The position numbers and the translations under genes were made by a program. 64,000 bases of DNA from Streptomyces sp. NBC_01317 (lineage in GTDB: Bacteria > Actinomycetota > Actinomycetes > Streptomycetales > Streptomycetaceae), in NCBI RefSeq assembly GCF_035961655.1, contig NZ_CP108393.1, positions 6,309,001-6,373,000 on the forward strand, in the 5' to 3' direction. Within the stretch, counting starts at the first letter, position 1. The number at the start of each line of letters is the position of its first letter. Shown piece by piece: positions 1-64,000 of this stretch. The notes under the pieces were generated by a model. It saw nothing but the letters and a program-made list of their open reading frames with translations, ran no database searches and was not told where the DNA came from.

Positions 1-764
1 CCAAGAAGATGGCCGAGGACCTCACGGAGTACTTCCTGGAACTGGGCATCCAGGTCCGCTACCTGCACAGCGACGTCGACACCCTGCGCCGCGTCGAGCT
101 GCTGCGCGAGCTGCGCTCGGGGGAGTACGACGTCCTCGTCGGCATCAACCTCCTCCGGGAGGGGCTCGACCTGCCCGAGGTGTCGCTGGTCGCGATCCTC
201 GACGCCGACAAGCAGGGCTTCCTCCGGTCCGGCACGTCACTCATCCAGACGATCGGGCGGGCGGCGCGCAACGTGTCGGGACAGGTCCACATGTACGCGG
301 ACACGATCACCCCCGCGATGGCCCAGGCCATCGACGAGACCAACCGCCGCCGCGAGAAGCAGGTCGCGTACAACACCGAGCGCGGGCTCGACCCGCAGCC
401 CCTGCGCAAGAAGATCAACGACATCGTCGCCACGATCGCCCGCGAGGAGATCGACACGGAGGCCCTGCTCGGCACGGGCTACCGGCAGGGGAAGGACGGC
501 AGGGCGGCCAAGACGCCCGTGCCTGCGCTCGGCGGCGCGGCCACGAAGGCCGCCAAGGGGGGCAAGGGCGGCAAGGCGGCCGACCGGGGCGCGGTGCTCA
601 CCGACCGCCCCGCCGAGGAACTCGCCGGGATCATCCAGGAGATGACCGACCGGATGCGGGCCGCGGCGGCGGAGCTCCAGTTCGAGGTCGCCGCCCGGCT
701 GCGCGACGAAGTGGGCGAGCTGAAGAAGGAGTTGCGGCAGATGAGGGAGGCGGGACAGGTCTGA
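1..764 (+). CDS. uvrB: Excinuclease ABC subunit B, C-terminal part
   Basis: The gene enters from the left edge, so only about the last 254 residues are visible. UvrB is the DNA-loading helicase-like subunit of nucleotide excision repair; it receives damaged DNA from UvrA and recruits UvrC. Visible are the C-terminal helicase lobe, with [19 protein letters not shown] and the arginine-finger motif QTIGRAARN, then a Lys/Gly/Ala-rich linker, then the closing UVR motif (ending [20 protein letters not shown]) that pairs with UvrC. The basic low-complexity linker before the UVR motif is longer than in proteobacterial UvrB. uvrA and uvrC lie 7 and 12 kb downstream. Identity is certain; the N-terminal Walker A half is outside the window. 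Confidence 0.97.
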
Positions 765-860
765 CGGCCCGGCGGGGGACGGGCGGTGCGATGTGTTGCA
801 AGACCGACACAAAAACGGCCCAAGTCTCCTGCCGCGACGACGTGACTGCGTAGGGTGCTG

Positions 861-884
861 CGCAACCGCACACGGACGGTTGCG
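861..884 (+). promoter_or_regulatory. Inverted repeat in the leader of the first TerD gene
   Basis: CGCAACCG (861-868) and CGGTTGCG (877-884) are perfect 8-base arms around an 8-base loop. They lie just upstream of the GAGAGGGGA ribosome-binding site (897-905) of the TerD gene. A TAGGGT hexamer at 851-856 could be a -10 box, but no convincing -35 precedes it. The repeat could be an operator or a leader hairpin; the sequence cannot decide between these. Confidence 0.3.
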
Positions 885-911
885 GGGGAACCATTCGAGA
901 GGGGACAGCGC

Positions 912-1526
912 GTGGTGGACGTATCCAAGGGCAGTGCGCCCGGGGGCCCTGGGGTCAACCTGACCAAGGGTCAGGCCATCAGCCTGGAGAAGCGGGGCGG
1001 GGGCACCCTGACCGCGGTGCGCATGGGGCTCGGCTGGCAGGCCGCGCCGCGCCGGGGCCTGTTCGGCTCCCGCACCCGTGAGATCGACCTGGACGCCTCG
1101 GCGGTGCTGTTCGCCGACAAGCAGCCGGTCGACGTGGTCTTCTTCCGCCACCTGGTCAGCGACGACGGCTCGGTGAAGCACACCGGAGACAACCTTGTCG
1201 GCGGCGCCGGCCAGGGCGGGGACGACGAGGCCATCCTGGTGGACCTGGAGCGGATCCCGGTCCACATCGACCAGATCGTCTTCACGGTGAACTCGTTCAC
1301 CGGACAGACGTTCCAGGAGGTGCAGAACGCCTTCTGCCGCATCGTCGACGAGACCAACGGCCAGGAGCTGGCCCGCTACACGCTGGACGGCGGCGGGCAG
1401 TACACCGCGCAGATCATGGCGAAGGTGCACCGCGACGGCGCCGGGTGGAAGATGACGGCCCTCGGGAATCCGGCCAACGGCCGCACGTTCCAGGACCTGA
1501 TGCCGTCGATCCTGCCGCACCTGTAG
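912..1526 (+). CDS. TerD family calcium-binding stress protein
   Basis: A 204-residue single-domain TerD (CABP/stress) protein. TerD proteins bind Ca2+ in the cytoplasm and are linked to tellurite and other stress responses; in Streptomyces they have been tied to calcium homeostasis and development. Visible are the opening VNLTKGQAISLEK, the acidic metal-binding segment EIDLDASAVLF, a second cluster GDNLVGGAGQGGDDEAILVDL and the conserved VFTVNSFTGQTFQEV. The frame is open from 855, but the GTG at 912 (or 915) follows GAGAGGGGA and matches the usual TerD start, so I chose 912. The next gene carries another TerD domain, and a third, double-TerD gene lies at 61579-62784. Confidence 0.9.
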   Translation: MVDVSKGSAPGGPGVNLTKGQAISLEKRGGGTLTAVRMGLGWQAAPRRGLFGSRTREIDLDASAVLFADKQPVDVVFFRHLVSDDGSVKHTGDNLVGGAGQGGDDEAILVDLERIPVHIDQIVFTVNSFTGQTFQEVQNAFCRIVDETNGQELARYTLDGGGQYTAQIMAKVHRDGAGWKMTALGNPANGRTFQDLMPSILPHL

Positions 1527-1707
1527 ACACGACACGCACGGCCGGGCACCACACGCGCGGCACGTACCGGCACACGCAGCTCCCGGAGGCAGGCCACGGC
1601 CGCCGGGAGCTGCACCGTTGCCACGCACCACAAGCACCGCACACGGACACCGCACCTCCCGCACCGCACCACGCGCACCGCACGAGACCGACGAGGGGAC
1701 AGAGGCG

Positions 1708-3630
1708 ATGACGGCCGAGCTGGTCCGGGGACAGAACCACCCCCTGCCGCAGACCCGACTGGAGATACGGGTGACGGCCGGCGCGCCGGTCCTGGCCTGC
1801 GTCACCCTCGCCGACGCCGCGGGCACCGTACCGGGCACCGAGTGGATCGCCCACCCCGGCTCGCCGACGCTCCCCGGCGTCGAGGTCTCCCGCCAGGCCG
1901 CCGCCGGACTGCGCTACCACGTCGACCTGGAGGCCGTGCCCGAGCGGGCCCACCTGGTCCACGTGCTGTTCGCGCTGCCCGAAGGCGTCGGCGGCCCCGA
2001 ACGCTTCGGCAGCACCGCCGCGCCCTTCGCCGCCGTCACCTCCACCGACGGCACCGAGATCGCCAGCTTCACCCTCACCGCACTCGACGCCGAGTCCGCC
2101 GTCGTCGCCCTGGAGCTCTACCGCCGCCAGGGCGCCTGGAAGGTCCGCGCCGTGGGCCAGGGGTACGCGGGCGGCCTCGCCGAGCTGTTCGGCGACCAGG
2201 GCCTCCCGGAGGCGCGGGCGTTCGCCGCCACCATCCAGGACGCGGTCGCCCGCCACCTGGCCAACGCCGTCCAGGCCCCCCTGCCAGGATCGCCCGACGG
2301 GACCCGTGTCCGGCCCGAGGCACCGGCGCCCGAGCCCGTGACCGCGCCGGCCCCGCCCGGCCCCGTACCGCACCAGCAGCCGGTCCCGCCCACCGGCGCG
2401 GACGGAGCGGTCAACTACACGCACCCCGGCCGCCGTACGTCCACACCCCCGACCCCGCCGCCCCCGGCCGCCCCGCCCACCGCACCGGGGCAGCCCCCGC
2501 GCCCCGTCGCGGGCGACGCGACGGGCTGGTCCATGGACGAGCGCCTCTACAACCAGGTCTGGGGCATGTTCGAGGACCTGGCCCGCGCCGTCGCCGCCTA
2601 CCGCAGCGCGATCGACTTCGCCGAGTCCCGGATGGAACAGGAACTGGACCGCGTCCTGTCCGACCCCCGCAACCGCATCGGCCGCGCGGGCGACACCGCC
2701 CGGGAGGCGGCCCGCGCCAAACACGACGAGCTGGCCGCCCGCGCGCGTGAGGTCCTCGACCGCGACCTCGCCCAGCTCGCCGCCGAGACCGAGGTCGTCG
2801 AGCCGGCCCTCCCGGCGGCCTACGCGGGCTGGGACAACCCCGTCTGGCACGCCTACCGCGTCCCGATGGAGATCCCCATGGCGCTGCGCCTCGGGGACGT
2901 CCACCTGCCCGAGCGCCCCGACCTGCGCATCCCGATGCTCGTCCGGCTGCCGCTGGAGCGCGGGCTGTGGGTCGACAGCGGCCGGCTCAGCTCCGAGGGC
3001 GCCATGATGATGGACGAGGACCAGCTGCGCCGGCTGGCCATGGACACCGCGGTCATCCACGCCGGGCGCCTGCTGGCCGTCTACCCGCCCGGTGAGTTCA
3101 CCGTCCACGTGATCGACCCCGCCGGATCGGGAGCCGCCGCGCTGGCCCCGCTGACCTCCTCGGGCGTCCTCGACGGCCCGCCCGCCGCGGGCGCCGCCGG
3201 AGTCGCGGCGGTCCTCACGAAGCTCACCCAGCGCGTCGACCTCGTCCAGATGGCCGTGCGCGGCGGCGCGGCCGAGTCGCTGCCGCCGGACCTCGACACC
3301 GCCGAGCAGCTGCTGATCGTCAACGACTTCCCGCACGGCTTCGACGACCGGGCCGTGACGCAACTGCGCTACCTCGCCGACGAGGGCCCATCGGTCGGTG
3401 TGCACCTGCTGATGGTCGCGGACCGCGAGGACGCCGACGCGTACGGACCGGTGCTCGACCCCCTCTGGCGGTCCCTGCTCCGGATCACCCCGATCCCGGA
3501 CAGCCACCTCGCCGACCCCTGGGTCGGACACGCCTGGACGTACGAGCCCCCGACGGTTCCGCCGGGCAGCCGCGTGGTGGCCCAGGCGCTCGAACAGGTG
3601 GCGGCGGCCCGTCGCGCATGGCGGCGCTGA
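1708..3630 (+). CDS. TerD domain fused to a truncated FtsK/HerA-like region
   Basis: A 640-residue protein. Residues about 1-180 form a TerD-like domain (its end, VALELYRRQGAWKVRAVGQGY, matches the first TerD domain of the gene at 61579). Residues about 190-270 are a Pro/Ala linker. Residues about 275-370 are helical and charged, and the rest resembles the segment that precedes the ATPase core in some FtsK/EssC-type proteins (GRLLAVYPPGEFTVHVIDP, then LLIVNDFPHGFDDRAVTQL and GVHLLMVADR). I see no Walker A (GxxxxGKS/T) anywhere, so it is probably not an ATPase. The first TerD domain lacks the strongly acidic Ca2+ loops of its neighbour. The frame is open from 1618; ATG 1708 follows GAGGGG. It probably acts with the upstream TerD gene, 181 bases away, in a Ter-type complex. 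Confidence 0.75.
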   Translation: MTAELVRGQNHPLPQTRLEIRVTAGAPVLACVTLADAAGTVPGTEWIAHPGSPTLPGVEVSRQAAAGLRYHVDLEAVPERAHLVHVLFALPEGVGGPERFGSTAAPFAAVTSTDGTEIASFTLTALDAESAVVALELYRRQGAWKVRAVGQGYAGGLAELFGDQGLPEARAFAATIQDAVARHLANAVQAPLPGSPDGTRVRPEAPAPEPVTAPAPPGPVPHQQPVPPTGADGAVNYTHPGRRTSTPPTPPPPAAPPTAPGQPPRPVAGDATGWSMDERLYNQVWGMFEDLARAVAAYRSAIDFAESRMEQELDRVLSDPRNRIGRAGDTAREAARAKHDELAARAREVLDRDLAQLAAETEVVEPALPAAYAGWDNPVWHAYRVPMEIPMALRLGDVHLPERPDLRIPMLVRLPLERGLWVDSGRLSSEGAMMMDEDQLRRLAMDTAVIHAGRLLAVYPPGEFTVHVIDPAGSGAAALAPLTSSGVLDGPPAAGAAGVAAVLTKLTQRVDLVQMAVRGGAAESLPPDLDTAEQLLIVNDFPHGFDDRAVTQLRYLADEGPSVGVHLLMVADREDADAYGPVLDPLWRSLLRITPIPDSHLADPWVGHAWTYEPPTVPPGSRVVAQALEQVAAARRAWRR

Positions 3631-3661
3631 CCTGCGCTCTTGGGCTCCCTTTACCTTTCTC

Positions 3662-3691
3662 TTTACCTTTCCTTGGTCTTTCCTGTACTCT
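3662..3691 (+). promoter_or_regulatory. Possible promoter for the riboswitch-terC transcript
   Basis: TTTACC (3662-3667), an 18-base spacer and TACTCT (3686-3691) form a plausible vegetative promoter ending just upstream of the riboswitch-like leader. The preceding stretch (3650-3685) is a pyrimidine-rich run with a repeated CTTTACCTTT, unusual against the GC-rich background. Confidence 0.3.
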
Positions 3692-3697
3692 TCTGGG

Positions 3698-3815
3698 TAT
3701 CGGAGGGGAGTACTCCCGTATCGCGACGTACCCGTCAATACGGACCGCAATCGGTCCCGGGGCGTCGGCCCGAGGAGCGGCGGTGGCCGTCCGGGTGGAG
3801 GAGACCTCCGGCAGC
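3698..3815 (+). promoter_or_regulatory. yybP-ykoY family (manganese) riboswitch
   Basis: The leader holds the family landmarks in order: GGGGAGTA (3705-3712), GTCAATAC (3734-3741) and the closing AGGAGACCTCC (3799-3809), with GC-rich helices between. yybP-ykoY RNAs sense Mn2+ and very often precede TerC-family or Mn2+ exporter genes, and a TerC-family gene starts 41 bases downstream. The assignment rests on motif order and gene context; a covariance-model search would settle it. Confidence 0.75.
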
Positions 3816-3855
3816 GACGACGCTGATCTTGTAGCCGTACGACGCCGGAGGCGCA

Positions 3856-4851
3856 GTGGACGTGTCATGGATCCTGTGGACAACGACCATTCTTGGTCTG
3901 TCCGCCTTGATCGCGGTCGACTTCTTCATCGGGCGCAAGCCCCATGACGTGTCGATGAAGGAGGCGGGCATCTGGACGGGTGTCTGGATCGCCCTCGCCG
4001 CGCTGTTCGGCCTCGGCCTGATGGTGTTCGGTACGGGCCAGGCCTCCGGCGAGTTCTTCGCGGGCTTCATCACCGAGAAGTCGCTCAGCGTCGACAACCT
4101 CTTCGTCTTCGTCCTGATCATGGCGAAGTTCTCGGTGCCCACCCACCTCCAGCAGCGGGTGCTGCTGATCGGTGTGCTGATCGCCCTGGTGCTGCGCGCG
4201 ATCTTCATCGCCGCCGGGGCCGCGATCATCGCCAGCTTCTCGTGGGTGTTCTTCATCTTCGGCGCGTTCCTGATCTACACCGCCTGGAAGCTCATCCAGG
4301 AGGCGCGCTCGGACGACGAGGAGGAGGAGTTCGAGGAGAACCGCCTGCTCAAGTCGATCGAGCAGCGCTTCGGTGTCGCCGACAAGTACCACGGCACGAA
4401 GCTCTTCATCCGGAAGAACGGCAAGCGGGTGCTGACCCCGCTGATGGTGGTCATGCTCGCCATCGGCACCACCGACGTGCTGTTCGCGCTGGACTCCATC
4501 CCCGCGATCTTCGGCCTGACCCAGGACCCGTACATCGTGTTCACCGCCAACGCCTTCGCCCTGATGGGACTGCGGCAGCTGTACTTCCTGATCGGCGGAC
4601 TGCTCAAGAAGCTGGTCCACCTCAGCTACGGCCTGTCGGTCATCCTGGGCTTCATCGGGGTGAAGCTGGTGCTGCACGCGCTGCACGAACAGGGCGTCGG
4701 TGTCCCGGAGATCTCCATCCCGGTGTCCCTGGCGGTCATCTGCGGTGTCCTGATCATCACCACGATCACCAGCCTCATCGCCTCCAAGAAGCAGACCGAG
4801 CGGGACGCGGCGGAGGCCGCCGACTCGGACAAGGACAGCATCGAGGCCTGA
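3856..4851 (+). CDS. TerC family integral membrane protein (probable metal ion transporter)
   Basis: A 331-residue polytopic membrane protein of the TerC/Alx family, now linked to manganese efflux and metalation of exported enzymes. It has about eight or nine hydrophobic segments and the family motifs EKSLSVDNLFVFVLI and IGTTDVLFALDSIPAIFGL, whose acidic residues sit inside membrane helices and likely bind the cation. The loop at about residues 150-175 is highly acidic (DDEEEEFEEN). The start is GTG 3856, which gives the canonical MDVSWILW opening. The upstream yybP-ykoY-type leader suggests Mn2+-responsive expression. Whether the protein also works with the neighbouring TerD genes is inference. 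Confidence 0.92.
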   Translation: MDVSWILWTTTILGLSALIAVDFFIGRKPHDVSMKEAGIWTGVWIALAALFGLGLMVFGTGQASGEFFAGFITEKSLSVDNLFVFVLIMAKFSVPTHLQQRVLLIGVLIALVLRAIFIAAGAAIIASFSWVFFIFGAFLIYTAWKLIQEARSDDEEEEFEENRLLKSIEQRFGVADKYHGTKLFIRKNGKRVLTPLMVVMLAIGTTDVLFALDSIPAIFGLTQDPYIVFTANAFALMGLRQLYFLIGGLLKKLVHLSYGLSVILGFIGVKLVLHALHEQGVGVPEISIPVSLAVICGVLIITTITSLIASKKQTERDAAEAADSDKDSIEA

Positions 4852-4869
4852 CCCGACCCGCCTCCGAGC

Positions 4870-4903
4870 TTCCGCCGCCCCCGGTCTACCGTGGGCGGCG
4901 GAA
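4870..4903 (+). terminator. Hairpin after the TerC gene
   Basis: TTCCGCCGCCC and GGGCGGCGGAA form a perfect 11-base stem, with an inner CGGT/ACCG extension. It begins 18 bases after the TerC stop. No T-run follows, as is common for streptomycete terminators. Confidence 0.65.
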
Positions 4904-4940
4904 TTCGTACGCCGGGGGCGAAAAGGGAAGAAGGCGCGCC

Positions 4941-5888
4941 GTGCTGCCCGAGCTGACGCTCGCCCGGGGCCTGTCCTCGTGGCGGCCGGACCCGGTGGCC
5001 CTGGCCGCCGTGGCCCTCCTGGGAGGGACGTACGGCACCGGAGTGGTACGGCGCCGGCGCGCGGGGAGGAGCTGGCCCGTCGCCCGGACCGGCGCCTTCG
5101 TGGTGCTCGGGCTCGGCACGATCGTGGTCGCGACGATGTCGTCCCTCGCGGTCTACGACCGGGTGCTGTTCTGGCCGGCGGCCGTGCAGAACATCCTGCT
5201 GGACCTCCTCGCACCCCTCGGCCTGGCCCTAGGCGACCCCCTGGGCCTGGCCGCCCCCGACGGGCCGCTGTACCGGGCGGTGACCTCACCGCCGGCGAAG
5301 GTGCTGACGTTCCCCCTGGTCAGCTCGCTCGTGGTGCTCGCCTCGGAGCTGACCGTCTACTTCACGCCGTACTTCGCGGCCTCACTGCACAGCGACGCGG
5401 TCCGCCGGCTGATGCAGGCCCAACTGCTGTTCACCGGCTGTCTGTTCGTCCTGCCCATGCTCACCGGCCGCGACCTGCTGCCCCGCTGGTGCACCCACCC
5501 CGTCCGGGCCGCGCTGGTCTTCCTGGACGGGCTGTTCGACTCGGTCCCCGGCATCGTCGTCATGACCAGCGGTACGTCGGTCGCCGGACGCTGGTACGCG
5601 GCCCAGGGGCGGACCTGGGGGCCCGGTGTGCGGCAGGACCAGCGGCTCGGCGGCGGGCTGATGCTGAGCCTCGCGGAACTGGTCGCGGTGCCGTTCCTGA
5701 TCGCGGTCTTCGCCGAGTGGTGGCGCGCGGACCGCGCGAAGGCCCGGGACCTGGACGCCCGCCTGGACCGCGAGCCGGCCCCGGCGGCCACGCCCGCCGG
5801 GGCGGACGGACCGGGACCGGATCTCGTACGCCCCTGGTGGGAGACGGAGGACGGCGAGGTCGGCCGGCGCATGCGTGAGGGCCGCTGA
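4941..5888 (+). CDS. Cytochrome c oxidase assembly protein, CtaG family
   Basis: A 315-residue membrane protein of the Caa3-type CtaG family (copper delivery or assembly factor for cytochrome c oxidase). About seven hydrophobic segments are visible, including VARTGAFVVLGLGTIVVAT, FPLVSSLVVLASELTVYF and LLFTGCLFVLPMLTG. His/Tyr/Asp residues lie at membrane borders (AVYDRVLFW, CTHPV). The C-terminal about 50 residues are polar and Pro-rich. The frame is open far upstream inside terC; GTG 4941 after GGGAAGAAGG gives the expected start. The gene stands alone, convergent with the metallo-hydrolase 24 bases away. The haem A pathway genes ctaA and ctaB lie elsewhere in the window. Confidence 0.82.
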   Translation: MLPELTLARGLSSWRPDPVALAAVALLGGTYGTGVVRRRRAGRSWPVARTGAFVVLGLGTIVVATMSSLAVYDRVLFWPAAVQNILLDLLAPLGLALGDPLGLAAPDGPLYRAVTSPPAKVLTFPLVSSLVVLASELTVYFTPYFAASLHSDAVRRLMQAQLLFTGCLFVLPMLTGRDLLPRWCTHPVRAALVFLDGLFDSVPGIVVMTSGTSVAGRWYAAQGRTWGPGVRQDQRLGGGLMLSLAELVAVPFLIAVFAEWWRADRAKARDLDARLDREPAPAATPAGADGPGPDLVRPWWETEDGEVGRRMREGR

Positions 5889-5912
5889 CCGGGACCGCCG
5901 TACCGACGCGGG

Positions 5913-6566
5913 CTACCAGCCCCGCGCGCGCCAGTCCGGCAGGTGCGGGCGCTCGGCGCCGAGGGTCGAGTCGTTGCCGTGACCGGGGTAGATCCAGGCC
6001 TCGTCGGGCAGCGCCGCGAAGATCTTCGATTCGAGGCCGTCCATCAGCGTCCCGAAGTCTGTGGGATTGCCGGTGCGCCCCGGACCGCCGGGGAAGAGGC
6101 AGTCGCCGGTGAAGACGTGCGGGTGGCCGTGCGGGTCGTCGTAGACCAGCGCGATCGAACCCGGCGTGTGCCCCACCAGGTGCACGGCGGTCAGGACGAC
6201 CGCCCCGACCCGGATCGTGTCCCCGTCCTCGACCAGGACGTCGGTGGGCACGGGGATGGCCTCGGCGTCGTACCGCCCCGCGTACGTACGGGCTCCGGTG
6301 GCCGCCACGACCTCCGCGAGCGCCTGCCAGTGGTCCTGGTGGCGGTGGGTGGTGGCGACGGACGCGATGGAGTCGTCGCCGATCAGTGTCAGCAGCGTGC
6401 CCGCGTCGGCCGCCGCGTCGATCAGCAGTTGCTCACCCGTGGCCCGGCAGCGCAGCAGATAGGAATTGTTGCCCATCGGGCCGACCTCGACCTTGGAGAT
6501 CACCAGGTCGGGCAATTCGTGCACATCCGCAGGTCCGCCGACCTTCACCGCTCCGCTGTACGTCAT
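5913..6566 (-). CDS. MBL-fold metallo-hydrolase (glyoxalase II-like)
   Basis: A 217-residue metallo-beta-lactamase-fold hydrolase. The binuclear metal motif reads THRHQDH (HxHxDH); further ligands are H in VHLVGHTPGS, D in FTGDCLF and H in YPGHG. The length and the GHTPGS/FTGD/YPGHG set fit the hydroxyacylglutathione-hydrolase-like subgroup, probably a thioester or sulfur-chemistry hydrolase here since streptomycetes use mycothiol; the substrate is not known. It lies 10 bases downstream of the maleylpyruvate-isomerase-fold gene on the same strand and may be co-transcribed. There is also a TAGGCT hexamer (6574-6579, minus strand) exactly 7 bases before the ATG and no Shine-Dalgarno, which suggests a separate leaderless transcript. 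Confidence 0.85.
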   Translation of the reverse strand: MTYSGAVKVGGPADVHELPDLVISKVEVGPMGNNSYLLRCRATGEQLLIDAAADAGTLLTLIGDDSIASVATTHRHQDHWQALAEVVAATGARTYAGRYDAEAIPVPTDVLVEDGDTIRVGAVVLTAVHLVGHTPGSIALVYDDPHGHPHVFTGDCLFPGGPGRTGNPTDFGTLMDGLESKIFAALPDEAWIYPGHGNDSTLGAERPHLPDWRARGW

Positions 6567-6576
6567 ACGGCTCAGC

Positions 6577-7272
6577 CTATAGCGGGGGCAGTACGGGAAG
6601 GGGGCCGCTCACGAACTCCAGTGCGGACCCGTCCCGGCGCCCTGCGAGCCACCCCATCAGGTCCGGCGCGGCCCCCGTGACGACCGCCGCCTCGTCGCCG
6701 TCGGCGGGCGCGCGGCCCGTGCGCCAGGTGCGCCCCCCGGGGGTGGCGAGGGTCAGCGGCGGGACGGCGGCGTTCCCCGAGAAGCGGTCCGCGAGGAAGC
6801 CGATCTCCCGTTCGGTGAACTCCTCGGAGAGGTCTTCGAGCATCCGGCCGACCCCCAGGTCGACGTGGTGCAGCTCGACCTCGATCCAGCGCCGGAAGGG
6901 CACCCGCGCCGCGGCGTCGGTGACCCCGTTGCGCAGGGTGACGGTACGGGTCCAGTCGGCCGGGACGGCCGCGGAATGATGGAAGCGGGCCGCGGCGTTA
7001 CGTACATCGGCGAGGTGGACGTCGAGGGCCCTGGGCGCGTCCCGCTCGATGTCCGCGTCCCGGGTGGCGCCGTCGGCGTACATGGGCCGGCCTTCGAGGA
7101 CGTTGACCAGAGCGTCCGCGTTCCGCGCGAGGTGGGCCAGTACGTGCCCCCGGCTCCAGCCCGGCAGCCGTGACGGCGCGGCGAGGGCGGCGTTGTCCAG
7201 TGAGGCGGCTGCGTGGAGGAGCCGCTCGTCCGCCTCCCGCAGAGAGGCCAGGTCCCGTACGTGATCGGTCAT
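6577..7272 (-). CDS. Maleylpyruvate isomerase-fold (mycothiol-dependent) protein
   Basis: A 231-residue member of the MDMPI/DinB-like family, whose characterised members use mycothiol and a metal. Visible are the typical opening DLASLREADERLLHAA, the LPGWSRGHVLAHLARNADAL segment with a metal-ligand His, and RWIEVELHHVDLGVG with two further candidate His ligands, so the metal site looks intact. The frame is open up to 7440, but MTDHVRDL at 7272 is the family-like start. The physiological substrate is not deducible; these proteins are abundant in streptomycetes. It is followed closely by the metallo-hydrolase gene, and uvrA is transcribed divergently. Confidence 0.82.
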   Translation of the reverse strand: MTDHVRDLASLREADERLLHAAASLDNAALAAPSRLPGWSRGHVLAHLARNADALVNVLEGRPMYADGATRDADIERDAPRALDVHLADVRNAAARFHHSAAVPADWTRTVTLRNGVTDAAARVPFRRWIEVELHHVDLGVGRMLEDLSEEFTEREIGFLADRFSGNAAVPPLTLATPGGRTWRTGRAPADGDEAAVVTGAAPDLMGWLAGRRDGSALEFVSGPLPVLPPL

Positions 7273-7347
7273 GACGCCGACGATAGCGAGCGCCCCGGGA
7301 CAGCGCTGCCACTCGATCGGGTGAAGGCGGCGGAGAACGGCCGTAAA

Positions 7348-7363
7348 TCGAATGCACGTGCTA
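7348..7363. promoter_or_regulatory. Possible LexA (SOS) box upstream of uvrA
   Basis: TCGAATGCACGTGCTA matches 9 of 12 defined positions of the actinobacterial SOS consensus TCGAAC-N4-GTTCGA. A TATAAG hexamer overlaps its right edge. uvrA is commonly in the LexA regulon, so position and context fit, but three mismatches leave it uncertain. Confidence 0.3.
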
Positions 7364-7453
7364 TAAGCTCGGAAGAGGCATCCTGGCATGTAGGCAGAAC
7401 CGCGCGGGCACCCGAAAGCAGGGCTCCCCGTGCACCCCATCGCTCTGGCGCGA

Positions 7454-7493
7454 CCCCTCCGGGCCCCGAAGCCCGGAAGAGGGGCGCGCCCCT
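7454..7493 (+). other. Overlapping alternative hairpins in the uvrA leader
   Basis: CCCCT-CCGGGC (7454-7464) can pair with GCCCGG and AGGGG (7471-7476, 7480-7484). The same AGGGG also starts a perfect 14-base palindrome, AGGGGCGCGCCCCT (7480-7493). The two folds share bases and exclude each other. They lie 31 bases before the uvrA start. No function is shown. Confidence 0.35.
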
Positions 7494-7523
7494 GCTTCTC
7501 TCCTCAGAAAGGTGCGGACCGGC

Positions 7524-10430
7524 GTGGCCGACCGTCTCATCGTCCGTGGCGCGCGCGAGCACAATCTCAAGAACGTCTCGCTCGACCTCCCCCGTGACTC
7601 CCTCATCGTCTTCACCGGGCTCTCCGGGTCGGGCAAGTCCTCCCTCGCGTTCGACACGATCTTCGCCGAGGGGCAGCGCCGGTACGTGGAGTCGCTGTCC
7701 TCGTACGCCCGGCAGTTCCTCGGTCAGATGGACAAGCCGGACGTCGACTTCATCGAGGGGCTGTCCCCGGCCGTCTCGATCGACCAGAAGTCGACCTCGC
7801 GCAACCCGCGCTCGACGGTCGGCACGATCACCGAGGTGTACGACTACCTCCGGCTGCTCTTCGCCCGGATCGGGAAGCCGCACTGCCCCGAGTGCGGCCG
7901 GCCGATCTCCCGCCAGTCGCCGCAGGCCATCGTGGACCGCGTCCTGGAGCTGCCCGAGGGCAGCCGCTTCCAGGTCCTCTCGCCGCTCGTCCGCGAGCGC
8001 AAGGGCGAGTTCGTGGACCTCTTCGCCGATCTCCAGACGAAGGGGTACAGCCGCGCGCGGGTCGACGGCCGGACGATCCAGCTCACCGAGCCCCCCACGC
8101 TCAAGAAGCAGGAGAAGCACACCATCGAGGTGGTCGTCGACCGCCTCACGGTGAAGGACAGCGCCAAGCGCCGGCTGACCGACTCGGTCGAGACCGCGCT
8201 GGGCCTCTCCGGCGGCATGGTCGTGCTCGACTTCGTGGACCTCCCCGAGGACGACCCCGAGCGCGAGCGGATGTTCTCCGAGCACCTCTACTGCCCGTAC
8301 GACGACCTGTCCTTCGAGGAGCTGGAGCCCCGCTCCTTCTCCTTCAACTCGCCCTTCGGCGCGTGCCCCGAGTGCAGCGGCATCGGTACGCGCATGGAGG
8401 TCGACCCGGAGCTGATCGTCCCGGACGAGGACAAGTCCCTGGACGAGGGCGCGATCCACCCCTGGTCCCACGGCCACACCAAGGAGTACTTCGGCCGGCT
8501 GATCGGCGGGCTCGCGCAGGCCCTCGGCTTCCGTACGGACATCCCGTGGGCCGGGCTGCCCGCGCGCGCCAAGAAGGCCCTGCTGTACGGCCACAAGACG
8601 CAGGTCGAGGTCCGGTACCGGAACAGGTACGGGCGGGAGCGCGCGTACACCACCCCCGCCTTCGAGGGCGCGGTCTCCTTCGTCAAGCGGCGGCACAGCG
8701 AGTCCGAGACGGACTCCAGCAGGGAGCGCTTCGAGGGGTACATGCGCGAGGTGCCCTGCCCGACCTGTGAGGGCACGCGCCTCAAGCCGATCGTCCTCGC
8801 GGTCACGGTCATGGACAAGTCCATCGCCGACATCGCGGCGCTGTCGATCAGCGACTGCGCCGAGTTCCTGGGCCGCCTCAAGCTGAACGCGCGCGACAAG
8901 AAGATCGCCGAGCGGGTGCTCAAGGAGGTCAACGAACGGCTGCGGTTCCTGGTCGACGTCGGCCTGGACTACCTGTCGCTGAACCGCGCGGCGGGCACCC
9001 TGTCCGGCGGCGAGGCCCAGCGCATCCGGCTCGCCACCCAGATCGGCTCCGGCCTGGTCGGGGTGCTCTACGTCCTGGACGAGCCCTCCATCGGCCTCCA
9101 CCAGCGGGACAACCACCGGCTGATCGAGACCCTGGTCCGGCTGCGGGACATGGGCAACACCCTGATCGTCGTGGAACACGACGAGGACACCATCAAGGTC
9201 GCCGACTGGGTGGTCGACATCGGCCCGGGGGCCGGCGAGCACGGCGGGAAGGTGGTGCACTCGGGGCCGTTGAAGGGGCTGCTGACCAACAAGGAGTCGC
9301 TGACCGGCCAGTACCTGTCCGGGAAGCGGTCCATCCCCACCCCGGAGATCCGGCGGCCCGTGGACGGCAGCCGGCAGCTCACGGTGCAGGGCGCCCGCGA
9401 GAACAACCTCCAGGACATCGACGTGTCCTTCCCGCTGGGCGTGCTCACGGCCGTCACCGGGGTCTCGGGCTCCGGGAAGTCGACCCTGGTCAACGACATC
9501 CTCTACACCCACCTGGCCCGGGAGCTGAACGGCGCGAAGTCCGTGCCCGGGCGGCACACCCGGGTCGACGGCGACGACCTGGTCGACAAGGTCGTCCACG
9601 TCGACCAGTCGCCCATCGGCCGCACGCCCCGGTCCAACCCGGCCACGTACACCGGCGTCTTCGACCACGTCCGCAAGCTCTTCGCGGACACGATGGAGGC
9701 GAAGGTCCGCGGCTATCTCCAAGGGCGCTTCTCCTTCAACGTGAAGGGCGGCCGCTGCGAGAACTGCTCCGGCGACGGCACGATCAAGATCGAGATGAAC
9801 TTCCTGCCGGACGTGTACGTCCCCTGCGAGGTCTGCCACGGGGCGCGCTACAACCGGGAGACGCTGGAGGTCCACTACAAGGGCAAGTCCATCGCCGAGG
9901 TCCTCGACATGCCGATCGAGGAGGCGCTGGACTTCTTCGAGGCGGTCCCGGCGATCTCGCGCCACCTCAGGACGCTCAACGAGGTGGGCCTCGGGTATGT
10001 CCGCCTGGGCCAGTCCGCGCCGACCCTCTCGGGCGGCGAGGCGCAGCGCGTCAAGCTCTCCAGCGAGCTCCAGAAGCGCTCCACGGGCCGCACGGTCTAC
10101 GTCCTGGACGAGCCGACGACCGGGCTGCACTTCGAGGACATCAGCAAGCTGATCAAGGTGCTGTCCGGGCTGGTCGACAAGGGCAACACGGTGATCGTGA
10201 TCGAGCACAACCTGGACGTCATCAAGACGGCGGACTGGGTGATCGACATGGGCCCGGAGGGCGGGAACGGAGGCGGTCTGGTGGTCGCGGAGGGGACGCC
10301 GGAGCGGGTGGCGGGGGAGGCGTCGAGCCACACGGGCAAGTTCCTCCGCGAGATCCTTGACCCGAACCAAATCCTTGACGCGGCGCCCAAGAAGCCGGCG
10401 CGCCGCATCCGTAAGCCCGCCTCTCGCTGA
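7524..10430 (+). CDS. uvrA: Excinuclease ABC subunit A
   Basis: A 968-residue damage-recognition ATPase of nucleotide excision repair. It has two ABC modules: Walker [14 protein letters not shown] near residue 35 and [13 protein letters not shown] in the second half, each with its signature ([12 protein letters not shown] and [12 protein letters not shown]) and Walker B ([20 protein letters not shown]). Zinc-module cysteines are visible at [19 protein letters not shown] and CEVCHG. The frame is open from GTG 7512, but GTG 7524 gives [14 protein letters not shown], the usual start, with GAAAGG about 10 bases upstream. The product loads UvrB onto lesions and is released before UvrC incises. The length is normal and all motifs are intact. 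Confidence 0.97.
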
Positions 10431-10487
10431 CCGCGCCGCGGTCACGGTGTCCTCAATCGCCGGACGGGCTGGGTTTGTCGTGGTGGC

Positions 10488-10629
10488 GGGGGGTGGGGCC
10501 TGCGGAGGTACGTATGTCCGGACTGCATGTTTTACGGCGCCTCAGGGACTCGTTTAGCTCACCGGGGCCATGCGCCACAAAACACGCTTTACGTCCGGAC
10601 ACACGCACCTCCTCCGACCCCACCCCCCT
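10488..10629. repeat. Long imperfect hairpin H1, copy A
   Basis: GGGGTGGGGCCTGCGGAGG-type sequence and TGTCCGGACTGCATGTTTT on the left pair imperfectly with the right arm (ACGTCCGGACA, then CACCTCCTCCGACCCCACC). The unpaired centre is about 30 bases. About 140 bases match the copy at 57519-57660 almost base for base, with the differences concentrated in the loop. Confidence 0.8.
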
Positions 10630-10905
10630 CACGCCGAGGGTGAGCCGAACGACCCCGCCGGCCCGGGGAGCCTCGCCTCCGCCCGGTGCTCGGGCGCGGC
10701 TTACCGATGTCCTCAATCGCCGGACGGGCTGGAGTGTGCCCCTGCGCGGTGCGCGGGTGGCGGTTACTGCGTCCTCAATCGCCGGACGGGCTTGGGTTGC
10801 GTCCGGGTGGTGCCGTCGGTGCGGGTCAAGGATGTCCTCAAGCGCCGGACAGGCTTAAAGACCGGAGCGGGCCGGGTTGTTTTGGCGCGGGCGTGGAAGG
10901 GGGAC

Positions 10906-11020
10906 GGGCAGGGGTCGTGTCCGGAACGTAGAGCGTGTTTTGTGTCGCGTGACTACCGGTAAACCAAACAAGACCCCGAACGCGACGTAAAACATGCAGT
11001 GCAGGACACGACCCCTGCCC
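10906..11020. repeat. Long hairpin H2 with 17-base perfect terminal inverted repeats, copy A
   Basis: GGGCAGGGGTCGTGTCC (10906-10922) is exactly complementary to 11004-11020. Inside, GAGCGTGTTTTGTGTCGCG pairs imperfectly with CGCGACGTAAAACATGC. Read on the other strand the core closely resembles H1. The same 115-base element is at 57734-57848. Confidence 0.85.
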
Positions 11021-11197
11021 GGCCCCCGGCAACAACCCGCGCATACGCAACCGGCCCGCAGCGGGCACAACCAAGCCCGTCCGGCGATTGAGGACAACAC
11101 GAACCGCAACCCGGTCACCCAGACGCGCGGCCCACCGGCCCCAGAACGCCCGTCCGGCGCCTGAGGACAAGCAGTAAGCGCGACCAAAAACCGGGCG

Positions 11198-12109
11198 CTA
11201 CGCGCCAGCGCGTCCGCACGCCTCCGCCGCCGCCTGCGACGCGAAGTCGAGGACCTCGCGCCAACCCGAGGCCCCCAACGCCACCAGCCCCGGAGGGGAC
11301 AACGCATCACGGGCAGCAAGCGCGTGCAACACCGCCGCGTTCACCGCGTCACCCGCCCCGATCGTGTCCACCACGGACACCGCCGCCGCCGGCACCGACA
11401 CCTCCGTGCCGTCCGCCGTCCACACGGTCGACCCCTCCGCGCCGCGCGTCAGTACCACCGCCGCCGGCCCCCGCGCCGTCCACTCCGCCGGGACGCCGCC
11501 CAGCCACGCCGCGTCGTCCTGGGAGAGCTTCAGCAGCGTGACGGACGGCAGCCAGCCGGTGAACCGGGTCCGGTACGCGTCGGGGTCCGGGATCACCCCC
11601 GGCCGGATGTTCGGGTCGAGCAGCGTGAAGACCCCGCGCGCAGACTCCCGCCGCAGCAGCGCCTCGTACGCGCTCGCGCCCGGCTCCAGCACCAGTGAGC
11701 ACGTGCCCAGGGCAAGAGCCCGGACCTCGGGCGGCAGCGCGTGCGGCAGTTCGAACAACCGGTCGGCGCTGCCCTCCGCGTAGAAGCCGTAGCCCGCGGA
11801 CCCGTCCGGGCCGAGCGCCGCGACGGCGAGGGTCGTGGGCTCGTGGCCCCGCTGCACCAGGGACGTGTCGACGCCCGACGACCTCAGCCCCTCCATCAGC
11901 ATGTCCCCGAAGACGTCCGTCGAGATCCGGGAGCAGAAGGCCGCGGGCGACCCGAGCCGCCCGAGCGCGACGGCCGTGTTGAACGGCCCGCCACCGAGGC
12001 GCGGCAGCAGCGCCGTCGGCGCGGTGCGGTCCGTACGGTCCCCGGCGGCAGCAACGGCGGCGTGCTGCGGCACCAGGTCGATCAGGGCTTCTCCGGCGAC
12101 GACGATCAC
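11198..12109 (-). CDS. PfkB family carbohydrate kinase
   Basis: A 303-residue ribokinase/PfkB-family sugar kinase, probably acting on a sugar such as fructose. It starts VIVVAGEALIDLVP, has the first signature GGGPFNTAVALGRLGSP and ends with the second, DTIGAGDAVNAAVL, whose Asp is the catalytic base and whose GAGD forms the anion hole. The frame runs open to 12409, but GTG 12107-12109 gives the family start; no good Shine-Dalgarno is visible there, so the start is less certain. It is monocistronic, convergent with uvrA across the composite repeat and divergent from the Rieske gene. The substrate cannot be fixed from sequence. Confidence 0.87.
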   Translation of the reverse strand: MIVVAGEALIDLVPQHAAVAAAGDRTDRTAPTALLPRLGGGPFNTAVALGRLGSPAAFCSRISTDVFGDMLMEGLRSSGVDTSLVQRGHEPTTLAVAALGPDGSAGYGFYAEGSADRLFELPHALPPEVRALALGTCSLVLEPGASAYEALLRRESARGVFTLLDPNIRPGVIPDPDAYRTRFTGWLPSVTLLKLSQDDAAWLGGVPAEWTARGPAAVVLTRGAEGSTVWTADGTEVSVPAAAVSVVDTIGAGDAVNAAVLHALAARDALSPPGLVALGASGWREVLDFASQAAAEACGRAGA

Positions 12110-12290
12110 AGATCCGAACGTAACGCATACCCGCCGTGCGCGGCGACGGCGGCGTGGAGGCGGCAGCGTGGAGGCGGCGGACAGGAGGCCGCGGCCCCCC
12201 GGCCCGGCGCCCAGGACCACGCCGGTATCGTCACGTATGCCACCCCGCCCGTACCGCGGGCCCCGTACCACCCCGACCTGTGGAGACACC

Positions 12291-12710
12291 ATGCCCGCCC
12301 CCCGCCGCACCGTGCTGAAGGGCGCCGCGCTCGTCGGCGCCGCCGGACTGGGGGTCGCGGCCTGCTCCACCGAGTCGAAGCTGGGCCACGCCCAGACGCC
12401 CACCCCCACCGCCCCCGAGCCGCTCGGCGCCGCGTCCGAGGTGCCCGTCGGCGGCGCGAAGCTCTACCGCGAGCAGCGGGTGATCGTGTACTGCCCGGCG
12501 AAGGGCGAATACAAGGGGTTCAGCGCCCAGTGCACCCACGCGGGCTGCCTCCTGGAGAAGCTCGAAGGCACGATCGGTGACTGCCCGTGTCACGGCAGCC
12601 GCTTCGACGTCACCACCGGCGAGGCGGTCCACGGCCCCGCAACGGTCCCGCTGCCGAAGGTCCCCGTCACGCTGGAGGGCGACAACCTGGTGGCGGGCCC
12701 GGAAGCCTGA
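12291..12710 (+). CDS. Rieske (2Fe-2S) protein, exported lipoprotein
   Basis: A 139-residue small Rieske protein. The N-terminus has a twin-arginine-like start (PRRTVLKGAALVGAAGL) followed at once by a lipobox ending AAC, so it is probably exported folded by Tat and lipid-anchored outside the membrane. The cluster ligands are CTHAGC and CPCHGSRF, complete including both His and the disulfide pair. The domain resembles the Rieske domain of QcrA but stands alone, without membrane helices. ATG 12291 follows TGGAGAC. The role is unknown, presumably electron transfer outside the membrane. It precedes uvrC on the same strand by 75 bases but probably has its own transcript. Confidence 0.87.
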   Translation: MPAPRRTVLKGAALVGAAGLGVAACSTESKLGHAQTPTPTAPEPLGAASEVPVGGAKLYREQRVIVYCPAKGEYKGFSAQCTHAGCLLEKLEGTIGDCPCHGSRFDVTTGEAVHGPATVPLPKVPVTLEGDNLVAGPEA

Positions 12711-12785
12711 CGCGGCACCAAGGGCCACCCGCTCCGGCATCGCGCGCGTCCCGCGCTGTCCGTCCTCGCAAGTAGGGTGGACAGC

Positions 12786-14831
12786 ATGCCCGACCCCTCC
12801 AGCTACCGCCCCAAGCCGGGACAGATCCCCGACTCGCCGGGGGTCTACAAATTCCGCGACGAACACCACCGGGTGATCTACGTCGGGAAGGCGAAAAGCC
12901 TGCGCCCGCGCCTGTCCAGCTACTTCCAGGACCTGGCCGGCCTGCACCCCCGTACCCGCACGATGGTCACCACCGCCGCCTCCGTCGAGTGGACCGTCGT
13001 CTCCACCGAGGTCGAGGCGCTCCAGCTGGAGTACTCCTGGATCAAGGAGTTCGACCCCCGCTTCAACGTCAAGTACCGCGACGACAAGAGCTATCCGTAC
13101 CTCGCGGTCACCCTCAACGAGGAGTTCCCGCGCGTCCAGGTGATGCGCGGCGCCAAGCGCAAGGGCGTGCGGTACTTCGGTCCGTACGGACACGCCTGGG
13201 CGATCCGCGAGACGGTCGACCTGATGCTCCGGGTGTTTCCCGTACGGACGTGCTCCGCCGGGGTGTTCAAGAACGCGGAGCGCACGGGCCGCCCCTGCCT
13301 GCTCGGCTACATCGGCAAGTGCTCCGCGCCCTGCGTCGGCCGGGTCACCCCCGAGGAACACCGTGAACTGGCCGAGGAGTTCTGCGACTTCATGGCCGGC
13401 CGCACCGGCGCGTACATCCGCCGCCTGGAGCGGCAGATGGCGGTCGCCGCCGAGGACATGGAGTACGAGAAGGCGGGCCGGCTGCGCGACGACATAGGGG
13501 CCCTGCGCCGGGCGATGGAGAAGAACGCCGTCGTGCTCGCCGACGCCACCGACGCCGACCTGATCGCGGTGGCCGAGGACGAGCTGGAGGCCGCCGTGCA
13601 GATCTTCCACGTCCGCGGCGGCCGGGTGCGCGGCCAGCGCGGCTGGGTCACGGACAAGGTCGAGGAGGTCGGTACGGCGGGCCTGGTCGAGCACGCGCTC
13701 CAGCAGCTGTACGGGGAGGAGACCGGCGACTCCGTACCGAAAGAGGTCCTGGTCCCGGCGCTGCCCGGCGACGACGCGGCGACGGCGGCCGTCACCCAGT
13801 GGCTGAGCGAGCGGCGCGGTTCGCTGGTGTCCCTGCGGATCCCGCAGCGGGGCGACAAGAAGGACCTGATGGCGACGGTCGAGCGCAACGCCCAGCAGGC
13901 GCTCGTCCTGCACAAGACCAGGCGGGCCAGCGATCTCACGACCCGCTCGCGGGCCCTGGAGGAGATCGCGCGGGCCCTGGACCTGGACAGTGTGCCGCTG
14001 CGGATCGAGTGCTTCGACATCTCCCACCTCCAGGGGGACGACGTCGTCGCCTCCATGGTGGTCTTCGAGGACGGCCTCGCCCGTAAGAGCGAATACCGCC
14101 GCTTCCAGATCAAGGGCCGGGTCGGGGACACCCAGGTCTGGCACGGCGAGGGACAGGACGACGTCCGGTCGATGCACGAGGTGATCGCCCGCCGCTTCCG
14201 CCGCTACCTCCTGGAGAAGGAGAAGACGGGGGAGTGGACGGAGCAGGACCTCGCGGGCGGGACCGACGCGGCGGGCGGGGTCCCCGCCGCGCCCGAGGAC
14301 GACGGCCGCCCCAAGCGTTTCGCGTACCCGCCCCAGCTGGTCGTGGTCGACGGCGGGCAGCCGCAGGTCGCGGCGGCCAAGCGGGCCCTGGACGAGCTGG
14401 GCATCGACGACGTGGCCGTCTGCGGGCTCGCCAAGCGCCTCGAAGAGGTCTGGCTGCCAGACGACGACGATCCGGTGGTCCTGCCCCGCTCCAGCGAGGG
14501 GCTCTACCTCCTCCAGCGCGTGCGCGACGAGGCGCACCGCTTCGCGATCACCTATCAGCGGGCGAAGCGGGCCAAACGCATCAGGACCAGCCCGCTGGAC
14601 GACGTCCCCGGTCTCGGTGAGACGCGGAAGCAGGCGCTCATCAAGCATTTCGGCTCGGTGAAGCGGCTGCGGCAGGCGACAATCGAGCAGATCTGCGAGG
14701 TCCCGGGGCTCGGCCGCAAGACGGCCGAGGCCGTTGCCGTGGCCCTCGCCCAGGCGGCCCCGGCCGCACCCGCCGTGAACACGGCAACAGGAGAGATCAT
14801 GGATGACGACGGGGGCAGCACGCATGACTGA
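12786..14831 (+). CDS. uvrC: Excinuclease ABC subunit C
   Basis: A 681-residue dual-incision nuclease of nucleotide excision repair. In order: GIY-YIG domain ([20 protein letters not shown], residues about 17-36), the Cys cluster [15 protein letters not shown], a UVR motif ([17 protein letters not shown]) for UvrB, the RNase H-like endonuclease domain starting [20 protein letters not shown], and C-terminal helix-hairpin-helix motifs ([20 protein letters not shown] and [13 protein letters not shown]). A GTG at 12777 is possible, but ATG 12786 is preferred: TAGGGT (12773-12778) sits 7 bases before it, fitting a leaderless transcript. The 3' end overlaps rapZ by 8 bases. Confidence 0.96.
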
Positions 14832-15762
14832 GCACGACCGGGACGGAGCGGAGCACGTGAGTACGGGCACCACGAAGGAGGCCGGTGATGCCGTCGAGGC
14901 GGCCATCCCCGAGCTGGTGATCATCTCCGGCATGTCGGGCGCGGGGCGCAGCACCGCGGCGAAGTGCCTGGAGGACCTCGGCTGGTTCGTCGTCGACAAC
15001 CTGCCGCCCGCGCTGATCCCCACCATGGTGGAGCTGGGCGCGCGCTCGCAGGGCAACGTGGCCAGGATCGCGGTGGTCGTGGACGTCCGCGGCCGGCGGT
15101 TCTTCGACAACCTCCGCGAGTCCCTGGCGGATCTCGACGCCAAGGGCGTCAACCGGCGGATCGTCTTCCTGGAGTCGTCCGACGAGGCGCTGGTCCGCCG
15201 CTTCGAGTCCGTCCGCCGCCCGCACCCCCTCCAGGGGGACGGGCGGATCGTGGACGGCATCGAGGCCGAGCGTGACCTGCTGCGCGAGCTGCGCGGCGAC
15301 GCCGACCTGGTGATCGACACCTCCAGCCTCAACGTGCACGAGCTGCGCGCGAAGCTGGACGCCGGGTTCGCCGGGGACGAGAAGCCGGAGCTGCGGGCGA
15401 CGGTGATGTCGTTCGGCTACAAGTACGGCCTGCCGGTGGACGCGGATCTGGTGGTGGACTGCCGCTTCCTGCCGAACCCGCACTGGGTCCCGGAGCTGCG
15501 GCCGTTCACGGGCCTCAACGAGGAGGTGTCCGCGTACGTCTTCAACCAGCCGGGCGCCAAGGAGTTCCTCGACCGCTACACCGAGCTGCTCCAGCTGATC
15601 GCCGCCGGGTACCGCCGCGAGGGCAAGCGGTACGTGACCGTCGCGGTCGGCTGTACGGGCGGCAAGCACCGTTCCGTGGCCATGTCCGAGAAGCTCGCCG
15701 CCCGCCTCGCCGCCGAAGGTGTCGAGACCGTCGTCGTCCACCGGGACATGGGGCGCGAGTGA
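14824..15762 (+). CDS. rapZ: RNase adapter RapZ-family nucleotide-binding protein
   Basis: A 312-residue P-loop protein. In E. coli RapZ directs RNase E to the small RNA GlmZ and so controls glucosamine-6-phosphate synthase; in actinobacteria the RNA target is unknown. It has Walker [13 protein letters not shown] (Arg in place of the usual Lys, common in this family), [11 protein letters not shown], and the C-terminal signature [16 protein letters not shown]. The frame also allows ATG 14803; ATG 14824 is preferred because it overlaps the uvrC stop (ATGACTGA), indicating translational coupling. The stop overlaps the yvcK start by 4 bases. The rapZ-yvcK-whiA order is conserved in Gram-positive bacteria. 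Confidence 0.93.
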
Positions 15763-16793
15763 CCGGACGCACCTTCCGCATGCGGCGCCTGCGCAGGGGC
15801 ACCCCCGCGCCGGCGTCGCGGGCTCGCGGTGCCCAGCCCAAGGTCGTCGCCCTCGGCGGCGGCAGGGGCCTGTCCGCCTCGCTGGCGGCCCTGCGCCGGA
15901 TCACCGGCGACCTGACCGCCGTCGTCACGGTCGCCGACGACGGCGGCTCCAGCGGCCGGCTCCGCGACGAGCTGGGTGTCCTGCCGCCGGGCGACCTGCG
16001 CAAGGCGCTGGCGGCGCTCTGCGGTGACGACGACTGGGGCCAGACGTGGGCCCGCGTCATCCAGCACCGATTCGTCTCCCGGGGCGATCTCCACGACCAC
16101 GCCGTCGGCAATCTGCTGATCGTCGCCCTGTGGGAGCAGCTGGGCGACCATGTGCAGGCCCTGGACCTGGTCGGCAAGCTGCTCGGCGCGCACGGCCGGG
16201 TGCTGCCCATGTCCGCGGTGCCGCTGGAGCTCCAGGCGCTCGTACGGGGGCACGACCCGGCCCGTCCGGATGACGTCGACACCGTGCGCGGCCAGGCCAC
16301 GGTCGCGCTCACGCGCGGTGAGGTGCAGTACGTGCACCTGGTGCCGAACGACCCGCCGGCGGTGCCCGAGGCCGTCGCGGCGGTGCTGGACGCCGACTGG
16401 GTGGTGCTCGGCCCCGGCTCCTGGTTCTCCTCGGTCATCCCGCACCTGCTGGTGCCCGAGCTGCTCGACGCCCTGGTCGAGACGAAGGCCCGCCGGGTCC
16501 TGTCGTTGAATCTCGCACCACAACCCGGTGAAACCGATGGCTTCTCACCGCAGCGTCATTTGGAGGTTTTGGGGCGACACGCCCCTAAACTCGCCCTGGA
16601 CGTGGTGCTCGCCGATGAGGCCGCCGTGCCTGACTGCGAGTCACTCGCCGATGCCGCCAAACGGTTCGGTGCCGCGGTCGAGCTGGCGCCGGTGGCAGCG
16701 ACCGACAGTTCCCCGAAGCACGATCCGGAGCTGTTGGCAGCCGCGTACGACCGTATTTTTCGGATGCATGGAAGGATCGGCCCATGGCGATGA
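15759..16793 (+). CDS. yvcK: Gluconeogenesis factor YvcK/CuvA family protein
   Basis: A 344-residue CofD-like protein that in Bacillus and mycobacteria is needed for growth on gluconeogenic substrates and influences cell shape and peptidoglycan precursors; it binds UDP-sugars in characterised members. Visible are the nucleotide-binding opening [54 protein letters not shown] and the conserved [10 protein letters not shown]. The start GTG 15759 overlaps the rapZ stop (GTGA), and the end overlaps whiA by 10 bases. The extra basic N-terminus (residues 1-30) is typical of streptomycete versions. Coupled translation suggests equimolar rapZ, yvcK and whiA. Confidence 0.93.
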
Positions 16794-17773
16794 CGCCAGC
16801 GGTGAAGGACGAGATCGCCCGCCTCCCCGTCACCCGGACGTGTTGTAGGAAGGCTGAGGTCTCGGCGATTCTTCGGTTCGCGGGCGGGCTGCACCTGGTG
16901 AGCGGCCGCATCGTGATCGAGGCGGAGCTGGACACCAGCATCGCCGCGCGCCGCCTCCGCAAGGACATCCTGGAGATCTTCGGGCACAACTCGGAGCTGG
17001 TGGTGATGGCCCCCGGCGGTCTGCGCAGAGGCAGCCGTTACGTCGTACGGGTGATCACCGGTGGTGACCAGCTGGCCCGGCAGACCGGTCTGGTCGACGG
17101 CCGGGGGCGCCCGATCCGCGGCCTGCCCCCGCAGGTCGTCTCCGGTGCCACGTGTGACGCCGAGGCGGCCTGGCGCGGGGCGTTCCTCGCGCACGGCTCG
17201 CTCACCGAGCCCGGCCGCTCCTCCTCGCTGGAGGTGACCTGCCCGGGCCCCGAGGCCGCCCTCGCCCTGGTCGGCGCGGCCCGCCGGCTCCAGATCGCCG
17301 CCAAGGCCCGTGAGGTACGGGGCGTGGACCGGGTGGTCGTACGGGACGGGGACGCGATCGGCGCCCTGCTGACCCGGCTCGGCGCGCACGAGTCGGTGCT
17401 GGCCTGGGAGGAGCGGCGGATGCGCCGCGAGGTCCGGGCCACGGCCAACCGCCTCGCCAACTTCGACGACGCCAACCTGCGCCGCTCCGCCCGCGCCGCC
17501 GTCGCCGCGGGGGCCCGGGTGGGACGCGCCCTGGAGATCCTCGGCGAGGAGGTGCCCGAGCATCTCGCCGCCGCCGGCCGGCTCCGTATGGAGCACAAGC
17601 AGGCGTCGCTGGAGGAGCTGGGCGCGCTCGCCGACCCGCCGCTGACCAAGGACGCGGTCGCGGGCCGGATCCGCCGGCTGCTCGCCATGGCCGACAAGCG
17701 GGCGCAGGACCTGGGCATTCCGGGTACGGAGTCGACGCTCAGCGAGGAGATGGCCGACGGTCTCGTCGGCTGA
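16784..17773 (+). CDS. whiA: Sporulation transcription factor WhiA
   Basis: A 329-residue DNA-binding protein required in Streptomyces for the switch from aerial growth to sporulation septation, acting with WhiB on shared promoters. It has the N-terminal LAGLIDADG homing-endonuclease-like fold without catalytic function ([19 protein letters not shown], then [18 protein letters not shown]) and the C-terminal helix-turn-helix around [20 protein letters not shown]. The start ATG 16784 lies inside the end of yvcK. It is the last gene of the unit and is followed by a strong terminator. The length is normal for the family. Confidence 0.96.
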
Positions 17774-17797
17774 GACCCCCGCCACGTACCACCGGGT

Positions 17798-17836
17798 GCG
17801 GCCGGCCTTCTCACGAGGCCGGCCGCGCCCGTTTTT
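17798..17836 (+). terminator. Rho-independent terminator after whiA
   Basis: GCGGCCGGCCT (17798-17808) and AGGCCGGCCGC (17816-17826) form a perfect 11-base stem with a 7-base loop, followed by GCCCGTTTTT. It is the clearest intrinsic terminator in the window, 24 bases past the whiA stop. Confidence 0.9.
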
Positions 17837-17877
17837 AGGTGTCCGCAGCACGTACCCCGCGACGGCCGGATGTGCCC

Positions 17878-17906
17878 TTGACATGATCATGGAGCATGGT
17901 CAACCT
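17878..17906 (+). promoter_or_regulatory. Possible promoter of the M14 carboxypeptidase gene
   Basis: A perfect -35 TTGACA (17878-17883) is followed after 17 bases by CAACCT, a weak -10. The predicted transcript would start about 40 bases before the chosen ATG. Confidence 0.45.
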
Positions 17907-17949
17907 GACGTCTGGTCACGTACGTGACGGACAACGGCAAGGGGGGCAC

Positions 17950-20901
17950 ATGAGACGCAGAGCGAGATCGATCCTCGCGGCGGGCGCGCTGCTGGTGGGC
18001 GGAGTGACACTGGCGCCGCTCGCCGAGGCACAGACGACACCGGGCGCGGACGCCGGCGCGGACGCCGTGAAGGTGTTCGACGCACAGGTCACCAAGGAGC
18101 AGGTGCCGCTGCTCATAGCCGCCGGCCAGGACTCGCGTGAACTGGGCGAGCTGGCACCGGAGAAGGGCACGGCGAAGGTCGAGCTGTTCCTCACCGACGC
18201 GCAGGCGCGCGGCCTGGAGCAGCAGGGTGTCGACGTCACCGAGCGCAAGGTCGCCCAGAAGGCCGAGGCCAGGATCCAGGCCGCCGGCGACGGCGTCTTC
18301 CGCCCGTACAGCGGCAAGGGCAACCTGAAGGAAGAGATCGTCAAGACCGGGCAGGCCAACCCCGGCCTCACCAAGGTCGTCTCCATCGGCAAGACCGTCC
18401 AGGGCCAGGACATCCTCGCGATCAAGATCAGCAAGGGCGCGAAGAAGACGAAGGACGGCGCCAAGCCGTCCGTGCTCTACATGTCCAACCAGCACGCCCG
18501 GGAGTGGATCACTCCCGAGATGACGCGCCGGCTGATGCACTACTACCTCGACAACTACGGCAAGGACCGGCGGATCACCAAGATCGTCGACTCCACCGAG
18601 CTGTGGTTCGTCCCCACCGCCAACCCGGACGGCTACGACTACACGTTCAGCCCCGACGGCGACCGGCTGTGGCGCAAGAACCTGCGGGACGTCGACGGCG
18701 ACGGGACGATCACCGCCGGCGACGGCGTCGACCTCAACCGCAACTTCGCCTTCAAGTGGGGCTACGACGACGAGGGTTCGTCGCCCCGCCCCACCGGCGA
18801 GACCTACCGCGGCGCGGGCCCCAACTCCGAGCCCGAGACGAAGGCGATCGACCGCTTCCAGAAGAGCATCGGCTTCGACTACGGCATCAACTACCACTCG
18901 GCGGCCGAGCTGCTCCTCTACGGCGTGGGCTGGCAGGTCGCCACCCCCACCCCCGACGACGTGCTCTACGAGGCCCTCGCCGGCACGCCCGAGAACTCCG
19001 CGGTCCCCGGCTACTACCCGCAGGTCTCCTCCGAGCTGTACACCACCAACGGTGAGGCCGACGGGCACGCGGCGAACGTCAACGGCACGATGATGTTCAC
19101 CCCGGAGATGACGACCTGCCAGACCGCCTCGGCGATCGACCCGGCCGACGCGTGGGAGGCCAGGGACTGCCAGTCCGGCTTCAACTTCCCCGACGACGAG
19201 AAGCTGATCCAGGGCGAGTTCGCCAAGAACATCCCCTTCGCGCTCTCCGTCGCCGAGACCGCCGTCCACCCCGACCAGCCGGTCTCCTCGGTCGGCCTGA
19301 CGGCCCCCGACTTCACCCTGGACCCCTTCACCACCTCGTACGCGCGCGGTGAGGACCAGGAAGTCGCCGTCACCGTCCGCAAGTCCGTCCGGGACAAGGA
19401 GCTCAACTACCGGATCAACGGCGGCCGTACGCACGACGAGGACCTCAAGGCCTGGAAGGGCGGCGAGACCTACGGCGGCGACGACAACCTCCACTTCGAC
19501 GAGTACCGCGCCGAGATCGAGGACGCCGACCCGGGCGACACGGTCGAGGTCTGGTTCACCGGCCGCACCAAGGCCGGCCGGTCCACGGCCAGTGAGCACT
19601 TCACCTACACCGTCGCCGAGCGCCCCCGCGCCGACACGATCGTGATCGCCGAGGGCGCCGGATCCGCCCAGAACGCCGCCGCGTACGTCGACGCCCTCCG
19701 GGCCAACGGCCGTACCGCCGTCGTCTGGGACGTCCCCACCCAGGGCGCCCCGCACCCGCTGGGGGTCCTCGCCCACTTCTCCACCGCCGTCCACTACACC
19801 GGGGCCACCGCCCCGACCGGCGACACCCAGCTGGCTGTCAGGGACTTCCTCAACGAGGGCGGCAAGCTGGTCGAGGCCGGCGAGCTGGCCGGCGGCAACG
19901 CCACGGTCGGCCGCGCCCAGACCAACGACTTCAGCCAGTACTACCTGGGCGCGTACGGTCGTACGTCCCTGGGCGGCGCCACCGGCTTCACCGGCGCCGG
20001 CGCCCTCGCGGGCGCGGCGGGACCGCTGGCGGCCGCACCCGGCAACCCGCTGAACGCCGCCGGGGTCTACAACATCACCTCCGAGACCCTGGACCCGGAG
20101 ACCTTCCCCCAGTTCCGGAGCGCGCAGGCCGGCACGTACGCGGGCATCGTCAACCCGTACGCCCCCTACCAGGGCGCCTGGATGGCGGCGGCCACCCACG
20201 AGGACGACGACTGGCGGCGCCTGAGCCGGACCGTCGACCTCACCGGGGTCACCGCGGCCGACAAGCCCGAACTGCGTCTCGCGCTGAACTGGAACACCGA
20301 GCCGGGCTACGACCACGCCGTCCTGGAGGCGCACACCACCGGCGCCGAGGACTGGACCACCCTCCCCGAGGCCGGCGGCGCCACCACCGCCGCGGTCCCC
20401 GACGAGTGCGAGGCCGGGTTCTTCGTCGCCGGACACCCCTTCCTGGAGCACTACCTCACCCTCGGGGACGCGGGCTGCGAGGCGACCGGCACCACCGGCG
20501 CCTGGAACAGCTTCACCGGCACCTCCAACGGCTGGAAGCAGGTCGCCTTCGACCTGAGCGCCTACGCCGGGAAGAAGGTCGACCTCTCGCTCAGCTACAT
20601 CACCGACCCCAGCACGGGCGGCCGCGGCCTCTTCGCGGACAACACGCGCCTGGTCGTCGGCGGCGCCGAGCAGCAGGCCGAGGGCTTCGAGACCTCTCTC
20701 GGCGCCTGGACCACCCCGGGAGCCCCGGCGGGCAGCCCGGCCGTGGACGGCGACTGGACGCGCGTCCAGGAGCTTTTCAAGGCCTACTCCGCCGTGACCA
20801 CCCGTGACACCGTGCTGCTGGGCTTCGGCCTGGAGCACGTACAGGACGCCGGACAGCGTGCGGCGATCCTCGGCAAGGCACTGCGCAGCCTGCGCCACTG
20901 A
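17950..20901 (+). CDS. Secreted M14 family zinc carboxypeptidase
   Basis: A 983-residue extracellular metallocarboxypeptidase. It starts with a Sec signal peptide (MRRRARSILAAGALLVGGV, cleaved near AEA-Q). The peptidase domain (about residues 120-440) carries zinc ligands His182 and Glu185 (NQHAREW), His316 (NYHSAAEL) and the catalytic Glu386 (MFTPEM), with substrate-side NPDGYDY and DLNRNFAFKW. The long C-terminus is beta-rich and probably binds substrate or cell wall. The frame is open from 17896; ATG 17950 is chosen because GGGGGGCAC precedes it and it starts the signal peptide. Monocistronic between terminators. It releases C-terminal amino acids from peptides outside the cell. Confidence 0.92.
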   Translation: MRRRARSILAAGALLVGGVTLAPLAEAQTTPGADAGADAVKVFDAQVTKEQVPLLIAAGQDSRELGELAPEKGTAKVELFLTDAQARGLEQQGVDVTERKVAQKAEARIQAAGDGVFRPYSGKGNLKEEIVKTGQANPGLTKVVSIGKTVQGQDILAIKISKGAKKTKDGAKPSVLYMSNQHAREWITPEMTRRLMHYYLDNYGKDRRITKIVDSTELWFVPTANPDGYDYTFSPDGDRLWRKNLRDVDGDGTITAGDGVDLNRNFAFKWGYDDEGSSPRPTGETYRGAGPNSEPETKAIDRFQKSIGFDYGINYHSAAELLLYGVGWQVATPTPDDVLYEALAGTPENSAVPGYYPQVSSELYTTNGEADGHAANVNGTMMFTPEMTTCQTASAIDPADAWEARDCQSGFNFPDDEKLIQGEFAKNIPFALSVAETAVHPDQPVSSVGLTAPDFTLDPFTTSYARGEDQEVAVTVRKSVRDKELNYRINGGRTHDEDLKAWKGGETYGGDDNLHFDEYRAEIEDADPGDTVEVWFTGRTKAGRSTASEHFTYTVAERPRADTIVIAEGAGSAQNAAAYVDALRANGRTAVVWDVPTQGAPHPLGVLAHFSTAVHYTGATAPTGDTQLAVRDFLNEGGKLVEAGELAGGNATVGRAQTNDFSQYYLGAYGRTSLGGATGFTGAGALAGAAGPLAAAPGNPLNAAGVYNITSETLDPETFPQFRSAQAGTYAGIVNPYAPYQGAWMAAATHEDDDWRRLSRTVDLTGVTAADKPELRLALNWNTEPGYDHAVLEAHTTGAEDWTTLPEAGGATTAAVPDECEAGFFVAGHPFLEHYLTLGDAGCEATGTTGAWNSFTGTSNGWKQVAFDLSAYAGKKVDLSLSYITDPSTGGRGLFADNTRLVVGGAEQQAEGFETSLGAWTTPGAPAGSPAVDGDWTRVQELFKAYSAVTTRDTVLLGFGLEHVQDAGQRAAILGKALRSLRH

Positions 20902-20909
20902 TCCGCAAC

Positions 20910-20994
20910 GCCGGGGTCACCGGTGGTTCGCCACCCGGTCACCCCGGCGTCGACGGCCCGTGCCCGCTACCCGCGGGTACGGGCCGTTGTCGAC
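20910..20994 (+). terminator. Double hairpin after the carboxypeptidase gene
   Basis: The first stem, GCCGGGGTCACCGG, pairs with CCGGTCACCCCGGC with one mismatch (20910-20948). The second, starting GTCGACGGCCCGT, pairs with ACGGGCCG-TT-GTCGAC (20949-20994). Neither has a T-run. Together they separate the carboxypeptidase gene from gap. Confidence 0.6.
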
Positions 20995-21037
20995 TTCGCG
21001 GCAGCTCGATGTCACTCCGCCCTCCTCAGGAAGGTAG

Positions 21038-22117
<1,080 letters not shown>

Positions 22118-22132
22118 GCGACACGACGTGAA

Positions 22133-22177
22133 CGACAGGGCTCGGTGGGCGCACGCTGCGCCCACCGAGCCCTGTCG
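22133..22177 (+). terminator. 21-base perfect inverted repeat between gap and pgk
   Basis: CGACAGGGCTCGGTGGGCGCA (arm split at 22153) is perfectly complementary to 22157-22177, with only a 3-base loop. There is no T-run. It can stop or slow transcription from gap, or protect or process the gap message so that gap exceeds pgk-tpiA. Confidence 0.75.
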
Positions 22178-22231
22178 GGCTGTGCGGCCCGCCCGGAAAC
22201 CGACCAGACGTTCCAAGGAGTCCAGCACCGG

Positions 22232-23443
22232 ATGAAGACGATCGACGAACTTCTCACCGAAGGGGTCGGCGGCAAGCGGGTATTCGTCCGCGCCGACCTC
22301 AACGTGCCGCTCGACGGCACGACGATCACCGACGACGGCCGCATCCGCGCCGTCCAGCCGACGATCGCCCGGCTCGCCGACGCCGGCGCGCGCGTGATCG
22401 TCGCGTCCCACCTCGGCCGCCCCAAGGGCGCGCCCGACCCCGCCTTCTCGCTCGCCCCCGCCGCCGCCCGCCTCGGGGAACTCCTCGGTACGGACGTGGC
22501 CTTCGCGACCGACACGGTCGGCGACTCCGCCCGGGCCGTCGTCGCGGGCCTCGCCGACGGCCAGGTCGCCGTGATCGAGAACCTCCGCTTCAACCCCGGC
22601 GAGACCTCGAAGGACGACGCCGAGCGCGGCGCCTTCGCCGACCAGCTGGCCGGCCTCGCCGACCTGTACGTGGGCGACGGCTTCGGAGCCGTACACCGCA
22701 AGCACGCCTCCGTCGTGGACCTCCCGGCCCGCCTCCCGCACGCCGCGGGCGGCCTCATCGCCACCGAGGTCGGTGTCCTCAAGAAGCTCACCGAGGACGT
22801 CGCCCGCCCGTACGCCGTCGTCCTCGGCGGCGCCAAGGTCTCCGACAAGCTCGGGGTCATCGACCACCTGCTGGAGAAGGCCGACCGCATCCTCATCGGC
22901 GGCGGCATGGCGTTCACCTTCCTCAAGGCCCAGGGCCACGAGGTCGGCTCCTCGCTGCTCCAGGAGGACCAGATCCCGGCTGTCCAGGGCTACCTCAAGC
23001 GCGCCGAGGAGCGCGGCGTGGAGTTCGTGCTCCCCGTCGACTTCCTGGTCGCCGAGCAGTTCCCCGACCTCAAGACGAAGGCGCCCGCGCACCCCGAGAC
23101 GGTCGCGGCCGACGCCATGCCCGCCGGGAAGATGGGCCTGGACAACGGGCCCGAGACCTGCGCGCTCTACGCCGCCAAGCTCGCCGACGCGGCCACCGTC
23201 TTCTGGAACGGGCCGATGGGCGTCTTCGAACATCCCGACTACGCGGAGGGCACCAGGGCCGTCGCCCAGGCCCTCCTCGACTCGTCGGCCTTCACCGTCG
23301 TCGGCGGTGGCGACTCCGCCGCCGCCGTCCGGATCCTGGGCTTCGACGAGAACGCATTCGGCCATATCTCGACCGGTGGCGGCGCGAGCCTCGAATACCT
23401 CGAAGGCAAGACGCTTCCCGGCCTCGCCGCACTGGAGGACTGA
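22232..23443 (+). CDS. pgk: Phosphoglycerate kinase
   Basis: A 403-residue two-domain glycolytic kinase making ATP from 1,3-bisphosphoglycerate. The signature [14 protein letters not shown] is at about residue 19, the substrate arginines at SHLGRPKG and ENLRFNPGE, and the nucleotide loop at GGGDSAAAV near the C-terminus. The frame is open from 22145 across the hairpin, but ATG 22232 preceded by AAGGAG is the real start. tpiA begins 8 bases after the stop, so the two are co-translated. The pgk-tpiA pair is separated from gap by the 22133-22177 hairpin. Confidence 0.97.
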
Positions 23444-23450
23444 CCGTTCC

Positions 23451-24254
23451 ATGACCGCTTCGACCGCTTCATCCGAAACAGCAGGCCGCCTTCCGCTGAT
23501 GGCGGGCAACTGGAAGATGAACCTCAACCACCTTGAGGCCATCGCCCACACCCAGAAGCTCGCCTTCGCCCTGGCGGACAAGGACTACGACGCCGTCGAG
23601 GTCGCCGTCCTGCCCCCCTTCACCGACCTGCGGTCCGTACAGACCCTCGTCGACGGGGACAAGCTCAAGATCAAGTACGGCGCCCAGGACATCTCCGCGC
23701 ACGACTCAGGCGCCTACACCGGCGAGATCTCGGGCCCGATGCTCGCCAAGCTCAAGTGCACCTACGTCGCTGTGGGGCACTCCGAGCGCCGGCAGTACCA
23801 CGCCGAGACGGACGAGCAGTGCAACGCCAAGGTGAAGGCCGCGTTCCGGCACGGCCTGACCCCGATCCTGTGCGTCGGCGAGGGCCTGGACATCCGCAAG
23901 GCCGGTGACCAGGTCGCGTACACGCTGGCGCAGCTCGACGGCGGCCTCAAGGACGTCCCGGCCGAGCAGGCCGAGACGATCGTGATCGCGTACGAGCCGG
24001 TCTGGGCGATCGGCACCGGCGAGGTCGCCACCCCCGAGGACGCCCAGGAGGTCTGCGGGGCGATCCGCGGCCGGCTGGCCGAGCTGTACTCCCAGGAGCT
24101 GGCCGGCAAGGTCCGCATCCAGTACGGCGGCTCGGTGAAGTCCGGCAACGTGGCCGCGATCATGGCCCAGCCCGATGTGGACGGCGCACTGGTCGGCGGC
24201 GCGGCGCTGGACGCCGAGGAGTTCGTCAAGATCGTCAGGTTCCGCGACCAGTGA
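23451..24254 (+). CDS. tpiA: Triosephosphate isomerase
   Basis: A 267-residue TIM-barrel enzyme interconverting dihydroxyacetone phosphate and glyceraldehyde 3-phosphate. Catalytic Lys is in GNWKMN, His in VGHSERR and Glu in [11 protein letters not shown]; the phosphate loop YGGSVKSGN and GALVGGAAL close the protein. The N-terminus is slightly extended ([13 protein letters not shown]), as in other streptomycetes. It is placed 8 bases after pgk and followed by a hairpin before secG. Confidence 0.97.
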
Positions 24255-24285
24255 GTATGCGGTAGCACGGATCCGTCGTACCCTT

Positions 24286-24319
24286 GCGGGGGCCGGGTGG
24301 CCAGCCATCCGGCCCCCGC
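24286..24319 (+). terminator. Hairpin between tpiA and secG
   Basis: GCGGGGGCCGGGTGG and CCATCCGGCCCCCGC form a 15-base stem with one G-U pair around CCAG. It probably ends the pgk-tpiA message. It is followed at 24320-24357 by four irregularly spaced AGTCC motifs of unknown meaning. Confidence 0.75.
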
Positions 24320-24373
24320 AGTCCTTGACCAGTCCGAATTCAGTCCTGTCAGTCCGAGGAAGTTGGTCCAGCC

Positions 24374-24610
24374 GTGGTTATGGGGTTCTCGATCGCCCTC
24401 ATCATCTTCAGCCTGCTGCTGATGCTGCTGGTGCTGATGCACAAGGGGAAGGGCGGCGGCCTCTCCGACATGTTCGGTGGCGGAATGCAGTCGTCCGTCG
24501 GTGGGTCCTCGGTCGCGGAGCGTAACCTCGACCGCATCACCGTGGTTGTCGGTCTGCTGTGGTTCGCGAGCATTATCGTACTTGGCCTGCTGCTCAAGCT
24601 GGACAGCTGA
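24374..24610 (+). CDS. secG: Preprotein translocase subunit SecG
   Basis: A 78-residue SecG with the usual two transmembrane helices (IALIIFSLLLMLLVLMH and ITVVVGLLWFASIIVLGLLL) joined by the glycine-rich loop HKGKGGGLSDMFGGG. It is part of the SecYEG channel and helps SecA-driven export. GTG 24374 follows GAGGAAG; ATG 24380 is an alternative. It lies between tpiA and the RbpA-family gene, its usual streptomycete place. Confidence 0.95.
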   Translation: MVMGFSIALIIFSLLLMLLVLMHKGKGGGLSDMFGGGMQSSVGGSSVAERNLDRITVVVGLLWFASIIVLGLLLKLDS

Positions 24611-24813
24611 CCGCACGTACGGTACGGCGCCGCGGGCGCGGCCTATCATGAGCTTCCGCGCCCCGCGGCAGGGGTAACTCCCCTCTCTGGACGCGCGTTG
24701 GGCCTGAGACCGACCGGCGATCGCCGGCCGGTCTTACGTAGACTGGGGCGCCACCCGGCAGCGGGAGCTGCCTATCGATGCTTCGCGGCACCATCACGCA
24801 GGGAGTTACGACC

Positions 24814-25149
24814 GTGGCAAGTGGCAACGCGATCCGGGGAAGCCGGGTCGGAGCGGGGCCGATGGGCGAGGCCGAGCGTGGCGAGTCCGCGCCACGCCTG
24901 CGCATCTCCTTCTGGTGCTCCAACGGGCACGAGACGGTGCCGAGCTTCGCCAGTGACGCGCAGGTTCCGGAGACGTGGGACTGCCCGCGCTGCGGTTTCC
25001 CGGCCGGCCAGGACCGGGACAACCCGCCGGACCCGCCGCGCACCGAGCCGTACAAGACGCACCTCGCCTACGTACGTGAGCGGCGGAGCGACGCGGACGG
25101 CGAGGCGATCCTCGCGGAGGCGCTCGCCAAGCTGCGCGGCGAGATCTAG
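24814..25149 (+). CDS. RbpA-family RNA polymerase-binding protein
   Basis: A 111-residue member of the RbpA family, actinobacterial proteins that bind RNA polymerase and sigma factor and stimulate open-complex formation. The basic N-terminal arm (ASGNAIRGSRVGAG), the core with putative zinc ligands (FWCSNGH and WDCPRCG) and the helical C-terminus (HLAYVRERRSDADGEAILAEAL), which matches the sigma-interacting part, are visible. It differs noticeably from the RbpA sequence I recall from S. coelicolor (its C-terminus lacks the HWDMLMERR block), so it may be a paralogue; hence no symbol. The frame is open from 24778; GTG 24814 after AGGGAG is preferred. A terminator follows. Confidence 0.82.
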   Translation: MASGNAIRGSRVGAGPMGEAERGESAPRLRISFWCSNGHETVPSFASDAQVPETWDCPRCGFPAGQDRDNPPDPPRTEPYKTHLAYVRERRSDADGEAILAEALAKLRGEI

Positions 25150-25188
25150 GGCCTGTCCCGAGAGCCGCGAGTTCAAGACAATCCGGTC

Positions 25189-25221
25189 CGGCCGGGTCAC
25201 CTGTGTCAGGTGGCCCGGCCG
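25189..25221 (+). terminator. Terminator after the RbpA-family gene
   Basis: CGGCCGGGTCACCTG and CAGGTGGCCCGGCCG pair over 15 bases with one U-G pair and a TGT loop; GAGCTGTTT follows. Confidence 0.75.
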
Positions 25222-25347
25222 AGCTGTTTCCCGGCCTGTTTCCCCGGCCGCCTTTGCCGGCCCCGTTGTCAGTGCCTCCGTCTACGGTTCTCAGCATCGG
25301 ATTTCTCGAAGCGGCGGATGCGGGCCGTGGAGCCGGAGGGGGACGGG

Positions 25348-26568
25348 GTGTCGGCTGTCGGAACGGCGGAGGCGGCGGAGGTACGGGCGCCCGCGTGGCG
25401 CGGCGGGTTCGGGCGGCTGTGGTCCGCCGCGGTCGTCTCCCGGTTCGGGGACGCGCTGCGGACGGCCGCGATGCCCCTCCTCGCCACCACGCTCACCGAC
25501 GACCCGCTGCTGATCGCGTCGGTGACCGCCTGCGGCTACCTGCCGTGGCTGCTGTTCGGGCTGCTCGGCGGGGCCGTCGCCGACCGGGTCGACCAGCGGC
25601 GGGCCATGTGGGGCGTCGACCTGCTCCGGGGCGTCCTGATGGCGGCCTTCGCGGTGGCCGTCGCCCTGGGCCACGCCTCCGTCGCCCTGCTGATCACCCT
25701 CGCGTTCGTGCTCACCACCTTCCAGACGCTCTTCGACAACGCGGCGACGGCCCTGCTGCCCTCCCTCGTGCCGCCCGGGGCGCTGGGGAGCGCGAACGCC
25801 CGGCTGATGACCGGACAGCAGATCGCCGGCACGTTCCTCGCCGCGCCCCTGGTGCCGGTGCTGCTGCTGGGCGGCGCCTCCCTGCCGTACGCGGCCGACG
25901 CGGCGACCTACGGCGTGGCCGCGCTGCTGATCGCCTCGCTGCGGGCCGAACCGGCGGTACGGCCCGCGCGCAAGGCCGGCTCCACCCTGCGCGCCGAGAT
26001 GGCCGAGGGGCTGCGTGTCCTGTGGCACGACCGGACCCTGCGCGGGCTGTGCGTGGCCACGACCCTCTGCAACATCGGGATGGGCGCCCTGATCGCCACC
26101 CTCGTCCTGCACGTCACGGGCTGGCTGGACGCGGGCGACGCCGGGTACGCGCTCGCGGTCGCCGGGTACGGGGCGGGGAGTGTGCTGGGCGGGCTGCTCG
26201 CCCGGCGGCTCGCCGAGCGGACGGGGCGGATACGGGCCGTCCTCCTGGCCGGCACCGTCCAGACCGGGGTCCTGGTCGCCCTGGCCACGGTGCGGGAGCT
26301 GTGGGTGGCCGTGGTCTGCCTCGCGGTCTTCGGCCTGTGCGGCATGGTGTGGAACGTGAACCAGACCACGCTCGTGCAGGAGCGGAGCCCGGCTCCCGCG
26401 CTGGGCCGCATCAGCGCCGCCTTCCGTACGCTCGCCGTCGCCGGAGCCCCGCTCGGCGCGCTGCTCGGCGGCGCCGCGGCGGCCGGATGGGGGCTCAACA
26501 CACCCGCCCTGGTGGCCGCCGCGCTCTTCGTACCGGCCGTCGCGTCGCTGGCCCGTCTGATCAATTAG
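25348..26568 (+). CDS. MFS transporter, drug-efflux type
   Basis: A 406-residue major facilitator protein with about 12 hydrophobic segments, of the MFS_3/macrolide-efflux type. Typical features are WRGGFGRLWSAAVVSRFGDALR at the first helix, the loop-2 motif GGAVADRVDQRRAMW, and a repeated second-half loop GGLLARRLAERTGRIR. The frame is open from 25210, which would run into the RbpA terminator. ATG 25318 has no good ribosome-binding site, while GTG 25348 sits behind GGAGGGGGA, so I use 25348. The substrate is unknown. It stands alone between the RbpA-family gene and pgi. Confidence 0.85.
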   Translation: MSAVGTAEAAEVRAPAWRGGFGRLWSAAVVSRFGDALRTAAMPLLATTLTDDPLLIASVTACGYLPWLLFGLLGGAVADRVDQRRAMWGVDLLRGVLMAAFAVAVALGHASVALLITLAFVLTTFQTLFDNAATALLPSLVPPGALGSANARLMTGQQIAGTFLAAPLVPVLLLGGASLPYAADAATYGVAALLIASLRAEPAVRPARKAGSTLRAEMAEGLRVLWHDRTLRGLCVATTLCNIGMGALIATLVLHVTGWLDAGDAGYALAVAGYGAGSVLGGLLARRLAERTGRIRAVLLAGTVQTGVLVALATVRELWVAVVCLAVFGLCGMVWNVNQTTLVQERSPAPALGRISAAFRTLAVAGAPLGALLGGAAAAGWGLNTPALVAAALFVPAVASLARLIN

Positions 26569-26625
26569 GTTGGAGGGGCAGCAGGGGCAGCACGCAGGCA
26601 CGAGCAGAAGTGGGCTGATGTCCGA

Positions 26626-28278
26626 ATGAACGCAGCAAGCCGCAGCAGGCTCAATCGCACGCCCGAGTGGGCCGCATTGGGCAAGCACCGGGAGCAGTTG
26701 GGCCAGACGGGTCTGCGGGAGCTGTTCGCCGCGGCACCGGCGCGCGGCACCGACTACACCCTCCGGGTCGGCGATCTCCGCCTGGACTACTCGAAGCACC
26801 TGGTGACGGACGAGACGCTGGCGCTGCTGCGCGAGCTGGCCGCGGCCACCGGGGTGAGCGAGCTGCGGGACGCCATGTTCCGCGGCGAGAAGATCAACAC
26901 CACCGAGGACCGCGCGGTCCTGCACACCGCGCTGCGCGCGCCCCGGGACGCCGTGGTCGAGGTCGACGGGGGGAACGTCGTACCGGCCGTGCACGCGGTC
27001 CTCGACAAGATGGCCGCCTTCTCCGACCGGATCAGGGGAGGCGAGTGGACCGGCCACACGGGCCGGCCCATCAAGAACGTCGTCAACATCGGCATCGGCG
27101 GCTCCGACCTCGGCCCCGCGATGGCGTACGAAGCCCTCAAGTCCTTCACGGACCGCGGCCTCACGGTCCGCTTCGTGTCGAACGTGGACGGCGCCGACCT
27201 GCACGAGGCCGTACGGGATCTGGACGCGGCCGAGACGCTCTTCATCGTCGCCTCCAAGACCTTCACCACCATCGAGACCATCACCAACGCCACATCGGCC
27301 CGCGACTGGCTGCTGACCGAGTTGAGGGCCGGCCAGGAGGCCGTCGCCAAGCACTTCGTGGCGCTCTCCACGAACAGCGAGAAGGTCGCCGACTTCGGCA
27401 TCGACACGGCCAACATGTTCGAGTTCTGGGACTGGGTCGGCGGGCGGTACTCGTACGACTCCGCCATCGGCCTCTCCCTGATGATCGCGATCGGCCCCGG
27501 CCGCTTCCGCGAGATGCTCGACGGCTTCCACCTCGTGGACGAGCACTTCCGCACCGCCCCGCCGGAGTCCAACGCGCCGCTGCTGCTGGGTCTGTTGGGC
27601 GTCTGGTACGGCGCGTTCTTCGACGCGCAGTCTCACGCGGTCCTGCCGTACAGCCACTACCTGTCCAAGTTCACCGCGTACCTCCAGCAGTTGGACATGG
27701 AGTCCAACGGCAAGTCCGTGGACCGCGACGGCAACCCCGTCGACTGGCAGACGGGCCCGGTGGTCTGGGGCACGCCCGGCACCAACGGCCAGCACGCGTA
27801 CTACCAGTTGATCCACCAGGGTACGAAGATCATCCCGGCGGACTTCATCGGCTTCGCCCGGCCCGTCGGGGACCTGGCGCCGGGTCTGGTCGCCCAGCAC
27901 GACCTGCTGATGGCCAACTTCTTCGCGCAGACGCAGGCGCTGGCGTTCGGCAAGACCCCCGAAGAGGTACGGGCCGAGGGGGTGCCCGAGGAGCTGGTGC
28001 CGCACAAGACCTTCCGGGGGAACCACCCCACCACCACGATCCTCGCCGACGAGCTGACCCCCTCCGTCCTGGGCCAGCTGATCGCCCTGTACGAGCACAA
28101 GGTCTTCGTCCAGGGTGCGATCTGGAACATCGACTCGTTCGACCAGTGGGGCGTCGAGCTCGGCAAGGTCCTCGCCAAGAAGATCGAACCGGTCCTGACG
28201 GGTGACGAGGCCGGTGACCACCTCGACTCGTCGACGGCGGCGCTGGTCGCCACCTACCGCACCCTGCGCGGCCGCTGA
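26626..28278 (+). CDS. pgi: Glucose-6-phosphate isomerase
   Basis: A 550-residue enzyme interconverting glucose 6-phosphate and fructose 6-phosphate, linking the glycolytic genes to the pentose phosphate operon nearby. Visible are [19 protein letters not shown], the phosphate loop [13 protein letters not shown], the signature [19 protein letters not shown] with Arg and the active-site residues, [15 protein letters not shown], and the C-terminal [16 protein letters not shown]. The length is normal for the large bacterial form. ATG 26626 follows a GA-rich leader. The PH-domain gene starts 4 bases after its stop. Confidence 0.97.
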
Positions 28279-28281
28279 GAG

Positions 28282-28800
28282 ATGAGCGCACCCGGGATAG
28301 GCGGGCCGCAGGTGGTACGGCACCTGCGGCCGCCCCGCGACACGCTCGACCCCCGCGTCGTCGCCTGGTGGCGCACGCGCGTGTTGCTGCTCACCGTCGT
28401 CCCCGTCGTGCCGCTCGCCGTGCTGGGGGCGCTCATCGCCCCCGCGCGGACCTGGCTGCTCACGGCCGCCGCCGCCCTCGCGGTGCTCGGTCTCCTCGGT
28501 GCGGTGTTCCTGCCCGTGTGGTGGTTCCGGGTGCACCGCTGGGAGGTGACCGACGAGGCGGTCTACGTCCGCACGGGCTTCTTCCGGCAGGAGTGGCGGA
28601 TCGCGCCGATGTCCCGGATCCAGACCGTGGACACCGTGCGCGGCCCGCTGGAGCAGCTGTTCCGGCTCTCCACGGTCATCGTCACGACCGCGTCCGCCAA
28701 GGGCGCCGTACACCTCGCGGGGCTGGACCACCGGCTGGCCGCGGACCTGGCCGAGCGTCTGACACGGATCACCGGGGCCACGCCCGGCGACGCCACATGA
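28282..28800 (+). CDS. Bacterial PH-domain (YdbS-like) membrane protein
   Basis: A 172-residue protein with two hydrophobic helices (LLLTVVPVVPLAVLGALIA and LLTAAAALAVLGLLGAVFL) followed by a bacterial PH (bPH2) domain with the family pattern HRWEVTDEAVYVRTGFFRQEWRIAPMSRIQTVD. YdbS/YdbT-type pairs occur widely and in Bacillus affect resistance to some antimicrobial peptides; the molecular role is not known. It starts 4 bases after pgi and overlaps the next gene by ATGA, so the two PH genes are surely co-expressed. Confidence 0.82.
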   Translation: MSAPGIGGPQVVRHLRPPRDTLDPRVVAWWRTRVLLLTVVPVVPLAVLGALIAPARTWLLTAAAALAVLGLLGAVFLPVWWFRVHRWEVTDEAVYVRTGFFRQEWRIAPMSRIQTVDTVRGPLEQLFRLSTVIVTTASAKGAVHLAGLDHRLAADLAERLTRITGATPGDAT

Positions 28801-30398
28801 GCGAGACGGAGGCGGCGGCAGCCGGTCCCGGCGAGGACCCCGCCGCTGCCGGTGCGGTCACCGCCGGGGAAGCCGTCAGCGGCACGGAACGGGCCGCCCC
28901 GGCAGAGGGCCCCGAGGGGTGGCGGCGGCTGGACCGGCGCAGCCTCCTCGTCACCGCGACCGTCCTCGCGGGCATCGCCCTCGGTGCCGGGGTGCCGACC
29001 GCTGTCGGGATGACGGGCGGCATGCCCCTGGGCGAAGCACTGGCCTGGGTCCTCGCCGGCACCGGAGCCCTGACCGCGTGCGGCACCGGCGGCGAGTACG
29101 TCCGCTGGCGCCGTACCCGCTACCGCATCGGCCCCGAGCGGGCCGAACTCCACACCGGCCTCTTCCTGGTCAAACGCCGGTCCCTGGCCCGCGAACGCAT
29201 ACGCGGCGTCGACCTCACCGCCAGCCTCCTGCTGCGGTCCTTCGGCCTCGTCAAGGTCAGGATCGGCACCGGCGAGCACACCGGCAACGAATCCACCCTG
29301 GAGCTCGACGCGGTCCGCAGGGCCGAGGGGGAGCGGCTCCGCAGGGAACTGCTCGACCGGACCCCCGGGGAGCCCGGACCGCACCGCGAGGGCACGCTGG
29401 CGGTCCTCGACCCCGGCTGGATCAGATACGCCCCGGTCTCCTTCCTCGCGCCCCTGCTCGGCGGCACGGCCGCCGGCGGTCTCCTCCAGGTCAGCGACTG
29501 GTTCGGCGCCCAGACCCAGGTGATCGACTGGGTGGCGGACCGCCTGCGGGACACCCCGCTGCTCTGGTCGGCCGCCGCGCTGGTCGCGGCGGCGGGGCTG
29601 GCCGGCATCGTGGGCACCCTCGGCCTGTGGGTCGAGATGTGGTGGAACTACCGGCTGGAAAGGGAGCCCGGCGGCACCCTGCGCGTCCGCAGAGGGCTGC
29701 TCACCTCCCGGTCCGTCTCCATCGAGGAACGGCGGCTGCGCGGCGTCGAGCTGGTCGAACCGATCGGCGTACGGCTCGTCGGCGCGGCCCGGCTGGACGC
29801 CGTCGCCACCGGCCTCGTCCACGACGACGAGGACAAACACGCCGACCACAAGACCCTCCTGCCCGCCGCGCCCACCTCCTTCGTCCACGCACTGGCGGCA
29901 CAGGTCCTCCGGGAGCCCGCGTCCCCCACGCACACGGCCCGGCTGATCCCCCACCCGAGGGCGGCCCGCTCCCGCAGACTGCGCCGCGCCCTGGCGGCGG
30001 TCCTGCTGCCGGCCACGCTCCTCGCGGTCCTCGGCCTCCTCCTGACGAAGGTGCTGCTGTACGTGGCGGCGGCGGCCACGGCCGTCCTGCTCCCCCTGGC
30101 CGTCCTCCTGGCCCTGGACGCGGCCCGCAACCTGGGCCACGCCACCACCGGCGCCTACCTGGTGGCCCGCTCGGGAACACTCCGCCGCACGACGGTTGCC
30201 CTCCAGCGGGGCGGTGTGATCGGCTGGACGATCAGCCAGTCGTACTTCCAGCGCAGGGCCGGCCTGATCACCCTGACGGCGACCACAGCCGCCGGAGAAG
30301 GCGCGTACTCCCTCAAGGACGCGTCACAGGCCGAAGCCCTCCCCTTCGCGGCCCACGCCGTCCCCGGCCTGCTGGAACCGTTCCTGGAATCCGAGTGA
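28797..30398 (+). CDS. Large bacterial PH-domain (YdbT-like) membrane protein
   Basis: A 533-residue partner of the upstream gene. It has an acidic disordered N-terminus, then repeated units of two membrane helices plus a bPH2 domain: first around RYRIGPERAELHTGLFLVKR, second around NYRLEREPGGTLRVRRGLLTSRSVSIEERRLRGVE, third around TTGAYLVARSGTLRRTTVAL. This three-unit layout is that of YdbT. The frame is open from 28368, but ATG 28797 overlapping the previous stop is the coupled start. It is probably a membrane scaffold complex with the small partner. Confidence 0.8.
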   Translation: MSETEAAAAGPGEDPAAAGAVTAGEAVSGTERAAPAEGPEGWRRLDRRSLLVTATVLAGIALGAGVPTAVGMTGGMPLGEALAWVLAGTGALTACGTGGEYVRWRRTRYRIGPERAELHTGLFLVKRRSLARERIRGVDLTASLLLRSFGLVKVRIGTGEHTGNESTLELDAVRRAEGERLRRELLDRTPGEPGPHREGTLAVLDPGWIRYAPVSFLAPLLGGTAAGGLLQVSDWFGAQTQVIDWVADRLRDTPLLWSAAALVAAAGLAGIVGTLGLWVEMWWNYRLEREPGGTLRVRRGLLTSRSVSIEERRLRGVELVEPIGVRLVGAARLDAVATGLVHDDEDKHADHKTLLPAAPTSFVHALAAQVLREPASPTHTARLIPHPRAARSRRLRRALAAVLLPATLLAVLGLLLTKVLLYVAAAATAVLLPLAVLLALDAARNLGHATTGAYLVARSGTLRRTTVALQRGGVIGWTISQSYFQRRAGLITLTATTAAGEGAYSLKDASQAEALPFAAHAVPGLLEPFLESE

Positions 30399-30429
30399 CG
30401 TACGGTCCGCGGGACGCGAACATGACCGT

Positions 30430-31269
30430 ATGACAGCAACCAGCCGCCGTACGGTACTTGCCGCTCTCGCCACCGCCGCCGTGAGCGGGTCCGTGACGGC
30501 CGGGCAGGCGCGGGCCGTCGTGGCGGTGGAGGACCACTACGCCTCCTCCACCGACCTCTACACCCGGCTCGCGGGAAGGGAAGGGACCGACTTCGCCCGC
30601 CGTTACCGGCGCCACGAGCGGGTCGACAGCAGCCTCGGCTCGGTGTTCCCGTACGGCCGCACCGTCGTGATGGCGCCGCACGGGGGCGGGATCGAGACCG
30701 GGACCTCGGAGTTGTGCCTCGCGATCGCCGGATACCACCCCGCCACCCTCGCCCCCCTGCCGGGCGGGGGCGCGCTCCACGACTACTGGATGTTCGAGGG
30801 GCTGCTCGACGCCGGCAACGGGGATCTGCACATCACCTCGTCCCACATCGACGACCGCGTCGCCCTGTCCCTGGCGGCCGGCAGCCTCAACGTGGTGTCC
30901 CTGCACGGCTGTAGGCCCGACCAGGCCGGCGCGCCCGTCTCCCGGCCCGAGGCCGTGGTCGTGGGCGGGCGCAACGCCACGTTCAAGCAGTACCTGCACG
31001 ACGAGCTGCGGGCGGCCGGGTTCCAGACGATCGACGGGTCGGCCGTACCGGACCTCGCCGGGGTGGACCCGGAGAACCTGTGCAACCGCACCCTGCTGGG
31101 CAAGGGCGGACAGCTGGAACTCACCACCGACCTGCGGAGGAGCATGTTCGGCACCTTCACCCGGGCCGGGCGGGCGGGCTCCACCAACGAGATCTTCGAC
31201 GCCTTCACCGCCGCCGTCCGCACCGCCGTCACGCGGCTGGAGGCGGGCGCGGACCAGGTCATCCTCTGA
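30430..31269 (+). CDS. Poly-gamma-glutamate hydrolase family protein, Tat-exported
   Basis: A 279-residue secreted enzyme of the phage PGA-hydrolase (PghP-like) family, which cleaves gamma-glutamyl polymers. The Tat signal is SRRTVLAALATAAVSG, cleaved near ARA. Putative zinc and active-site motifs are MAPHGGGIETGTSEL, LHITSSHIDD and VVSLHGC, the expected set for this family. The end, RAGRAGSTNEIFDAFTAAVRTAV, is also conserved. Function outside the cell is probably use of gamma-polyglutamate capsules as nutrient, or wall-peptide trimming. Separate from the PH genes by 31 bases; convergent with pgl across a hairpin. Confidence 0.85.
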   Translation: MTATSRRTVLAALATAAVSGSVTAGQARAVVAVEDHYASSTDLYTRLAGREGTDFARRYRRHERVDSSLGSVFPYGRTVVMAPHGGGIETGTSELCLAIAGYHPATLAPLPGGGALHDYWMFEGLLDAGNGDLHITSSHIDDRVALSLAAGSLNVVSLHGCRPDQAGAPVSRPEAVVVGGRNATFKQYLHDELRAAGFQTIDGSAVPDLAGVDPENLCNRTLLGKGGQLELTTDLRRSMFGTFTRAGRAGSTNEIFDAFTAAVRTAVTRLEAGADQVIL

Positions 31270-31283
31270 CGCGGCGCAGTGGC

Positions 31284-31331
31284 GACGCAGAAGGCCCGGT
31301 CCGCCTCGCGGCGCAACCGGGCCTTCGCGTC
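31284..31331. terminator. Two-way hairpin between the PGA hydrolase gene and pgl
   Basis: GACGC-A-GAAGGCCCGGT pairs with ACCGGGCCTTC-GCGTC across a 15-base loop. It lies between two convergent stops, so it can serve both strands. Confidence 0.7.
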
Positions 31332-31348
31332 GGGGTGGTGACAGGACG

Positions 31349-32131
31349 TCAGGCCACCGACGGGGGATACAGGTCCCTCGGCAGCTTCGACGCCGCGTCC
31401 GCGTCCAGGAGCCACAGCGTGCGGCTCCTGCCGTACGCGCCCGCCGCCGGGGCCTGGATCTCGCCCGCGCCCGACAGGGCGATCTCCGCCGCCCCCGCCT
31501 TGTCCCCGCCCGCCGCCAGCAGCCACACCTCGTGCGCCGCGCGGATCGCGGGCAGGGTGAGGGAGATGCGCAGCGGCGGAGGCTTGGGAGCGCCGTGCAC
31601 GGCGACGACCGTGCGCTCCGTCTCCCGTACCCCGGGCAGCTCGGGGAAGAGCGACGCCACGTGCGTGTCGGGGCCCACCCCCAGCATCAGGACATCGAAG
31701 GACGGTACCTGGGCGTGGTCCTCCGGGCGGGAGGCCGCGGCCAGTTCGGTCGCGTACGCGGCGGCCGCCGCCTCCACGTCGTTGCCGTACGGGCCGTCCG
31801 ACGCCGGCATCGCGTGCACCCGGGCGGGGTCCAGCGGAACCGAGTCGAGCAGCGCCTCACGGGCCTGGGTGATGTTGCGCTCCGGGTCGCCCTCCGGCAG
31901 GAAGCGCTCGTCGCCCCACCACAGGTCGAGACGCGACCAGTCGACCGCGTCCCGCGCGGGCGCCGCCGACAGCGCGGCCAGCAGGCCGTTGCCGTTGCGC
32001 CCGCCCGTGAGCACCACCGAGGCAGAGCCGCGGGAGGCCTGGGCGTCCACGATCCTCGTGATCAGCCGGGCCGCCGTGGCCTGCGCCATCAGCTCCTTGT
32101 CCCGGTGGACGACCAGGTGCGGGGCGCTCAC
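31349..32131 (-). CDS. pgl: 6-phosphogluconolactonase
   Basis: A 260-residue DevB/SOL-type lactonase hydrolysing 6-phosphogluconolactone in the oxidative pentose phosphate pathway. Visible are VVLTGGRNGNGLLAAL (phosphate loop), DLWWGDERFLPEGDPERNITQA, LMLGVGPDTHVASLFP (the active-site His) and RISLTLPAIRAAHEVWLLAAG. The start GTG overlaps the opcA stop by 4 bases. It is the last gene of tkt-tal-zwf-opcA-pgl, directly downstream of the enzyme whose product it uses. Confidence 0.95.
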   Translation of the reverse strand: MSAPHLVVHRDKELMAQATAARLITRIVDAQASRGSASVVLTGGRNGNGLLAALSAAPARDAVDWSRLDLWWGDERFLPEGDPERNITQAREALLDSVPLDPARVHAMPASDGPYGNDVEAAAAAYATELAAASRPEDHAQVPSFDVLMLGVGPDTHVASLFPELPGVRETERTVVAVHGAPKPPPLRISLTLPAIRAAHEVWLLAAGGDKAGAAEIALSGAGEIQAPAAGAYGRSRTLWLLDADAASKLPRDLYPPSVA

Positions 32132-33135
32132 TTCGAGGCCGCCTTCTTCGCCGCGGCCCGTTTCGCGGGGGCGGCCGGTGCCTCCGGGGTGGGGACCGCC
32201 TGCCCCGACGCGTCCCCGAGCTTCTCCACGCCGTACCGCAGGGCCGACGCGTAGATCTCGTCCGGGTCGAGCCGGCGCAGCTCCTCCGCGATCAGCTCCG
32301 ACGTGTCACGCCGGTTGAGCGCCACCGCCCGGTCCGGCTGGCCGTCGATGGACAGCGTCGCGAGCGTGCCGTCCAGGCGCGTGAGCGTGATCGGCCCGCA
32401 GTCGGTCTCCATCCTGACGGACGTCAGGCCGGGACCGGCCGAGACCGTGCGCTTGACCGGTACGTGCAGCCGGTCGGCGAGCCACATGCCGAGCAGCTCA
32501 CCGCTCGCGTTCAGCTCCTCGCCCTCCACCTCGACCCCGGTGACCGCGCACTCGACCTGGTCCAGGGCCGCCGCGAGCATGGAGCGCCACGGGGTGATCC
32601 TGGCCCACGCGAGGTCCGTGTCGCCGGGGGTGTAGACGGCGGCGCGGGACTTGAGCTCCTCGATCGGGTGCTCCGCCGCGTACGTGTCCGTCACCCGGCG
32701 CTGGGCCAGGGTGCCCAGCGGGTCCTTCGCCGGGTTGAGGGGCGCGTTGACCGCCCACCACACGACGACGGGCGCGTCCGGCAGCAGCAGCGGCAGGACC
32801 ACCGACTGGGCGTGGTCGATGACCTCGCCGTACAGCCGCAGGACGACCGTCTCGCCGGTGCCGGCGTCGACGCCCACCCGCACCTCGGCGTCCAGGCGCG
32901 GCTTGGCGCGGTCGCGCGCCGAGCGCGAGACCCGCTTGATGATGACGAGCTTGCGCGAGGGGTGCTCACGGGACGCGTCGTTGGCGGCCTTGAGCGCGTC
33001 GTACGCGTTCTCCTCGTCGGTGACGAGGACCAGCGTCAGGACCATGCCGACGGCGGGGGTGCCGATCGCCCTGCGCCCCTGCACCAGCGCCTTGTTGATC
33101 TTGCTGGACGTGGTGTCCGTAAGGTCGATCTTCAT
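32128..33135 (-). CDS. opcA: Glucose-6-phosphate dehydrogenase assembly protein OpcA
   Basis: A 335-residue actinobacterial and cyanobacterial protein that activates or assembles glucose-6-phosphate dehydrogenase. It begins MKIDLTDTTSSKINKAL, has the central VVWWAVNAPLNPAKDPLG and TDLAWARITPWRSMLAAAL, and ends in a Lys/Ala-rich tail (KRAAAKKAASK). Frame analysis upstream is misleading, because the same frame stays open through zwf; ATG 33135, overlapping the zwf stop by ATGA, is clearly the start. It lies between zwf and pgl, as in other actinobacteria. Confidence 0.95.
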   Translation of the reverse strand: MKIDLTDTTSSKINKALVQGRRAIGTPAVGMVLTLVLVTDEENAYDALKAANDASREHPSRKLVIIKRVSRSARDRAKPRLDAEVRVGVDAGTGETVVLRLYGEVIDHAQSVVLPLLLPDAPVVVWWAVNAPLNPAKDPLGTLAQRRVTDTYAAEHPIEELKSRAAVYTPGDTDLAWARITPWRSMLAAALDQVECAVTGVEVEGEELNASGELLGMWLADRLHVPVKRTVSAGPGLTSVRMETDCGPITLTRLDGTLATLSIDGQPDRAVALNRRDTSELIAEELRRLDPDEIYASALRYGVEKLGDASGQAVPTPEAPAAPAKRAAAKKAASK

Positions 33136-34664
33136 GGCCGACGCCAGCTCCGTCCGTGTCGTGCGAGCATTTCGTCCGCCTCGACCGGACCCCAGGTCCC
33201 GGACTCGTACTGCGCGGGCTTGCCGTGCGCGTCCCAGTACTGCTCGATCGGGTCGAGGATCTTCCAGGACAGCTCGACCTCCTCCGTGCGCGGGAAGAGG
33301 TTCGAGTCGCCGAGCAGCACATCGAGGATGAGCCGCTCGTACGCCTCGGGGCTGGACTCCGTGAAGGACTCGCCGTACGCGAAGTCCATCGAGACGTCCC
33401 GCACCTCCATCGCCGTGCCGGGCACCTTCGAGCCGAAGCGCATGGTCACGCCCTCGTCCGGCTGGACGCGGATGACCAGGGCGTTCTGCCCCAGCTCTTC
33501 CGTGGCCGTGTGGTCGAAGGGGGAGTGCGGGGCCCGCTGGAACACCACCGCGATCTCGGTGACCCGGCGGCCGAGGCGCTTGCCGGTACGGAGGTAGAAG
33601 GGGACGCCCGCCCAGCGGCGGTTGTCGATCTCCACCTTCACGGCGGCGTAGGTGTCGGTCTTCGACTTGGGGTCGATGCCGTCTTCCTGGAGGTAGCCGA
33701 CGGCCTTCTCGCCGCCCTGCCACCCGGACGCGTACTGCCCGCGCACCGTGTCCGCGCCGAGGTCGGCCGGCAGCCGTACGGCGCCGAGGACCTTGGTCTT
33801 CTCCGCCGCCAGCGCGTCCGCGTCGAAGGAGGCGGGCTCCTCCATCGCGGTCAGCGCGAGCAGCTGGAGCAGGTGGTTCTGGATGACGTCCCGGGCCGCG
33901 CCGATGCCGTCGTAGTACCCGGCCCGGCCGCCGATCCCGATGTCCTCGGCCATCGTGATCTGGACGTGGTCGACGTACGACCGGTTCCAGATCGGCTCGA
34001 ACAGGGTGTTGGCGAAGCGGAGCGCCAGGATGTTCTGGACGGTCTCCTTGCCGAGGTAGTGGTCGATCCGGAAGACCTCGTTGGACGGGAAGACCTCGTG
34101 CACGACCTTGTTGAGGGCCTGCGCGGACTTGAGGTCGTGCCCGAACGGCTTCTCGATGACCGCGCGGCGCCAGGAGCCCTTCTTCTGGTCGGCCAGCCCG
34201 TGCTTCTTGAGCTGCTGGACGACCTGCGGGAAGAACTTCGGCGGTACGGAGAGGTAGAAGGCGAAGTTGCCGCCCGTCCCCTGCTTCTTGTCGAGGTCGT
34301 CGATCGTCGCCTTGAGGTTCTCGAACGCCTCGTCGTCGTCGAAGTTGCCCTGGACGAAGCGCATCCCCTGGACGAGCTGCTGCCAGACCTCCTCGCGGAA
34401 CGGCGTGCGCGCGTGTTCCTTGACGGCGTCGTGGACCTCCTGCGCGAAGTCCTCGTCCTGCCATTCGCGGCGCGCGAAGCCGACGAGCGAGAAGCCCGGC
34501 GGCAGCAGCCCGCGGTTGGCGAGGTCATAGATGGCGGGCATCAGCTTTTTGCGGGACAAATCGCCCGTGACGCCAAAGATGACCAGGCCCGACGGCCCCG
34601 CGATGAGCGGGAGCCGTCGGTCCGCGGCGTCACGGAGCGGATTCGCTCCGTGGGTTGCGGTCAA
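33132..34664 (-). CDS. zwf: Glucose-6-phosphate 1-dehydrogenase
   Basis: A 510-residue enzyme catalysing the first, NADPH-forming step of the pentose phosphate pathway. The dinucleotide motif is VIFGVTGDLSRKKLMPAIYDL; the active-site signature is RIDHYLGKETVQN with the catalytic His. Downstream SYVDHVQITMAEDIGIGGRAGYYD and KRLGRRVTEIAVVFQ are family-specific. It starts 5 bases after the tal stop and overlaps opcA by 4 bases, so dehydrogenase and its assembly factor are translationally coupled. Confidence 0.97.
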   Translation of the reverse strand: MTATHGANPLRDAADRRLPLIAGPSGLVIFGVTGDLSRKKLMPAIYDLANRGLLPPGFSLVGFARREWQDEDFAQEVHDAVKEHARTPFREEVWQQLVQGMRFVQGNFDDDEAFENLKATIDDLDKKQGTGGNFAFYLSVPPKFFPQVVQQLKKHGLADQKKGSWRRAVIEKPFGHDLKSAQALNKVVHEVFPSNEVFRIDHYLGKETVQNILALRFANTLFEPIWNRSYVDHVQITMAEDIGIGGRAGYYDGIGAARDVIQNHLLQLLALTAMEEPASFDADALAAEKTKVLGAVRLPADLGADTVRGQYASGWQGGEKAVGYLQEDGIDPKSKTDTYAAVKVEIDNRRWAGVPFYLRTGKRLGRRVTEIAVVFQRAPHSPFDHTATEELGQNALVIRVQPDEGVTMRFGSKVPGTAMEVRDVSMDFAYGESFTESSPEAYERLILDVLLGDSNLFPRTEEVELSWKILDPIEQYWDAHGKPAQYESGTWGPVEADEMLARHGRSWRRP

Positions 34665-34669
34665 GGAGA

Positions 34670-35788
34670 TCAGCCCTCCGAAGGGGCGAGGCGCTTGAGC
34701 TCGGCCTCGGTCGACTTGAGCAGGTCGGTCCAGGCGCTCTCGAACTTCTCGACGCCCTCGTCCTCCAGCAGCTGGACGACCTCGTCGTACGAGATCCCCA
34801 GCTTCTCGACGGCATCGAGGTCCGCGCGTGCCTGGTCGTACGTGCCGCGCACCGTGTCACCGGTGATCTGCCCGCTGTCCGCGGTGGCGTCCAGCGTGGC
34901 CTCCGGCATGGTGTTCACCGTGTTCGGCGCGACCAGCTCGTCGACGTACAGGGTCGGCTTGTACGCCGGGTCCTTGACGCCCGTCGAGGCCCACAGCGGA
35001 CGCTGCTTGTTGGCCTGCGCGCGGTCCAGGGCCGCCCAGCGGTCGGAGGAGAAGACCTCCTCGTACGCCTCGTAGGCCAGCCGGGCGTTGGCGAGGGCGG
35101 CCTTGCCGCGCGCCGCCTTCGCCTCGTCCGTGCCGAGCGCGTCGAGCCGCTTGTCGATCTCGGTGTCCACGCGGGACACGAAGAAGGACGCCACCGAGTG
35201 GATCTTCGAGAGGTCCAGGCCCGAGGCCTTCGCCTTCTCCAGACCCGACAGGTAGGCGTCCATGACCTTGCGGTAGCGCTCCAGCGAGAAGATCAGCGTG
35301 ACGTTGACGCTGATGCCCCGGCCGATGGTCTCGGTGATCGCCGGCAGGCCGGCCTCGGTCGCCGGGATCTTGATGAGCGTGTTCGGCCGGTCCACCAGCC
35401 ACGCCAGCTGCTTGGCCTCGGCGGTGGTCGCGGTCGTGTTGTGGGCCAGGCGCGGGTCCACCTCGATGGAGACCCGGCCGTCCTGGCCGTCCGTCCGGTC
35501 GAAGACCGGGCGCAGGATGTCGGCGGCGTCGCGGACGTCCGCCGTCGTGATCATGCGGATGGCCTCTTCGACCGTGACCTTGCGGGCGGCCAGCTCGGTC
35601 AGCTGGGTGTCGTACCCGTCGCCCTCCGAGATCGCCTTCTGGAAGATCGACGGGTTGGTGGTGACACCCACCACGTGCTGCTGGTCGATGAGTTCGGCGA
35701 GATTGCCGGACGTGATGCGCTTGCGCGACAGGTCGTCGAGCCAGATCGCGACGCCTTCGTCGGAGAGGCGCTTGAGTGCGTCTGTCAT
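34670..35788 (-). CDS. tal: Transaldolase
   Basis: A 372-residue transaldolase of the long actinobacterial/cyanobacterial type, moving dihydroxyacetone units in the non-oxidative pentose phosphate pathway. The motif [13 protein letters not shown] lies near residue 45. The Schiff-base Lys is in [15 protein letters not shown], with [20 protein letters not shown] after it. The frame is open to 35965, but ATG 35788 begins [13 protein letters not shown], the known form. It lies between tkt (34 bases away) and zwf. Confidence 0.96.
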
Positions 35789-35822
35789 GAGAAATACATC
35801 TCCTACGGTTCGTATAACGGCG

Positions 35823-37898
35823 TCAGCGCGCGGAGGCTTCCAGTGATTCCCGGGCAGCGGTGGCGACCGCCTCGGCGGTGAAGCCGAACTCGCGGAACAG
35901 CACCTTCGCGTCCGCGGATGCCCCGAAATGCTCCAGCGACACGATGCGCCCCGCGTCGCCCACAAAACGGTGCCAGGTGAGCCCGATCCCGGCCTCGACC
36001 GCCACGCGCGCCTTCACGGACGGCGGCAGTACGGCGTCCCGGTAGGCCTGGTCCTGCTCGTCGAACCACTCCACCGACGGCATCGACACGACCCGCGTGG
36101 GGATGCCGTCCGCCTGGAGCAGCTCACGGGCCTCGACAGCCAGCTGGAGCTCGGAGCCCGTACCGATCAGCACGACCCGCGCGGGGCCGCCCTCGGCCTC
36201 GAAGCGGACGTAACCGCCCTTGGCCGCATCGGCGTCGGCCTCGTACGTCGGCACACCCTGGCGTGTCAGCGCCAGACCGTGCGGCGCGCGCTTGGGGTGC
36301 CGCTTGAGGATCTCCGCCCACGCGATCGCCGTCTCGTTGGCGTCGGCGGGACGGACGATGTTGAGACCCGGGATGGCCCGCAGGACGGACAGGTGCTCGA
36401 CCGGCTGGTGCGTCGGGCCGTCCTCGCCCAGGCCGATCGAGTCGTGCGTCCATACATAGGTGACCGGCACGCGCATCAGCGCGGCGAGCCGGACGGCCGG
36501 CCGCATGTAGTCGGAGAACACCAGGAAGGTGCCGCCGTAGATACGGGTGTTGCCGTGCAGCGCGATGCCGTTCATCGTCGCGCCCATGGAGTGCTCGCGG
36601 ATGCCGTAGTGCACCGTGCGGCCGTACGGGTCCGCCTCCGGCAGGGGGTTGCCCTCCGGGAGGAACGACGACGTCTTGTCGATGGTGGTGTTGTTCGAGC
36701 CCGCGAGGTCGGCCGAGCCGCCCCACAGCTCGGGGACGACCTCCCCGAGGGCCTGGAGCACCTTGCCCGAAGCGGCGCGCGTGGCAAGGGACTTGCCGGT
36801 CTCGAAGACCGGCAGTACTTCCTCCCAGCCGGTGGGCAGCTCGCCGGCGCGGACCCGGTCGAACGTCGCGGCGCGCTCGGGGTTGGCCGTACGCCACGCG
36901 GCGAACAGCTTGTCCCACTCGGCGCGCGTCTCGCGGCCGCGGTCGAGGGCCTCGCGCGTGTGCGCGAGCACCTCGTCGTCGACGACGAAGGACTTCTCCG
37001 GGTCGAAGCCGAGCACGCGCTTCGTGGCCGCGACCTCGTCGCCGCCCAGTGCCGAGCCGTGCGCGGCCTCGGTGTTCTGCGCGTTCGGGGCGGGCCAGGC
37101 GATGATCGAACGGGCCGCGATGAACGACGGGCGCCCGGTCTCGGCCTGCGCCGCCCTCAGCGCCTCGTACAGGCCTCGCGGGTCCAGGTCGCCGTTCGGC
37201 AGCTGGTCGACGCGCTGCACGTGCCAGCCGTACGCCTCGTACCGCTTGAGGGTGTCCTCGGAGACGGCCGTCTCCGTGTCGCCCTCGATGGAGATGTGGT
37301 TGTCGTCCCACAGCACGACGAGATTGCCCAGCTTCTGGTGGCCGGCCAGCGAGGACGCCTCCGCGGAGACACCCTCCTGGAGGCAGCCGTCGCCGACGAT
37401 CACCCAGATGGTGTGGTCGAACGGGGAGGTGCCGGCCGCCGCCTCCGGGTCGTACAGTCCGCGCTCGTAGCGGGCGGCCATCGCCATGCCCACCGCGTTC
37501 GCCACGCCCTGTCCGAGCGGGCCCGTCGTGGTCTCGACGCCGACGGTGTGGCCGTACTCCGGGTGGCCGGGGGTCCTCGAACCCCAGGTCCGGAAGGCCT
37601 CCAGGTCGGCCAGGTCCAGGCCGTACCCGGCGAGGAAGAGCTGGATGTAGAGGGTCAGGGAGGTGTGCCCCGGCGAGAGGACGAACCGGTCACGACCGGT
37701 CCACTGGGCGTCGGCCGGGTCGTGCCGCATGAGTTTCTGGAACAAGAGATAGGCAGCGGGCGCCAGGCTCATGGCCGTACCGGGATGGCCGTTGCCGACC
37801 TTCTGTACGGAATCCATGGCGAGGACGCGGGCGGTGTCGACTGCCCGACGGTCCAGATCGGTCCACTCGACGTCTGTGGTGGTCGGCTTGGTGCTCAC
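35823..37898 (-). CDS. tkt: Transketolase
   Basis: A 691-residue thiamine-diphosphate enzyme transferring two-carbon units between sugar phosphates; first gene of the pentose phosphate operon. The substrate His is in [17 protein letters not shown], the ThDP motif is [14 protein letters not shown] running to [10 protein letters not shown], and the second half has the catalytic Glu in [13 protein letters not shown]. The GTG start at 37898 is preceded, on its strand, by GGAGAGGAG about 12-17 bases away, a long spacing, so a shifted start is possible though the N-terminus looks right. ctaB is divergent. Confidence 0.96.
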
Positions 37899-38193
37899 CC
37901 TGAGTCAGGGCTCCTCTCCAGCTGTCGAATCCCGGTGCTCTGAGGGCGCACCGGTTCGCTGCCGAGCCTACCCTCGCGACAAACACCCATCTTTTCGAGT
38001 GCCTTTCCAGAGTGCGACGCGTGCGGACACTTCGCCTCCCGGCGCGGCGAAAGGGGGCGGCGGAGCGCCCCCAACACGACCCCACCCCCGCGAAGAACGG
38101 CATCTGGGCAACGTCTAGAGTGACGTGGTACGCGCAAGCCTTTACCGGGTCTTCACGCCCGGAGCTTGCTGGGTTTCTCTGTCAGGGGTGTAC
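37899..38193. promoter_or_regulatory. Divergent control region tkt / ctaB
   Basis: This 295-base gap has no gene. A TAGGCT hexamer on the minus strand (37965-37970) could be the -10 of tkt, and TAGAGT (38116-38121) that of ctaB. Neither has a convincing -35. I see no clear operator. Confidence 0.3.
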
Positions 38194-39141
38194 GTGACAG
38201 CCGTCGAGTCCCGACCCGCAGGGGTCGTCCAGACTCCGATCCCGGGGGGCCGCCGGCCGCTCAGAGCCCGCGTCCTGGCGTTCGTGGCGCTGACGAAGCC
38301 GAGGATCATCGAGCTGCTGCTCATCACCACGGTCCCGGTGATGTTCCTGGCCACCCAAGGGGTGCCGGATCTCTGGCTCGTGGTCACCACGTGTGTCGGC
38401 GGATATCTCTCCGCGGGCGGTGCCAACGCGCTGAACATGTACATCGACCGGGACATCGACGCGCTGATGGACCGTACGTCGCAGCGTCCCCTGGTCACCG
38501 GCATGGTCTCGCCGCGCGAGTGCCTGGCCTTCGGCTTCACGCTGGCCGTCGTCTCGACGCTGTGGTTCGGGCTGCTGGTCAACTGGCTGTCGGCGGCGCT
38601 CTCGCTGGGCGCGCTGCTCTTCTACGTCGTCGTCTACACGATGATCCTCAAACGCCGTACCTCGCAGAACATCGTCTGGGGCGGCATCGCGGGCTGCATG
38701 CCGGTGCTGATCGGCTGGTCGGCGGTGACCGACTCGGTCTCCTGGGCCGCGGTCATCCTCTTCCTCGTCATCTTCTTCTGGACGCCTCCGCACTACTGGC
38801 CGCTGTCCATGAAGGTGAAGGACGACTACGCGCGCGTGGGCGTCCCGATGCTCCCGGTCGTCGCGTCCAACCGGGTGGTGGCCCGCCAGATCGTCGCCTA
38901 CAGCTGGGTGATGGTCGCCGTCTCGCTGCTGCTGACGCCGCTGGGCTACACCGGCTGGTTCTACACGTCGGTGGCGCTGGTGTCCGGCGGCTACTGGCTC
39001 TGGGAGGCCCACGGCCTCCAGTCGCGGGCGAAGTCCGGGGTGACGGGCGCGAAGCTCAAGGAGATGCGGCTGTTCCACTGGTCGATCACCTATGTTTCCC
39101 TCTTGTTCGTCGCCGTGGCGGTCGACCCCTTCCTGCGGTAG
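38194..39141 (+). CDS. ctaB: Haem O synthase (protohaem IX farnesyltransferase)
   Basis: A 315-residue UbiA-family membrane prenyltransferase that farnesylates haem b to haem O for the aa3-type oxidase. It has about nine helices and the two Asp motifs [19 protein letters not shown] (first, NxxxDxxxD) and [13 protein letters not shown] (second), plus [14 protein letters not shown]. The frame is open from 38125; GTG 38194, five bases after AGGGG, is preferred over GTG 38188. It is the partner of ctaA at 40769-41740 on the other strand. Its stop codon lies inside the first unit of a 16-base tandem repeat. Confidence 0.95.
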
Positions 39142-39196
39142 GCCGATCCCGCGGTAGGCCGGTCCCGCGGTAGGCCGGTCCTGCGGTAGCCCGATT
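39133..39196 (+). repeat. Four 16-base tandem repeats spanning the ctaB stop codon
   Basis: The units are CTGCGGTAGGCCGATC, CCGCGGTAGGCCGGTC twice, and CTGCGGTAGCCCGATT. The first unit holds the end of ctaB (TAG at 39139-39141). Each unit carries the same GCGGTAG, so the stop is preserved in any copy number. Confidence 0.85.
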
Positions 39197-39222
39197 CGTT
39201 ACCCATCGGTAGCATCGGGGCC

Positions 39223-39588
39223 ATGGCAGAGACAGACGACGACACGGCAGACACCGGAGCAGAGACCGGACGGGGCGGCGCCCGCGACGAGCGGCGCGCC
39301 GCGCGCCTGGCCAAGCACATCGGCGCGTTCGCCAGGAAGCACGGCGGCGCCGAGGGCCGGCTCGCGTACCTCGGACAGGCGGGCACCCGCATCGTGCTCG
39401 TCGGCGGGGACGGCGGCTGGGGCGACCTCGTCGCCCCCTCGCACGGCGTCGCGCTGAGCGCCGCCCAGAAGGCCGGACTCACCCTGCACGAATCCTTCGA
39501 CGGCGAGTTCGCCGCGAAGGTGCGCACCGGACGGTACGAGTGGTCCCGCATGGCGGGCATCCAGGTCGGCGGACGCGCGAACAGCTGA
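39223..39588 (+). CDS. Conserved actinobacterial hypothetical protein
   Basis: A 121-residue cytoplasmic protein I do not recognise functionally. The N-terminal 30 residues are acidic then Arg/Ala-rich. The body (AEGRLAYLGQAGTRIVLVGGDGGWGDLVAP onward) looks globular, with a short beta-rich core and no known motif. Codon use is typical for the genome, so it is surely a gene. A TAGCAT hexamer (39210-39215) stands 7 bases before the ATG and no Shine-Dalgarno is visible, fitting a leaderless message. It lies between ctaB and the amidohydrolase on the same strand. Confidence 0.75.
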   Translation: MAETDDDTADTGAETGRGGARDERRAARLAKHIGAFARKHGGAEGRLAYLGQAGTRIVLVGGDGGWGDLVAPSHGVALSAAQKAGLTLHESFDGEFAAKVRTGRYEWSRMAGIQVGGRANS

Positions 39589-39664
39589 GCCGGGCCCGGG
39601 GCCGCGACCGGATCGCCCCTCACCCGTTAGGACGGTAGGAGTACGGTCCACGACGGGAACCCCG

Positions 39665-40792
39665 ATGATCGAAACACTGTCCCTCGTGGACCAGTACTGC
39701 CACGGCGTCCTCCGCACGGAGCTGGGCCTCGGCACCTTCGAGGCCCAGCTCGGCGGCCGGGTGGGACCCGCCGCCCCGGGCACCACCTTCTTCGACACCC
39801 AGGCCGGTTTCGCCGTACGGCGCTGGTGCCCGCCGCTCCTCGACCTCGAACCGCACTGCCCGCCCGCGCACTACCTCGCGCGCCGCCGGGAGCTGGGCGT
39901 CCTGGAGTCCGGCAGACGGCTGCTGCGCTCCACCGGGGTCACCACCTACCTGGTGGACACCGGCCTGCCCGGCGGCGATCTGACAGGACCGGGGGAGATC
40001 GCCGCCGCCGGGGCCGCCGACGCCCGGGAGATCGTCCGGCTGGAACCCCTCGCCGAGCGGGTCGCCGACACCTCCTGCGGGGTCGCCGACCTCCTGACCC
40101 GGCTCGACCGGGCCGTCCACGACGCCGCCGCCACGGCGGTCGCCTTCACGTCCGTGGCGGGGGTACGGCACGGGCTCGCCCTGGCCCCCGAGCCGCCCGG
40201 GCACGCCGAGGTCCGGGCGGCGGCGGGCCGCTGGCTCGCGGTACGGGACCCCGGGGGACCGCTGGACGACCCGGTGCTGCTGCGGCACCTGCTCTGGCTC
40301 GCCCTCGGCTCCGGGCTGCCGCTCCAACTGCACACCGGCGCGCGCGACGCCCGCGCCCCGGCGGGCGGCGCCGACCCGGCGCTGGTCACCGCCTTCGCGA
40401 GCGCCACGGCCGGGCTCGGCACCGCGCTGGTGCTCCTGGGCGCCTACCCGTACCACCGGCACGCGGCGCAGCTGACCGGCGTCTTCCCGCATGTGTACGC
40501 CGACCTCGGCCCGGCCCTCGCGCACACGGGCGCCCGGGCGGCGGCCGTACTGGCGGAGATCCTGGAACTGGCGCCGTTCGGGAAGCTGTTGTTCTCCAGC
40601 GGGGCGCGGGCCCTGCCCGAACTGCACGTCGTGGGCGCCCGGGTGTTCCGGGAGGCGCTGGTCCGGGTCCTGGGCGGCTGGGTCGCCGACGGGGCGTGGT
40701 CGCTCACCGACGCGCAGCGGGTCGCCGGGATGATCGCGGCGGGCAACGCCCGCCGGCTCTACGGTCTGTCAGACGGCCGCGGACAGCCGTGA
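39665..40792 (+). CDS. Amidohydrolase family protein (FluG N-domain-like)
   Basis: A 375-residue TIM-barrel amidohydrolase resembling the N-terminal domain of fungal FluG and related metal-dependent hydrolases. Visible are the first strand VDQYCHGVL, GLPLQLHTGARD, AYPYHRHAAQLTGVFPHVYADL and KLLFSSGARALPELHVVGAR. The family's usual first HxH is here Tyr-Cys-His, so one metal ligand may be missing; activity is uncertain. Other members hydrolyse amides or act near glutamine and amino-acid metabolism; no substrate can be given. Its 3' end overlaps the 3' end of ctaA by 24 bases on the opposite strand. Confidence 0.75.
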   Translation: MIETLSLVDQYCHGVLRTELGLGTFEAQLGGRVGPAAPGTTFFDTQAGFAVRRWCPPLLDLEPHCPPAHYLARRRELGVLESGRRLLRSTGVTTYLVDTGLPGGDLTGPGEIAAAGAADAREIVRLEPLAERVADTSCGVADLLTRLDRAVHDAAATAVAFTSVAGVRHGLALAPEPPGHAEVRAAAGRWLAVRDPGGPLDDPVLLRHLLWLALGSGLPLQLHTGARDARAPAGGADPALVTAFASATAGLGTALVLLGAYPYHRHAAQLTGVFPHVYADLGPALAHTGARAAAVLAEILELAPFGKLLFSSGARALPELHVVGARVFREALVRVLGGWVADGAWSLTDAQRVAGMIAAGNARRLYGLSDGRGQP

Positions 40793-41740
40793 GTCGGGCT
40801 GCGCGGGGATCTCCGCGGTGGTCACCGGCCGTTCGCGCAGGCTCATCGCGACCCGGACGACCCCGACCCACACCAGGCACGACCCGAGCATGTGGACGCC
40901 GACCAGCACGGCGGGCACGTCCGTGAAGTACTGCACATAGCCGATGCCGCCCTGCGCGAGCAGCACCAGCAGCAGGTTGCGGGCGATCACCCGGGTGTCC
41001 GCCGGGGCGTCCACCACGCGCAGCACCAGCCACAGGGCGACGGCGAGCGCGCAGACGACCCAGGCGGCGGCGGTGTGGACATGGGCGGTGGTCGTCCAGT
41101 CGAACGGCATCCGCGGTACGTCGCTGCTGTCGCCCGCGTGCGGCCCGGAACCGGTCACGACCGTGCCCGCCACGACCAGGACGACCGTGGAGGCGGTGAG
41201 TGCCCAGGACAGCTTCCGTACCGGGCCGGGGACGCGCGGGCGGGGCGTGCCGTCACCCTCGCGGGTCCGCAGCCAGGTCACCGTGGTGACGGTCAGGAGC
41301 GTCATGGCCAGCAGCAGATGCCCGGCCACCGTCCACGGGTTGAGGCCCGCGAGGACGGTGACCCCGCCGAGGACGGCGTTGCCCATCACGATCCAGAACT
41401 GCGACCAGGCGAGGCGGGAGAGCCCGCGCCGCCGGGGCTTGGCGGAGCGCGCCGCGATGATCGCCCAGCCGACGGCCGCGCACAGGACGTACGTCAGCAT
41501 GCGGTTGCTGAACTCGATCGCGCCGTGGATTCCCTGCTCGGGGGTGGCGACGAGGCTGTTGTCGGTGCACTTGGGCCAGGTGTCGCAGCCGAGCCCGGAA
41601 CCGGTCAGCCGTACCGCGCCTCCGGTGACGACGATCACCACGCTCATCAACACGGCGCCGAGGGCGGCGCGCTGGAGCGTACGGGGCGAAGGCGTCCAGC
41701 GCCGGGCGATGTAGGCGAGGGGGGTCAACACGCCAACCAT
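40769..41740 (-). CDS. ctaA: Haem A synthase (COX15/CtaA family)
   Basis: A 323-residue eight-helix membrane monooxygenase that oxidises haem O to haem A. Haem-ligand histidines appear as HGAIEFSNR (helix 2), VAGHLLLAM (helix 4), TTAHVHTAAAW (helix 6) and GVHMLGSCLVW (helix 8); a Cys pair is in GLGCDTWPKC. ATG 41740 gives the expected N-terminus. It uses the product of CtaB. The ABC permease gene ends 90 bases upstream on the same strand. The 24-base convergent overlap with the amidohydrolase gene is unusual but both frames are intact. Confidence 0.94.
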   Translation of the reverse strand: MVGVLTPLAYIARRWTPSPRTLQRAALGAVLMSVVIVVTGGAVRLTGSGLGCDTWPKCTDNSLVATPEQGIHGAIEFSNRMLTYVLCAAVGWAIIAARSAKPRRRGLSRLAWSQFWIVMGNAVLGGVTVLAGLNPWTVAGHLLLAMTLLTVTTVTWLRTREGDGTPRPRVPGPVRKLSWALTASTVVLVVAGTVVTGSGPHAGDSSDVPRMPFDWTTTAHVHTAAAWVVCALAVALWLVLRVVDAPADTRVIARNLLLVLLAQGGIGYVQYFTDVPAVLVGVHMLGSCLVWVGVVRVAMSLRERPVTTAEIPAQPDSRLSAAV

Positions 41741-41830
41741 CGTAGGCGGGAGCTTGTGCGGGTTTTCACGAGGGGGGTACGGCCCAGGCGGGCGCGGGGC
41801 GGACGGCCAGGCCCGCGCCGGCCGGGACGC

Positions 41831-42634
41831 TCACTCCCAGCGGAAGAACGTGCCCGCCGCGCCCAGCCCGGCCGCCGCCCACACCGCCAGGATCCCGAGG
41901 TCCCCCCACGGGGTCGTGGCGCCGTGCTGGAGCACGTCCCGCAGGCCGTCCGAGAGGGCCGAGATCGGCAGCAGCCCGAGCACCGTCTGCGCCCCGTCCG
42001 GGAACCTGTCCAGCGGCACGATCACCCCGCCGCCCACCAGCAGCAGCAGGAAGACCAGGTTCGCCGCCGCCAGCGTCGCCTCCGCCCTGAGCGTGCCCGC
42101 CATCAGCAGGCCGAGGCCCGAGAAGGCCGCCGTGCCGAGCACGAGCAGCAGCAGGACCACCAGCGGGCTGCCGTGCGGCGACCACCCCAGCGCGAACGCG
42201 ATCACCGTCAGCAGGACGACCTGGAGCACCTCGGTGACCAGGACGGACAGCGTCTTGGCGGTCATCAGGGCCCAGCGCGGCAGCGGTGACGCGGCGAGGC
42301 GCTTGAGCACTCCGTACCGCCGCTCGAAGCCCGTCGCGATGGCCTGGCCGGTGAACGCCGTCGACATCACGGCCAGCGCCAGGACGCCGGGCGCCAGGAA
42401 GTCCACGGCCTCGCCCGCGCCGGTGTCCACGACGTCGACCGTCGAGAACAGCACCAGGAGGAGCGAGGGGATGATCACGGTCAGCAGCAGCTGCTCGCCG
42501 TTGCGCAGCAGCAGCTTCGTCTCGAACGCCGTCTGCGCGGCGATCATGCGTCCCAGCGGGGCCGCGCCGGGCGCCGGGGCGTAGGTGGACCCGCCCGCGC
42601 GCAGGCCGGTCCCCGGGCTCGTACCGGTGCTCAT
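41831..42634 (-). CDS. ABC transporter permease (ABC-2 type)
   Basis: A 267-residue ABC-2 family permease with six hydrophobic helices, the usual half-exporter layout (LLLTVIIPSLLLVLFST, VLALAVMSTAFTGQAI, VVLLLLVLGTAAFSGLGLLM, LVFLLLLVGGGVIVPL). The conserved ERRYGVLKRLAASPLPRW is the coupling region between helices. The frame is open to 42901, but ATG 42634 overlaps the ATPase stop (ATGA) and is the coupled start. It forms an exporter with the next gene; the substrate is unknown. Its place beside the suf operon and haem genes is conserved in streptomycetes as far as I recall. Confidence 0.88.
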   Translation of the reverse strand: MSTGTSPGTGLRAGGSTYAPAPGAAPLGRMIAAQTAFETKLLLRNGEQLLLTVIIPSLLLVLFSTVDVVDTGAGEAVDFLAPGVLALAVMSTAFTGQAIATGFERRYGVLKRLAASPLPRWALMTAKTLSVLVTEVLQVVLLTVIAFALGWSPHGSPLVVLLLLVLGTAAFSGLGLLMAGTLRAEATLAAANLVFLLLLVGGGVIVPLDRFPDGAQTVLGLLPISALSDGLRDVLQHGATTPWGDLGILAVWAAAGLGAAGTFFRWE

Positions 42635-43566
42635 GGACGCAGCTCCTTGCCGGTCAGTTCGAGGAAGACGTCCTCCAGCGTGTGCCGCTCCACGGCGATC
42701 CCCGACGCCATCACGCCGTGCTGCGCGCACCAGGAGGTGACCGTGGCGAGCAGCTGCGGGTCGATCGTGCCGCCGATGCGGTACGCGCCCGGCGTCAGCT
42801 CGGCGGCCGCCGTGCCGTCGGGCAGGGCCTTGAGCAGCGAGCCGAGGTCGAGCCCCGGGCGGCCGGTGAAGCGCAGGGTGTTCTCGGCGCCGCCCCGGCA
42901 CAGGTCCTCGGGGCTGCCCTGGGCGATCACCCGGCCCGCGTCGACGATCACGACGTCGTCGGCGAGCTGTTCGGCCTCGTCCATGAAGTGGGTGGTGAGC
43001 ACGACCCCGACCCCGTCGGCGCGCAGCTCGCGGACCAGGTCCCAGGTGGAGCGGCGGGCCTGCGGGTCGAGCCCGGCGGTCGGTTCGTCCAGGAAGACCA
43101 GCTCGGGGCGGCCCACGACGGCCAGGGCCACGGCGAGGCGCTGCTGCTGGCCGCCGGACAGGCGCCGGTAGGCCGTACGGCCGCAGTCGCCGAGGCCCAG
43201 GCGCTCGATGAGCGCGTCCACATCCAGCGGGTGGGCGTGCAGCCGGGCCATGTGGCGGAGCATCTCCTCCGCCCGCGCGCCCGAGTAGACGCCGCCGGAC
43301 TGGAGCATCACGCCGATGCGGGGGCGTAGCCGCGCCGCGTCGGCGACAGGGTCGAGCCCGAGGACCCGTACCGTCCCGGCGTCCGGCCGCCGGTAGCCCT
43401 CGCAGATCTCGACGGTGGTGGTCTTGCCGGCTCCGTTGGGGCCGAGGACCGCGGTGACCGTACCGGCCCCGATCCGCAGGTCCAGGCCGTCGACCGCGGT
43501 CTTTCCGCCGTACCGTTTGATCAGGCCCCGGATCTCGACCACGGGTTCACCGGCGACGCTGTGCAT
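42631..43566 (-). CDS. ABC transporter ATP-binding protein
   Basis: A 311-residue DrrA/CcmA-type ATPase. Walker A is GPNGAGKTTT, the Q-loop is in IGVMLQSGGVY, the signature is RLSGGQQQRLAVALA, Walker B VFLDEPTAGLDPQAR and the H-loop LTTHFMDEAEQ. The C-terminal about 90 residues form the extra domain of this exporter class (EDVFLELTGKEL near the end). It energises the adjoining permease. The ATG at 43566 lies 178 bases from the divergent sufR start. Confidence 0.93.
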   Translation of the reverse strand: MHSVAGEPVVEIRGLIKRYGGKTAVDGLDLRIGAGTVTAVLGPNGAGKTTTVEICEGYRRPDAGTVRVLGLDPVADAARLRPRIGVMLQSGGVYSGARAEEMLRHMARLHAHPLDVDALIERLGLGDCGRTAYRRLSGGQQQRLAVALAVVGRPELVFLDEPTAGLDPQARRSTWDLVRELRADGVGVVLTTHFMDEAEQLADDVVIVDAGRVIAQGSPEDLCRGGAENTLRFTGRPGLDLGSLLKALPDGTAAAELTPGAYRIGGTIDPQLLATVTSWCAQHGVMASGIAVERHTLEDVFLELTGKELRP

Positions 43567-43657
43567 GTCGGGGAGTCTAGGCAGCCCCGGACGGCCCTGG
43601 GTGCCCGGGGCCGAAATGCGACCGCCGGAACCGCCCGGACCGGCCGAAAAGCCCTTT

Positions 43658-43673
43658 CTTAGGTAACCCTAAG
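43658..43673. promoter_or_regulatory. Palindrome CTTAGGTAACCCTAAG in the sufR / ABC control region
   Basis: CTTAGG and CCTAAG are perfect 6-base arms around TAAC. The left half matches TTAGGT, the beginning of the iron-repressor (DmdR/IdeR) box, though the full 19-base box matches at only about 11 positions. It lies between the divergent ABC and suf genes and could serve either. Confidence 0.4.
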
Positions 43674-43731
43674 TGATCAATTCCACCGCGCCCGGTTCTG
43701 GACAGTAGTTGTCAGTGCCGAGGGAATTACG

Positions 43732-43745
43732 CAACAATGGCGTTG
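43732..43745. promoter_or_regulatory. Candidate SufR operator overlapping the sufR start codon
   Basis: CAAC-N6-GTTG (CAAC 43732-43735, GTTG 43742-43745) is exactly the form described for cyanobacterial SufR operators. The last G is the first base of the sufR GTG. Another inverted repeat, GACA-N5-TGTC, lies at 43701-43713. Both suit autorepression of the operon. Confidence 0.5.
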
Positions 43746-44545
43746 TGAAATACCTGGGCGAGGCTCCGCAGGAGGAACTCGCGACCGGCGAGCGCTCCAC
43801 GCGCAACCGCGTCGCGCGCTCCATCCTGGACCACGGCCCGTCCACGGTCTCCGATCTGGCGGGGCGGCTGGGGCTCACCCAGGCGGCGGTCCGCCGTCAT
43901 CTCGACGCCCTCGCCGCCGACTCCGTCGTGGAGGCGCGTGACCAGCGGGTCTACGGCTCGCGCGGTCGCGGCAGGCCCGCCAAGGTGTTCGCCCTGACCG
44001 ACTGCGGCCGGGACGCCTTCGACCAGTCGTACGACAAACTCGCCGCCGAGGCGCTGGGCTGGATCTCCACCGCGGCCGGCGGCGGGGAGCGGGGCGAGGC
44101 GGCCGTCGCCGCGTTCGCCCGCGCCCGGATCGCCGCACAGGCCGAGGCCGGGCGGTACGCCGACGTGGTCGAGGCAGCAGGGCCCGGCGGACGTACGGAG
44201 GCGCTGGCCAAGGCCCTGAGCGCCGACGGGTACGCTGCCACGGCGCGCGGCGCGGCGAACCAGCAGGGCGAGCAGCTCTGCCAGCACCACTGCCCGGTCG
44301 CGCACGTCGCGGAGCAGTACCCCCAGCTGTGCGAGGCGGAGACGGAATTTTTCTCCCAGCTGCTCGGTACGCATGTACAGCGGCTGGCCACGATCGCCCA
44401 CGGCGACGGGGTCTGCACGACGTTCATCCCCCGAGCCACCGCGTCCCCGCAGACCGGTGGAGCGCCGACCGGTGCACCGCAGGCCGCGTCCCCCGAGACA
44501 ACCGATCAAGCATCCGAAAGCAAAGCCGGGAGGAACCCCGCATGA
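43745..44545 (+). CDS. sufR: Iron-sulfur cluster-sensing suf operon repressor, SufR-like
   Basis: A 266-residue DeoR/ArsR-like winged-helix regulator. The HTH is [22 protein letters not shown] (about residues 35-55). The C-terminal half holds the SufR cysteines CQHHC and, 14 residues on, PQLCEAE, with a further Cys in DGVCTTF, which should bind a 4Fe-4S cluster. Holo-SufR represses suf genes and releases them when iron or clusters run short or under oxidation. GTG 43745 is chosen because it begins VKYLGEAPQ and the HTH follows; 43709 is an upstream alternative. The stop overlaps the sufB start by ATGA, so repressor and operon are co-transcribed. Confidence 0.87.
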
Positions 44546-45963
44546 CGCTCCCCACGGAGACCGCCCACCCCGAACTCGATGGCCTGGGCACGTACGAATT
44601 CGGCTGGGCCGACTCGGACGCCGCCGGCGCCGCCGCGAAGCGCGGTCTGTCCGAGGCTGTCGTGCGCGACATCTCCCAGAAGAAGAACGAGCCGGAGTGG
44701 ATGCTCAAGCTCCGGCTCAAGGGCCTCAAGCTCTTCGGCAAGAAGCCGATGCCGAGCTGGGGTTCCGACCTCTCCGGCATCCACTTCGACAACATCAAGT
44801 ACTTCGTGCGGTCCACGGAGAAGCAGGCGGAGTCCTGGGAGGACCTGCCCGAGGACATCAAGAACACGTACGACAAGCTCGGCATCCCCGAGGCGGAGAA
44901 GCAGCGCCTCGTCGCCGGTGTCGCCGCGCAGTACGAGTCGGAGGTCGTCTACCACCAGATCCGTGAGGACCTGGAGGAGAAGGGTGTCATCTTCAAGGAC
45001 ACCGACACCGCGCTCAGGGAGAACCCGGAGCTGTTCCAGGAGTACTTCGGGACGGTCATCCCGGTCGGCGACAACAAGTTCGCGTCGCTGAACTCGGCCG
45101 TGTGGTCCGGCGGATCGTTCATCTACGTCCCGAAGGGCGTGCACGTCGACATCCCGCTCCAGGCCTACTTCCGTATCAACACGGAGAACATGGGCCAGTT
45201 CGAGCGGACGCTGATCATCGTCGACGAGGACGCGTACGTCCACTACGTCGAGGGCTGTACGGCCCCGATCTACTCCTCGGACTCGCTGCACAGCGCCGTG
45301 GTCGAGATCATCGTCAAGAAGGGCGGCCGCTGCCGCTACACGACCATCCAGAACTGGTCGAACAACGTCTACAACCTCGTCACCAAGCGCGCCGTGGCGT
45401 ACGAGGGCGCGACCATGGAGTGGGTCGACGGCAACATCGGCTCCAAGGTCACCATGAAGTACCCGGCCGTGTACCTGATGGGCGAGCACGCCAAGGGCGA
45501 GACCCTGTCCATCGCCTTCGCGGGCGAGGGCCAGCACCAGGACGCCGGCGCCAAGATGGTCCACATGGCCCCCAACACCTCGTCGAACATCGTCTCCAAG
45601 TCGGTGGCGCGCGGCGGCGGCCGTACGTCCTACCGCGGTCTCATCGAGATCGGCGAGGGCGCCCACGGCTCCAAGTCCAACGTGCTGTGCGACGCGCTGC
45701 TGGTCGACACCATCTCGCGCTCCGACACGTACCCGTACGTGGACGTCCGCGAGGACGACGTGTCCATGGGCCACGAGGCGACCGTCTCCAAGGTCTCCGA
45801 GGACCAGCTCTTCTACCTGATGAGCCGCGGCCTCTCCGAGTTCGAGGCGATGGCGATGATCGTGCGCGGATTCGTCGAGCCCATCGCCAAGGAACTGCCG
45901 ATGGAGTACGCGCTGGAACTCAACCGGCTGATCGAGCTCCAGATGGAGGGCTCCGTCGGCTGA
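44542..45963 (+). CDS. sufB: Fe-S cluster assembly protein SufB
   Basis: A 473-residue scaffold subunit of SufBCD, on which Fe-S clusters are built. The beta-helix core is typical: [51 protein letters not shown], and [29 protein letters not shown] with the conserved Cys. The C-terminal motif is [25 protein letters not shown]. No intein interrupts it, unlike in mycobacteria. ATG 44542 follows GGGAGGA and overlaps the sufR stop. The frame is open upstream to 44329 inside sufR. Confidence 0.97.
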
Positions 45964-46030
45964 CGGACCCGCCACCAGGCCGGGCGGCGATCCGCCCGGC
46001 CCCCTCGTTCCCCCGTCCCAGAGGCAGAGA

Positions 46031-47230
46031 GTGAGCACCACGACAGCCATGGCTGAGGCTCAGAACATTCCGGCGGGCTCCACCACCGCCGGTTCGATCG
46101 CGGTGGCCGCCGAGTCGACCGTCGCCACGCGCATGAGCGCGCCCCCCTCCTTCGACGTGGCGGACTTCCCCGTCCCTCACGGCCGTGAGGAGGAGTGGCG
46201 GTTCACGCCGCTGGAACGGCTGCGTGGTCTGCACGACGGCACCGCCGTCGCCACGGACGGCAGCGTCACGGTCGAGGTGACCGCCCCTGACGGCGTCACC
46301 GTCGAGACCGTCGGCCGCGACGACGCGCGCATCGGCAAGGCCGGTACGCCGGTGGACCGGATCGCCGCCCAGGCGTACTCCTCCTTCGAGAAGGCCTCGG
46401 TCGTCTCGGTGGCCAAGGAGACCGTCCTGGCCGAACCGATCAGGATCGACGTCCACGGCGAGGGCGGCACCGCCTACGCGCACCAGGTCATCGAGCTCGG
46501 CGCGTTCGCCGAGGCCGTCGTGGTCATCGACCACACCGGCGACGCGGTCCTCGCCGGGAACGTCGACTACCTGATCGGCGACGGCGCGAAGCTCACCGTC
46601 GTCTCCGTCCAGGACTGGGACGACAAGGCCGTCCACGTCGCCCAGCACAACGCGCTGGTCGGCCGGGACGCCTCCTTCAAGTCGATCATCGTCACCTTCG
46701 GCGGCGATCTCGTACGGCTCCACCCGCGCGTCCAGTACGCGGGCCCCGGCGGCGAGGCCGAACTGTTCGGCCTCTACTTCACCGACCGAGGCCAGCACCA
46801 GGAGCACCGCCTCCTGGTCGACCACAACGCGCCGAACTGCAAGTCCAACGCCGCCTACAAGGGCGCGCTCCAGGGCCAGGACGCCCACGCCGTCTGGATC
46901 GGCGACGTGCTCATCCGCGTCATGGCCGAAGGCACCGACACGTACGAGATGAACCGCAACCTCGTCCTCACGGACGGCGCCCGGGTCGACTCCGTGCCGA
47001 ACCTGGAGATCGAGACCGGCGAGATCGCCGGCGCCGGACACGCCTCGGCGACCGGCCGGTTCGACGACGAACAGCTCTTCTATTTGATGTCACGCGGCAT
47101 CCCGCAGGCCGAGGCACGCCGCCTCGTCGTCCGTGGCTTCTTCGCCGAGCTGGTCCAGCAGATCGGACTGCCCGACGTCGAGGAGCGCCTGCTCACGAAG
47201 ATCGAGACGGAGCTGGAGGCGGCGCTGTGA
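46031..47230 (+). CDS. sufD: Fe-S cluster assembly protein SufD
   Basis: A 399-residue SufB paralogue and partner in the SufBC2D complex. It has PHGREEEWRFTPLERL near the N-terminus, a beta-helix middle (VQYAGPGGEAELFGLYF, DHNAPNCKSNAAYKGALQ) and the shared C-terminal motif [29 protein letters not shown] 46031 is preceded by CAGAGGCAGAGA. A 67-base gap follows sufB; the stop overlaps the ferredoxin gene by 4 bases. Confidence 0.95.
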   Translation: MSTTTAMAEAQNIPAGSTTAGSIAVAAESTVATRMSAPPSFDVADFPVPHGREEEWRFTPLERLRGLHDGTAVATDGSVTVEVTAPDGVTVETVGRDDARIGKAGTPVDRIAAQAYSSFEKASVVSVAKETVLAEPIRIDVHGEGGTAYAHQVIELGAFAEAVVVIDHTGDAVLAGNVDYLIGDGAKLTVVSVQDWDDKAVHVAQHNALVGRDASFKSIIVTFGGDLVRLHPRVQYAGPGGEAELFGLYFTDRGQHQEHRLLVDHNAPNCKSNAAYKGALQGQDAHAVWIGDVLIRVMAEGTDTYEMNRNLVLTDGARVDSVPNLEIETGEIAGAGHASATGRFDDEQLFYLMSRGIPQAEARRLVVRGFFAELVQQIGLPDVEERLLTKIETELEAAL

Positions 47231-47556
47231 GCGTGCCGACCACCTTCGTCCGCGTGTGCGGCCTCGGCGAGCTGGAGGAGGACACCCCGAAGCGGGTGGA
47301 ACTCGACGGCACGCCCGTCGCCGTCGTCCTCACCGAGGGCGAGGTGTTCGCGATCAACGACATCTGCTCGCACGCGAACGTGTCGCTCTCGGAGGGCGAG
47401 GTCGAGGACTGCATGATCGAGTGCTGGCTGCACGGCTCCAGCTTCGACCTCCGTACCGGCAAGCCGTCGAGTCTTCCCGCGACGCGCCCCGTCCCCGTAT
47501 ACCCCGTACAGATCCAAGGGGACGATGTGCTCGTCTCCGTCACCCAGGAGTCCTGA
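47227..47556 (+). CDS. Rieske-type 2Fe-2S ferredoxin in the suf operon
   Basis: A 109-residue soluble Rieske ferredoxin of the dioxygenase-ferredoxin type, often annotated as a non-haem-iron oxygenase ferredoxin subunit. Cluster ligands are CSHANVSL and CWLHGSSF (Cys-His pairs), without the disulfide Cys pair of membrane Rieske proteins, and no signal peptide. It lies between sufD and sufC with GTGA overlap, so it probably serves cluster assembly, perhaps giving electrons for assembly, rather than an aromatic dioxygenase, none of which is nearby. This placement is common in actinobacteria. Confidence 0.9.
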   Translation: MSVPTTFVRVCGLGELEEDTPKRVELDGTPVAVVLTEGEVFAINDICSHANVSLSEGEVEDCMIECWLHGSSFDLRTGKPSSLPATRPVPVYPVQIQGDDVLVSVTQES

Positions 47557-47562
47557 GCCCCT

Positions 47563-48327
47563 ATGGCTACGCTTGAAATCACCGACCTGCACGTCACCGT
47601 CGAGGCGGAGGGCGGCCCCCGCGAGATCCTCAAGGGCGTCGACCTGACCGTCAAGCAGGGCGAGACGCACGCCATCATGGGCCCCAACGGCTCCGGCAAG
47701 TCGACCCTCGCGTACTCGCTGGCGGGCCACCCCAAGTACACGATCACCGGCGGCACGGTGACCCTCGACGGCGAGGACGTCCTCGCGATGACCGTCGACG
47801 AGCGCGCCCGCGCCGGCCTCTTCCTCGCCATGCAGTACCCCGTCGAGGTCCCCGGCGTCTCCGTGTCGAACTTCCTGCGGACGTCGGCCACCGCGATCCG
47901 CGGCGAGGCCCCCAAGCTGCGCACCTGGGTGAAGGAGGTCCGGGAGACCATGGAACGCCTCCAGATGGACCCGGCCTTCGCCGAGCGCAACGTCAACGAG
48001 GGCTTCTCCGGCGGCGAGAAGAAGCGCCACGAGATCCTCCAGCTCGAACTGCTCAAGCCGCACATCGCGATCCTCGACGAGACCGACTCCGGCCTCGACG
48101 TGGACGCCCTGCGGGTCGTCTCCGAAGGCGTCAACCGCGTCAAGGAGACCGGCGAGGTCGGCACCCTGCTGATCACGCACTACACGCGGATTCTCCGCTA
48201 CATCAAGCCCGACTTCGTGCATGTCTTCGCCCAGGGCCGTATCGCCGAGTCCGGCGGCGCGGAGCTGGCCGACAAGCTGGAGAACGAGGGCTACGAGGCG
48301 TACACGAAGGGTGGCGTCACCGCGTGA
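47563..48327 (+). CDS. sufC: Fe-S cluster assembly ATPase SufC
   Basis: A 254-residue ABC-type ATPase of SufBCD. Walker A GPNGSGKSTLA, SufC-specific MQYPVEVPGVSVSNFL after the Q-loop, signature NEGFSGGEKKRHEILQ, Walker B HIAILDETDSGLDVDAL and the H-loop LITHYTRILRYI. ATP binding reshapes SufB/SufD to allow cluster formation. It lies 6 bases after the ferredoxin gene, and its stop overlaps sufS by 4 bases. Confidence 0.97.
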   Translation: MATLEITDLHVTVEAEGGPREILKGVDLTVKQGETHAIMGPNGSGKSTLAYSLAGHPKYTITGGTVTLDGEDVLAMTVDERARAGLFLAMQYPVEVPGVSVSNFLRTSATAIRGEAPKLRTWVKEVRETMERLQMDPAFAERNVNEGFSGGEKKRHEILQLELLKPHIAILDETDSGLDVDALRVVSEGVNRVKETGEVGTLLITHYTRILRYIKPDFVHVFAQGRIAESGGAELADKLENEGYEAYTKGGVTA

Positions 48328-49610
48328 CACAGCTGCCGGGCCTCCTCACACCGACGAGCACGCCGTCGAGCCGGCTGCTCGACGAGGCGATCCGCAAGGA
48401 CTTCCCCCTGCTGGATCGTGTGGTCCATGACGGGAAGAAGATCGTTTACCTGGACAACGCGGCGACGTCCCAGAAGCCGCGCCAGGTGCTCGACGCCCTC
48501 AACGAGTACTACGAGCAGCACAACGCCAATGTCCACCGTGGCGTGCATGTGCTCGCCGAGGAGGCCACGGCGCTGTACGAGGGCGCGCGCGACAAGGTCG
48601 CCGCCTTCATCAACGCGCCCAGCCGCGACGAGGTCATCTTCACCAAGAACGCCTCGGAGTCGCTCAACCTCGTGGCCAACATGCTCGGCTGGGCCGACGA
48701 GCCCTACCGGGTGGACCACGAGACCGAGATCGTCATCACGGAGATGGAGCACCACTCCAACATCGTGCCGTGGCAGCTGCTCTCACAGCGCACCGGCGCG
48801 AAGCTGAAGTGGTTCGGCCTCACCGACGACGGCCGGCTCGACCTCTCGAACATCGACGAGATCATCACCGAGAAGACGAAGATCGTCTCCTTCGTGCTGG
48901 TGTCCAACATCCTCGGTACGGTCAACCCGGTCGAGGCGATCGTCCGGCGGGCGCAGCAGGTCGGCGCCCTGGTCCTGATCGACGCCTCGCAGGCCGCGCC
49001 GCACATGCCGGTGGACGTCCAGGCCCTCCAGGCCGACTTCGTGGCCTTCACCGGCCACAAGATGTGCGGTCCCACCGGCATCGGCGTCCTCTGGGGCCGC
49101 CAGGAGCTGCTGGAGGACCTCCCGCCGTTCCTGGGCGGCGGCGAGATGATCGAGACCGTGTCGATGCACTCGTCCACGTACGCCCCCGCGCCGCACAAGT
49201 TCGAGGCGGGTACGCCCCCGATCGCCCAGGCCGTCGGCCTCGGCGCGGCCGTGGACTACCTCTCCGCGATCGGTATGGACAAGATCCACGCCCACGAGCA
49301 GGCGATCACCGAGTACGCGGTGCGGCGCCTGCTGGAGGTGCCCGACCTGCGGATCATCGGCCCGGCCACGGCCGAGGAGCGCGGCGCCGCGATCTCCTTC
49401 ACCCTGGGAGACATCCACCCCCACGACGTGGGGCAGGTGCTCGACGAACAGGGCATCGCGGTCCGGGTCGGCCACCACTGCGCGCGGCCGGTCTGCCTGC
49501 GGTACGGAATTCCGGCGACCACGCGGGCGTCTTTCTATCTGTACTCCACACCCGCCGAGGTCGACGCTCTGGTCGAAGGGCTGGAGCACGTCCGTAACTT
49601 CTTCGGATGA
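48324..49610 (+). CDS. sufS: Cysteine desulfurase SufS
   Basis: A 428-residue PLP-dependent type II cysteine desulfurase supplying sulfur. VYLDNAATSQKPRQVLDAL opens the domain, the PLP region includes EMEHHSNIVPWQLL, the Schiff-base Lys is in FVAFTGHKMCGPTGIGVL, and the persulfide Cys is in RVGHHCARPVCLRYGI. It hands sulfur to SufU, encoded 10 bases downstream. Start GTG 48324 overlaps the sufC stop. Confidence 0.96.
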   Translation: MTQLPGLLTPTSTPSSRLLDEAIRKDFPLLDRVVHDGKKIVYLDNAATSQKPRQVLDALNEYYEQHNANVHRGVHVLAEEATALYEGARDKVAAFINAPSRDEVIFTKNASESLNLVANMLGWADEPYRVDHETEIVITEMEHHSNIVPWQLLSQRTGAKLKWFGLTDDGRLDLSNIDEIITEKTKIVSFVLVSNILGTVNPVEAIVRRAQQVGALVLIDASQAAPHMPVDVQALQADFVAFTGHKMCGPTGIGVLWGRQELLEDLPPFLGGGEMIETVSMHSSTYAPAPHKFEAGTPPIAQAVGLGAAVDYLSAIGMDKIHAHEQAITEYAVRRLLEVPDLRIIGPATAEERGAAISFTLGDIHPHDVGQVLDEQGIAVRVGHHCARPVCLRYGIPATTRASFYLYSTPAEVDALVEGLEHVRNFFG

Positions 49611-49620
49611 GGACTGAGCC

Positions 49621-50121
49621 GTGAAGCTGGATTCGATGTACCAGGACGTCATCCTGGACCACTACAAGCACCCCCACGGGCGCGGTCTGCGGGACGGCGA
49701 CGCCGAGGTGCACCATGTCAATCCGACCTGTGGTGACGAGATCACCCTGCGGGTGCGGTACGAGGGCTCGCTGATCGCGGACGTCTCGTACGAGGGCCAG
49801 GGCTGCTCCATCAGCCAGGCCAGCGCCTCCGTACTGAACGACCTCCTCGTCGGCAAGGAGCTGGCCGAGGCGCAGAAGATCCAGGGCACCTTCCTGGAGC
49901 TGATGCAGTCCAAGGGCCAGCTGGAACCGGACGACGCGATGGAAGAGGTGCTGGAGGACGCGGTCGCGTTCGTCGGCGTCTCGAAGTACCCGGCACGCGT
50001 CAAGTGCGCCCTGCTGAGCTGGATGGCCTGGAAGGACGCGACGGCCAAGGCCCTCGCGGCCGCCCCGGCCGGTGGCCAGGACGACGGCCCGAACGACCGC
50101 CCGACGAAGGAGACGGCATGA
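49621..50121 (+). CDS. sufU: Sulfur-relay protein SufU
   Basis: A 166-residue IscU-like, zinc-dependent sulfur-transfer partner of SufS. Conserved cysteines are NPTCGDEI, YEGQGCSISQASASV and ARVKCALLSW with Asp in the first motif, the SufU pattern; the longer gap between the second and third Cys separates it from IscU. The C-terminal 25 residues are a variable, polar tail. GTG 49621; stop overlaps sufT by ATGA. Confidence 0.95.
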   Translation: MKLDSMYQDVILDHYKHPHGRGLRDGDAEVHHVNPTCGDEITLRVRYEGSLIADVSYEGQGCSISQASASVLNDLLVGKELAEAQKIQGTFLELMQSKGQLEPDDAMEEVLEDAVAFVGVSKYPARVKCALLSWMAWKDATAKALAAAPAGGQDDGPNDRPTKETA

Positions 50122-50456
50122 GCGACAACGAGACCGTGACCATGACCCCCGCCTCCGAGGAGGAGGTCCGCGAGGCCCTGTACGACGTGGTCGACCCCGA
50201 ACTGGGCATCGACGTCGTCAACCTCGGACTGATCTACGGCATCCACATCGACGACGCCAACATCGCCACCCTGGACATGACCCTGACGTCGGCGGCCTGC
50301 CCGCTGACCGACGTGATCGAGGACCAGGCGAAGTCGGCGACGGACGGCATCGTCAGCGAACTCAAGATCAACTGGGTCTGGATGCCGCCGTGGGGCCCGG
50401 ACAAGATCACGGACGACGGCCGCGAGCAGCTGCGCGCGCTGGGCTTCAACGTCTGA
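50118..50456 (+). CDS. sufT: SufT/MIP18-family metal-sulfur cluster maturation factor (DUF59)
   Basis: A 112-residue DUF59 protein. DVVDPELGIDVVNLGLIYG is the family signature, and TSAACPLTDVIEDQ carries the conserved Cys. Such proteins help deliver Fe-S clusters to target enzymes. It is the last gene of the operon, with its ATG overlapping the sufU stop and a strong terminator 25 bases after it. The frame is open upstream within sufU, but ATG 50118 is clearly right. Confidence 0.92.
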   Translation: MSDNETVTMTPASEEEVREALYDVVDPELGIDVVNLGLIYGIHIDDANIATLDMTLTSAACPLTDVIEDQAKSATDGIVSELKINWVWMPPWGPDKITDDGREQLRALGFNV

Positions 50457-50480
50457 GGCGTATCACTGGCGCAGTGCTTC

Positions 50481-50515
50481 CGAGGGCCCCCGACCTGTCC
50501 GGTCGGGGGCCCTCG
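50481..50515 (+). terminator. Terminator of the suf operon
   Basis: CGAGGGCCCCCGACC and GGTCGGGGGCCCTCG form a perfect 15-base stem with a TGTCC loop. Confidence 0.85.
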
Positions 50516-50539
50516 TGTAGGTCCGGGGGGCTTCGGACA

Positions 50540-50836
50540 GGTACGCGGCCCGGGGACGCGGGCGGACGCCTGGGGCCAGAGCGGGCGGAAGGTGACCGGG
50601 CGGCCCAGGACGGCGTACTGGACGACCGCCGGGCAGGGCGGCCGTGGTCAGCGCGGTCGCCGCCGGCACCGCCACCAGGGCGACGGCGCCGACACCGCGC
50701 ACCGCGACCAGCGGCCCGGCGGACCGGTCCACTCCGCGTTCAGGTCGCCGACGGTGGACAGGCCCGCGCCGGCCACGGCGATGCCCACCGCCACGCCGAC
50801 CACCAGCGCCGCCGGGCCGTACGCCGCGCAGGCCAC
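50540..50836 (-). pseudogene. Frameshifted remnant of a membrane protein gene
   Basis: On the minus strand a hydrophobic, high-GC3 reading begins at GTG 50836 (ACAAYGPAALVVGVAVGIAV, then STVGDLNAEWTGP). After about residue 40 sense continues in a second frame (PLVAVRGVGAVALVAVPAAT) and later in a third (VVQYAVLGRPVTFRPLWPQ). Two frameshifts would join these into one membrane-protein fragment. No full-length frame exists and I cannot name the parent family. It fills most of the gap 50516-50942, in which I see nothing else coding. Confidence 0.4.
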
Positions 50837-50904
50837 TGTCCGGTCCCCGCCTCGCGCTCACGTTCGAACGCCACGCCGTAGCGGGTCGGGCAACGGGCGA
50901 CGGT

Positions 50905-50944
50905 GTGTACGCTCGTACGCATCGATGTGTACACTCGTACGCAT
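50905..50944. promoter_or_regulatory. Paired operator-like repeats and promoter of the SMR pump gene
   Basis: GTGTACGCTCGTACGCAT (50905-50922) and GTGTACACTCGTACGCAT (50927-50944) differ at one base and are 22 bases apart, two turns of helix. Each holds the inner GTAC-N4-GTAC palindrome. The second contains a -10-like TACACT (50930-50935) and the start ATG itself. It is the probable binding site for the TetR regulator encoded downstream. Confidence 0.6.
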
Positions 50945-51263
50945 GGGATATGGACTGCTCGCCGGGGCGATAGCGGCGGAGGTGGCCGGTACGACGGCCA
51001 TGAAGTACAGCGAGGGATTCACCAGGCTCTGGCCCTCGCTGCTGACCGTGGCCGGCTACCTGATCGCCTTCAGCCTGCTCGCGCAGACGCTCAAGACCCT
51101 TTCCATCGGCACGGCCTACGCGATCTGGGCCGGCACCGGCACCGCCGCGATCGCCGCCATCGGCATGATCTTCATGAACGAGTCGGCGGGGCCCGTCAAG
51201 ATCGCCGGGCTCGCCCTGGTGATCGCCGGGGTGGTTGTCCTCAACCTCGGAGGAGCCCACTGA
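50943..51263 (+). CDS. Small multidrug resistance (SMR) efflux protein
   Basis: A 106-residue, four-helix SMR protein (EmrE/QacE family), a proton-driven exporter of cationic compounds. The essential membrane Glu is in GAIAAEVAGTTAMKYS, and YAIWAGTGTAAIAAIGM is the typical third helix. The frame is open from 50592, but the family start is ATG 50943, which lacks a Shine-Dalgarno and is 7 bases after TACACT, so the message is probably leaderless. A TetR gene follows after 28 bases. Some SMR proteins export guanidinium; no guanidine riboswitch is visible here. Confidence 0.92.
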   Translation: MGYGLLAGAIAAEVAGTTAMKYSEGFTRLWPSLLTVAGYLIAFSLLAQTLKTLSIGTAYAIWAGTGTAAIAAIGMIFMNESAGPVKIAGLALVIAGVVVLNLGGAH

Positions 51264-51291
51264 TGAGCCGCCACCCCGGAGGTGCCCGACG

Positions 51292-51828
51292 ATGAGCCGC
51301 CGCTACGACCCCGACCGGCGCCAGCGCATCACCGACGCCGCGCTGCGGGTGGTCGGGAACAGCGGGATCGCCGGGCTCAGCCACCGGACCGTGGCCGCCG
51401 AGGCCGACGTGCCCCTCGGCTCCACGACGTACCACTTCGCCTCCCTGGACGAGATGCTGGCCGCCGCCCTGCGGCAGGTCAACGAAGGCTTCGCGGCGGC
51501 CGTACGGGACAGCGAGGCCCTCGCCGACCCGGCGTCCGACATGGCGGCGGAGCTGGCCAGGATCATCGGGGAGTGGCTCGCCGGGGACCGTACGGGCGTG
51601 GAGCTGGAGTTCGACCTCTACCTCGCGGCCCTGCGCAGGCCCGTATTGCGGCCGGTCGCCGCCGAGTGGGCCGACGCGGTCGCCGAGATCCTGGCGCGGC
51701 GCACCGACCCCGTCACGGCGCGGGCGCTGGTCGCGCTGATCGACGGGATCTGCCTTCAGGTGCTGCTCACGGACGCGGTGTACGACGCGGCGTACGCGCG
51801 CGAGATGCTGGGGCGGCTCATCCCCTGA
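51292..51828 (+). CDS. TetR family transcriptional regulator
   Basis: A 178-residue repressor-type protein. The N-terminal HTH is RRQRITDAALRVVGNSGIAGLSHRTVAAEADVPLGSTTYHF (about residues 10-50, starting ALRVVGNSGIAGLSHRTVA); the C-terminal helical part binds an unknown ligand. ATG 51292 follows GGAGGTG; an in-frame start at 51235 would overlap the SMR gene. Being co-transcribed with the SMR pump, it very likely represses it by binding the paired repeats at 50905-50944. Confidence 0.9.
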   Translation: MSRRYDPDRRQRITDAALRVVGNSGIAGLSHRTVAAEADVPLGSTTYHFASLDEMLAAALRQVNEGFAAAVRDSEALADPASDMAAELARIIGEWLAGDRTGVELEFDLYLAALRRPVLRPVAAEWADAVAEILARRTDPVTARALVALIDGICLQVLLTDAVYDAAYAREMLGRLIP

Positions 51829-51911
51829 CATCCCCTGATCCTGCGCCGGTCCGTCCGCGATCCTTCGGGTGCGCCGGTCCCGGTGTGCTGTCCCGGCGGT
51901 AGGTTGGGCCG

Positions 51912-52115
51912 GTGAGCATCCCTCCCTCGGGTCCCGAGATCACCTACGCCGAGTGCAGGCAGTGCGGCACGCTGATCGCCGGGCTGGACGGCCGCTACAG
52001 CTGCGGGGTCTGCGGCTGGGTCAACCACCACTCCGAGGGCCACCGCGAACTGCCGAGCGCCGAGGACGACGTCGACCACCCGGCGGGCGGCGCCGAGGGC
52101 AACAGGCTGAGCTGA
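51912..52115 (+). CDS. Small zinc-ribbon hypothetical protein
   Basis: A 67-residue protein with two CxxC pairs (CRQC and CGVC) 15 residues apart and an aromatic finger, GLDGRYSCGVCGWVNHH, typical of a rubredoxin-like zinc ribbon. The acidic tail (SAEDDVDHPAGG) is disordered. A possible adaptor or RNA/protein-binding domain; the function is unknown. TAGGTT (51900-51905) stands 6 bases before GTG 51912 and there is no ribosome-binding site, so the message is probably leaderless. Confidence 0.75.
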   Translation: MSIPPSGPEITYAECRQCGTLIAGLDGRYSCGVCGWVNHHSEGHRELPSAEDDVDHPAGGAEGNRLS

Positions 52116-52217
52116 CGCCGACGCACCCTGTGCCGTGACGGGGCGGTCGGGCTGTGACGGGCCGGTCGGGCTGGGACCGGTTGGCCCGAGCGGGCCCGGG
52201 ACGGTTAGGTTCAGGGC

Positions 52218-53216
52218 ATGACCGACACGTCTTCCTCCCCTTCCCCCCGTACCACCGGCGCCGCCGCCGCCGGGCTCGCCACGCTCACCGAGGACGGGAC
52301 CGTCCTCGACACCTGGTTCCCCGCGCCCGAACTCCTCGCCGAGCCGGGCCCGGCCGGCACGGAGCGGCTGTCCGCCGCGCGCGCCGCGGAACTGCTCGGG
52401 GAAGGCGCGGCCAAGGCCGTCGGACCCGACCCGCGCCGCGGGGTCGAGGTGGTCGCCGTCCGTACGGTCATCGCCTCGCTCGACGACAAGCCGCTCGACG
52501 CGCACGACGCGTACCTCCGCCTCCACCTGCTCTCCCACCGCCTGGTCCCGCCGCACGGCCAGAGTCTCGACGGGCTGTTCGGCGTGCTCGCCAACGTCGC
52601 CTGGACCTCGCTCGGCCCGGTCCCCGTGGACGGGCTGGAGGCGGCGCGGCTCAACGCCCGCGCGGAGGGGCTGCACCTCCAGGTGACCTCGGTGGACAAG
52701 TTCCCCCGCATGACCGACTACGTGGCGCCCAAGGGCGTCCGGATCGCCGACGCCGACCGGGTGCGCCTCGGCGCGCACCTCGCCGCCGGGACGACCGTCA
52801 TGCACGAGGGCTTCGTCAACTTCAACGCGGGCACGCTCGGCACGTCCATGATCGAGGGGCGGATCTCCGCCGGAGTGGTCATCGGTGACGGCACCGACAT
52901 CGGCGGCGGCGCCTCCACGATGGGCACGCTCTCCGGCGGCGGCAAGGAGCGCATCGTCATCGGCGAGCGCTGCCTGATCGGCGCGGAGGCGGGCATCGGC
53001 ATCGCGCTCGGCGACGAGTGTGTGGTCGAGGCGGGGCTGTACGTCACGGCCGGTACGCGCGTCACGCTGCCCGACGGACAGATCGTCAAGGCGCGCGAGC
53101 TGTCCGGCGCGAGCAACATGCTCTTCCGCCGGAACTCGGTCACGGGCACGGTCGAGGTCCGGCCGAACAACGCGGTCTGGGGCGGCCTCAACGACATCCT
53201 GCACCAGCACAACTGA
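52218..53216 (+). CDS. dapD: 2,3,4,5-tetrahydropyridine-2,6-dicarboxylate N-succinyltransferase
   Basis: A 332-residue lysine and diaminopimelate biosynthesis enzyme of the actinobacterial DapD type. The C-terminal half is a left-handed beta-helix of hexapeptide repeats ([56 protein letters not shown]), with the active-site region [12 protein letters not shown]. The N-terminal domain is longer than in E. coli. TAGGTT (52206-52211) lies 6 bases before ATG 52218 without a Shine-Dalgarno, indicating a leaderless message. dapA-like gene is convergent, 69 bases away. Confidence 0.95.
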
Positions 53217-53285
53217 CGCGGTGCGCGGCGGAGTTCGTACCACCGGCTGAGTTCGTACGGTCTCCGGAGCCGTACCGCGGAGGGT

Positions 53286-54185
53286 TCAGCCCCGCACCGC
53301 GTGCAGCAACTCCCCGTACGTGGCCAGCAGCCCGTCGGCCGTCTCCCGGCCGGCGGGCAGCAGCGGTTCGCGGACCGGGCCCGCCGGCAGCCCCAGGCCG
53401 TCGAGGAGCGCCTTCGCGGTGACGGTGCCCGGCAGGCCGGACGCCATCATCGACTCGACCAGCGGCAGGGTGAGTTGGTTGAGCCGTACGGCCTCGGCGT
53501 GGGCGCCGGAGTCGTACGCGTCGAGCACCGCCCGCATCTGCCGGGGCGCGACACCCGCCACCGTACTGACGTATCCGGCGCCGCCGACCGCGTACAGCGG
53601 CAGGTTCAGCTCCTCGCAGCCCGAGTAGTACGCGAGTGAGGTCCGGGCGATCGCCAGGGAGCTGCCGAGCAGGTCGTACGCGCAGTCCTTCACCGCCACC
53701 ACCCGGGGATGGGCGGCGAGCGCCAGCATCGTGGCGGGCTCGATACGGATGCCCGTGCGGCCCGGGATGTCGTACAGCATGAGCGGCAGGCCCGTCGCGT
53801 CCGCGACCCGCAGGAAGTGCGCCTTCACGGCGGCCTGCGGAGGGCGGCTGTAGTACGGCGTCACGACCAACAGGCCGTCCGCGCCCGCCTGTTCGGCCTC
53901 ACGCGCCAGCGCGACGGTGTGCGCTGTGTCGGCGCTGCCCACCCCCGCCACCACATGGGCGCGGTCGCCGACCTCCTCGCACACGACCCGGACGAGCGCG
54001 GTCTTCTCCGCGTCCGTGGTGGTGGGGGACTCCCCGGTGGTGCCGTTCAGGACCAGTCCGTCGCATCCTTCGGCCACCAGACGCGCCGCGAGTTCGCGGG
54101 CGCCGTCCAGGTCCAGGGCGCCGGTGGCGGTGAACGGGGTGATCATCGCGCACAGAGCGCGGCCGAACGGACGCGGAGTGGTCAT
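53286..54185 (-). CDS. dapA: 4-hydroxy-tetrahydrodipicolinate synthase
   Basis: A 299-residue class I aldolase catalysing the first committed step to diaminopimelate and lysine. VLNGTTGESPTT binds pyruvate, Tyr is in LMLYDIPGRTG, the Schiff-base Lys in VVAVKDCAYDL, and GGAGYVSTVAGVAP closes the active site. One of two DapA-superfamily genes here; it keeps the Arg in YDIPGR, so synthase activity is likely, but streptomycetes have several paralogues. ATG 54185 is chosen over an in-frame ATG at 54221. A weak TGGACC-N17-GACACT promoter ends 6 bases before the ATG. Confidence 0.88.
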   Translation of the reverse strand: MTTPRPFGRALCAMITPFTATGALDLDGARELAARLVAEGCDGLVLNGTTGESPTTTDAEKTALVRVVCEEVGDRAHVVAGVGSADTAHTVALAREAEQAGADGLLVVTPYYSRPPQAAVKAHFLRVADATGLPLMLYDIPGRTGIRIEPATMLALAAHPRVVAVKDCAYDLLGSSLAIARTSLAYYSGCEELNLPLYAVGGAGYVSTVAGVAPRQMRAVLDAYDSGAHAEAVRLNQLTLPLVESMMASGLPGTVTAKALLDGLGLPAGPVREPLLPAGRETADGLLATYGELLHAVRG

Positions 54186-54319
54186 GTGCGCAGTGTCCGC
54201 CGTTCCACCGTGAAGGTCCACTTAGATTTTCTTGCGTCCACGATGAAGTAACACTGAACGGACGGCTGTCCGACATTGGCGTCGAATGGGGATCGATAAC
54301 GTGTTCGGAATGGGGCAGG

Positions 54320-55009
54320 ATGCACGGCATGACTCGTTCGCTCCGCGCTCCACTGCTCCTGCTGGCACTGACCCTCGCACTCGCGTCGGCCGGCTGCGGT
54401 ACGGAGAAGGCGGGCACGGCGGACGACGGCGGCAAGCCCGACGCGTCCGCGGACCCCACCGCGCCGACGACCGCCCCCGCCGCCGACCGGGCCGGACTGG
54501 AGGCGCGGGCGCGGTACACGCAGTCCGCGATCGAGCTGATCCGGGTGACCGACGTCCCCGGCTTCGCCGTCGCCCCGCAGTCCGTCGGCGTCCTCGGTGA
54601 CGACGGCTTCCACAGCGTGTACGTCACCCCGCAGGGCGGCACCCGGATCGAACTGGCCGTGGAACGCGGCACGCTGACCGCGAGCACCTGCCCGGGCACC
54701 CCCGTCGACGGGACGCGCGAACCCGTCGCGTGCGAGAAGGACGGCTCGGCCTGGTACCGCACATCCGGCCAACTCCACGAATACGCACGGCCCGAGGCCG
54801 GCCACGTCGTACGCCTCACCGCCCGGCGCGACACCGTGGACCGCGACACCCTGCGCCGCGCCGCGGCCGCCGCCCGCCCCGCGAACGACGCGGAGCTGGA
54901 CGCGCTGCTGCCCAAGAACCTCCCGACCGCGCCCGTGGAGCGGGGCGATCTGCCGCCCGTGGGCGACGGGGCACCGAACAACTCGGTGCCGGAAGGGGCG
55001 TCGGGCTGA
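54320..55009 (+). CDS. Putative secreted lipoprotein
   Basis: A 229-residue protein with a lipoprotein signal (RSLRAPLLLLALTLALASAGC, lipobox ASAGC). A Thr/Pro/Ala linker (about 35-60) leads to a single globular domain with a Cys pair (STCPGTPVDG, VACEKDG) that may form a disulfide. The C-terminus is Pro-rich. I do not recognise the family. ATG 54320 or 54329 are both possible; the GGGGCAGGATG context favours neither clearly. It is divergent from dapA and followed after 40 bases by the SMI1/KNR4 gene. Confidence 0.75.
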   Translation: MHGMTRSLRAPLLLLALTLALASAGCGTEKAGTADDGGKPDASADPTAPTTAPAADRAGLEARARYTQSAIELIRVTDVPGFAVAPQSVGVLGDDGFHSVYVTPQGGTRIELAVERGTLTASTCPGTPVDGTREPVACEKDGSAWYRTSGQLHEYARPEAGHVVRLTARRDTVDRDTLRRAAAAARPANDAELDALLPKNLPTAPVERGDLPPVGDGAPNNSVPEGASG

Positions 55010-55049
55010 CCGGTGCGCCGATGGTCCACAACTGTCCCGCACTGGTCCA

Positions 55050-55634
55050 ATGGAGAACATGGAGAGTATGGACAACGAACACGCCGACAGGGGCGAACTG
55101 GACGCGCTACGCGCGGCTTTCCCGGCGGAGCACTGTCTGCCACCGCTGGGCTGGGACGGGGTCCGCGCCTTCGAGCGCGACCACGACATCGTCCTCCCGG
55201 AGCCGTACCGCACGCTGGTCGCGGAGATATGCGACGGATGCAGCGAGGGACCACCCGACATCGACGGGCTCATACCGCTGGCGGCGCTGCCCGCCGACTG
55301 GGGCCCCGACGAGACCCAGCGGGTGCTCGCCGAGCCCTTCCCGCTGACCGAGGCCTGGGTGTGGGAGGACGACCCACGCCCGTACGAGGAGATAGAGCCG
55401 CTGATCGACGCGGTCAGCAACCACGGCAGCGTGGTGCTGGGCACGGACGGCTGCGGCATGTACTGGCATCTTGTCGTCACCGGCCCGCAGCGGGGCCGGC
55501 TCTGGAACATCAGCGACGTGGGCGCGGCACCGTTCGGGGCGGTGTTCGGGGCCACGGCCGCGGGTGACGGATTCGCCGGCTGGGTCGGACTCTGGTCCAC
55601 CACCCGCCGGCCCTGGTACGACGTCGTGGTCTGA
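55050..55634 (+). CDS. SMI1/KNR4 family protein
   Basis: A 194-residue acidic protein of the SMI1/KNR4 (SUKH) superfamily. The pattern DGVRAFERDHDIVLPEPYRTLVAEICDG is the family core, with GLIPLAALP and GSVVLGTDGCGMYWHLVV after it. In bacteria such proteins are often immunity partners of secreted toxins, but no toxin gene is nearby, so it may be orphan or have another role. Starts at 55050, 55059 and 55068 are all possible; I keep 55050. It may be co-transcribed with the lipoprotein. Confidence 0.8.
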   Translation: MENMESMDNEHADRGELDALRAAFPAEHCLPPLGWDGVRAFERDHDIVLPEPYRTLVAEICDGCSEGPPDIDGLIPLAALPADWGPDETQRVLAEPFPLTEAWVWEDDPRPYEEIEPLIDAVSNHGSVVLGTDGCGMYWHLVVTGPQRGRLWNISDVGAAPFGAVFGATAAGDGFAGWVGLWSTTRRPWYDVVV

Positions 55635-55859
55635 CCGACCATTACCGCCTCGGGAGCGTTGAGTTCCACCGCACGTCACGGTCGGACTTCAGGGTCGGAC
55701 CGGGTGATGAGGGCGCGCGTCAGGGGGTGCGCGCCGACAGGCCATCACCGGGAACGCGCGTGGCCACCGCTCCCGAGAACACCACTCCGGGGTGCCGGCC
55801 CCCAGGATCGGCCGGGGCGCCCGGTGAGCCGGTGGCGAGGGGCCGGATACGTCTACGCT

Positions 55860-55920
55860 GGGGGCCGCCCCCGACCGTGTACGCCGCGCCGGGGGCCCCG
55901 CCCCGACCGTGTACGCCGCG
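55860..55920 (+). repeat. Tandem about 30-base repeat before the acidic protein gene
   Basis: Two copies (55860-55888 and 55891-55920) share CGACCGTGTACGCCGCG preceded by a G/C run. They end at the ribosome-binding site of the next gene. The rest of the 300-base gap 55635-55934 shows a TACGCT hexamer (55854-55859) that could be a -10, and nothing else that I can identify. Confidence 0.75.
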
Positions 55921-55934
55921 AGGAGAACCACCAG

Positions 55935-57440
55935 ATGCCCGGAGATCGCACCTCCCTGCCGCCGGTGCGGCTGCCCTCGGACGCGGAGCTGGCGCGGGAC
56001 GCGCTCGCCGCGCCGCTGCTCGCCCGCGCCGTACGCCTCGCCCGCTGGGCGGGACCCGGCACACGGGTCGGCGCCGGCGGCGAACTCGTCGACGAACAGC
56101 TGCCGGCCGCGGCGGAGGTGCTCGGGCTCGAACTCGGCGAACTCGGCGACGACCTGGAGGAGGGGGACGGCGAGGCGTACGCCAGCGAGGCGTGGCGTGT
56201 GGCCGTCGACACGGGGCTGGTGGCGGTGGAGGACGCGGAGGCCTCAGGCGAGAGGGCCTCCGAGGGGGCCTCCGCGGAGGGTGACGAGACCGGCCGCGTC
56301 AGCGCGGGCGCGCAGCTCGGGCTGATCACCTCCGGGGCCCCGCAGGACATCCTGCCGCTGTGGGTGGAGGCCCTCGACGTGGTCTTCGCCGACGCGACCG
56401 CGCCCATCCTGGACGACCTGGCCGCCGTCATCGACGACGACGGCGAGATCGACTTCGACGCGCTCGACTGGGACCCGGAGGCGGAGGCGGAGTTCCTGGA
56501 GGGCGTCCTCGGCAACCTCTACCTGCTCACCGTCGCGGACGGCGGCGCGGCCGAGGGGGCCGTACCGCTGCCCGTGCTCGCCGCGTCGATGATCGTCCCC
56601 GACGACATGGGCGAGCCGACCGACGACATCCTGGAACAGGTCTCCGAGGCGATGATGCGGCTGGACGACCAGTTCCAGCTGCTGGAGCCGATCGGGCTCG
56701 TCACGTACACCCCCGTGGACGAGGCCCTCATGGTCGAGGACGCGGAGGGAGCCGAATCGGCCCTGCCCGTCGACGAGGACGACGTCTCCCGGTACGGCCT
56801 GGTCCGGCTGACGCCCCTCGGCCTCTACGGGATCAGGTCCCGCATGCTGGAGGCCGGCGTGGACGCGCCGGCGGTCGGCGACCTCGCCGACAAGGACGCC
56901 CGCGCGCTGCTGGACGGGATCGCGCACTTCCCCGAGCTGTCGGCGCGCGCGGAGACCGAACAGTGGCTGGCCCGCCGCGCCCCCGCCGACGCGGCGCGCG
57001 ACCTGCTCATGGCGGCCCGCGGCACGGACCCGGGGGCGCCGCTGCGCCGCCTCCACTGCCAGCAGGCGCTCTCCCTGGTCGGCGCGGAGGCGGAGCCCGC
57101 GGTGCGGGAGGTCCTGGACTCCCCGGAACTGGGCGGCCTCGCCCGCGTGTGGCTCGCGGAGCTGGGGGCGGGGGAGGTGCCGGCGCCGCCGGAGTCGATG
57201 ATCTTCTGGCTCGCCATCGACACGATTGCCGCGCAGTTGTCGGCGGAGGGGGAGCCGGACGAGCTCCAGGAGCTCGTGGAGGGGCTGGTGGGGCAGCACA
57301 GTGGGTTCTTCGACGCGGCGTGGCGGGTGGAGCATCCGGCTACGGCGGACGTCCTTGAAGCGATGGGGCGGTTGCATCGGGACCGGGGGGTGTCGAAGGA
57401 GGCGCGCAAGGCGGCGTTTCGCGCGAGGTCGCGGGCCTGA
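55935..57440 (+). CDS. Large acidic hypothetical protein
   Basis: A 501-residue cytoplasmic, strongly acidic protein I do not recognise. The N-terminus (residues 1-60) is helical. A Glu/Gly/Ser-rich low-complexity stretch (EASGERASEGASAEGDE) lies at about 105. Then come an all-helical acidic region (ATAPILDDLAAVIDDDGEIDFDALDWDP), a beta-containing part (YGLVRLTPLGLYGIRSRML) and a C-terminal region that looks like alpha-helical repeats. No catalytic motif and no signal peptide. ATG 55935 follows GAGGAGAAC. Codon use is normal, so it is a real gene. Convergent with the uronate-cluster gene across the composite repeat. Confidence 0.7.
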   Translation: MPGDRTSLPPVRLPSDAELARDALAAPLLARAVRLARWAGPGTRVGAGGELVDEQLPAAAEVLGLELGELGDDLEEGDGEAYASEAWRVAVDTGLVAVEDAEASGERASEGASAEGDETGRVSAGAQLGLITSGAPQDILPLWVEALDVVFADATAPILDDLAAVIDDDGEIDFDALDWDPEAEAEFLEGVLGNLYLLTVADGGAAEGAVPLPVLAASMIVPDDMGEPTDDILEQVSEAMMRLDDQFQLLEPIGLVTYTPVDEALMVEDAEGAESALPVDEDDVSRYGLVRLTPLGLYGIRSRMLEAGVDAPAVGDLADKDARALLDGIAHFPELSARAETEQWLARRAPADAARDLLMAARGTDPGAPLRRLHCQQALSLVGAEAEPAVREVLDSPELGGLARVWLAELGAGEVPAPPESMIFWLAIDTIAAQLSAEGEPDELQELVEGLVGQHSGFFDAAWRVEHPATADVLEAMGRLHRDRGVSKEARKAAFRARSRA

Positions 57441-57518
57441 TCTTTGCCTTTCGCCCGGTGACCGGTTGCGCTTACTGATGTCCTCAATCGCCGGACGGGC
57501 TGGGTTTGTCGTGGTGGC

Positions 57519-57660
57519 GGGGGGTGGGGCCTGCGGAGGTACGTATGTCCGGACTGCATGTTTTACGGCGCCTCAGGGACTTGTTTGGTTCACCGGTAGT
57601 CATGCGCCACAAAACACGCTTTACGTCCGGACACACGCACCTCCTCCGACCCCACCCCCC
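57519..57660. repeat. Long imperfect hairpin H1, copy B
   Basis: Differs from 10488-10629 only in the loop (GTTTGGTTCACCGGTAGT here) by a few substitutions and a one-base indel. The loop here is closer to that of H2 read on the other strand. Confidence 0.8.
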
Positions 57661-57733
57661 TCACGCCGCCGGGAACGTGAACGACCCCCCGCCTGGGGTG
57701 GGCCGGGTAGTGAGGCGGGCGTGGAAGGGGGAC

Positions 57734-57848
57734 GGGCAGGGGTCGTGTCCGGAACGTAGAGCGTGTTTTGTGTCGCGTGGCTACCGGTGAACTGAACAAG
57801 GTCCCGAACGCGACGTAAAACATGCAGTGCAGGACACGACCCCTGCCC
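57734..57848. repeat. Long hairpin H2 with 17-base terminal inverted repeats, copy B
   Basis: GGGCAGGGGTCGTGTCC at 57734-57750 is perfectly complementary to 57832-57848. The 115-base length equals copy A. Confidence 0.85.
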
Positions 57849-57965
57849 GGCCCCCGGCGACAACCCGCACCCAGGCCACCGGGCCGCAGCGGGCACAATC
57901 AAGCCCGTCCGGCGATTGAGGACAATCAGTAACCCGCACCCGAGCGCACCGGGCAGACGCACCAA

Positions 57966-59180
57966 TCAAGCCCGTCCGGCGATTGAGGACAACACGGACA
58001 AGGCCGAGGACACCGCCGCGAGGTCCTCCGCGGACGCCAGCCCCCCGTGGTACAGGCGAAGCTCCGTCGCGCCCAAGGTCAGCGCCAGCGAAGCGTCCCG
58101 CTCCAACGACCCCGGCGCGCCCCCCATCCCGCTCACGACAGTGAAGTTCGCCGCCAGTACGGACGACCCCACGGCGTGGGGCGTGAACGCCGGGAGCAAG
58201 CGGGCCGCCGCACCGCCCGTGCACGGCAGGACCACCCCGTCCGCCACGCCCAGGACGTGCGCCGGGTCCACCCCGGCGTTCGCGCCCGTGTGGTACGGGA
58301 CGGGATCCGCGTGCAGCAGCACCTGGAAGTCCGGGCGCCCCGCGGCCCGAGCGGCCGCCCGCACCGCCGCGACCGCCGACTCCTGGAGCGTACGGGCCAC
58401 TCCGCCACGCCACGCGAAGGTGACGGCCGCCAGCTCCGCGCCGAGGAGCTTTTCGATGCCCGCCACACCGGCCTCGGTGGCGCCCACAACAGAACCGGCC
58501 CACACGGGCCGAAGCGCCCCCCGCACCGCCGCCGCCAGGGCCTCCGGCGAAACGCCCGACTCCGCGTACCCCGCCCCGCACACGTCGCAGAAGCACAGCG
58601 ACATCAGGTACTGCGCCGCCTCGTCCAGGCCGACGCCCCCGATCTTGTCGTGCGCGTGCAGATGCGCCAGCCCGTACCACCCGCACGACTCCAGCTCCGT
58701 ACCGCCCGCCCCGGGCCGTACCGCCGCCTCCGCCGCCAGCGCGACCAGGTACGCCGCGACGGCGGGCCGCGCGATGCAGGGCGCCCAGGGGTAGCGGTCC
58801 CCGTACGCGTTGACCACGGACGTGTCGGGACGCTCCGCGCCCAGGCGGGAGTTGTGCGCGAGGACCACCCAACTGTGCACCTCCAGCCCCGCGTCGGCGA
58901 GCGCCGCCGCCGCCTCGCCGTACGCGTCGCCGGGCGCCCAGGCCCCCGCGGCGTACGGCCGCAGCTCGTGCCCCGCCCAGCGGGCCTCGTCCACGGGGTA
59001 GAGGACCGAGGCGTGTTCGGCCGTGACGATCCGGTGGCGCGGGTGGCGCGGGGTCAGCGCGCGGGTGGAGTGGTACGCGGAGGCCAGCGTGACCTGCTGG
59101 ACGCCGAGGTCCGCGATCCGGCGTGCGGCGTCCGGGTCGCCCACCACGTCCCAGGGGTAGAGGAACACGGAGGTCTTCAC
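57966..59180 (-). CDS. Uncharacterised glycoside-hydrolase-like protein in uronate cluster
   Basis: A 404-residue cytoplasmic protein. It resembles putative TIM-barrel glycosidases: FLYPWDVVGDPDAARRIADL, ASAYHSTRALTPRHPRHRI, then VHSWVVLAHNSRLG, ESCGWYGLAHLHAHDKIG and a cysteine cluster LCFCDVCGAGY like that in several glycoside-hydrolase-like families. The catalytic acids are not obvious. GTG 59180 overlaps the dehydratase stop by 4 bases, so the two are coupled. Its last residues, VLSSIAGRA, and the stop are encoded by the composite repeat, meaning the natural C-terminus was probably replaced. A role in releasing or preparing uronates is inference. Confidence 0.6.
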   Translation of the reverse strand: MKTSVFLYPWDVVGDPDAARRIADLGVQQVTLASAYHSTRALTPRHPRHRIVTAEHASVLYPVDEARWAGHELRPYAAGAWAPGDAYGEAAAALADAGLEVHSWVVLAHNSRLGAERPDTSVVNAYGDRYPWAPCIARPAVAAYLVALAAEAAVRPGAGGTELESCGWYGLAHLHAHDKIGGVGLDEAAQYLMSLCFCDVCGAGYAESGVSPEALAAAVRGALRPVWAGSVVGATEAGVAGIEKLLGAELAAVTFAWRGGVARTLQESAVAAVRAAARAAGRPDFQVLLHADPVPYHTGANAGVDPAHVLGVADGVVLPCTGGAAARLLPAFTPHAVGSSVLAANFTVVSGMGGAPGSLERDASLALTLGATELRLYHGGLASAEDLAAVSSALSVLSSIAGRA

Positions 59181-60160
59181 GCGTCGCCCCCCGAAACGGC
59201 GTCGGTCCCGGTGCCGGGGGCGCCGTCCGCCAGCAGCGCGCGGCCCCGCTCGATGAGCGCCGCCAGTTCCTTGACGTGCAGCCCCAGTGGCTCGCTCAGC
59301 GGCGGCCGCACCTCGCCGACGTCGAGCCCGCCGAGCCGTACCCCCGCCTTGACCAGCGAGACGGCGTACCCCCGCCCCTGGTTGCGCAGTTCGACGAGCG
59401 GTACGTAGAAGCCGTCGAGGAGCCGGTTGGCCGTCACGTCGTCGCCGCTGTTCAGCGCCCGGTGGAAGGCGAGGGCGATGTCGGGGGCGAAGGCGAAGAC
59501 GGCGGAGGAGTACAAGGTGATGCCGATGCCCCGGTAGGCCAGGCCGGTGAGTTCGGCGGTGGGCAGCCCGTTGAAGTAGAGGAACTCCCGTCCGGGCAGC
59601 TCGCGGCGGACGGTGCTGACGATCCGCTGCATCAGGTCGAGGTCCCCGAAGCCGTCCTTGAGGCCGATGATGCCGTCCACCTGCGCCAGCGCGACGGCGG
59701 TCTCGGGGGTGAAGACGGCGTTGTCCCGCTGGTAGACGATGGTCTCCAGCGAGGTGGCCCCGGCCAGCTCGGTGTAGTGGCGCAGCAGGCCCTCCTGGTC
59801 GGCGACGACCAGGTAGGGCGGCATGGCGAGCAGCCCGTCCGCGCCGGCCTCCTCGGCGAGCTTCGCGTACTGGATCGCGAGGGCGGTGCCGTAGCCCGCG
59901 CCGGCCACGACGGGCACCTCCCCGGCGGTCTCCTCCACGGCGGCGGCGACGCAGTCGCGGAACTCCCCGGGGGTGAGGGCGTGGAACTCGCCCGTGCCGC
60001 AGCAGGCGAACACCGCCGCGGCTCCCGCGTCGACGCCCCCTCTGACGTGCGCGCGGAACGCGTCGAGGTCGAGTGTGCCGTCGGGACCGTACGCGGTGAC
60101 GGGGAAGAACAGCGGCCCCTCCACTCGGGTGAGTCGGGCGGCGAGCGGGGCTGAGGTCAC
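59177..60160 (-). CDS. kdgD: Probable 5-dehydro-4-deoxyglucarate dehydratase
   Basis: A 327-residue DapA-superfamily dehydratase/decarboxylase. The GPLFFPVTAYGPDGTLDLD opening, FACCGTGEFHALTPGE in place of the DapA GTTGES, and the Schiff-base Lys in GIIGLKDGFGDL are the KdgD pattern; Tyr is in TIVYQRDNAVFTP. It converts 5-dehydro-4-deoxyglucarate to 2-oxoglutarate semialdehyde, late in the oxidative uronate pathway whose first enzyme is encoded divergently. GTG 60160 follows GGAGCG. Clearly different from dapA at 53286. Confidence 0.85.
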   Translation of the reverse strand: MTSAPLAARLTRVEGPLFFPVTAYGPDGTLDLDAFRAHVRGGVDAGAAAVFACCGTGEFHALTPGEFRDCVAAAVEETAGEVPVVAGAGYGTALAIQYAKLAEEAGADGLLAMPPYLVVADQEGLLRHYTELAGATSLETIVYQRDNAVFTPETAVALAQVDGIIGLKDGFGDLDLMQRIVSTVRRELPGREFLYFNGLPTAELTGLAYRGIGITLYSSAVFAFAPDIALAFHRALNSGDDVTANRLLDGFYVPLVELRNQGRGYAVSLVKAGVRLGGLDVGEVRPPLSEPLGLHVKELAALIERGRALLADGAPGTGTDAVSGGDA

Positions 60161-60217
60161 GGGGCGCTCCCTGGGCCGTGCACCGGGCGCTCACCGCCCG
60201 TGCACAATTCTGATCGA

Positions 60218-60270
60218 TGTCCATATCTCTGAACACGACCACGCTAGGGCAGCCGCGCGGCGCAGGTCAA
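60218..60270 (-). promoter_or_regulatory. Promoter and operator of the kdgD transcript
   Basis: On the minus strand TTGACC (60265-60270), 18 bases and TAGCGT (60241-60246) form a promoter. Just downstream, over the likely start site, lies the imperfect palindrome TGTCCA-N6-TGAACA (60218-60235, given on the plus strand). A nearly identical arrangement serves the divergent gene. Confidence 0.6.
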
Positions 60271-60318
60271 GACAGGAAACAGCAACCAGGAGGCGGATCA
60301 CTCCCCGCCACGCAAGAC

Positions 60319-60365
60319 TTGACGGTACGGAGGGGCACTCCTTAGCGTGTCCATGCATGTGAATA
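60319..60365 (+). promoter_or_regulatory. Promoter and operator of the uronate dehydrogenase transcript
   Basis: TTGACG (60319-60324), 18 bases and TAGCGT (60343-60348), then TGTCCA-N6-TGAATA (60348-60365) at the likely start site. The half-sites match the kdgD-side operator at 11 of 12 positions. Confidence 0.6.
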
Positions 60366-60426
60366 CCGTCTACGGATCTGAGTCCGGTGACAGGCCGCCG
60401 ACCGTACCGCCGAGGAGACCGCGCCC

Positions 60427-61236
60427 ATGCCCGCACCCCGCACCGTCCTGCTCACCGGCGCCGCCGGCGGCCTCGGCACCCTGATGCGGGGCCTGCTGCC
60501 CGCGTACGGCTACGAACTGCGCCTCTTCGACTCCCGGCCCGTCGAGGGCGAGCCGGACGCCCTCACGGCCGATCTGGCGGACAAGGACGCGCTGCGGGAG
60601 GCCGTGGACGGCGTCGACGCGATCATCCACCTCGCGGGCATCTCCCTGGAAGCCTCCTTCGACAAGATCCTCAAGGCCAACATCGAGGGGACGTACAACC
60701 TGTACGAGGCGGCCCGCGCGGCCGGGATCCCGCGCACGGTCTTCGCCTCCAGCAACCACGCGGTCGGCTTCACCCCGCGCCCCCAGGGCGACGACCCGCT
60801 GATTCCCGTCGACACCCCGCGCCGGCCCGACACGTACTACGGCCTGTCCAAGTGCTTCGGCGAGGACCTCGCGCAGCTCTACTGGGACCTGCACGGCATG
60901 GAGACCGTCTCCGTCCGGATCGGCTCCTGCTTCGCCGAGCCGGCCTCCGTACGGATGCTGTCCGTATGGATGAGCCCCGCCGACGGCGCCCGGCTCTTCC
61001 ACGCCGCGCTCACCGCCGAGGACGTCGGCCACACCGTCGTGTACGGCTCCTCCGCCAACACCCGGCTGTGGTGGGACCTGTCCGGCGCGCGGGCGCTGGG
61101 GTACGACCCCCAGGACGACTCGGAGCCGTACGCCGCCAAGCTCATCGCCGAACAGGGCGAACTGGACCCGGCCAACCCGGACCACGCGCACCTGGGCGGG
61201 CACTTCACGACGCACCCGCCCCAATGGCCCCACTGA
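60427..61236 (+). CDS. udh: NAD-dependent uronate dehydrogenase (SDR/epimerase family)
   Basis: A 269-residue extended-type short-chain dehydrogenase. Rossmann motif TGAAGGLGTLMRG near the N-terminus, IIHLAGISLE, catalytic YGLSKCFGE (YxxxK) and SVRIGSCF fit uronate dehydrogenases, which oxidise glucuronate or galacturonate to the aldarolactone. This enzyme and the divergent KdgD are the first and a late step of the same oxidative pathway; the intermediate dehydratase is not in the window. ATG 60427 follows GGAGACC. Substrate preference is inferred from context. Confidence 0.82.
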   Translation: MPAPRTVLLTGAAGGLGTLMRGLLPAYGYELRLFDSRPVEGEPDALTADLADKDALREAVDGVDAIIHLAGISLEASFDKILKANIEGTYNLYEAARAAGIPRTVFASSNHAVGFTPRPQGDDPLIPVDTPRRPDTYYGLSKCFGEDLAQLYWDLHGMETVSVRIGSCFAEPASVRMLSVWMSPADGARLFHAALTAEDVGHTVVYGSSANTRLWWDLSGARALGYDPQDDSEPYAAKLIAEQGELDPANPDHAHLGGHFTTHPPQWPH

Positions 61237-61318
61237 CGCCGGCGGCGGCCCCGCCGGGGGAGGCGGCCCCCCCCGAAAACCGGGCGACAGTGACGTGCCC
61301 TACGGGCACCATGGCGGT

Positions 61319-61543
61319 ATGCCCAGGCCCTTCGGATTCAGCTACGAGCGACGGGGTGACGGCACGGTCGTCATCACCCACCGCGGGCGCGCCGCCGCGA
61401 CGCTGCGCGGCGCCCGGGCGGAGAAGTTCCTGGCCGAGGCGGAACAGGGCGACGCCCAGCTCGTCATGGCCCGCTGGACGGGCGCGTACAAGTTCGGGAA
61501 CGAACGCGTCGCGCGCGAACATTCGCGCAATCGGCGTAGGTAA
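61319..61543 (+). CDS. Small conserved hypothetical protein
   Basis: A 74-residue basic protein: PRPFGFSYERRGDGTVVITHRGR, then an alanine-rich helix (LRGARAEKFLAEAEQ) and a C-terminal RWTGAYKFGNERVAREH. It looks like a compact alpha-beta domain conserved in streptomycetes; function unknown. ATG 61319 is preferred to an in-frame ATG at 61295. GTGCCC-TAC-GGGCAC just before it could form a small hairpin. It lies between the dehydrogenase and the TerD gene. Confidence 0.7.
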   Translation: MPRPFGFSYERRGDGTVVITHRGRAAATLRGARAEKFLAEAEQGDAQLVMARWTGAYKFGNERVAREHSRNRRR

Positions 61544-61578
61544 GGGAACGGCAAAGCCGGGTCGCTCGTTACGACGGC

Positions 61579-62784
61579 ATGACAGCTATGACCCCCGGCT
61601 CGAACATCCCTCTTCCCACCGCCCACGTGGCGGTGGACGTCACCGCTCCGGTGCGGCTCGACGTATCGGGCCTGCTGCTCACCGCCGACGGCAAGGTGCG
61701 CTCCGACGACGACTTCATCTTCTACAACCAGCCCGCGGGCCCCGGCGTGAGCTACCGCTCCGGCGGCGGTACGGCCCCGGACGCCATCGTCGTCGACACC
61801 GGCTCCGTGCCGGCCGGCATCGAGAAGATCGTCGTCACGGCGAGCCCGGACGCGGCGGGGCAGAGCTTCCAGGGCATCGAGCCCACGGCGACGGTCCGCG
61901 ACGCGGCCGACGGCAGCGTGCTCGCCACCTTCACACCCCCGCAGCTCGGCGCCGAGACCGCGCTGGTGATCGTCGAGGTCTACCTGCGCAACGGCGCCTG
62001 GAAGGTCCGCGCCGTCGGGCAGGGGTACGCGAACGGGCTGGCCGGGATCGCCACCGACTTCGGCGTCTCCGTGGAGGAGCCCGCCGCCGCGCCCGCCCCC
62101 GCGCAGGCCCCGCCCGCGCGCGCGGCCGACCCGCGCGTGTCCGCGCCCCCCGCCCCCGCGGCCCCGCCCGCACCGCAGGCCCCGGCGCCCTCCGCGCCCG
62201 GCTCCGGCAAGATCAACCTCGACAAGGGCCGCGTCAGCCTCCAGAAGAACCAGACCGTCTCCCTGGTCAAGGGCGGCCGCCCGCTGCTCAGCAAGGTCAA
62301 GATGGGCCTCGGCTGGGAGCCCGCGTACGGCGGCAAGGACATCGACCTCGACGCCTCCGTCATCGCCTACGGCCCGGACCGCAAGCACCTGGACAGCTGC
62401 TACTTCGGCCGGCTGTCCATCCTCAACGGGGCGATCAAGCACTCCGGGGACAACCTCACCGGAGAGGGCGCGGGGGACGACGAGGTGATCGTCGTCGACC
62501 TCGGCAGGCTGCCCGCCGAGGCGACCGGCCTGGTCTTCACCGTGAACTCGTTCACGGGCCAGAAGTTCAACGAGGTGGCCAAGGCCTACTGCCGGCTGAT
62601 CGACGCGGCCACCGACGAGGAACTGGTGCGCTTCGACCTGACCGGGGCCGAGCCGCAGACCGGCGTGATGATGGCCAAGCTGATCAAGCAGTTCTCCGGC
62701 GAGTGGGAGATGACCGGCCTCGGGGAGTTCGTGAAGTCCCGTACGGTCCGCGGCATGGTGAAGCCCGCGGCGAAGATCCTCTGA
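61579..62784 (+). CDS. Double-TerD domain protein (TerA/TerD-like)
   Basis: A 401-residue protein of two TerD-like domains. The first (residues about 1-170) ends YLRNGAWKVRAVGQGY and lacks most Ca2+-loop acids. A Pro/Ala linker follows (about 175-215). The second (about 215-401) is canonical: INLDKGRVSLQKNQTVSLVK, DIDLDASVIAYG, GDNLTGEGAGDDEVIVVDL, VFTVNSFTGQKFNEV. The first domain is closest to that of the gene at 1708 and the second to the protein at 912, so the two Ter loci of this window share both domain types. Stress-response, calcium-dependent role by family. Confidence 0.88.
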   Translation: MTAMTPGSNIPLPTAHVAVDVTAPVRLDVSGLLLTADGKVRSDDDFIFYNQPAGPGVSYRSGGGTAPDAIVVDTGSVPAGIEKIVVTASPDAAGQSFQGIEPTATVRDAADGSVLATFTPPQLGAETALVIVEVYLRNGAWKVRAVGQGYANGLAGIATDFGVSVEEPAAAPAPAQAPPARAADPRVSAPPAPAAPPAPQAPAPSAPGSGKINLDKGRVSLQKNQTVSLVKGGRPLLSKVKMGLGWEPAYGGKDIDLDASVIAYGPDRKHLDSCYFGRLSILNGAIKHSGDNLTGEGAGDDEVIVVDLGRLPAEATGLVFTVNSFTGQKFNEVAKAYCRLIDAATDEELVRFDLTGAEPQTGVMMAKLIKQFSGEWEMTGLGEFVKSRTVRGMVKPAAKIL

Positions 62785-62833
62785 GCCCGGGAGGCCGTCC
62801 CGGGACCCTCAGGACGGCGTCCGGAACGCCCAG

Positions 62834-62869
62834 CGGGCCGCCACGGTCTCGACGACCGGTGGCGGCCCG
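62834..62869. terminator. Hairpin between the TerD gene and the convergent PcrA-tail-like gene
   Basis: CGGGCCGCCAC-GGTC pairs with GACCGGTGGCGGCCCG with one bulged base and a TCGAC-type loop. It lies between convergent stops and may work both ways. Confidence 0.65.
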
Positions 62870-62896
62870 GGGGCTCGGCCTTCTCCAGGCTCCGCT

Positions 62897-63124
62897 TCAG
62901 AGCTTGGTCAGTTTGGAAAAGGGGGTCAGGATCCTTCCCTGGCGCCCCGAGAAATCGATGAGCACGGCGTGTTCGCCCTCGACTCCGATGACTCTTCCCA
63001 GCCCGAACTGGTCGTGGGAGACGCGGTCTCCGACATCGAACTGCTCGGGCGGGGGTGAGGCCGGGCCTTGGCGGTTGAAGGGACTGGACGGCAGGTGGCG
63101 CCGGGATCCGGCTGACTTTGTCAT
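62897..63124 (-). CDS. Stand-alone PcrA/UvrD C-terminal (Tudor-like) domain protein
   Basis: A 75-residue protein. A disordered N-terminus (TKSAGSRRHLPSSPFNRQG) leads to a beta-barrel-like domain: FDVGDRVSHDQFGLGRVIGV, AVLIDFSGRQGRI, LTPFSKLTKL. This closely follows the tail of PcrA/UvrD helicases, where a Tudor fold binds RNA polymerase. The rest of the helicase is absent, so the domain stands alone. No Shine-Dalgarno is seen, but CATACT (63132-63137 on the minus strand) is 7 bases before the ATG. The assignment is by motif pattern and needs a profile search. Confidence 0.65.
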   Translation of the reverse strand: MTKSAGSRRHLPSSPFNRQGPASPPPEQFDVGDRVSHDQFGLGRVIGVEGEHAVLIDFSGRQGRILTPFSKLTKL

Positions 63125-63243
63125 TACTTGGAGTATGCGCCCAAGGGGCCCCGCCGCGCCATGCCCGACCGCCGACCGGCCCGCCGGATCACCCGTTCCA
63201 GGGCCCTGCCGGGGGTCCCCGGAGCCCCGCGCGGGCCGCCCGG

Positions 63244-64000
63244 TCAGCGCCGGGGCGAACGCCGCCAGGGGCCGGTGACGGCCAGCATGATCCCCGGCTC
63301 CTGGATGTTGGCGTACAGGACGGCGCCGTCCGGAGAGAACACGACACCCGTGAATTCGCTGTCGTTGAGGTCGTTGCGCGCGAGGGGGTACGTGACCCCG
63401 CTCTCCGTCGCCCCGAAGAGATGCTGGACCCCCTCGCCGTCCTCCGCGAGGATCAGCCCGCCGTACGGCGAGACGGTGATGTTGTCCGGGCCGTCGAAGG
63501 CCCCGTCCCGGTCCGGGTCCGTGTTGACCCCCAGCAGCACCTTGAGGGTGAGCGTGCGGCGCCGGGGATCGTAGAACCAGACCTGCCCGTCGTGCGGGCG
63601 GCCGGGGCTCTCGTCGCGGGCGTACGAGGAGACGACGTACGCGCCCCCGTCCGCCCACCACATGCCCTCCAGCTTCCTGGCGCGGGTTACGTCCCCGTCG
63701 TCGAACTGCTCCCGCACCTCGACGGTCCGCGCCTGCCGGTCGGGCACCTCCAGCCAGTCCACGCCGTAGACCGTGCCGATCTTGGTCGCGCGCGAGAGGT
63801 CGTCCACGAAGCGCCCGCCCGCGTCGAAGCAGCGCGGAGCCTGGAGGACCCCCGCGTCGTCGGCGAGGTGACGGAGCCTGCCCCGGCCGTGCGCGAAGCC
63901 CTTCGGCGGGACCCAGCGGTAGAGCAGTCCGTTGGGGCCGTCCGCGTCCTCCGTCAGATAGGCGTGCCCGGTGCGCGGGTCGACCACGACGGCCTCGTGC
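63244..64000 (-). CDS. PhoX-family phosphatase, C-terminal part
   Basis: The gene runs off the right edge; the last 251 residues are visible. PhoX enzymes are Tat-exported Ca2+/Fe alkaline phosphatases. Seen are the edge motif HEAVVVDPRTGHAYLTED, LEGMWWADGGAYVVSSYARDE, GQVWFYDPRRRTLTLKVLLG, DGPDNITVSPYGGLILAEDGEG and the closing FSPDGAVLYANIQEPGIMLAVTGPW, the expected beta-propeller order. It lies upstream of the PcrA-tail-like gene on the same strand by 119 bases. Confidence 0.88.
   Translation of the reverse strand, partial: HEAVVVDPRTGHAYLTEDADGPNGLLYRWVPPKGFAHGRGRLRHLADDAGVLQAPRCFDAGGRFVDDLSRATKIGTVYGVDWLEVPDRQARTVEVREQFDDGDVTRARKLEGMWWADGGAYVVSSYARDESPGRPHDGQVWFYDPRRRTLTLKVLLGVNTDPDRDGAFDGPDNITVSPYGGLILAEDGEGVQHLFGATESGVTYPLARNDLNDSEFTGVVFSPDGAVLYANIQEPGIMLAVTGPWRRSPRR

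Follow-up and report, generated by a model that had tools for sequence, protein, structure and literature searches.

The convergent junction between uvrA and a sugar kinase gene

The window analysed here is a stretch of 64,000 nucleotides from the genome of Streptomyces sp. NBC_01317. The element lies in a 767-nt intergenic gap. On its left, uvrA occupies positions 7512-10430 on the plus strand (gene call; NCBIfam equivalog UvrA, 1573.7 bits), and on its right a gene for a PfkB-family sugar kinase occupies positions 11198-12109 on the minus strand (Pfam PF00294, 134 bits). The 3' ends of both genes face the element. The gap contains six copies of a 21-nt repeat, R (TCCTCAATCGCCGGACGGGCT), and two long hairpins, H1 and H2. 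The first copy of R is found on the plus strand at 10450-10470, 19 nt past the uvrA stop, and is followed by H1 (10488-10628, model core 10504-10612), for which the minus strand is the best-folding one. Three inner copies of R on the plus strand are located at 10710-10730, at 10772-10792 (62 bp past the preceding copy) and, with two mismatches, at 10835-10855 (63 bp past the preceding copy). H2 (10897-11030, model core 10908-11018) folds best as the plus strand. To its right two copies of R lie on the minus strand, at 11074-11094 and at 11147-11167; the latter, outermost copy has three mismatches and is 30 nt from the kinase stop.

The 20-base core of R, with up to three mismatches, has nine matches in the window compared with 0.05 expected from shuffled sequences. 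The folding energy of positions 10430-11180 has a z-value of -9.0 and is equalled by none of 20 shuffles. For H2 alone (plus strand) and for H1 (minus strand) the z-values are -9.5 and -11.6, respectively, and none of 200 shuffles equals either.

A first-pass annotation of this DNA had described a repeat composite at a convergent junction, and both the composite and the face-to-face arrangement of UvrA (plus) and the PfkB kinase (minus) are real. Its description of H1 and H2 as inverted relatives is confirmed by inverted-repeat pairs in this copy, hereafter copy A. The 17-base terminal inverted repeats ascribed to H2 are indeed exact arms, one base longer than described (18 bases), but they form the outer stem of a single hairpin. 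The short repeats were said to point outwards; the copies of R instead read inwards from both genes, in the sense direction of each ending gene.

At the kinase stop codon (11194-11211, minus strand) there is also a small stem followed by a T run, possibly an ordinary terminator outside the composite. A scan for stems with T runs finds two overlapping sites there, with 0.7 expected.

The second copy in the window, copy B, spans 57481-57989 and consists of R, H1, H2 and two right-hand copies of R, without the inner copies. Its left R is located at 57481-57501 on the plus strand. The H1 core (57535-57644, minus strand) and the H2 core (57736-57846, plus strand) match the model with 99.2 and 102.8 bits, respectively, and the right-hand copies of R are found on the minus strand at 57902-57922 and 57969-57989. 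The outermost of these runs into the 3' end called for the right-hand gene, so that at 57966-57989 R may contribute to the coding sequence or stop region of that gene.

The repeat family in the genome

The whole genome (G000, one contig of 8,066,947 bases) was searched for the three components. R has 384 sites with up to two mismatches, 187 forward and 197 reverse, and a reversed control pattern has none. The family is not confined to the two copies of the window, a possibility raised beforehand, since 49 sites of H2 and 45 of H1 were found, and in none of these 94 does the searched core contain a mismatch. Model R1 gives 94 matches above 90 bits and eight below 46 bits in this genome. The hairpins fall into 51 places, of which 43 have both, six have H2 only and two H1 only.

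H1 and H2 are mutually inverted in all 43 places that have both, and the order there is R+, H1, zero to four further R+, H2, R-. In the 40 loci mapped, the first R+ is separated from H1 by 17-18 nt, and H1 is followed, usually after about 80 nt, by zero to four R+. The distance from the last R+ to H2 is mostly about 24, 41 or 63 nt, and that from H2 to R- is 42-44 nt. An extra R is often present on either outer side of the composite in these loci. Growth by copying of the short unit, suggested by the first-pass annotation, fits the pitch of R: among the 110 R-R steps shorter than 80 bp, 95 measure 61-68 bp and 65 measure 62-64 bp. A further 38 steps measure 258-263 bp, a length that fits R plus H1.

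The arms of the hairpins are near-invariant across 37 copies of H1 and 42 of H2. The apical loops are of many types, with segments common to H1 and H2. In 93 of the 94 copies of this genome the loops look combinatorial, with a few left, middle and right segments recombined in both hairpins, as if the segments had been shuffled by recombination. Exchange of loops inside one composite was tested and left no sign: with 93 of the 94 loops parsed, the similarity between H1 and H2 loops is 0.655 within composites (n=43) and 0.674 between them (n=2111).

The genes beside the copies in this genome are mutually unrelated at the chosen cut-off, with the exception of one pair. A few types of sequence recur beyond the outermost R, with TTACTGATTG, GCCTGGCGGCCGTGCTTTTG or GTTCGTGTTG preceding R; the R unit therefore seems to have subfamilies. 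A published primer for the C-terminus of adpA (SCO2792; PMC10771470) contains GAACGCCGGACGGGCTG, which is near R, hinting that R-like repeats may follow well-studied genes too.

Fold, covariation and folding strand

H1 and H2 are one structured element. The core family is a non-coding hairpin of about 110-150 nt, consisting of an outer stem, an internal loop, an inner stem and a variable apical loop. The internal loop is 5x1, and its 5' side reads GUARA in most of the sequences; this GTARA part of the loop has given way to other sequence in the families G378/G368/G068 and G384. The inner stem has 16 bp with nearly fixed G·U wobbles, and the model comprises 33 pairs in two helices.

In a MAFFT alignment of 13 sequences, which was not fitted to the model, 94.1% of the cells are paired and both sides change in 14 of the 33 pairs, a result reached by none of 500 shuffles; structures slid along this alignment pair only 34-48%. 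In 74 hairpins (65 distinct) aligned by fitting to the model, 95.3% of the cells are paired, double changes occur in 20 of the 33 pairs, again with none of 500 shuffles comparable, and slid structures pair 32-49%; the shuffles of neither alignment allow fully for relatedness.

On the modelled strand there are 235 G·U against 10 A·C pairs, and three inner wobbles contribute 167 of these G·U. The strand was picked by model score, so that the inner wobbles are partly circular as evidence and those of the outer stem, 64 G·U and no A·C, are less so. A pair of wobbles persists in 64 of the 65 distinct rows, including the G384 family despite its changed neighbouring pairs. From the outer-stem counts, one strand seems to be selected to fold. 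This points to RNA or single-stranded DNA as the folded molecule, and not only to a double-stranded site. With RNA and DNA parameters alike, the best-folding strand is plus for H2 and minus for H1, so the two hairpins of the composite point outwards. The same order, minus and then plus, is seen in the close hairpin pairs examined elsewhere (G249 and G293; G378, G368 and G068).

Two variants deserve mention. L180, L183 and L194 (G242, G309) have an outer stem and some of the sequence bordering the internal loop but no inner stem, and are perhaps shortened derivatives. In G384, outward hairpins of equal score are set 2.0 kb and 1.2 kb apart (L276:4021-6180 and L277:4022-5343), compared with the usual distance of about 0.2-0.5 kb. 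The sequence between them might be an autonomous or a composite form, and the hairpins may enclose a transposase gene.

Position relative to genes

Genes were called by our own codon-usage caller, trained on this genome and applied to the other genomes too. The control consists of 264 junctions in 20 stretches chosen by coordinate (53 convergent, 49 divergent, 162 co-directional). The 51 places of the own genome comprise 27 convergent, 2 divergent and 22 co-directional junctions. In the tabulation of gene directions that the first-pass annotation had proposed as a check, the flanking genes are convergent beyond chance (27/51 against 53/264 controls, Fisher p = 5e-6), and divergent junctions are depleted (2/51 against 49/264, p = 0.007). 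The strong model matches in 15 other genomes give 63 places, 27 convergent (p = 3e-4), 3 divergent (p = 0.006) and 33 co-directional; these include orthologous junctions and are not independent. They derive from 71 of 129 model matches, those on the better-scoring strand, the other 58 being the same hairpins on the opposite strand.

The element is closely fitted to the gene ends. At the 27 convergent sites it begins 15-60 nt past the stop codon at 41 of the 54 gene ends, the gap is 3-90 nt at 49 of them, and the composite occupies nearly the whole space between both stop codons. The copies of R at composites are plus on the left and minus on the right, which is sense to the gene ending into the composite. 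Clusters of R without a hairpin, for some of which the gene calls are doubtful, were also assigned by the nearest called gene. In targeted stretches (n=16) eight are convergent, six co-directional and two divergent, and random stretches contain three more, two convergent and one divergent.

The orientation of the fold is less regular. Relative to the nearest ending gene, the best-folding strand of 52 single hairpins is the antisense one 35 times and the sense one 17 times; the proposal that it is regularly the mRNA strand is not supported. The antisense cases amount to 15 of 18 in the R-linked genomes G098, G281 and G302, and to 20 of 34 elsewhere. At co-directional junctions the best-folding strand is sense in 12 cases and antisense in 17.

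The same junctions in relatives

The uvrA/kinase junction is convergent by gene call in 16 of 18 relatives, and in two of the 16 the called gap is 0; the uvrA neighbour is confirmed by alignment in 12 of the 18 and rests on gene calls in the remainder. Neither R nor H is present at this junction in any of the 16 relatives with a gap (14 convergent, 2 co-directional). A simpler hairpin is common there. Among the 14 convergent relatives with a gap of at least 30 nt, a hairpin of at least 8 bp is found in 12, compared with 3.5 expected from shuffles, and one of at least 12 bp in nine, compared with 0.15.

The second junction compared is that of a gene for 282 amino acids facing an SRP54-family gene, which is occupied in the own genome (L100, G000). 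R is absent at this junction in all 24 relatives, and loose core matches (L427, L442) are unsupported, as the model found nothing in G019 and G010. The junction is convergent in 23 of the 24, with a gap below 30 nt in eight of these 23. In the 15 convergent relatives with a gap of at least 30 nt, nine have a hairpin of at least 8 bp (4.4 expected) and five one of at least 12 bp (0.12 expected). Since eight of 23 gaps are short and only nine of 15 longer ones have a hairpin, not every such junction needs one.

Other genomes carry the element at shared places. G249 (L246) has a hairpin pair at the same SRP54-family junction as the own genome. In four genomes the hairpin is found at an MFS/ABC-transporter gene pair, with one orientation in G346 and G292 and the opposite one in G323 and G167. 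Five genomes have it at a pair of cobalamin genes, which encode DBI_PRT and TP_methylase domains. These junction histories indicate that the element is gained or lost, that it arrives repeatedly at similar sites and that it can persist there.

Distribution

As a DNA query, with two candidates scored per genome, H2 has matches in 15 of 392 genomes of the genus, the own included. The covariance model, with nine candidates scored per genome (a count of nine meaning at least nine), has matches in 73 of these 392, again including the own. In 391 genomes drawn from the order the model likewise matches 73, the own included; these belong to three of ten genera, all of one family. The two genera other than Streptomyces are weaker, one reaching E = 1.5e-8 and the other only 2.4e-4. 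Its dispersal thus extends beyond Streptomyces to at least one further genus of Streptomycetaceae. A search with the core pattern gave at least 80 loci, and among the matches listed all were titled Streptomyces. Carriers of the core include S. exfoliatus, S. gardneri, S. narbonensis and S. tanashiensis, near relatives of S. venezuelae. R is spread more widely: a query of R, H1 and H2 together matched 29 of 61 genomes (the own and relatives), and the matches outside the own genome lie mostly in its R-containing part.

No Rfam family matches in the window at the gathering score; when matches are taken by E-value, the sole families to appear are microRNAs, with scores far short of their cut-offs. 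The region 10860-11096 has no match in plasmids and phages, and the core pattern has no exact match in a viral contig collection. Listings of the open-access literature yielded no account of R or H for Streptomyces, which is not to say that none has been published.

Possible function and origin

The data above show the family, its layout, its fold, its site bias and its absence from relatives at two junctions, and the element is best read as BIME/ERIC-like and non-autonomous. We propose, with a probability of about one half, that copy A belongs to a dispersed mosaic of the BIME type, made up of two repeat families, and that this mosaic acts as a bidirectional 3'-end module. The strongest argument for such a two-way module is that the composites fill the space from stop to stop and, at uvrA, take the place of the simple hairpin of the relatives. 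Each converging transcript would meet a sense R first, then the long GC-rich hairpins, and then an antisense R, which could pair with the first. The RNA polymerase would be halted or the 3' end protected, so that the module may serve in termination or in stabilisation, and the two genes would be insulated. At a converging pair the arrangement would also have a polarity, with each transcript crossing the poorly folding hairpin first and the well-folding one second.

A stable GC-rich hairpin following the stop codon, as in intrinsic terminators, is present. A U tract after the hairpins is not seen by eye; a scan whose loop limit of 8 excludes such long hairpins likewise gives no site at H1, H2 or R. 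Three observations weigh against the module: the same site bias is expected if selection removes insertions in promoters and genes, the stem with a T run is found at the kinase stop, and the folding strand is mostly antisense (35 of the 52 single hairpins).

The first-pass annotation had offered a mobile MITE-like unit or a dedicated two-way terminator. Each half of this proposal finds support and neither is proven. The two-way 3'-end role is favoured by the convergent enrichment, the divergent depletion, the stop-proximal starts and the relatives' hairpins above chance, and mobility by the dispersal, the patchiness and the lack of the element in relatives, whereas the anatomy of a classical MITE is so far not supported.

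The likeliest alternative, although we consider it rather unlikely, is a purely selfish mobile hairpin. An enzyme would recognise one strand folded as single-stranded DNA and copy it, insertions would survive only at promoter-free 3' ends, and any effect on transcription would be incidental. It is supported by a strand-specific fold that lacks a fixed sense orientation and by the opposite orientations at the MFS/ABC-transporter pair. Also consistent with it are the near-identity of the arms across mostly unrelated gene neighbourhoods of one genome, the patchy presence in the genus and the SRP54-family junction, occupied in G000 and G249 and without R or supported H in 24 relatives. The cobalamin-gene pair, which keeps the element in five genomes, fits function as well as age. 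The gene of the sole transposase sought, Y1_Tnp (RAYT), has no match in the own genome, and the same search is positive in five of 14 control genomes. By eye, no consistent target-site duplication is seen in the flanks.

An improbable alternative is a structured non-coding or protein-bound RNA with its own transcription, in which the internal loop and the wobbles form a binding site and which acts in cis or as a sponge. It would explain the near-invariant wobble pairs, the internal loop conserved across genomes with its compensated stems, and the folding strand that is often antisense to the nearest ending gene. However, no sigma-70-like promoter is found in 10400-11250, a scan that Streptomyces promoters may not fit, no known RNA family is recognised (the microRNA matches being far below cut-offs), and in G000 the copies flank genes that are for the most part unrelated. 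A role in DNA architecture is very unlikely. The element would then be a site at convergent ends, comparable to BIMEs, to which a topoisomerase or nucleoid protein binds, and the 63-bp pitch of six helical turns would place R on one DNA face. Such a role would suit the 62-64 bp steps and the convergent bias, but strand-specific wobbles are not expected of a double-stranded site, and the pitch may reflect no more than the size of a duplicated unit.

Returning to the bidirectional 3'-end module, its spread would proceed by copying of DNA. We tentatively consider it possible, at less than even odds, that this is a new Streptomycetaceae family of structured, dispersed elements that are recognised as a single strand and have a conserved internal loop and near-fixed wobbles. 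An enzyme other than RAYT would move them, and they would have joined with an oriented repeat to form two-way gene-end modules, the folding strand being often antisense to the nearest ending gene. The family offers about 50 natural replicates in one genome for studying how transcription ends at convergent genes, and might be a test case of a REP/BIME-like system without RAYT. It might also yield a bidirectional terminator part and a new family for RNA databases.

Comparison with known systems

The terminators of Streptomyces, which have no strong U tracts, are poorly understood. Term-seq has been published for seven Streptomyces species listed in PMC12207403. In the passages of the Term-seq studies drawn on here, Streptomyces terminators are long stable hairpins with few U residues, and for S. 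clavuligerus 3' ends of the bidirectional type are reported (PMC12207403; PMC8269248). The present hairpins are similar in being long, stable, placed after stop codons and poor in U. They differ in belonging to a repeated family with conserved sequence and fold, and these terminator passages mention no repeat family.

ERIC sequences are near 127 nt in length and are not known to have a partner. According to PMC10969869, ERIC, NEMIS and YPAL are imperfect intergenic palindromes of highly species-variable copy number, counted among MITEs, all of which resembles the present element. It differs in its host phylum, probably in its conserved core, and in being combined with a second oriented repeat in a fixed composite.

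The BIME and REP mosaics of Enterobacteria and Pseudomonas (PMC3733652; PMC2817692) are similar in having folded, high-copy short repeats of alternating orientation with linked motifs, mostly at convergent or co-directional genes and near 3' ends. The position of the present element, extragenic, downstream of genes and convergent or co-directional, is that of REP. In contrast, the REP sequences of those hosts are 20-40 bp long, with stems of 5-13 bp and a GTAG or CGTC tag, while here a core hairpin of more than 110 nt is ringed by another repeat. It is not a tagged palindrome of 20-40 bp, having 33 pairs in two helices and a GTARA loop that is replaced in some families. The main text of PMC3733652 contains none of the words Streptomyces, coelicolor and actinobacteri. 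REPINs with RAYT, according to PMC3116915, are inverted doublets that form hairpins, dispersed and non-autonomous, as is the present element; unlike them it resides in a genome without a Y1_Tnp gene, and membership in the REP/RAYT system was dropped for this reason. The element thus resembles BIME, REPIN and ERIC in position and style, yet its genome has no Y1 transposase, and its hairpin is far longer than REP and is not in Rfam.
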